24,505 nt of DNA from a virus, in IMG/VR virus record IMGVR_UViG_3300032245_000005, positions 1 through 24,505 of that record. One strand, given 5' to 3'. Made by a program: the position numbers and the translations under genes. The notes under the pieces are model-generated. The model made no database searches and was not told the DNA's origin. It worked only from the letters and a program-made list of their open reading frames with translations. Every line of letters begins with the position of its first letter. Within the stretch, counting starts at the first letter, position 1. This document shows, one piece after another, positions 1 through 24,505 of this stretch.

Positions 1-686
1 AATTGACCAGCCTTTTCTGCGGCAATCTTCTTAGCGGCAATCTCTGCGGCTTCTTTAGCCATACCGCTAGATACCAATGTGGCGGCTTCTTTTGCGCCAA
101 TACCAGTAGCAGTTAATGCGGCAGTACCACCACCAGAAATCAAAGCGGGGATAAGCTGTGGAACTTGTTCCAACAAGAAACTAGCAAGCAGTGTTGGACT
201 TTTAACTGTTTCCGCAAAAGCAGTACCAGCCGCTGATAGCTGACCATTCTTTTCTGCTTCTTGTATCTTCTTAGCTCTTGCTTCCTCCATTGCTTTAAGA
301 GGAGCAGACTTCATCTCTTCGCCATACTTCTGGATATCTTCACCAAGACCTAAAGCACCAGTCTTGTTAAAGTTACCAGTAGCCAAACCATAGAGTTGGC
401 CGGGCAATTGAACCAAAGATCCAATACCAGAAATTAAACTAGCAGGAACGTCAGTAGCGGCCTCACCCCATGTGCGCTCACGCTTGGGTTGTGCTACTGG
501 TTCTTCTGGCTTTTGTTGTATTGGTTGGCCAAGACCAAACTTTTGGCGAATGGCTGACCGAGTAGCATCATTAGCCTGTGCATAGTTTGGATCCTGCCCC
601 GCATACTTGTCAAAGATTGCCCGTTTAGTGGCTTCGTTGGCCTGTGTGTAATTAGGGTCTGCAAGTATTTCTTGAAGAGATGGCAT
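1..686 (-). CDS. Large internal/ejection-type virion protein, N-terminal part (cut by window edge)
   Basis: The frame is open from an ATG at 684-686 through the left edge: 228 codons, no stop, so the C-terminus is missing. Residues 10-31 and 32-53 are a tandem repeat beginning DPNYTQANEATKRAIF and DPNYAQANDATRSAIR. A Pro/Gln/Glu linker follows, then an amphipathic stretch containing RTWGEAATDVPASLISGIGS, and a long Ala/Lys/Glu-rich helical region. From general knowledge of podovirus genomes, such N-termini belong to very long virion proteins injected with the DNA, sometimes carrying a transglycosylase or other enzyme further on; that part cannot be seen here. It starts 3 bases after the preceding stop with only a weak SD (GAG), which suggests translational coupling. 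A function as internal/ejection protein is inferred from position and composition. Confidence 0.75.
   Translation of the reverse strand, partial: MPSLQEILADPNYTQANEATKRAIFDKYAGQDPNYAQANDATRSAIRQKFGLGQPIQQKPEEPVAQPKRERTWGEAATDVPASLISGIGSLVQLPGQLYGLATGNFNKTGALGLGEDIQKYGEEMKSAPLKAMEEARAKKIQEAEKNGQLSAAGTAFAETVKSPTLLASFLLEQVPQLIPALISGGGTAALTATGIGAKEAATLVSSGMAKEAAEIAAKKIAAEKAGQ
528..659 (-). repeat. Two tandem 22-residue repeats at the N-terminus of the left-edge protein
   Basis: Encodes DPNYTQANEATKRAIF... followed directly by DPNYAQANDATRSAIR..., two copies of a short helical unit with conserved D-P-N-Y, A-N-x-A-T and A-I residues. Confidence 0.7.
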
Positions 687-689
687 TGT

Positions 690-2213
690 TTATCTCAGAA
701 GAGGATTATTTGTGTCAACTGTACCAGTAGGTCTTGCCGCTGAAGTCCTCGCTGAAGTAGCCATTTCCCTTTGAATTAATTGTCTACGGAACTCAATAGC
801 ATCAAAAGGAAGACCAGCTTCTTTTGCCTTCTTCTGTTGTTCGCTCATGTACATCATTCCAGATGGGCTGTCCAAAAACTTGGCCACGTTATCTGCGGCT
901 TGGTCTTGCGTCATCTCGCCCTTGAATCCAGATGAAATACTCTTAACACGCTCATACGCCTCAGTCGGTGACAAACCTTGCTTAACATACTCAGCAATCG
1001 CTTGAGAGTCAATAGTAGGCGTTGGCATTGAATGCAACTTCTCACGCAATGAACGATCCAGCTCATGGATCTTCAATTGAGTTGCGTTGTTCATACCAGC
1101 AATCTTTTCTGCGGATGCGCGGTTAACTTCTGCCACTTCCTTCTGAGTTCTATTGGACATATCCTGCGCAGTAAGCTGAGTACCCGCTTGAGTTTGTGTG
1201 CCAAACAGACTAGCACCAGTAGCGGCCGCTCTTTCTCTAGCCTTGCCAAGCTCTGTGCCGATACCAGCAGAACGACCAAGACCTTCAGTCCTACGAGCCG
1301 CTTCAATCTCTGCAAGCATCTTGTTTTCTTTTTCCAACTGCGCCAAGTCAGCCGTTCTCTCTGCGCTCTTTTGAGCTAGATAAGCGGGGCCAGCACCACC
1401 CAAACTACCCTGACGGATACCACCAAGAGTAGCCATTAAACCCTCGATGCCCCTATTAGCAGTGGCTTCCTTGTACATCTCACGTTGTCTATTGATGCCC
1501 TCTTCAGCCTTCTCTCCGTACTTACCAGTCACACCCATAGCTTCATTTCTTGCCTTCTCTGCGGCAATCAAGTCCTCTTGGGTAGGAACTCTAAGACCTT
1601 CTTTGGCGGCTTGTAAAAATGCAGGATCATTTAAGCCGGGGATTCTGTTAGCCTCTGGAGGCAAAGCGGATGGAATCCCGCCTTGGTTTGGTTTGCTCTG
1701 CTGATCTTTAGCGGCGGCTAAGATCTCAGCCATAACTCTGCGTTTTCTTTCCTCTGGTGTCTCTTGAGGGGCAGGAACATCACTTCTTTCCGTGCCGTCA
1801 AACGCAATGATTCCACCGCTTCCGTATTGGAAGAACTCAGAACCAATAGGCAACTGAGCCATACCGCCTTCGGCAAGGTTTACTTGTTCTTGCTCTGCGG
1901 GTTGAGGTGTTCCAGCAGGAACTGGCATGGGTTGTGACCGAGCCTGTTGCATCATCTGCTGTTGGGCTTGTTGCTGTTGCTGTGCTTGAAGAGCCATCAG
2001 TCCAGCCTTCTGCTCAATCTGATCTTTAACAGATGGCTGTGGGCCTTGAGCCGCCTGCTCTTTCATGGCAGATCGCTCATGCATTTTGTTCTGACGCTCA
2101 ATCTCCCCAAGAGCAATGTAAGGAGGTATCTCTGGGTTAGCGCCATTAGCATACTGCTTTAGCAGGTCTAATGGATAACCCTTAATGTCGTTAGCAATCT
2201 GTACGATATTCAT
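690..2213 (-). CDS. Gln/Ala-rich virion protein, probable internal/ejection protein (507 aa)
   Basis: No enzyme motif is recognised. Residues 70-95 are a Gln-rich stretch (runs of QQQQQ). Residues 113-140 carry two Gly-Gly motifs, LAEGGMAQL and GSGGIIAFDG, of the kind found in several other proteins here. Residues about 215-390 are Ala/Glu/Lys-rich and probably helical or coiled coil, and the C-terminus is charged and helical. ATG at 2211-2213 is preceded by GGGGTAGAAC, with the G-run falling just after the stop of the neighbour. There is no signal peptide or membrane segment. Its place between two other long low-complexity proteins in the tail end of the late run suggests an internal virion or ejection component; this is inference. 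Confidence 0.8.
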   Translation of the reverse strand: MNIVQIANDIKGYPLDLLKQYANGANPEIPPYIALGEIERQNKMHERSAMKEQAAQGPQPSVKDQIEQKAGLMALQAQQQQQAQQQMMQQARSQPMPVPAGTPQPAEQEQVNLAEGGMAQLPIGSEFFQYGSGGIIAFDGTERSDVPAPQETPEERKRRVMAEILAAAKDQQSKPNQGGIPSALPPEANRIPGLNDPAFLQAAKEGLRVPTQEDLIAAEKARNEAMGVTGKYGEKAEEGINRQREMYKEATANRGIEGLMATLGGIRQGSLGGAGPAYLAQKSAERTADLAQLEKENKMLAEIEAARRTEGLGRSAGIGTELGKARERAAATGASLFGTQTQAGTQLTAQDMSNRTQKEVAEVNRASAEKIAGMNNATQLKIHELDRSLREKLHSMPTPTIDSQAIAEYVKQGLSPTEAYERVKSISSGFKGEMTQDQAADNVAKFLDSPSGMMYMSEQQKKAKEAGLPFDAIEFRRQLIQREMATSARTSAARPTGTVDTNNPLLR

Positions 2214-2224
2214 GTTCTACCCCG

Positions 2225-4219
2225 TTATGCGGTTGGTTTTTGACCCAAGTTAGCCAATGATTGATATAGCCCCATCAAGCCTTGCACCTGACCAGCAAGC
2301 TGACTAAGTTGCGTTTGGTTAGTTGTGTTGGCAGAGGTTGTGATAGGCAGACCTTGGAGCAAATCCTTTTGATATTGAACCATCTTGTAGGGGAAATCCC
2401 TTTGCTCTTCAAATTGAGTCTTGTCAGCCGTAATACCTTGCTGTTCAATATCACGCTGAGTAGCACCCGCAGTTCCAAGGGCTTGCTGAATTTGTAACTG
2501 TCTGGCTTGATCGGCATTGAATTGAGTAGCGGCTTTATCAAATGCATTGGCATAACCAGATCCAATTGCTTTGTTCTGTTCTGCTAACAAACCGCGCTGG
2601 GTTTCTGTATCCATTAAAGCCTGACGAGATCCACCAAATGCCCCCGCTTGGGTAGCTTTGTTAGCATTACCAAGCTGGGTAATCTGTGATTGACGGCGTA
2701 GCTCTTCCAATTGTGGATTGAGTGCCGCAGAAATATATGGGTTCATATAGTTCTGTGCTTGGTTAGCATTGAACGTACTGTTATTAGCTAGGTTAGAAAG
2801 ACCACCAAATTGTTGTTGCTGAAGGTTAGATGCACCCGCAGTCAATGGCCCCGTATAAGCCTGATATGGAGCATTAGATAGTGCCGCACCTTTAGACAAG
2901 TAGTCAGAAACATAAGGCCCCGCCCATGAAGACAATGAGCTTTCGCTAGATGTTCCAAGAGTAGGTATAGCCGTAGATGCGGCGCTTGTTCCTGTTGTAC
3001 CCACAGATCCAGTTGATCCGCCGTCAACAAATTTAGCAATTCCACCAGAGGCGTAGCTAACTTGACCGCCCGGCATGAACTTGTCTGGGTTGATGCGCTT
3101 GCCCTGCTGTGTTGTACCAGTACGAGCTTTGCGGATACGAGCCATCATGTCGTAAAGTTTGTTTGCGCCAGCATCAGAGTTGCCATTACCAAGGTGGGAA
3201 ACCACATCAGCAGGAATAACAAACTCACCATGACTTAAGGCGGCTTTTTGTTTTCCATCTATAGAAGAAGGAATTTTGTCTGCCATTCCGTCTGTTGAAC
3301 CTTGTAAATAACGGGCTACACCGCCTCTAGCCATTGGCACTCCACCAGAAGCTATAAATGCATCATAGCCCGGAGTCCCTTTAATTGGCGTTTCATATGC
3401 TATTGAATTTGGGGCGGCTGGAACGCGTGGAGGAACATTTGCAACAACACTAGATGCTGGTAACGTTTCCATTGGTTTAGCTTGAGTGGTAGCGGCAGAT
3501 GTAGAGGGCGGTGTATACCCTGACAATATTCCTTTTGCTTGGTTAGTAACCGCTTCTCTTGCGGCTGGTGCATTTGTTGGGTTTGCGAAGGCAGTGTCCG
3601 TAAAGTATTGTCTGCCCATACTTCCGGGTCTACGATTTGGATCTTCGTAATTAATTCTTCCACGGACGGCTTGCAAGTCCATAGGAATAGTACCCTTATA
3701 GCCGGGCGTTTGTACTTTGTCAGCACCAGTTATGGCCTTAACCCCAGCCGCCGCAGTAGCCAAGGCCGCCCAGTTAGTATTTCCTTTAGCGTCTGTAAAA
3801 GCACCTTTGAGTTGGCTATAAATTTTGTCGGTTATAGATTGACCAGTAGGCGCTACGGGCTGACCACGCAAAGACGCAAATGTCTCAGGCGTAATACCAG
3901 TCTTATCAGAATTAGTTATGGCCGCATACTGTGCGTCCGTCAAAGAATAATACTGACCAGTCTCTGGGTTTACACCAAATTTTGTTCCATCTGGCTGGGT
4001 GTAAATAATGTCACCCATGACGGTTTCTGTTTTGATCGCTCTGTCAGCAAGATACTGAGGACTAATGCCTTGGGAGATATCAGATGTTTCAGAAGGAGGA
4101 ACAGCCAAAGACTGGCCAACGTCAATGTTTGAATAGCTTGCGCCACCCCCTGCGGCCTCTCCATCGTCAGCCCAAATGGGATTGTTCTCTTCATCGTAAC
4201 CAGATATGTATAGCGCCAT
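2225..4219 (-). CDS. Virion-associated protein with the phage FVIPADVVSHLGNG domain (664 aa)
   Basis: Residues about 296-311 (MARGGVARYLQGSTDG) and 389-401 (YASGGIAKFVDGG) are Gly-Gly motifs that bracket a conserved block at about 310-385. That block reads DGMADKIPSSIDG, then GEFVIPADVVSHLGNG, then LYDMMARIRKARTG. I recognise it as recurring in large virion-associated phage proteins; its biochemical role is not known to me. The C-terminal third (about 460-660) is rich in Gln, Ala and Asn, contains LSNLANNSTFNANQAQNYM and LGTAGATQRDIEQQGI, and looks like long helices. ATG is preceded by AGAGGTTAAAT, with SD and upstream stop interleaved. It is probably an internal or tail-tip component and is not expected to be an enzyme. 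Confidence 0.82.
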   Translation of the reverse strand: MALYISGYDEENNPIWADDGEAAGGGASYSNIDVGQSLAVPPSETSDISQGISPQYLADRAIKTETVMGDIIYTQPDGTKFGVNPETGQYYSLTDAQYAAITNSDKTGITPETFASLRGQPVAPTGQSITDKIYSQLKGAFTDAKGNTNWAALATAAAGVKAITGADKVQTPGYKGTIPMDLQAVRGRINYEDPNRRPGSMGRQYFTDTAFANPTNAPAAREAVTNQAKGILSGYTPPSTSAATTQAKPMETLPASSVVANVPPRVPAAPNSIAYETPIKGTPGYDAFIASGGVPMARGGVARYLQGSTDGMADKIPSSIDGKQKAALSHGEFVIPADVVSHLGNGNSDAGANKLYDMMARIRKARTGTTQQGKRINPDKFMPGGQVSYASGGIAKFVDGGSTGSVGTTGTSAASTAIPTLGTSSESSLSSWAGPYVSDYLSKGAALSNAPYQAYTGPLTAGASNLQQQQFGGLSNLANNSTFNANQAQNYMNPYISAALNPQLEELRRQSQITQLGNANKATQAGAFGGSRQALMDTETQRGLLAEQNKAIGSGYANAFDKAATQFNADQARQLQIQQALGTAGATQRDIEQQGITADKTQFEEQRDFPYKMVQYQKDLLQGLPITTSANTTNQTQLSQLAGQVQGLMGLYQSLANLGQKPTA
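3065..3292 (-). other. Conserved phage domain inside the 664-aa protein
   Basis: Covers residues 310-385, from DGMADKIPSSIDG to INPDKFMPGG, with the core FVIPADVVSHLGNG and ARIRKARTG. It is the most strongly family-like part of this gene and the best handle for a profile search. Confidence 0.6.
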
Positions 4220-4221
4220 AT

Positions 4222-6702
4222 TTAACCTCTTCTACTTAGAAGCCCCGGTAGGCCACAAATTGACCCTCCCGAAGCGATTTTAACCGTGCCGTCTTGAGTT
4301 TGTGTTGCCTTTTTGTCTTGCTGTTCTTTAACCAAATTACTAAAGTAATCGGTTTCAAGTGGCTTACCCAACTCAATTGGATTTGTAAATTCTGGGGAAA
4401 TACCAGAGCCAACGACTTGAGGTTGTTCTGGTTGCTGATTGTCTTGTGATGCCAATACCTGTATCTGCGGAAGCAAGTTGGCTATGCCCGCTTGAAGTTG
4501 TGCTTTGGTATTGGCCACTTGTTGCTGTTGCGTCTGTGCCGCTTGGGTTGCCGCAGTCTTGGCAATCATCGAACCCGTTGGCCCCCACACAGTACCCGCC
4601 TGACCCGTATATGGTTTTGCAGTTTTTTCTCCAACAAAATTACCATATTGGTCAAACTTATTACCAGAAGAGTCAGTCCATATGCCCTTGCTATAACTCC
4701 ATCCGGCCATGTTTTGAATGTCGCCTGACTTGCTTAGATCTTCCCAAGGCTGAACTTCATAGTCTGGTCTAGTAGCGTTATATCCAATTGGCCTACCTTC
4801 TATATCGAGCATTTGCCCATCTGGACTAACCCAGTAACCTTCTTTGGTTAACTGCCAGTCGCCCATCCCCTGACCAGATGTTCCAAGGAATTGCCAAGGT
4901 TGAATCTCTTCCGTAGGATTAAAACTAGCGCCCTGCGACATAGCGGTAATCAATCCAAGGTCTGCCTTGTCTACCTTCTTGTCTTGGTTAATGTCGTAGG
5001 CAAGATCCTCTGGACGCTTACCAGCCACAATATCTTTAACCCTTGTGATATCGGATTCGGTAATGTCTCTGCCCGTAGTTCCTGTATAGGTTAGCTGTCC
5101 ATTAGCCCCACCAACGGGCGTAGCACCCTTAAAGATATCTGTTACATCAGGCGCAGTGGCAGAGGTGTAGATCTGTTTACCGCTTTGGTAAATACTTCCA
5201 TCTGGTCTAAGTTCCATGCCGTTATCAAAGTACAGAACTCCAGCCTCTCCATCTGGTTTGGCAACAGCGGCAATAGTTCCATTCTTGATAGCGTCAAGAG
5301 TTATGTTTTGTGTAGTAGTTTCAGATACTTGTTTTGCATATCTGAGGTCAGCGGCACTAGCCGCATCAACAGCCGCCCTTTGTGCGTCAACAGTTTTCTG
5401 CAATTCTTGCGAAGACTGGTAAAGTTTCCATGCGGCAGAACCCTCTTTGTTTGCATCCGTTGGTGCGCCAAGGTTGTAATCATTCAAGATATCAACCTTA
5501 CCCTTTAGCGTTCCAGCAGTAGCGGCAAGCTGGGTGTTTTGTGCGTTGTACTTATCAATAGTTGACTGGTTATCTGTTTGAATCTTATTGGCCGCAGTAG
5601 CCGCATCATTTGCCAACTTTGCTTGTTTATCAGCCTCCGCTCCAGCAGTGTTCCTTGCCTCAACGGTCTTACTGGTATCGTTATAAATAGCCATTTGCTT
5701 GTCGTATTCAGCCTTTGCGGTAGTAAATGCATCTGAGTAAGGCTTCATCTTGTCAAGAATTGGTTGCATCTCCTTGTTGTAATTGTCAAGGTATGTATTG
5801 CGGGTAGAGTTGAATTCGTCCAATTGCTTTTGGACTTCATCTTTCTGCTTCATCCAATCTTGATAGTGCGAGTCGTATTCATCTGCTTTTGTTTTTGCAG
5901 AAGAAGTTAAATCTTGCACACTCTTATAGGCATCTTTGGCTTCTTTTGCAAGTTTGCTTGAGCCTGTATCTATTAGCGTGTTTGCTATGTAATTACCAAC
6001 CACTGTAGACGGATCTTTACCAGTAACTAAAGCACTTATTCCAGTGGAAACTGTTGAATTAAGAGTCTTCATCTGCTTGTCAGACAAGCCCCAATCCTTT
6101 TGTAACCCTAGTTCACTGCTCAATGTGGAGACACCAGACGATACGGAACCAGATGCAAAACCATTTGCTATCGCTTCGTTAACATCTTTGCCTGTCAAAC
6201 TAGCACGGATACCAGCCACGATAGATGTATTCAATCCGCTAGATATAGCAGTCCCTATTGCTGGCGTAGTAGAAGATCCAATCTTTTCTCCAATACTTTG
6301 CGTAACATCTTTTACTGTCATTGGCTTTTGAATTGTTTCCCCAGTAACTGGATCTACAGTTTCTGTGCTTCCAACTTCAGCATACTTTATTCCCTCAGTC
6401 ACCGCCCAAGAAACAGCGGCAGACTTCATCATGTCTTCAACATTACCACCCCTTGATGCGGTAATGGCGGCGGCAGTAACAAATGGCGGAATGCCAACAG
6501 ACATACCCGCATATACAGCAATTGTCGGAAGAGGATCCCGAATAATTCCATCTACTGTTTTGTTAATTGTCTGTAGAACTGTGGTAACTGCACCGCTTAC
6601 TTTGTTTAAAGTGGTTTGAACAACATTACTAAGTGCGCTACCAGCATCATCTAAAGTCTTACCCGGATTTTTAACTATGTTTGCTACCCAATTCCACCCC
6701 AT
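4222..6702 (-). CDS. Large coiled-coil virion protein with a dockerin-like calcium loop (826 aa)
   Basis: The ATG at 6700-6702 (MGWNWVANIVK) is chosen: AAAGG lies 7 nt upstream and it follows the previous stop by one base; an in-frame TTG at 6732 would overlap that gene. Residues 50-250 are Gly/Ala/Thr-rich with amphipathic or hydrophobic stretches (PTIAVYAGMSVGIPPFVTAA) and a twice-used LTGKD/VTGKD motif. About 250-405 is a long charged coiled coil. About 570-581 is DINQDKKVDKAD, matching a dockerin/EF-hand loop. About 599-692 holds two tandem Trp-rich repeats starting EIQPW and EVQPW. The C-terminus ends IASGGSICGLPGLLSRRG, with a Gly-Gly motif. Probably an internal/ejection or tail-tip protein; function inferred from size, composition and position. 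Confidence 0.82.
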   Translation of the reverse strand: MGWNWVANIVKNPGKTLDDAGSALSNVVQTTLNKVSGAVTTVLQTINKTVDGIIRDPLPTIAVYAGMSVGIPPFVTAAAITASRGGNVEDMMKSAAVSWAVTEGIKYAEVGSTETVDPVTGETIQKPMTVKDVTQSIGEKIGSSTTPAIGTAISSGLNTSIVAGIRASLTGKDVNEAIANGFASGSVSSGVSTLSSELGLQKDWGLSDKQMKTLNSTVSTGISALVTGKDPSTVVGNYIANTLIDTGSSKLAKEAKDAYKSVQDLTSSAKTKADEYDSHYQDWMKQKDEVQKQLDEFNSTRNTYLDNYNKEMQPILDKMKPYSDAFTTAKAEYDKQMAIYNDTSKTVEARNTAGAEADKQAKLANDAATAANKIQTDNQSTIDKYNAQNTQLAATAGTLKGKVDILNDYNLGAPTDANKEGSAAWKLYQSSQELQKTVDAQRAAVDAASAADLRYAKQVSETTTQNITLDAIKNGTIAAVAKPDGEAGVLYFDNGMELRPDGSIYQSGKQIYTSATAPDVTDIFKGATPVGGANGQLTYTGTTGRDITESDITRVKDIVAGKRPEDLAYDINQDKKVDKADLGLITAMSQGASFNPTEEIQPWQFLGTSGQGMGDWQLTKEGYWVSPDGQMLDIEGRPIGYNATRPDYEVQPWEDLSKSGDIQNMAGWSYSKGIWTDSSGNKFDQYGNFVGEKTAKPYTGQAGTVWGPTGSMIAKTAATQAAQTQQQQVANTKAQLQAGIANLLPQIQVLASQDNQQPEQPQVVGSGISPEFTNPIELGKPLETDYFSNLVKEQQDKKATQTQDGTVKIASGGSICGLPGLLSRRG
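4627..4908 (-). repeat. Two tandem Trp-rich repeats (about 50-residue period)
   Basis: Copies begin EIQPWQFLGTSG and EVQPWEDLSKSG. Each then carries an aromatic hairpin-like segment (EGYWVSPDGQ; KGIWTDSSGN) and ends GRPIGY or GNFVGE. The pattern suggests a small beta-hairpin module used twice. Confidence 0.6.
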
Positions 6703-6703
6703 A

Positions 6704-7174
6704 TCAAGACCTTTGCTTTCCAAGGACAACAATGATCATGTTGTCCTTTGAAGAAAATTCTTTTCCTTCGTTTTGATACTTATCAAAAGCTTGCTTAAAA
6801 GCGGCAGAAGTATTTGCATCTATTGGATACAGAAGAATATCCGCCCCAACCTTGTAAGCAGATTCAAAAAATGTTGCTATGTTGCTAGGCAAATTGTTTA
6901 ATGTGTCCCCGTTGTACATCCTAAGAACACCAACTCTGTCTTGGACTGGGTAGATAACAAACAATGTATTGTTCTCTTGAATTCTTATCAATGCTGGATT
7001 TTGCATTTCCTGTACATAAGCTGTGTATAACAGTCTTGCAGGAGATATCCCTTCGCTCTTTTTAGATTGAGCTTTCATCTCATTGGCCGGCACTTTGTTT
7101 TGATGTGCGGCAATAATAAGAATATCTCCGGGCTGGAGTTTCTTTTTCTTGCTATCGACTAGCGTGACGTTCAT
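6704..7174 (-). CDS. Unrecognised 156-aa protein next to the ejection-type genes
   Basis: The start is the ATG at 7172-7174 (MNVTLVDSKKKK), which overlaps the upstream stop as ATGA and has GGAAAG 4 nt before it; an in-frame TTG at 7186 is less likely. The protein looks like a compact alpha/beta domain with alternating beta strands (DILIIAA, TLFVIYPV, GVLRMYN) and a helix before ADILLYPIDA. It ends MIIVVLGKQRS and has no membrane segment. The size, fold impression and position just before the large internal proteins recall the small internal protein slot of T7-like phages (gp13), and a GNAT-like fold is conceivable. I cannot show either from motifs, so the function is left open. Confidence 0.75.
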   Translation of the reverse strand: MNVTLVDSKKKKLQPGDILIIAAHQNKVPANEMKAQSKKSEGISPARLLYTAYVQEMQNPALIRIQENNTLFVIYPVQDRVGVLRMYNGDTLNNLPSNIATFFESAYKVGADILLYPIDANTSAAFKQAFDKYQNEGKEFSSKDNMIIVVLGKQRS

Positions 7175-7521
7175 CCGACTTTCCAATTTGTACCGTCTGA
7201 ATAAACGGGGGTTTTAACCGAGCCACCCGTGGCAACAGTTGATCCAAATACAGGAGCTAGGGCATCAGACACAAACGCTCTAGCCCCAATTCCAGATGTA
7301 GCGGCGCTTGGTAACGTTACCACCGTGTAAACAGTAAGAGCAGGGATTATTCCGCTGTCCGTACTAAGCTGATCTAATATGCCTTGTATGCGGTTAAAGT
7401 ACAAACGCAAAACATTATTAAACTGATTTTGATATGCAACAGAATAATCTTCTCCACCAAGAGGCAGTGCTGGTGCCGCAATCTTATTGATCTTGGATTC
7501 AGAGGTAACAATGTATGTCAT
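7171..7521 (-). CDS. Small conserved phage protein, C-terminal 'YSDGTNWK' module (116 aa)
   Basis: The N-terminal half contains INKIAAPALPLGGEDYS and a helix QFNNVLRLYFNRIQGILDQL. The C-terminal half is the recognisable phage module TSGIGARAFVSDALAP, then TPVYSDGTNWKVG at the very end, a beta-hairpin type closing motif frequent in small virion proteins and fibres. Its ATG overlaps the hub-like gene stop (ATGA), and its own stop overlaps the next start in the same way, so it is probably made in ratio with both. A minor tail or hub-associated role is inferred from this coupling; no enzyme signature is visible. Confidence 0.8.
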   Translation of the reverse strand: MTYIVTSESKINKIAAPALPLGGEDYSVAYQNQFNNVLRLYFNRIQGILDQLSTDSGIIPALTVYTVVTLPSAATSGIGARAFVSDALAPVFGSTVATGGSVKTPVYSDGTNWKVG

Positions 7522-9653
7522 CGTCTACCGTCCAATCTAATGTCTAGACGAGGCGATCCTAGTTGCCAAGTTACTCCAGTGGCCGTAGACCTGACTTCCA
7601 TAGCCAATTGACGGCCTCTAACCCTTGTATAGATCTGCCCAGTAAATGCCTCAATAGGAATAATCGCTGTACGGGTAATGGTGGCGGAAGCGTTACCACC
7701 AACAGATTGAGGATCGTTATACCCAGAACCTGAGTTTTGCATGGGCTTTAGATACATAGTGACTTGCGGGCTAGTTGCGCTAGATCCACGGAATGTAATG
7801 TCTGGTAGGACGCGCCATACAAATCCAAACTTATCCCCGTCATCTAGGTCAAATTCGGCAGATGTAATGTACGCCTCAATGGGCAAAGTCGTTCCAGTAG
7901 TGTTGTCATCTACACCAATTTCATGGTTGACAAGGTTAAGGTCATAAGTTGCGCCAATTGGATAATCGCTTAGACCAGAATCAAGCCATGCTGTTCTACC
8001 CATAGATCCGTAATACCAAACGCCAGTACCGCCATTACCGTTTGGTTCAAGATAGTTATAAACAACATAAGAGTCAACAACATTAGATCCTAGAGAACAG
8101 TAGAACCACCATACCTCGTTGAAACCCTCGTTAGTTCCAGACATAACTTGGTCAAACTGGTCTTTATTAATGTTCTCAAAAACGTGCTGGCGCAGATCGC
8201 AAGATAAGGTTTGTGTGCGTCCATCGTATTTATAAAATTTATCCACGCCCATCCAATAAGCCACGCCGTTAGCGTAACCAACGGCATTTTCACCAGCGAT
8301 AGATACGTTGTCACCTACTAGCTGAGAACCCCAAACCACGGGAGCGCCAACATATTGAAGAGAATACAAAGATGAATCAGTCCACACCAATATCTCTTGG
8401 CGGGCTTGCATGGCAGTAACAATCTTAGAGCCATGAGATAAGCGTAAATCACCAGCCGTATTGGTGGCGGCAGGAGTCCATTCCACTACGGATTCTTGGT
8501 TAGACCAGCGAATCTGCATGGGGTCTTGAACAGTCGATCCAAGGGCGTTACAGCCAAAGGCAAATACATATCGGCTTGTATCAGAGACAAGTAGGTAGTT
8601 CTGTACTGTTGGGCAGTTAGACGCACTAGCTAAACTGGTAATGTTTATGCCGCGACTAGAAACAGAATGTGTTCCTGACTGAGTGCCGCTTGTATTGATG
8701 TTTGCACCGCCGTAGGTAGCGGTTAGATTACAAGTAGAACCAGAAGAATTGGCCACATAGTAAACAGTTCCCACAGACAATCCTGTGGGCAAAGCGCCCG
8801 TAGTGGTTAATTGCACGGCCGTTCCGTTTGATAGACCAGTCAAACTTCCAAAAGTAACTACGGCTGGAGTAGCAATCGTTACCGTGAATGTAGAGCTTGT
8901 TACACCTAGATTAGCGTTCCATAGGTAAATTCCACCACCCCTTGGGCCAAATACTAAATCTTGTCCAAAGTTATTCTGACTCCAAAGACGCATAGCATCC
9001 GTAGATGCCGCACCAAATCCCCATGTTCCATATCCCCAAAGACCAGTTCCCCATCCCGTCAAAGGAACAGCATAGGCGGGGCCAGTGTTAATCTGATATT
9101 GGGCAACCACTGTTCCGCCGCCGGGCGATCCTGCTACGTCCGTTGCATTAGCCGTGGCCGAGACAGTAATGGTGTATGTGTTTACTGTGATAACAGTAAC
9201 TTTGAACTCACCAGTCAATACGGCGGCGGTAATGTTTCCACCCAACCCTGTAATTCCAGCGCCACTAAAAGTCACATAGTCATTGGTTACACATCCGTGC
9301 GCCGTAGCAGATACAGAGATTACGCTAGAGCTGGCACTTGCCGTAAACGGATTGGTTAATGTCGTAGTGGTTCTGATCGGGGTTATATCGTTATAGACAC
9401 CACCACGCTCGATGTAGAACTTGAGGTTAGTGCCTACACCAATCAGATTTAAAGAGGAGAGAGTAACCCAGTTCCATAGGGATCTACATACCCCCAGAAA
9501 GGTGTCAGTAGAAATGCGTTGCCACCCACCTATTTTCTCAGGTGTGCCTTGGCGGAATCGGATTTTGTCGCAGTCATACCAGCCGTTTTCATTGGTATAG
9601 CGAGTGTTCTCCTTATTGACCCCCGGCCTTAGAGTTAATTTTTTTAGTGGCAT
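7518..9653 (-). CDS. Tail hub/nozzle-like structural protein with inserted beta domains (711 aa)
   Basis: The N-terminus (NENGWYDCDKIRFRQGTPEK, then IGGWQRI) and central part (LLVSDTSRYVFAFGC, MQARQEILVWTDSSLYSLQY, ENAVGYANGVAYWMGVDKFY) have the WD/beta-propeller-like rhythm of podovirus hub or nozzle proteins (P22 gp10/T7 gp12 type). The C-terminal RGRQLAMEVRST...SPRLDIRLDGRR is typical of the same group. Two beta-rich modules interrupt it at about residues 100-188 (SVSATAHGCVTNDYVTFSGA) and 253-334 (GALPTGLSVGTVYYVANSS). ATG is preceded by AGGATTAGAA. The stop overlaps the next start (ATGA). The structural role is well supported by recognisable family segments; the exact position in the tail is inference. 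Confidence 0.85.
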   Translation of the reverse strand: MPLKKLTLRPGVNKENTRYTNENGWYDCDKIRFRQGTPEKIGGWQRISTDTFLGVCRSLWNWVTLSSLNLIGVGTNLKFYIERGGVYNDITPIRTTTTLTNPFTASASSSVISVSATAHGCVTNDYVTFSGAGITGLGGNITAAVLTGEFKVTVITVNTYTITVSATANATDVAGSPGGGTVVAQYQINTGPAYAVPLTGWGTGLWGYGTWGFGAASTDAMRLWSQNNFGQDLVFGPRGGGIYLWNANLGVTSSTFTVTIATPAVVTFGSLTGLSNGTAVQLTTTGALPTGLSVGTVYYVANSSGSTCNLTATYGGANINTSGTQSGTHSVSSRGINITSLASASNCPTVQNYLLVSDTSRYVFAFGCNALGSTVQDPMQIRWSNQESVVEWTPAATNTAGDLRLSHGSKIVTAMQARQEILVWTDSSLYSLQYVGAPVVWGSQLVGDNVSIAGENAVGYANGVAYWMGVDKFYKYDGRTQTLSCDLRQHVFENINKDQFDQVMSGTNEGFNEVWWFYCSLGSNVVDSYVVYNYLEPNGNGGTGVWYYGSMGRTAWLDSGLSDYPIGATYDLNLVNHEIGVDDNTTGTTLPIEAYITSAEFDLDDGDKFGFVWRVLPDITFRGSSATSPQVTMYLKPMQNSGSGYNDPQSVGGNASATITRTAIIPIEAFTGQIYTRVRGRQLAMEVRSTATGVTWQLGSPRLDIRLDGRR

Positions 9654-9661
9654 TTCTAATC

Positions 9662-10138
9662 CTATGACAAGAACAGGGCGCGTTCATCGTTTCGTCTTGT
9701 GACTAAACCTTTTAACACTTTACCCCCAGCCTTAGTGTATTTCAAGAACTCGTCTGCCGCACCTTGAATATCGCCGCGAAGAACCTTTTGACGGAGGGTC
9801 GAGCGCTGTAGTGTTCCCAGACCAACATTAAAAGCAAAAGAAACGAGACCATCAAAGTTGCCTTGGGTAAGACTAACTGGGCATAGAGTTGATACACCCC
9901 GCTCAAAACGAGCCAAATCTGCTCTAAGAATTGCATCGACTTCCTCCATCGGGTACACACGGTTATCTTCTGGGCGTAGCTGGATAGCCGCCCTTTGGTC
10001 TACAGGCAACCTAGCCTGTGAGTCATACATTAAGTGACCAACGCCCACCGTCCAGAGGTACACCGAGTCCCGATAAGGCTTTTGCCTCACCCCCTCATGG
10101 TGCTTTATATCCTCGATACAGCGGGCGCTTATGTTCAT
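9662..10138 (-). CDS. Endolysin, GH24 phage lysozyme (158 aa)
   Basis: A T4-type lysozyme that cleaves the glycan strands of peptidoglycan to release progeny. The catalytic triad has the exact family spacing: Glu15 in KHHEG, Asp24 in PYRDS and Thr30 in WTVGVGH (T4 Glu11/Asp20/Thr26). The downstream signature NFDGLVSFAFNVGLGTL is also present, and the C-terminus LVTRRNDERALFLS is the usual GH24 ending. There is no signal peptide or SAR segment at the N-terminus, so it should need a holin to reach the wall. The ATG overlaps the stop of the holin-like gene (ATGA), which fits a holin-endolysin cassette. Length is normal for the family. Confidence 0.95.
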   Translation of the reverse strand: MNISARCIEDIKHHEGVRQKPYRDSVYLWTVGVGHLMYDSQARLPVDQRAAIQLRPEDNRVYPMEEVDAILRADLARFERGVSTLCPVSLTQGNFDGLVSFAFNVGLGTLQRSTLRQKVLRGDIQGAADEFLKYTKAGGKVLKGLVTRRNDERALFLS

Positions 10139-10641
10139 TTCTTCTCAAACGCTTGTGAACCAAACCAGAATGCCACGATGGAAGCCCAGATCAGCTGAGT
10201 GTCGTTGTCCCAGAGCTGGTCTAAACATTCTGTAAACGCTACATCGGTATGGTAGGCATAGATAAAACCAGCTACGTCCACAAAGACCAATAACAAAAAC
10301 ATTCCATAGGTAAGGGCGGGGCGCACCATAGCACGGGCGTTAACAACCCACTGAGATGCCCCTTTGCTAATCTCGATATCATGGGCGTAGAGGGCTTGGC
10401 GTTCTTGTAGGGCGGTCTGGGCGTTGGTAACGTCAGCGTTAATTTGGACTTGTTCCGTCTGGATATGCTCAATGCGTTCTTGGGCTTCTAGGCCAGCCTT
10501 CTTCAAAGTCAACTCACGCTCGGTCTGCATCTGCGCCAAGGCAAGTTCATGCTTCTTGTCAGCACGGTCTTGGAAGAACTCCAGCAGTTTAGGCAATCCG
10601 CCCATAAGGAAGGATAGAAGGGTAGAGAGGAGGGTCAGCAT
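10135..10641 (-). CDS. Putative holin of the 3TM type (168 aa)
   Basis: The N-terminus is a short hydrophobic helix (LTLLSTLLSFLMGGLPKLL). A charged coiled coil follows at about 25-90 (Glu/Lys/Gln-rich), then two clear membrane segments at about 107-131 (ALTYGMFLLLVFVDVAGFIY) and 148-165 (LIWASIVAFWFGSQAF). The layout with the conserved VNARAMVRP before the first strong segment matches 3TM phage/GTA holins, which permeabilise the inner membrane for the endolysin. It is coupled to the endolysin downstream (ATGA) and to the 54-residue membrane protein upstream (TAATG), with AAAGGA before its ATG. The holin role rests on topology plus neighbourhood. Confidence 0.8.
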   Translation of the reverse strand: MLTLLSTLLSFLMGGLPKLLEFFQDRADKKHELALAQMQTERELTLKKAGLEAQERIEHIQTEQVQINADVTNAQTALQERQALYAHDIEISKGASQWVVNARAMVRPALTYGMFLLLVFVDVAGFIYAYHTDVAFTECLDQLWDNDTQLIWASIVAFWFGSQAFEKK

Positions 10642-10805
10642 TATTTTTCCTTTAGTTCACGTTTAAGTTTGCGAAGCTCTTTGATCTCTTGCTTGAGCTG
10701 GGCTTTCATATACAGGGTTTCCACATATGCCATCGATGTCACTCCAACAATTAGGCATATGGCTACCCCGATTAAAACCCACCAGACAAGTTTCGTAGTT
10801 GCCAC
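10641..10805 (-). CDS. Small membrane protein of the lysis block (54 aa, GTG start)
   Basis: This fills the otherwise empty stretch between the holin and the tail-anchored protein. The frame reads VATTKLVWWVLIGVAICLIV, one strong N-terminal membrane helix, then a short linker and a highly charged helix (KAQLKQEIKELRKLKRELKE). The stop TAA overlaps the holin ATG as TAATG. The GTG at 10803-10805 lies inside the end of the upstream gene (34-nt overlap) with GGGTGG a few bases before it; the only internal ATG (10733) would lose the membrane segment. The topology recalls a very short inner-membrane spanin or an antiholin/pinholin, but no lipoprotein partner was found, so the role is undecided. Confidence 0.65.
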   Translation of the reverse strand: MATTKLVWWVLIGVAICLIVGVTSMAYVETLYMKAQLKQEIKELRKLKRELKEK

Positions 10806-11491
10806 ATTAACCACCCAAAAAACATAGATATGAACATCACGGCAATCACCCCACTTGTTATTTCAATGAACTCAATTTCCTGTTGTTCCTTACGCCATCT
10901 AGCCTGTCTGGTCTTGCGGATCATTTCTGACCTAGCCCATTCCTGTTCACGTTCAATCTTGCCGTGCATCACCAAGAATCTGCTGTACAAGTCCTTTAAC
11001 TCTGCTGGGGCGTACACCATTGCCTCACGAACCTGCTCCATCAACTTCTCCATTTGAAGCTCAATAAGCACCCGCTCCACCGCTTTCTTGCTGGTGTTTT
11101 GGGTTGGATCGTAGTTGGTCTTGCTCTCCTCTTCTAGTTCAAGGTAATGGTTGGTAATTGCTTGTTGCGTATCAAAGAGGACGCCGAGGTTTGCACCGAT
11201 CTCGCTGATGAGTTTGAGTTCAAGCTCTTCGTAAGATTGCTGTTGCTTGGCTGTTTTGGCTTTCTTTTGCGCCACAGGCTTTTGTTCTGTGGCTGGCTTA
11301 GATTGTTTACCAACAAATAAACCAATGAACCAGTCAAAGATACCTCGGATCGCTTTGACATCGGAGATAACTCCTTCGACCGTCTTCTTTGCGCCCTCCA
11401 GCTCCATGCGCCCTTCATGGAGCATGGCACATCCCTGCTTAATAAAGCCAACAGCGGCCTGCGCCGCCATAAGTAGGGAGAATGGGTCAAT
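10772..11491 (-). CDS. C-terminally membrane-anchored phage protein, probable ATT start (239 aa)
   Basis: No enzyme motif. The N-terminal amphipathic part continues as AAQAAVGFIKQGCAMLHEGR and DVKAIRGIFDWFIGLFVG. The middle is a long charged helix region with a Lys/Gln linker (about 60-80), and the C-terminus has one membrane segment (GVIAVMFISMFFGWLMW) followed by a short tail. The first ATG (11468-11470) has no SD. An in-frame ATT at 11489-11491 has a perfect GGAG 6 nt upstream and would add IDPFSLL, an N-terminus I associate with this kind of phage protein; I chose it. If ATT is not used, the protein is 232 aa from 11470. It sits directly before the lysis genes; the role is unknown. Confidence 0.75.
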   Translation of the reverse strand: MDPFSLLMAAQAAVGFIKQGCAMLHEGRMELEGAKKTVEGVISDVKAIRGIFDWFIGLFVGKQSKPATEQKPVAQKKAKTAKQQQSYEELELKLISEIGANLGVLFDTQQAITNHYLELEEESKTNYDPTQNTSKKAVERVLIELQMEKLMEQVREAMVYAPAELKDLYSRFLVMHGKIEREQEWARSEMIRKTRQARWRKEQQEIEFIEITSGVIAVMFISMFFGWLMWQLRNLSGGF

Positions 11492-11501
11492 GGCTTACTC
11501 C
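11492..11501 (-). promoter_or_regulatory. SD pointing at an ATT start
   Basis: GGAG (11498-11501) is followed by TAAGCC, which includes the upstream stop codon, and then ATT at 11489-11491. The spacing of 6 nt is ideal. The next ATG, 21 nt further on, is preceded by pyrimidine-rich sequence without SD. Confidence 0.55.
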
Positions 11502-11650
11502 GTAGGTTCGGGTTTTGGCAATTGAGGTTCTACCTGACTACGCAACTTTGTGTACAACGGGTGAGCGTTGGACTGAGTTGGTAATTGACCGATGATGTTA
11601 ATAACGTCAACGGCTTCTTGTGCGGTCAGGGTGATGGTTACTTCGTTCAT
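11495..11650 (-). CDS. Small phage protein next to the fibre genes (51 aa)
   Basis: Translates as MNEVTITLTAQEAVDVINII, then GQLPTQSNAHPLYTKLRSQV and a Pro/Glu-rich tail. The pattern (short beta strand, helix, GQLPT turn, helix) is one I associate with tiny conserved phage proteins near fibre and lysis genes; no function is known to me. The ATG overlaps the stop of the 85-residue gene (ATGA). Its stop falls between the SD and the start of the following gene, so the three are probably co-translated. It has no membrane segment and no cysteines. Confidence 0.75.
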   Translation of the reverse strand: MNEVTITLTAQEAVDVINIIGQLPTQSNAHPLYTKLRSQVEPQLPKPEPTE

Positions 11651-11904
11651 ACTGGCGTTCCAGTTTGTGCCACTTGAGCCTGATAAGCCGCTACGACCTC
11701 TTCAGTCCATGCGGCATTACAGATAGCGACTACATTGGCTGGTTGACCTGTTAAGTCTTGTGCTGGTGTCAGGCTTGTACGATGGAATGTCTGTGCTATC
11801 TGCTCACCATCTTTTAGGATGCGTGTTGCTTCCCGATACAGCACTATGCCGTTTTCGGTAACTGTGATTTGGTCAATGACTTTGGTTTCTGTGAATGTTG
11901 ACAT
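11647..11904 (-). CDS. Small conserved fibre-region protein (85 aa)
   Basis: The sequence contains KVIDQITVTENGIVLYREAT and ILKDGEQIAQTFHRTSLTPA, and ends with a helix AAWTEEVVAAYQAQVAQ. I recognise the general type as a small protein that often follows phage tail fibre genes; a role in fibre assembly is possible but unproven. ATG has TAAGGA at good spacing (TAAGGAAACACAATG), the TAA being the stop-proximal sequence of the fibre gene before it. It is predicted soluble with beta-strand N-terminal and helical C-terminal halves. Confidence 0.78.
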   Translation of the reverse strand: MSTFTETKVIDQITVTENGIVLYREATRILKDGEQIAQTFHRTSLTPAQDLTGQPANVVAICNAAWTEEVVAAYQAQVAQTGTPV

Positions 11905-11913
11905 TGTGTTTCC

Positions 11914-12798
11914 TTATGCAGATGCACGATAAGTTAAAGTAAAAATAACAATAGCCCCTGTATCCATTGCAAGTTGAGAATCGCTTCCACCGCCTACTGG
12001 AATTTGTAAAAAATAACCTGTTGTGCTACTTGTATTTACATTTGCGGCAACATAACAAGATGCGGCAACTGTTAATCCAGCCATACCATTTAAAGCCGCA
12101 CCATTGTTATATGTTCCAGCACTTGTAAATGGAAGTCCTGCAAAAGCCAAGTACCCTGTACCAGTATGAGCAGACCAATCCATTCTTATGTAAATAGAAA
12201 CAAGTTGACCGACTTTTATATATGAGCCTGTTTGGTTTGAATAAGTACCCGTTCCCGCAGATGTTGTTCCAATAATGGTTGGTGTAAAAGTCCCTTCCTC
12301 ATAATCATCCAATGTGTTTGCGTCAGATGATGCTGATTGGGTTGCGGGGAAAGCGATGCCTGTTCCTGATGATGGAACTGCACCACCTAATCCAATGCCA
12401 TAAGCGTTGACACGGGCGCGTTCTGTAAAACTAGAGCCAGTACCAAAAACAATAGTTGAACTACTGCCAGCACCACCAATTTGCCATTGTGCTGTTGCAG
12501 CGTTGTAAGATTGAATGGAGTTGTAATTTGAACCTGTTGCATTATCTGCCACTAATTTTATTGATGTTGCGTACACTCCAGCATTATTGTTATAAAGTTG
12601 TAATTGCAAATCTGACGCTGTACTTTGCCTAACATCCAATCTTGTGCTTGGGCTAGTAACGCCAATCCCGACATTTTGGCTAGTATCCACGGTGACCGCA
12701 GTAGTGCCACCAGACTGCAATGTAAGAGCAACACCAGATGAACTGGTCAACACATTAGGCGTTGTTACGCCATTTGTTCCGTCAATAATTGCTGTCAT
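11914..12798 (-). CDS. Tail fibre/adhesin-like protein without S74 chaperone (294 aa)
   Basis: The N-terminal part (GGTTAVTVDTSQNVGIGVTS) carries the NVGIG repeat typical of phage fibre shafts and is homologous to the start of the next fibre (GTTALTIDTSQNVGIGTSSP). Residues about 150-180 read FPATQSASSDANTLDDYEEG followed by TFTPTIIG, a fibre C-terminal domain common in aquatic phages. The rest is Gly/Ser/Thr/Ala-rich beta structure ending in VIFTLTYRASA. Unlike its two upstream neighbours it lacks a self-cleaving chaperone. ATG is preceded by AAGGACAGTAAT, the SD lying inside the end of the upstream gene. A receptor-contacting or shaft role is inferred. Confidence 0.82.
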   Translation of the reverse strand: MTAIIDGTNGVTTPNVLTSSSGVALTLQSGGTTAVTVDTSQNVGIGVTSPSTRLDVRQSTASDLQLQLYNNNAGVYATSIKLVADNATGSNYNSIQSYNAATAQWQIGGAGSSSTIVFGTGSSFTERARVNAYGIGLGGAVPSSGTGIAFPATQSASSDANTLDDYEEGTFTPTIIGTTSAGTGTYSNQTGSYIKVGQLVSIYIRMDWSAHTGTGYLAFAGLPFTSAGTYNNGAALNGMAGLTVAASCYVAANVNTSSTTGYFLQIPVGGGSDSQLAMDTGAIVIFTLTYRASA

Positions 12799-12799
12799 A

Positions 12800-14050
12800 T
12801 TACTGTCCTTCGAGCGCCACGATACGGGCGGTTAGTGCGTTGATTGTTTCGGCTTGTGTGTCGTTTATTGCTTTTAGTTCTTGGATTGCTTTAACAAGGC
12901 GAGGAACTAATTTTCCAAAGTCAACACCCCACATATCGGCTTCTTCTAAGCCTTGGCTAACTGCTTCTGGTGCAACTGTATTTATTTCTTGTGCAACAAG
13001 ACCAAACTCTTGATGTTTTCCATCACCTACCCAATCAAAAGAACGAACTTTAATTGAGCCAACAGATGAAAGAGCAGATGGTGCATCAACAATGTTTGTT
13101 TTTAAACGCTCATCAGATGATGTAACAAAGTTTGTTGCTGTGCCATTTGTTTCTATGCGACCAACTAAACCATTGCCGTTAATAAATCCAATTTGATAAA
13201 TTTGTGATGTGGTTGAACCAGCACTCCAAATACTATAAGCAATTAATGGATTTCTGATTCCAACACCACTTACAGATGAACTTGGAAGAGCAGTAGCCCC
13301 CACCAGCAAGTTACCGCTAGATGTAATACGCATACGCTCAGTCATTGCTGTATCTGCCGTTGCATTTCGTGTATATGCGGCTAAATATCCTACTGTGTTA
13401 GGTGTTCCGTCATCTAAACCGCCCTTCCATGCCGCAAAGGTTGTACCGACCTGACCACCAAACTCAATAGCACCACCACCATCTGCGGCATTTTGCGCGG
13501 CATTTACATAAATAGTTGCCGCTTTTGCCCCATTAATAGAAGGCGCACTTGTTTCGCCAGTACCAGCAACTTGTAATTTTGCCGTAATAGAAGTTGCACC
13601 GATTCCCACGTAACCAGAACTGTTAATACGCATACGCTCTGTCGCGCCAGTACCAGCACCAAAAGCAATGTAGTTGTTATCTACTGCAAATTCCAATGCT
13701 TGATTGTTTCCTGCATAAATATAAGCAGAACCAGCAGTTAATACACCATAACCACCATATCCTGCGCTTAATGCCCCAAACTCATGTGTACTTGCGCTGT
13801 TTGTAAATTTTGCGTTTGCTACCGCAGAAGCGCCACCATTAGTATTTGTAACAGTAATGCTTGTTGCACTATTTGCGCTATTAGAAACATTTAATTTGCT
13901 TGCAGGACTACTAGTACCAATACCCACATTCTGGCTGGTGTCGATGGTGAGTGCCGTAGTGCCACTATTGGTTTGAAGGGCTAACACCCCGCTAGTATCA
14001 CCAGAGGAAATTAAACCACTACTCGTGGATGCGTTCAGAGTCGATGCCAT
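12800..14050 (-). CDS. Tail fibre with C-terminal Peptidase_S74 intramolecular chaperone (416 aa)
   Basis: The shaft part repeats phage fibre motifs (LTIDTSQNVGIGTSSPASKL; ERMRINSSGYVGIG; ERMRITSSGNLLVGATAL). From about residue 312 a Peptidase_S74 domain follows: TSSDERLKTNI, then FDWVGDGKHQEFGLVAQEIN and a C-terminal coiled coil. Ser312 and Lys317 have the five-residue spacing of the endosialidase catalytic dyad, so the chaperone should trimerise the fibre and then cut itself off just before Ser312 (codon ending at 13117). ATG has AAGGATAAAAC upstream, with the preceding stop embedded. Autocleavage is predicted from motif and known family, not shown. Confidence 0.9.
   Translation of the reverse strand: MASTLNASTSSGLISSGDTSGVLALQTNSGTTALTIDTSQNVGIGTSSPASKLNVSNSANSATSITVTNTNGGASAVANAKFTNSASTHEFGALSAGYGGYGVLTAGSAYIYAGNNQALEFAVDNNYIAFGAGTGATERMRINSSGYVGIGATSITAKLQVAGTGETSAPSINGAKAATIYVNAAQNAADGGGAIEFGGQVGTTFAAWKGGLDDGTPNTVGYLAAYTRNATADTAMTERMRITSSGNLLVGATALPSSSVSGVGIRNPLIAYSIWSAGSTTSQIYQIGFINGNGLVGRIETNGTATNFVTSSDERLKTNIVDAPSALSSVGSIKVRSFDWVGDGKHQEFGLVAQEINTVAPEAVSQGLEEADMWGVDFGKLVPRLVKAIQELKAINDTQAETINALTARIVALEGQ
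13902..13930 (-). repeat. 29-bp repeat shared by the two S74 fibre genes, copy 1
   Basis: Plus strand gcaggactactagtaccaat followed by acccacatt. It differs by one base from 14760-14788 and codes for the NVGIGTSSPA shaft motif. Confidence 0.65.
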
Positions 14051-14053
14051 GTT

Positions 14054-14956
14054 TTATCCTTTCAGAGCCGCAAGTTCGGCTTTTACTGTATCTAGTTCGG
14101 CTTTTAGTTCTTGTATAAAAGCAACCATGTTTGCCATTACTTCTGAAGAAGATGGTTGGATAGATTGATATACAGGTTTGCCATCCTCATCCACGGCATC
14201 TTTTTCGCCATGTCCAGAATACTTGGCAACTTCCATGAACTCATGGGCAATAAAACCTACACCTTTACCAGACCCATCCCACCAATCCCAAGTCTTTGGC
14301 TGTAATGCCATAACAAAGTCTTTAGCACCTGTTAATGGAACTGGATTGTTTTTAAGGCGGTAATCAGAGGTTAAGTTGTATAAAACGCCTGTTGTTCCGT
14401 TTTGTGTAACAGAACCAATAGAACCACCGTTATATCTAAAGTTAATATATGTAGCACCACTACCCGTTCCACTAGCGTGTCCTATATCCATTTCTGATGC
14501 AGTACCAGGGGCTAAAACAAGACCTTGCGTTTGTGAACCTCCAAGTGCAGTAGTCCCCACCAGCAAGTTACCGCTAGAGACGATACGCATGGCTTCGGAA
14601 TTTGAAATAGCAAACTGCATTGCCCCACTAGAACGTAGCGTTTGAATCCAGTTGTAGTAAGCACCAGAAGCATCAAAACCGACTCGCACATTACCAGAAG
14701 TTGTTGTAGACGCACGAATTTCTACGTCAGCACCAGTAGTTGCAATATTTAATTTTGTAGCAGGACTACTAGTACCAATCCCCACATTACCCGTGTTGTA
14801 GTAAATATCAGAGCCAGTGGTAATCCATTGCCCACTTGCTGTAGTCAACATAGTTCCTGATGCGGAAGGTAGTGTGACTGTGACTGTTCCCGCTACCGCA
14901 GGTGCAGATAGGGTTACTGACCCAGATGTATCGCCATTAACAACAATGCTTGCCAT
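14054..14956 (-). CDS. Second tail fibre with Peptidase_S74 chaperone (300 aa)
   Basis: The N-terminus (VTLSAPAVAGTVTVTLPSAS) is a fibre head common in phages. NVGIGTSSPATKLN and MRIVSSGNLLVGTTAL are shared with the neighbouring fibre. The C-terminal chaperone begins at about residue 197 with SDYRLKNNPVPLTG and continues GKGVGFIAHEFMEVA. It ends with the helix MANMVAFIQELKAELDTVKA, the usual trimerising stalk. Ser197 and Lys202 form the expected dyad. Being shorter than the 416-residue fibre, it would leave a mature part of only about 196 residues. ATG is preceded by TAAGGAATAAAT. It and the 416-residue gene probably arose by duplication and domain exchange. Confidence 0.88.
   Translation of the reverse strand: MASIVVNGDTSGSVTLSAPAVAGTVTVTLPSASGTMLTTASGQWITTGSDIYYNTGNVGIGTSSPATKLNIATTGADVEIRASTTTSGNVRVGFDASGAYYNWIQTLRSSGAMQFAISNSEAMRIVSSGNLLVGTTALGGSQTQGLVLAPGTASEMDIGHASGTGSGATYINFRYNGGSIGSVTQNGTTGVLYNLTSDYRLKNNPVPLTGAKDFVMALQPKTWDWWDGSGKGVGFIAHEFMEVAKYSGHGEKDAVDEDGKPVYQSIQPSSSEVMANMVAFIQELKAELDTVKAELAALKG
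14760..14788 (-). repeat. 29-bp repeat shared by the two S74 fibre genes, copy 2
   Basis: Matches 13902-13930 apart from one base (c for a). A second shared exact stretch of 24 bases is at 13298-13321 and 14555-14578 (SSGNLLVG motif). These point to duplication or recombination between the fibre genes. Confidence 0.65.
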
Positions 14957-14965
14957 ATTTATTCC

Positions 14966-15868
14966 TTATATAACCGCCCAGCGTGAGCCGGAACTTACGG
15001 TGACCGATTGACCTGATGCTATCGTGATGGGGCCTGTAGACATTCCAGAAGTGCCAGCCGCTATCGTATAGCTTACGCTGACTGTTTGGTTATTGATTAC
15101 GATGCCATTCCCCGCATTTAGCACAGATGCTTGAAACTCTCCTGTGCTTGGCTTGTACAAAAGTTTGGCATTGCTTGTGTAAATGTTTAATGCTGTGCCG
15201 CTTGTAGCCGCCGCAAAGAGAGGATATACGTTAGTAGCCGTTGAGGTGTCATTGCTGATTGCTGACCCGCCCACTGACTTCCATGCTGGAGATGCGCCGC
15301 TATAGCCTTCAAACTCATTTGTCGTGCTGTTGTAGCGCAACATACCCGTAACAGAAGAGCCGGGCTGTTGGGCTGTCGTACCCTTACTGATCGTCAAAGC
15401 ACCAGTAGAAGAGAAGATAGAGTCTGCCGAGGCGTTTAAAGCAGTGACGTTAGAGATGCCGTATTGATTGGAAACTTTTACAAAGTCAACCCCATTCCAA
15501 GCGCAAACAGCATACTCATTAGCCAAGATCGTTACACCAGCTGTAGGGCCAACGCCTACTAACTTAATCGACTGGGTGCTTCCCGTCTTGTTGATAACAA
15601 CATAGACCTTAGACTGTGCTGGAGCTGTGATCGTTCTGGTTGCTGTCCCGCTTGCTGTCCATAGCAGGATGGCTTCTCTTGAAGTATTTGCCGCACCAGA
15701 TGTGGTGGATAAGGTTACATCTGCATCGGAAGTGATAGTGGTAGTTCCAGCAATTGCTGAGTCTAAGAGGTTCGTAATGGAGTTATTGACTATATCGCCC
15801 CATGTACCCGACAGTTCACCAGTAACGGGTAGTGCAAGCCCTAACAGTGAGGTATATGCTGTGGTCAC
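14966..15868 (-). CDS. Tail fibre/adhesin-like protein, GTG start (300 aa)
   Basis: The N-terminus TTAYTSLLGLALPVTGELSG with GTWGDIVNNSITNLLDSAIA is a well known phage fibre N-terminal motif. The central part (AILLWTASGTATRTITAPAQ; KVYVVINKTGSTQSIKL; YAVCAWNGVDFVKVS) is the beta-rich domain that often follows it. The C-terminal 47 residues, ending SGQSVTVSSGSRWAVI, are shared with the next fibre. The start is GTG at 15866-15868 with a perfect AGGAG 6 nt upstream (15875-15879). A possible promoter lies just before it at 15890-15918. Structural role confident; receptor specificity unknown. Confidence 0.87.
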   Translation of the reverse strand: MTTAYTSLLGLALPVTGELSGTWGDIVNNSITNLLDSAIAGTTTITSDADVTLSTTSGAANTSREAILLWTASGTATRTITAPAQSKVYVVINKTGSTQSIKLVGVGPTAGVTILANEYAVCAWNGVDFVKVSNQYGISNVTALNASADSIFSSTGALTISKGTTAQQPGSSVTGMLRYNSTTNEFEGYSGASPAWKSVGGSAISNDTSTATNVYPLFAAATSGTALNIYTSNAKLLYKPSTGEFQASVLNAGNGIVINNQTVSVSYTIAAGTSGMSTGPITIASGQSVTVSSGSRWAVI

Positions 15869-15889
15869 GTTCTGCTCCTATATTCTTTC

Positions 15890-15918
15890 ATTTTATAGCC
15901 ATTCCTACTAAATCACAA
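15890..15918 (-). promoter_or_regulatory. Possible sigma70-like promoter in the fibre region
   Basis: On the minus strand TTGTGA (15913-15918) and TAAAAT (15890-15895) are separated by exactly 17 nt, in the longest gene-free gap seen (39 nt). The match to TTGACA/TATAAT is 4 and 5 of 6. It would give extra transcripts of the fibres and lysis genes. AT-rich chance matches are common, so confidence is low. Confidence 0.3.
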
Positions 15919-16825
15919 CCCAACGAGAGCCGGAACTTATAGTGACAGACTGCCCGCTTGCAATAGAAATTGGCCCAGCAGACATAGCTGAATCCCCGCT
16001 TGCAATAGTGTAGCTTGCAGAAACTGTTTTACTGTTAACCACGATTCCGTTAGATGCTCTTACGGTTGCGCCTGTTAATTGGTTTGGTGTGGTAACTGCG
16101 CCAGCCGTGCTTATAGTCAAGGCATCCGCTGTATTGACAGAGCCGTTAACAATAAAACTGATTGCTTGGCTGTCCCAAGTTCCTATGGCTAGTGGGCCGC
16201 CATTTGATTCTAGAAATAGCGCTGATGCCGTAGAAAAGGTGTTGTTTGGATACCCTGCCGCAGAATAACTGTAAGCCGAGTTGTTTGCACCAATTTCAAG
16301 ATACGATGAACGGTTGTTGTTATTTACCGCATAAGCACCATAACTTGTATTGCTTGAGCTTGTGTTTTGTAAACTCGTATAAAGATACAGTGTTTCACTT
16401 GCTGTAAAAGCCGCAATCATTCCCGTATCAGAAGTTGTTGCGTTACCAACATTTAATGAGCCAACAGTAGATGCGCCAGTTGTGTAGGGAATCAAAACCC
16501 TGCCATTAGCATCTTGGTTTACTGACTTACCAGAAGGATAGGTAACAAATACATCTTTTGTTCCAGCGCTGAAGTTAACCAGTGAGCCTGAGTTGCTGGA
16601 TGACAAAACTGTCGTGCGGGCGAGGGTTGTTCCTGACGAGGTGTAAGTTCCAATGCCCACCTCCCACTCAGAGCCTGTCTGCCCCGCAATCGTGTAGTAG
16701 GTAGTGTTTCCATTACCAATAGCGGCAAATGACTGGAATCCCGTAGAGGCACCAAGCAGAGTCACCGTCCCCGTACCAGTCGTTGTGGTGGTTTCCTTTA
16801 CTCTATCTGCTAGTACAAGCGCCAT
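15908..16825 (-). CDS. Tail fibre/adhesin-like protein (305 aa)
   Basis: The N-terminus ALVLADRVKETTTTTGTGTV, TIAGQTGSEWEVGIGTYTSS and TTVLSSSNSGSLVNFSAGTK is a recognisable phage virion domain often found at the start of fibre proteins. A middle Asn/Ser/Tyr-rich region (TSLQNTSSSNTSYGAYAVNN) may be the host-facing part. The last 47 residues (NGIVVNSKTVSASYTI ... SSGSRWVVI) are the module shared with the downstream fibre. ATG is preceded by TAAGGAATAAAA, the TAA being the stop of the repeat protein. There is no S74 chaperone, so trimerisation must rely on the C-terminal module or on a partner. Confidence 0.85.
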   Translation of the reverse strand: MALVLADRVKETTTTTGTGTVTLLGASTGFQSFAAIGNGNTTYYTIAGQTGSEWEVGIGTYTSSGTTLARTTVLSSSNSGSLVNFSAGTKDVFVTYPSGKSVNQDANGRVLIPYTTGASTVGSLNVGNATTSDTGMIAAFTASETLYLYTSLQNTSSSNTSYGAYAVNNNNRSSYLEIGANNSAYSYSAAGYPNNTFSTASALFLESNGGPLAIGTWDSQAISFIVNGSVNTADALTISTAGAVTTPNQLTGATVRASNGIVVNSKTVSASYTIASGDSAMSAGPISIASGQSVTISSGSRWVVI

Positions 16826-16834
16826 TTTTATTCC

Positions 16835-17860
16835 TTAATTCACAGTATCAATGACTTGCCATTGAGGGTCTTCAACATTGTTTATGTCCGTCCAGCCCGC
16901 TGATTGCGAATCATCTATATTTTGCCAGTTTGCTGTCTGACTGTCATCTATCAATGACCAGTAGAAAGCCGCAAGAGTTCCTACATATCCTTGGGCTGAA
17001 TTTCCAGTCAATGCCTGTGAAATGCTAAACCCAAGAGTTCCAACATCGCCATTTGCGTTTAAACCTGTAAGTGCCGCCGCCTTGCCGGGCAAGATAGTCC
17101 CAACAAACCCAGACGCTATATTGCCACTCAGCGCAACAGAGACTGTTACTCCTGCCGCCCCTACACTACCACTAGCCGTTACACCACTTAGGTCTACAGC
17201 CATTGATGGAGTAACTGACCCTACGAATCCTGACGCAACATCGCCTGACTCTACAGGCGCTACTTGCGGAGTTAATGTTCCTACAGCCCCGGAAGCCACA
17301 ACACCCGTCAGTGCCACCGTGATGGTAGTGGTAACGTTACCAACAAAACCAGAAGCTATATCTCCAGCCTGTGTGGGGGATATGCTTGGAGTTACCGCTC
17401 CTACCGCACCCGATGCAGACTTACCCGTTAATGCCTGAGATGCTGTTGGAGTAACCGCGCCTACGGATCCAGATGCCAAATTACCAGAAAGAGCAACTGA
17501 GAAACTAGTGGTAACGTTTCCAACGGCACCAGAGGCCGCATCTCCCGTCAGAGCTACAGACTGTGTTCCAGCAACAGATCCAACCGCTCCAGAAGCTGTT
17601 ATGCCTGTCAGCGCTACCGAGAAAGTCGGTGTAACAGTGCCAACAAATCCTGATGCAATATCCCCGCTCTCAGCCTGTGAGCTACTGGGGGTTACTGTTC
17701 CGACTGCTCCAGATGCTGTTACGCCTGTGAGGGCTACAGAACTGCTTACGCCTAATGTACCTACCGCTCCTGATGCCGCATTACCCGTTAAGGCGACAGC
17801 AACCGTTACCCCAGATAGCGAGGCAAACGGCGTTTCAGCAAAAGCGGAGATACCAAACAT
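16835..17860 (-). CDS. Repeat protein: fourteen 20-residue ASGAVGT units, virion adhesin/structural (341 aa)
   Basis: The N-terminus MFGISAFAETPFASL is a typical phage fibre-region start. Residues 22-301 are 14 uninterrupted units of exactly 20 residues with the consensus VALTGxxASGAVGTVTPSxS. Some units carry the variant ESGDIASGFVG, and the last ones degenerate. The C-terminal 40 residues form a second short repeat of about 11 residues, each beginning with Trp (WSLIDDSQTAN, WQNIDDSQSAG, WTDINNVEDPQ, WQVIDTVN). A regular beta structure is likely. No SD lies directly before the ATG: GGAGG is 21 nt upstream, beyond a hairpin. Fibre or virion-decoration role inferred from neighbours. Confidence 0.85.
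   Translation of the reverse strand: MFGISAFAETPFASLSGVTVAVALTGNAASGAVGTLGVSSSVALTGVTASGAVGTVTPSSSQAESGDIASGFVGTVTPTFSVALTGITASGAVGSVAGTQSVALTGDAASGAVGNVTTSFSVALSGNLASGSVGAVTPTASQALTGKSASGAVGAVTPSISPTQAGDIASGFVGNVTTTITVALTGVVASGAVGTLTPQVAPVESGDVASGFVGSVTPSMAVDLSGVTASGSVGAAGVTVSVALSGNIASGFVGTILPGKAAALTGLNANGDVGTLGFSISQALTGNSAQGYVGTLAAFYWSLIDDSQTANWQNIDDSQSAGWTDINNVEDPQWQVIDTVN
16958..17797 (-). repeat. Array of 14 coding repeats, 60-bp period
   Basis: 840 bases encode 14 units of 20 residues without any length change. The DNA copies differ at many third positions, so protein-level selection, not recent duplication, keeps the pattern. Confidence 0.9.
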
Positions 17861-17888
17861 GGTCTAAACGGCTTTGAGCCGCCTCCGC
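17861..17888 (-). promoter_or_regulatory. Hairpin-spaced Shine-Dalgarno for the repeat protein
   Basis: Reading the minus strand: GGAGG (17882-17886), then a hairpin CGGCT-CAA-AGCCG (17881-17869), then TTTAGACC, then ATG. The linear spacing is 21 nt, too long, but with the 13-nt hairpin folded out it becomes 8 nt. No other SD is visible near the ATG. Confidence 0.5.
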
Positions 17889-18365
17889 TTATGTTGTAGA
17901 GATACGCAGTAAAGCGGTAGTCGTTGTGTTTGAAGGCATCGTCAACGCAAAAGTACCAGCAGTAATTGTTTGATTACCAAAGGTATATACGCCAACAGCC
18001 TTGTTTGACTGGCTTGAGTTATACATAAGCATCGCATTGAAAGAAGTTGTCAATGTAACGTTTGTGTAGCTGATACTCGCCGAGGGTGTCCAATAAGCCA
18101 CGCCAGCTGTTGCAGAACTGTTAGTCGAGGCAGGGGCAGTAGCGTTTGTGATTGTCACGCCACCAGCCGTGTAGTTAGTTCCAGTCACTTCACCCGTGGC
18201 TGAATAGACTGTAGTGGAGGCATCAATTGTGGCGCTGGTCAAGTACAAAGCCGCCTTGAAGGTGTCTGCTGTAGTTGCCGCACGGATAGGTGCTACGCCA
18301 AAGTTGTGAGTTGCAGTTAGCGCTTCGGCTAAAAACGAAGTGCATAGGGATGCGGTATTTGCCAT
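17889..18365 (-). CDS. Small beta-rich structural protein, paralogue of the 138-aa neighbour (158 aa)
   Basis: Contains DTFKAALYLTSATIDASTTV, YSATGEVTGTNYTAGGVTIT, ending in FGNQTITAGTFALTMPSN. These align with the protein at 18563-18979 (DTIKIALYTANVDLNQDTTV ... GYTAGGYTLTG ... FTITMPAN). I recognise this family as a small conserved virion protein of podovirus-like phages; the precise place in the particle is not known to me. ATG is preceded by AAGGAAATATT. The protein is nearly free of charge in its C-terminal half and Thr/Ser/Ala-rich, as usual for beta-sandwich decoration or tail proteins. Confidence 0.8.
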   Translation of the reverse strand: MANTASLCTSFLAEALTATHNFGVAPIRAATTADTFKAALYLTSATIDASTTVYSATGEVTGTNYTAGGVTITNATAPASTNSSATAGVAYWTPSASISYTNVTLTTSFNAMLMYNSSQSNKAVGVYTFGNQTITAGTFALTMPSNTTTTALLRISTT

Positions 18366-18377
18366 AATATTTCCTTG

Positions 18378-18566
18378 TTAGAAAGTGCCTACTTCGCCAC
18401 CGATTGGTAGAGATCTTTTCAAAGTCACATGGGCTGAACGGTGAACCAGTTCACCCTCTAACCAGTATTCAACCCAAGTGGTTAGTTCGTTATCGTCTTC
18501 AAATGTTCCCTCTCGCTTTTCCAGCAAAGAGTCATCCATTTCGCCTTTAGTCGTTGTTACTATCAA
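18378..18566 (-). CDS. Small acidic phage protein with TTG start (62 aa)
   Basis: The sequence includes DDSLLEKREGTFEDDNELTT, WVEYWLEGELVHRSAHVTLK and ends RSLPIGGEVGTF. No known domain is recognised. The start is TTG at 18564-18566, overlapping the stop of the upstream gene as TTGA and preceded by a perfect AGGAG with 6-nt spacing (18573-18577). An internal ATG at residue 10 has no comparable SD. It sits between two paralogous beta-rich proteins and is probably co-made with them, perhaps as a partner. Function unknown. Confidence 0.72.
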   Translation of the reverse strand: MIVTTTKGEMDDSLLEKREGTFEDDNELTTWVEYWLEGELVHRSAHVTLKRSLPIGGEVGTF

Positions 18567-18979
18567 TTTGAACTCCTGATAAGTGCCGCTGTCGGCGTAT
18601 TGGCCGGCATCGTAATTGTAAATGTGGTGGTGGATGTTTTATCAGATCCAAAATCTAAAACACAAACAGACTTATTGCCCTTGCTTGCGTTATAAAGCAA
18701 CGCACAACGAGCAGTCAAAGCCGCATTCCATGTCACATTATTCCAATTTACATAGGCCGTGTAGTCAGAAGAGCTGATTGATACACCAGTTAATGTGTAG
18801 CCACCAGCCGTATACCCAGATGCAGACACTTCATTTGTAGTTGAATACACAGTCGTATCTTGGTTTAAATCAACATTAGCCGTATACAAAGCTATCTTGA
18901 TAGTATCCGTAGATAGATCATGTATGCCTTGATACAGTTCTTTCTTGAAACTGGTGGTCTGGGTTTGAACTATGCTCAT
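18563..18979 (-). CDS. Small beta-rich structural protein (138 aa), paralogue of the 158-aa neighbour
   Basis: The N-terminus SIVQTQTTSFKKELYQGIHD and the block ALYTANVDLNQDTTVYSTTN with EVSASGYTAGGYTLTG are of a small virion family I know from podovirus-like genomes. The last third (ALLYNASKGNKSVCVLDFGS, TFTITMPANTPTAALI) corresponds to MLMYNSSQSNKAVGVYTFGN and FALTMPSNTTTTALL in the 158-residue paralogue. ATG overlaps the adaptor-like gene stop (ATGA). No membrane segment is present. It probably forms part of the tail or head surface; this is inference. Confidence 0.82.
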   Translation of the reverse strand: MSIVQTQTTSFKKELYQGIHDLSTDTIKIALYTANVDLNQDTTVYSTTNEVSASGYTAGGYTLTGVSISSSDYTAYVNWNNVTWNAALTARCALLYNASKGNKSVCVLDFGSDKTSTTTFTITMPANTPTAALIRSSN

Positions 18980-19629
18980 TGAACTTGCGTCCTAACCTGA
19001 CCATCACGATAAGCATCCATACGTTGTTTGCCGTCACCCAAGTTCTTGAGTAGAGCAATAGACTGTAGATACATCTCGTTGTAAAACTTAACCAAATCTG
19101 GTTCGCCCTTCATGTAACGAATGGCTTCAACCATAGTTCCATTAAGAAGAGCAGAATCAAAGTTGTCGCCTAACCAAGTTCGGCTGGCGGTAACAATTGA
19201 CTCAGGGTAATAGTAGTAATGCAACTCAGCTTTGTAAGCCGCATCTGGTGTTGGGCCAAGAATGAATGCCAATTCTTTTACATCGGCAGACTGTGGGCCA
19301 AAGATGGCGTAGTGTTTAGGCTTTCCAGTGTCCGCAGGATTGGGATATGCATCTCTAATAAAGTTAACGTCTTTATTCAACAGATAGATGTAATCGCCAC
19401 CAGCGGCTGGATATACAGCCAAAGAGTATGTAGACAAGAAATCATCAGGCGCAGATAAATACTTATTACCAGAAGTCAAAGTTCCAGTAACGTTCTTTCT
19501 CAGGTTGGAGATCTGCACCGTGTTATAAATGCGTTGCTCCGCCTGTTTAATCATGGTATTCATATCCGCTGTGGGAAACGTGTTCTCACAGTAGTCTGAA
19601 ACAGCAATGACTAATTCACTATATGTCAT
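18976..19629 (-). CDS. Head-tail adaptor-like protein (217 aa)
   Basis: The N-terminal helices MTYSELVIAVSDYCENTFPT and MIKQAEQRIYNTVQISNLRK, followed by the beta part NVTGTLTSGNKYLSAPDDFL, form the pattern of podovirus/siphovirus adaptor proteins that dock below the portal. Next come ILGPTPDAAYKAELHYYYYP and TWLGDNFDSALLNGTMVEAI. It ends with helices NEMYLQSIALLKNLGDGKQR. Length is normal for the group. It is coupled at both ends by ATGA overlaps. The adaptor role is family knowledge; the sequence shows the recognisable segments. It would bridge the portal, outside this window, to the hub at 7518-9653. Confidence 0.85.
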   Translation of the reverse strand: MTYSELVIAVSDYCENTFPTADMNTMIKQAEQRIYNTVQISNLRKNVTGTLTSGNKYLSAPDDFLSTYSLAVYPAAGGDYIYLLNKDVNFIRDAYPNPADTGKPKHYAIFGPQSADVKELAFILGPTPDAAYKAELHYYYYPESIVTASRTWLGDNFDSALLNGTMVEAIRYMKGEPDLVKFYNEMYLQSIALLKNLGDGKQRMDAYRDGQVRTQVQ

Positions 19630-19892
19630 GCCATTGGGCCTCTGGCCATCACGCCTTTAGTTGCCGCACCAGTGCCACGAATTTTGATACCAGATGTTTT
19701 GGGTTGCTCGTCACCAGCAGATCTGCTGATAGCGCCAACGCTCACATCGTACTGATCAAGCTTGCTTTTGTTAGGCTCTTTGCCGGGATTGTTAGCAATC
19801 TTTGTGGCTTTGCCATTCATATCGTGTGGCTTGGCATAGACGCTGGCAGAGCCAACTTCTTTACCCATCATTTTCTTGCTAAATGTGGCCAT
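19626..19892 (-). CDS. Small basic phage protein, C-terminal RGTGAATKG motif (88 aa)
   Basis: Basic and low in hydrophobic residues: the N-terminus is ATFSKKMMGKEVGSASVYAK. The C-terminus SGIKIRGTGAATKGVMARGP-MA is a motif I associate with a small conserved phage protein beside neck genes. The basic C-terminal tail, rich in Gly and Arg, suggests a flexible peptide that binds nucleic acid or a protein partner. TAATG couples it to the upstream 65-residue gene and ATGA to the adaptor downstream. Function unknown; disordered head-neck accessory protein is a plausible reading. Confidence 0.78.
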   Translation of the reverse strand: MATFSKKMMGKEVGSASVYAKPHDMNGKATKIANNPGKEPNKSKLDQYDVSVGAISRSAGDEQPKTSGIKIRGTGAATKGVMARGPMA

Positions 19893-20089
19893 TATTTGCC
19901 CCTTGAAGATTTCATTTGATTGGCAACTTTAGCCAAGCCGCGACCCAATTTACGCATTTGCATATTGGTCTTGCCGCCTTTAGCTAACTTCAAAGTGGTA
20001 CCTTTACCACCTTTATGCTCTTGAGCATCGTGCTGTTTAAAGGCTTTTTTAATCATAGCCTTGTCTTGTTTTACATCTTCTTTATCCAT
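19892..20089 (-). CDS. Small basic Lys-rich protein with LAKGGK motif (65 aa)
   Basis: Begins DKEDVKQDKAMIKKAFKQHD, passes an His/Gly/Lys stretch (QEHKGGKGTTLK) and has LAKGGKTNMQMRKLGRGLAK followed by VANQMKSSRGK. The N-terminal half is a charged helix and the C-terminal half strongly basic. The LAKGGK motif reappears in several other proteins of this window. ATG is preceded by AGGAGCGGAAC. I recognise the type as a conserved tiny phage protein but know no function; DNA binding or a virion scaffold role would fit the charge. Confidence 0.78.
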   Translation of the reverse strand: MDKEDVKQDKAMIKKAFKQHDAQEHKGGKGTTLKLAKGGKTNMQMRKLGRGLAKVANQMKSSRGK

Positions 20090-20098
20090 GTTCCGCTC

Positions 20099-20515
20099 CT
20101 AAGTTACGCTTACCGTTACTGTACCAACACTTGTCGTTCCCACCAAGTTATTTGGCGTTAAACCTACATCAAAATTGCTTGATCCACCCACTGGATACCA
20201 ACCCCATTGAATATCTCTAGAACCCCCCGTAGGGTAGCCACCAAAGCTATCGTTTGGATTGATCTGCAATCCATTCACACCAGCCGTTACATAAGTAGTA
20301 TCTTTCCTTGGTTCTCTCAAAGCCTGTGGATCCTCTACTGGGTACATACCCAATAACAACTGTGGCTGATCTGGATCCCAGCACTCAGGGCAAACCTTTA
20401 GGTCATACCGCTTTGTCTTGATAACCTCTGTCTTTAACTTTTTGAGCTTGTACTGCTGACCACACCGATCACACTCGGCTATGGCAAATTTGCCAGAGGC
20501 GAATGTATTACCCAT
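20099..20515 (-). CDS. Zinc-ribbon phage structural-region protein (138 aa)
   Basis: Residues 15-45 carry two CxxC knuckles: Cys15 and Cys18 in AECDRCGQQY, Cys42 and Cys45 in KVCPECWDPDQ, spaced like a zinc ribbon. The following PQLLLGMYPVEDPQALREPR is conserved in a family I recognise from aquatic podovirus-like phages. The C-terminal half is Gly/Asn/Thr-rich (DSFGGYPTGGSRDIQWGWYP) and looks like a flexible beta tail. Its start shares one base with the upstream stop (TAATG). Zinc binding is predicted from the four cysteines; a role in neck assembly is inferred from position only. Confidence 0.82.
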   Translation of the reverse strand: MGNTFASGKFAIAECDRCGQQYKLKKLKTEVIKTKRYDLKVCPECWDPDQPQLLLGMYPVEDPQALREPRKDTTYVTAGVNGLQINPNDSFGGYPTGGSRDIQWGWYPVGGSSNFDVGLTPNNLVGTTSVGTVTVSVT

Positions 20516-21450
20516 TAGGGTGTACTCCCACCAATGAACTGCTGTCTAGGCACAAACCGCAATGGCGCTTTCTCATGGTCTTCACCAGCCGCCAAATTGA
20601 ACTGTTCATCGTATGCTTGTTTCAGCATATCCAAACGTCCTTGTAACTCAGGCACTTTCATGGCTATGTAGTAAGCCAATCCTGAGACAACGCAAGGCAA
20701 GAAACGAAAATTCATATCAGATACCTGCACACCAGAACCAGCATCTTGAATCCTACGCATTCTGTAGTAGACAAACTGGTAAGGGGTAGAGTTATCTGGG
20801 GTTGGCCATACTGTTACCGCAGGTAGCTGGGGTACATACACGGCTGTTCCTGTTGTGTGCGTAGCCGCCGTTGTGCCTGACTGCCCACGGAATACATTGC
20901 CAATAGTATTGCCGTCAATGTAGTTGTAATACATGATCTCCGAGTCCAACTTAATGAACCCAGATCCAGCCAATCCAGAAGTAGAACTTAGCGTAATTGT
21001 TGTGGCACTAGTGGTAACGTTTCCATTGGTAGTCAAACTAGTTGGATTAGTCTCCCCAGACAAACGCTGAATCCACACTTGGATAGGACGAGCCTGAGTC
21101 AGTTTATTGGGAATAGTGGCATAGGTAGAAACACTAATACGGCTGATTGTTAGGTCAGCTTGTGTGCTTACAGAGTTAGCACCAGTACGAATTACATGGT
21201 CTAACAGATCAATAGTATCAAGTGGCAAAGAATAAGTATTCAATCCCGGCGTTAAATCAATTACACCCTGCTCAATCGTCCACATATTCAAGCCACGATT
21301 AGACCATTCAATGGTCATTATGTTCATGGATCTACGGGCAGTCCTTAGATCGTAGCCTGTACGCATTTCTCGACCCGCACGTTCCCACGCTTCCTCGGCA
21401 ATCTCCGTGAAGTCCATGTTGAAGGCGGTTGAGCCAGTGGTGTAATTCAT
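20515..21450 (-). CDS. Head-tail connector-like structural protein with inserted beta domain (311 aa)
   Basis: The helical N-terminus FNMDFTEIAEEAWERAGREM, YDLRTARRSMNIMTIEWSNR and GLNMWTIEQGVIDLTPGLNT is typical of a connector or tubular protein family in podovirus-like phages. At about residues 133-207 a Thr/Ser-rich beta module is inserted (TTSATTITLSSTSGLAGSGF, SEIMYYNYIDGNTIGNVFRG). The flanking sequence then resumes as LPAVTVWPTPDNSTPYQFVY. The C-terminal helix LQGRLDMLKQAYDEQFNLAA precedes APLRFVPRQQFI. It is coupled at its start to the 82-residue gene (ATGA). Connector role from family resemblance; ring position inferred. Confidence 0.83.
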   Translation of the reverse strand: MNYTTGSTAFNMDFTEIAEEAWERAGREMRTGYDLRTARRSMNIMTIEWSNRGLNMWTIEQGVIDLTPGLNTYSLPLDTIDLLDHVIRTGANSVSTQADLTISRISVSTYATIPNKLTQARPIQVWIQRLSGETNPTSLTTNGNVTTSATTITLSSTSGLAGSGFIKLDSEIMYYNYIDGNTIGNVFRGQSGTTAATHTTGTAVYVPQLPAVTVWPTPDNSTPYQFVYYRMRRIQDAGSGVQVSDMNFRFLPCVVSGLAYYIAMKVPELQGRLDMLKQAYDEQFNLAAGEDHEKAPLRFVPRQQFIGGSTP

Positions 21451-21695
21451 TTCTTAGCAGTCTTTGCAGATTGAATAAACGCTTCAGCCGTTGGCGCACC
21501 TAGCGATCCGGGCTTACGCATCTTTTCACCAGAGCCTTTGGCAATACGTTTTCTCTTGGCATTGATATTGGCATACAAACCAATGGGGCCGCCTTCAGCA
21601 TATTGCGTAAAGTCGGTATCGTCCCGTCTAGCTTTCCGCTTTCCGGTAGGCATCTTTGAGGGATTTATATCCCCCATACCACGACACGCTCTCAT
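21447..21695 (-). CDS. Small basic conserved phage protein, GSGEKMRKPGSLGAPTA motif (82 aa)
   Basis: Starts MRACRGMGDINPSKMPTGKR, has a middle YAEGGPIGLYANINAKRKRI, and then GSGEKMRKPGSLGAPTAEAF, ending in a Lys/Ala helix. This is a small family I recognise beside connector genes of aquatic podovirus-like phages; no function is assigned to my knowledge. The YAEGGPIG segment is one of the Gly-Gly motifs repeated in this window. ATGA overlaps couple it at both ends, and AAAGGA precedes its start. Strongly basic; probably partly disordered. Confidence 0.8.
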   Translation of the reverse strand: MRACRGMGDINPSKMPTGKRKARRDDTDFTQYAEGGPIGLYANINAKRKRIAKGSGEKMRKPGSLGAPTAEAFIQSAKTAKK

Positions 21696-21868
21696 TTTTT
21701 AAGTCCTTTAAGGGTTTGTGCCAATCTAGCACGTTTACCCTCAACACCAGATTTCTTTGCGGCGGCGGCAAGCTTCTTGGCGGGGATGGTTTTACCAGCC
21801 TTTACACCAAGTTCTTTGCGCAAAGCGCCGGGTTTAGAAATAGCTTTTTGAATCCATTTTTCAGCCAT
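21692..21868 (-). CDS. Small basic helical phage protein (58 aa)
   Basis: The start is the ATG at 21866-21868 (MAEKWIQKAISKPGALRKEL), sharing one base with the upstream stop (TAATG) and preceded by GGGGA; a longer frame up to 21901 would overlap the upstream gene and has no SD. The rest, GVKAGKTIPAKKLAAAAKKS and RARLAQTLKGLKK, is very rich in Lys and Ala. I recognise it as a frequent tiny phage protein without known function. Its charge would suit binding of DNA or acidic virion surfaces. Confidence 0.78.
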   Translation of the reverse strand: MAEKWIQKAISKPGALRKELGVKAGKTIPAKKLAAAAKKSGVEGKRARLAQTLKGLKK

Positions 21869-22233
21869 TACTTTTTCCCCTTTTGATAACCACCGCCACA
21901 CATGGCAACGAGTGTTCCCCTAGTCTTACCCTTGGTAGCAATACCATCGGCGCGTCTAGATGCCATTCCGCCCTTTGCTAGAGGGACAATCTTCATGTCT
22001 GCTTCTGCTTTTTTGTTTGGCTTGTACGGCAAAGTCTGTGCGCCTTCGGGCATACCTTTGCTTGGCTTTGATCCCATAAAGTCTTCTTTTTTAGCAGGAG
22101 ATCTATCAGGCAAAGTTCTTATCTCAAACTCTGGTGCATTTTTGTCAACCTTGATACCACTACCCAACTTAGGTGGGTTGTAATCTTTGTAGTAAGTAGG
22201 ATCGTCTAAATGTTGAGATGTAGCTTTTGGCAT
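21868..22233 (-). CDS. Small basic protein with C-terminal DGIATKGKTRG motif (121 aa)
   Basis: The N-terminal half is polar and Pro-rich (HLDDPTYYKDYNPPKLGSGI), probably disordered. Residues 85-112 read LAKGGMASRRADGIATKGKT and then RGTLVAMC, a motif shared with the C-termini of the proteins at 22640-23299 and 23563-23874. Here nine more residues (GGGYQKGKK) follow the cysteine. ATG is preceded by AAAGGTTCAAT. No known domain. The motif sharing suggests a common partner or processing step for the three proteins. Confidence 0.76.
   Translation of the reverse strand: MPKATSQHLDDPTYYKDYNPPKLGSGIKVDKNAPEFEIRTLPDRSPAKKEDFMGSKPSKGMPEGAQTLPYKPNKKAEADMKIVPLAKGGMASRRADGIATKGKTRGTLVAMCGGGYQKGKK
21898..21981 (-). 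other. LAKGG...DGIATKGKTRG...C motif, copy in the 121-aa protein
   Basis: Encodes residues 85-112. It matches 22643-22726 and 23566-23631 at protein level (DGIA, GKT, RG, final Cys), with different codons. Confidence 0.65.
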
Positions 22234-22253
22234 ATTGAACCTTTTTAAGATAA

Positions 22254-22640
22254 TTACATCTTAATGTTTTTTCCTTTGGTAAGGGCTTTTTTCTGAACGG
22301 TGTGTTCGCCTTTGCCCTTCATTCCACCGGCAATGACTTTACCCATTTTGGTAGTGGTAACGTTTCCACCCTTTTTCATGCCCATCATTCCAGTCATAGC
22401 AGTTTTTGCCATAGGAGTAGGCTTCTTCATGCCATCTTTAGCGGTACTCATACCGGCCTTCATTACTGGTTTACCCATCTTAGTTGTAGCCATTTCACCA
22501 CCTTGTTTAAAAGTTTTGCCTTTATCGGCTTTGCTGAAATCTTTCCCCACGGACTGGGGAACCCCTACCTTCTTGGCAAACGATGGGCTGTGAGCCACCG
22601 CCTCCATGAACTTATGTTGTTTTGCGGATGTGGATGGCAT
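22254..22640 (-). CDS. Met/Lys-rich small phage protein (128 aa)
   Basis: The start is the ATG at 22638-22640, sharing one base with the upstream stop (TAATG). An in-frame GTG at 22646 is less likely. The N-terminus PSTSAKQHKFMEAVAHSPSF and AKKVGVPQSVGKDFSKADKG is a recognisable conserved phage segment. From residue 46 it becomes Met-, Lys- and Gly-rich (about 15 Met in all) with two copies of GG-x(4-5)-TTKMGK at about 46-62 and 90-106. No membrane segment or catalytic motif. It may be a disordered DNA- or capsid-associated protein; function unknown. Confidence 0.78.
   Translation of the reverse strand: MPSTSAKQHKFMEAVAHSPSFAKKVGVPQSVGKDFSKADKGKTFKQGGEMATTKMGKPVMKAGMSTAKDGMKKPTPMAKTAMTGMMGMKKGGNVTTTKMGKVIAGGMKGKGEHTVQKKALTKGKNIKM
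22323..22505 (-). repeat. Internal GG...TTKMGK duplication in the Met-rich protein
   Basis: Copies begin QGGEMATTKMGKPV and KGGNVTTTKMGKVI, separated by 44 residues, with a Met/Lys-rich spacer between them. Confidence 0.55.
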
Positions 22641-23299
22641 TAGCACATCTTTCCGCGAGTCTTACCACGCTGGGCAATACCATCGCCACGACTAGATGCA
22701 CTGGAAACTTTTCCACCTTTGGCTAAATTGCCACGGGCGGCGGCTTGTTCACGCTCTTTTTGCACTTGACGGCTAACAGGTCTAGTAGATTCGTAGTTCT
22801 GTTTAGCCTTAGATAGCATATCGCCGATAGAAGAACCTACACCGCTAAGAGCTTCACCAACTCTTGCGCGTCTTGCGGCATTCTCTGCCTCAATATCAGC
22901 GGCACTTTTCTTGGTTTTTACTTCACCAGAGAGAGTGCGATATGTATCTTTTTTCTCCGTAGCTGGCGCAGATGATGCGGGTGGAGCTGAAGGAGGTGCA
23001 GAAGCAGGTACAGAAGTAGCTTCTGGCTTATTAAGATTCTCAAAATTAATTTGTTGGCGAGGCGTAGCTGATTCGCCACGGCGGGTAAGGCCACGCTCTT
23101 TGTTCAAGAAGTCACGCAAGCTCAAGCCTGATTTAGCAAGCTCTTCTTTGGTAACAACACGCTGTTTTTTAGCGACAGGCTCTGGTCGCATCATGCTAGA
23201 AGGGGCAGGGCCATATTCACCAGTACCGCCAGAACCACCATAGTCCTTGCCGTCTACCATAGATCCTTCTTCGCCATCGTAACGTTTCGTCTTTTTCAT
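22640..23299 (-). CDS. Disordered basic phage protein with C-terminal DGIAQRGKTRG motif (219 aa)
   Basis: The N-terminus KKTKRYDGEEGSMVDGKDYG is followed by a conserved segment VTKEELAKSGLSLRDFLNKE with RGLTRRG. Next is a Pro/Ala/Ser-rich linker (SVPASAPPSAPPASSAPATE), a charged helix around ADIEAENAARRARVGEALSG and the final LAKGGK...DGIAQRGKTRGKMC. I recognise the N-terminus as frequent in aquatic phage genomes; its role is not known to me. ATG follows AAAGGGGATAG. The low-complexity middle and basic ends suggest a flexible linker protein. Confidence 0.8.
   Translation of the reverse strand: MKKTKRYDGEEGSMVDGKDYGGSGGTGEYGPAPSSMMRPEPVAKKQRVVTKEELAKSGLSLRDFLNKERGLTRRGESATPRQQINFENLNKPEATSVPASAPPSAPPASSAPATEKKDTYRTLSGEVKTKKSAADIEAENAARRARVGEALSGVGSSIGDMLSKAKQNYESTRPVSRQVQKEREQAAARGNLAKGGKVSSASSRGDGIAQRGKTRGKMC
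22643..22726 (-). other. C-terminal LAKGG...DGIAQRGKTRGKMC motif (219-aa protein)
   Basis: The last 28 codons before the stop. The closest partner is the C-terminus at 23566-23631 (DGIAQRGKTKGKIC). Confidence 0.7.
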
Positions 23300-23302
23300 T
23301 TG

Positions 23303-23563
23303 CTATCCCCTTTGCTGAATAAGCTGGTCAATTTTTGCTTCAAGCCTATTGAAGCGCTGGTCAATGTGGTCAGTAATTCTTTGAACTTCTGCTTGAGTAA
23401 CGTAATCACGGGCTACCTCCTCACGGGTTATGTTTAGTAGGCGCTCGACACGTTTAATGTCCTCGCCCATATCCTTGACTTGGCCAAGTTTTTCCCGCAT
23501 TAGAAAGCCAAAAGCCCCCAACACTATGGATAAAACTGCTGACCAAATCATGTTGGCATCCAT
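23303..23563 (-). CDS. Small membrane/coiled-coil protein (86 aa)
   Basis: The start is the ATG at 23561-23563, sharing one base with the upstream stop (TAATG), with GGAAAG 8 nt away; a TTG two codons upstream is less likely. Residues about 5-22 (MIWSAVLSIVLGAFGFLM) form one membrane segment. The rest is a charged coiled coil (KLGQVKDMGEDIKRVERLLN ... RFNRLEAKIDQLIQQRG). The layout resembles small holin-accessory/XhlA-like or inner-membrane spanin-like phage proteins, but it lies far from the lysis block, so a virion or membrane-docking role is as likely. Confidence 0.76.
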   Translation of the reverse strand: MDANMIWSAVLSIVLGAFGFLMREKLGQVKDMGEDIKRVERLLNITREEVARDYVTQAEVQRITDHIDQRFNRLEAKIDQLIQQRG

Positions 23564-23874
23564 TAGCAAATCTTTCCTTTGGTCTTGCCTCGTTGAGCAA
23601 TGCCATCTGCTGATTTAATGTATCCACCGTCAGCGCAATTCCATGCTCTAAGACTTTTGTTAATCCTAGAGTTCGGGTCGTTCGCTGTTTTTTCGGATGT
23701 CAGTTTCTTTTTCATCCCACTCATGCGGGCGCAGAAAGAGTCGCGCCTTGATCCGCCTTCTGGTTGAGGCGGTTTCAAGTTGTGACCTTCTTTCTTCGCA
23801 GAGGCTCGGCCCTTGGCGTTCAAACCGCCATTCGGATTTTTTCCTTCTGCTCTCTGCCATGCGGGACTAGCCAT
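23563..23874 (-). CDS. Basic phage protein with GKNPNGGLNAKGRAS segment and C-terminal DGIAQRGKTKG motif (103 aa)
   Basis: The start is the ATG at 23872-23874 with AAGG 7 nt upstream, overlapping the glycosyltransferase stop by 8 nt. The segments PAWQRAEGKNPNGGLNAKGR, SRRDSFCARMSGMKKKLTSE and NDPNSRINKSLRAWNC are strongly conserved in a family of uncharacterised phage proteins I recognise. A C-terminal addition, ADGGYIKSADGIAQRGKTKG then KIC, carries the shared motif. Three cysteines (48, 80, 103) could bind metal or form disulfides. Function unknown; basic charge suits nucleic acid or capsid contact. Confidence 0.8.
   Translation of the reverse strand: MASPAWQRAEGKNPNGGLNAKGRASAKKEGHNLKPPQPEGGSRRDSFCARMSGMKKKLTSEKTANDPNSRINKSLRAWNCADGGYIKSADGIAQRGKTKGKIC
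23566..23631 (-). other. C-terminal DGIAQRGKTKGKIC motif (103-aa protein)
   Basis: The last 22 codons, starting DGGYIKSADG. It shares DGIAQRGKT, KGKIC/RGKMC and the terminal cysteine with the 219-residue protein. Confidence 0.7.
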
Positions 23875-24505
23875 TTGCAACCTTCAATGAGGGTTTTGCG
23901 TGTTCTTTTAACAAAGGACGCAAAACATCTTTTTCAAAGTCTCTTGTGAATTCTTCTGAACCAATGTGTGGCAGACTGATCATTGGATCTAAGTAAATCT
24001 TAAATCCTTCTGTTCTTGCTCTCAAACAGAAAGCATAGTCTTCGCCAATGTACTGTCCATCAAGAATCATAAAGTCGAATATGGCGTGTTCGATTTCACC
24101 ATCGCCATCGCCTTTGTATTCCCACTCTGGATGTTTTGCAATCATGTGTTCAAAAACATGACGGCGAACAAGCATGAATCCTGTAGAAACACTCTCCACT
24201 CTCATCAAGCCATGATCATCAAACTCCAGCTGGCCATCTTCATCTAGATAGAAATCAAGGAAGAATTTAGCGTCTTTAGCTCTACGAGGATACGATCCAG
24301 CTACAACATCTTTGTCTGAAGATAAAGCCAATAAACGAGTAACAGCATCTGTATTAATTACCACATCAGCGTCTACAAACAAAAAGTCTGTGCAGTCTGA
24401 TTCCATAAAGTTACGAACCAATTTGTTTCGTGCTTTAGTAATGATTGAACAGCCAGACATATGTACGAGATTTAGTCGTACACCCATCTTGTCTAACTTA
24501 GGCAC
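23867..24505 (-). CDS. Glycosyltransferase-like protein (GT-A fold), N-terminus cut by window edge
   Basis: The frame is open to the right edge, so the gene probably begins outside; the GTG at 24503-24505 may just be an internal Val. Numbered from that codon, DFLFVDADVVI holds a D45-x-D47 motif that in GT-A enzymes binds the metal and nucleotide sugar. SGCSIITKARNKLVRNF precedes it. Later GEDYAFCLRARTEGFKIYLD resembles the ED-x-x-F/C-x-R region near the catalytic base, and LPHIGSEEF a metal-binding His. It would transfer a sugar to an unknown acceptor, perhaps a virion protein or host surface. There is no membrane segment in the visible part. Confidence 0.78.
   Translation of the reverse strand: MPKLDKMGVRLNLVHMSGCSIITKARNKLVRNFMESDCTDFLFVDADVVINTDAVTRLLALSSDKDVVAGSYPRRAKDAKFFLDFYLDEDGQLEFDDHGLMRVESVSTGFMLVRRHVFEHMIAKHPEWEYKGDGDGEIEHAIFDFMILDGQYIGEDYAFCLRARTEGFKIYLDPMISLPHIGSEEFTRDFEKDVLRPLLKEHAKPSLKVANG

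Follow-up and report, generated by a model that had tools for sequence, protein, structure and literature searches.

How the start codon of a gene is found when its strong Shine-Dalgarno (SD) sequence lies 21 nt away was the question raised by a gene junction in the tail-gene region of an environmental phage. The DNA analyzed (the window) was a 24.5-kb IMG/VR fragment of 24,505 nt with genes on the minus strand. At the junction, a gene for a 158-residue protein of the PHROG 644 family, the function of which is not known (17889-18365, minus strand), is followed by a gene in the tail-fibre gene region (16835-17860, minus strand; ATG at 17860-17858). The latter encodes a 341-residue protein that begins with MFGISAFAE and carries SVALTGVTASGAVG-type repeats and a W..ID.Q C terminus. 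This repeat protein had no Pfam or PHROG match, and relatives of it are common in IMG/VR. The two adjacent genes at 17889-18365 and 18563-18979 both matched PHROG 644, apparently a duplicated family beside the tail-fibre genes.

Geometry and SD strength of the repeat-gene start

The stop codon of the PHROG 644 gene and the ATG of the repeat gene are separated by 28 nt (GCGGAGGCGGCTCAAAGCCGTTTAGACC, minus strand). The element abuts the TAA (17891-17889), and the leader then reads GC, GGAGG (17886-17882), CGGCT-CAA-AGCCG (17881-17869), and an 8-nt spacer, TTTAGACC (17868-17861), directly before the ATG. This spacer contains an in-frame TAG two codons ahead of the ATG, which rules out an upstream in-frame start and fixes that of the repeat gene. 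A first-pass annotation of the window had proposed that the hairpin between GGAGG and ATG restores a normal SD spacing. The distances it gave were confirmed on the minus strand: from GGAGG to the ATG there are 21 nt, and the 13-nt hairpin, with arms CGGCT (17881-17877) and AGCCG (17873-17869) around the loop CAA (17876-17874) and extendable by a G17882-U17868 pair, leaves 21 - 13 = 8 nt. The annotation had also seen no other SD, and this was borne out by SD:anti-SD energies, which were -10.95 kcal/mol at the 21-nt spacing versus only -3.0 kcal/mol for the best site at normal spacing, defined as 3-11 nt. The start thereby combines a strong but too distant SD with the lack of an adequate near one. 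Its remark that nearly every other gene has a standard SD was roughly right, as about 25 of the 31 other scorable window genes scored -7 or lower at the listed or a nearby alternative start. The gene at 20515-21450 has an SD as weak as that of the repeat gene, but its start overlaps the upstream stop.

Hairpin length and SD spacing in relatives

About 400 loci were gathered from viral contigs (IMG/VR) by protein scans and pattern scans. The hairpin-bearing set comprised 169 dereplicated junctions with 75 unique leaders, in which the hairpin occurred in two forms, one of 11-13 nt (type I) and an elongated one of 18-20 nt (type II). In the 68 unique type I leaders, the linear distance between SD and ATG was 18-23 nt, and the effective spacing after subtraction of the hairpin was 6-10 nt, most often 6 (37 leaders) or 8 (16 leaders); the spacer between hairpin and ATG measured 6 to 8 nt throughout type I. 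The type II hairpin, CGGC-GGG-GTAA-CTC-GCCG and variants, is built on the same CGGC/GCCG base and lies in leaders with a linear distance of 26-27 nt and an effective spacing of 7-9 nt. Across both types, linear distances of 18 to 27 nt were reduced to 6-10 nt. No strong SD lay nearer the start in six type II leaders (L044, L051, L289, L297, L301, and L338), and in three others (L033, L041, and L082) the 3' end of the hairpin offers GGAG or GGGG as an alternative SD. At the same junction, 31 leaders without the hairpin had their SD 5-7 nt from the start. The gap between the two genes was mostly 8-12 nt without and 25-33 nt with the hairpin, and two of the leaders, L142 (GGGGTAGACCATG) and L093 (GCGGGGTAGGCCATG), look like the element with the hairpin excised. 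According to the first-pass annotation, relatives that kept the start and lost both hairpin and GGAGG would have spoken against bridging. This pattern was not seen; relatives that lost the hairpin retained an SD at normal distance.

The annotation had further suggested a search for compensatory changes in the stem, and these were found: the stem covaried, and the effective spacing stayed stable as hairpin length changed. The covariation score of the stem was 0.218 versus 0.109 for shuffled alignments (0 of 500 as high), and it collapsed once the partner strand was slid. The inner core CGGC/GCCG was invariant within the type I set, compensatory change residing mostly in the flanking pairs and in type II, which, taken by itself, had U-A for C-G and G-U for G-C exchanges in the stem. 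A GNRA loop was rejected as a defining feature, since only 11 of 35 four-base loops conformed. Taken by features testable in sequence, namely a strong SD out of reach, a stable hairpin that leaves a normal spacing (8 nt in the window), and conservation or compensation of this hairpin in relatives, the repeat-gene site would belong to the split-SD kind known from T4 genes 25 and 38. The bridging reading is well supported by the strong comparative evidence, from which we infer that the hairpin restores SD spacing in vivo.

The hairpin might instead be incidental to an SD-independent start that relies on S1, on a weak SD, or on the terminating ribosome to reinitiate. The upstream stop is just 28 nt away, and some other phage genes of the window have weak SDs, but a strong G-rich SD core at near-constant effective distance was present in 68 of 68 type I leaders. 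Moreover, reinitiation beyond about 20 nt was very weak in the tested gene pairs of Escherichia coli and H. volcanii (PMC10666635), so direct reinitiation across 28 nt is unlikely by these published distance tests. We consider an SD-independent start very improbable.

Distribution of the element

The pattern GGAGGCGGC-N3-6-GCCGT-N1-5-ACCATG was found almost exclusively before the MFG repeat gene. A covariance model gave one strong copy per locus and none in the window beyond the one described; further copies in the same genomes were rejected on this ground. When a mechanical test for a bridged SD was applied to all collected loci, 59 of 494 unique junctions passed, 57 of the 59 before the repeat gene, which is over-represented in this count because the loci had been collected via it. 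As the remaining junctions of these loci hardly ever passed, neither the hairpin nor its position is due to chance. Relatives were found neither in cellular genomes nor in a DNA-level search of phages, and the phage collection searched contained no cultured phage with the element. The bridging hairpin was absent from HTVC027P and CRP-207, cultured relatives of the upstream gene, and from DSL-LC04, the sole cultured match of the repeat protein. A search of the window against Rfam yielded no match at the gathering threshold, and a known Rfam regulatory RNA was rejected on this basis.

An inverted repeat acting at the DNA level, as a recombination junction for the exchange of tail genes or as a protein operator, would require no RNA spacer at all. 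The same upstream gene does precede different genes (MFG and GWG types), and the junction is therefore a module boundary. The element, however, occurs almost only before the MFG gene and not at all exchanged junctions, its loop varies freely, G-U pairs are frequent, as expected of RNA, and codons of the repeat gene take part in the outer pairing described below. Of the explanations considered here, a DNA element is the one to which we give the least credence.

Predicted fold of the junction RNA

Folding of the junction RNA, as proposed in the first-pass annotation, gave -23.3 kcal/mol for 61 nt versus a shuffled mean of -11.8 kcal/mol (z -4.5), with the claimed hairpin present. The hairpin described in the annotation is part of the minimum-energy fold; the annotation had left out that this fold also joins the SD to codons 4-7 in the repeat gene. 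In this prediction, an outer helix of 8 bp joins AAGCGGAG (17883-17890), a strand that includes the SD core and reaches into the stop codon, to CTCCGCTT (17842-17849), that is, codons 4-7 with Ser5 = TCC; hairpin and start codon lie inside it. The third arm of the resulting three-way fold is a weak start-codon hairpin, ACCA-TGTT-TGGT (17852-17863); 93% of the cells in this arm were paired across relatives, yet they are largely constrained by the MFG codons. GGAGG is buried in the lowest-energy fold, with predicted probabilities of being unpaired of 0.00-0.07. In structure-based translational coupling, SD or start is sequestered in a helix, and by prediction this is so here. Besides the window, three divergent type I members folded alike.

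The probability of the inner hairpin was computed under the constraint that the SD side and the initial 15 bases of the coding sequence stay single-stranded, mimicking the initiation complex. Its median was 0.98 across relatives and 0.83 in the window; in a few relatives (L135, L230, and L223) the hairpin was predicted to lose against competing pairings. When the SD alone was held open, the window RNA was computed to be able to refold in a competing way. Thus, persistence of the hairpin would depend on the ribosome covering the first codons, too.

Conservation of the outer helix

Leaders paired better with the codons of their own genes (mean -9.9 kcal/mol) than with those of permuted partners (-8.4 kcal/mol, S.D. 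0.28, 0 of 10,000; the permutations ignore relatedness). Pairing with the native codons was -10.4 versus -6.7 for synonymous draws from window usage. TCC encoded Ser5 in all 86 type I genes that have this residue versus 2 of 19 hairpin-less MFG genes, and TCC is rare, accounting for 38 of 562 serine codons in the window. The same codon was used in 8 of 8 type II genes, although several of these lack a clear outer helix. Leader and codons varied together (GCGGA/TCCGC, GGGG/CCCC, CGGGGT/AACCCC, and ATGCGGGA/TTTCCGCAT). In hairpin-bearing L028-L030, L135, and L259, the outer helix was missing or weak, and several type II leaders had no clear counterpart of it. Leader and gene start may travel as one cassette, and for this reason the shuffle p values overstate independence. 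On the tree of the upstream gene, 4 supported independent pairs bore on the helix, all in its favor (4:0, p 0.125 with only four pairs). The outer pairing appears to be largely preserved, by leader-coding covariation and a near-obligatory rare TCC. Because this GGAGG is sequestered by a conserved helix of its own besides the bridging hairpin, the junction region is, on the predicted folds, probably also a translational lock.

An outer helix unique to hairpin-bearing genes was rejected, as some complementarity between SD and codons is also present in hairpin-less MFG genes from other phages. In L292, L339, L344, L370, and L384, AGAGGAGGGAC leaders are strongly complementary to codons 5-8 (AGTCCCTTCTCC or similar), which suggests that SD/early-codon pairing is common in the MFG protein family.

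These data invoked the idea that the hairpin is mainly part of a repressor, one arm of a fold that hides SD and start for the purpose of coupling and is melted rather than bridged during translation. Such a role would accord with the burial of GGAGG in the lowest-energy fold, with a codon choice that maintains the outer helix, and with the unrelated hairpins (CCGACTC/GAGTCGG; AGGAGG-TAA-CCTCCT in HTVC027P) by which other relatives sequester the SD at the same junction. Once the hairpin is melted, however, GGAGG lies 21-27 nt from the ATG, which is too far; several type II leaders lack a clear outer helix yet retain the bridging hairpin; and the hairpin-less relatives have their SD at 5-7 nt. 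A mainly repressive structure is rather unlikely, though it deserves more weight than either of the two alternatives discussed above.

Proposed mechanism

We favor, with a probability of roughly 0.7, the reading that the ribosome-binding site of the repeat gene is split and hairpin-bridged and carries, in addition, a lock opened by ribosomes finishing the upstream gene. The distances, the predicted helices, their conservation, and the hairpin-less relatives on which it builds are all taken from sequence. In the closed state, the SD strand would pair with codons 4-7, and the three-way fold would enclose hairpin and start codon and hide the SD; the outer helix would thus act as a repressing element. 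The stop-to-SD gap was 2-4 nt in 64 of 68 type I leaders. Because the 5' strand of the outer helix begins on or immediately behind the upstream stop, a ribosome terminating on the TAA would occupy this strand and melt the helix. In the open state, the anti-SD would sit on GGAGG with the 13-nt hairpin still folded beside the ribosome and the ATG at an effective 6-8 nt. Translation of the repeat gene would in this way be tied to translation of the PHROG 644 gene. That the upstream ribosome opens the lock is suggested by this geometry and by the RNA-unfolding model of coupling (PMC12548453); structure directly after a stop codon can also reduce coupling (PMC12548453). The feature itself is real and conserved and is probably functional.

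Comparison with known systems

In T4, a hairpin brings the SD from 22 to 5 nt at gene 38 and from 27 to 11 nt at gene 25, the latter at an intercistronic junction, and stem-destabilizing mutations lower initiation at both genes (PMC3014915, reviewing Nivinskas 1999 and Malys and Nivinskas 2009). The first-pass annotation had drawn the comparison with gene 25. It is apt as far as a distant SD bridged by a hairpin is concerned (PMC3014915), the SD lying 22-27 nt from the AUG in the T4 genes and being brought to 5-11 nt by intervening RNA, and it is incomplete in that a second helix here is predicted to sequester this GGAGG. Unlike in T4 genes 25 and 38, the SD at this junction is also predicted to pair with codons 4-7, and the family has long, short, and absent forms of the hairpin; its phages and genes are unrelated to those of T4, and its bridging is supported by sequence comparison. 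The lock resembles structure-based translational coupling by RNA unfolding, as in MS2 coat-lysis and f1 VII-IX (PMC12548453), with coupling proposed here; in contrast to these pairs, the enclosed structure also contains a spacing hairpin. In T4 genes e, soc, 49, and I-TevI (PMC3014915), SD and/or AUG are likewise paired within a helix. Those structures are described as inhibitory on their own, whereas here the SD is predicted to pair, next to a stop codon, with codons of the very gene it serves, in a helix that encloses the spacing hairpin.

Bridging is known from T4, and the combination as well as the natural variant series look new. No report combining a bridging hairpin with an SD/codon lock was found in the open-license literature, several relevant papers being available by subscription only. 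It is a tentative proposal, less secure than the reading of this single start, that a composite switch is widespread in environmental phages, in which a spacing hairpin lies inside a helix that uses early codons of the gene to lock the SD and is unlocked by the upstream ribosome, after which the spacing hairpin would bring the SD within reach of the start codon. In the literature searched, T4 genes 25 and 38 are the main basis for hairpin-bridged SD sites. The dozens of natural variants (short, long, and no hairpin) that an unrelated phage family has at one homologous junction amount to a natural mutagenesis series, usable to measure how far ribosomes tolerate a folded spacer. Bridged starts would be misjudged by gene callers and by expression models that rely on linear SD distances. 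The pairing between leader and codons points to translational control of a gene in the tail region, and it limits the choice of synonymous codons at the gene start.

Other structures were observed at the same junction. GWG-type genes that follow the PHROG 644 gene (L118, L119, L122, L123, L145, L146, L150, and L153) are preceded by a different stem, CCGACTC/GAGTCGG, and the GWG-type gene of L111 by CGGCTC/GAGCCG. In all of them the SD lies within the 3' arm, and a GTG start follows at about 7 nt; the SD is thus sequestered there, too. In Pelagibacter phage HTVC027P (L403:4439-4456), AGGAGG-TAA-CCTCCT, a perfect SD-sequestering hairpin, stands immediately 5' of the ATG of the gene after the PHROG 644 gene.
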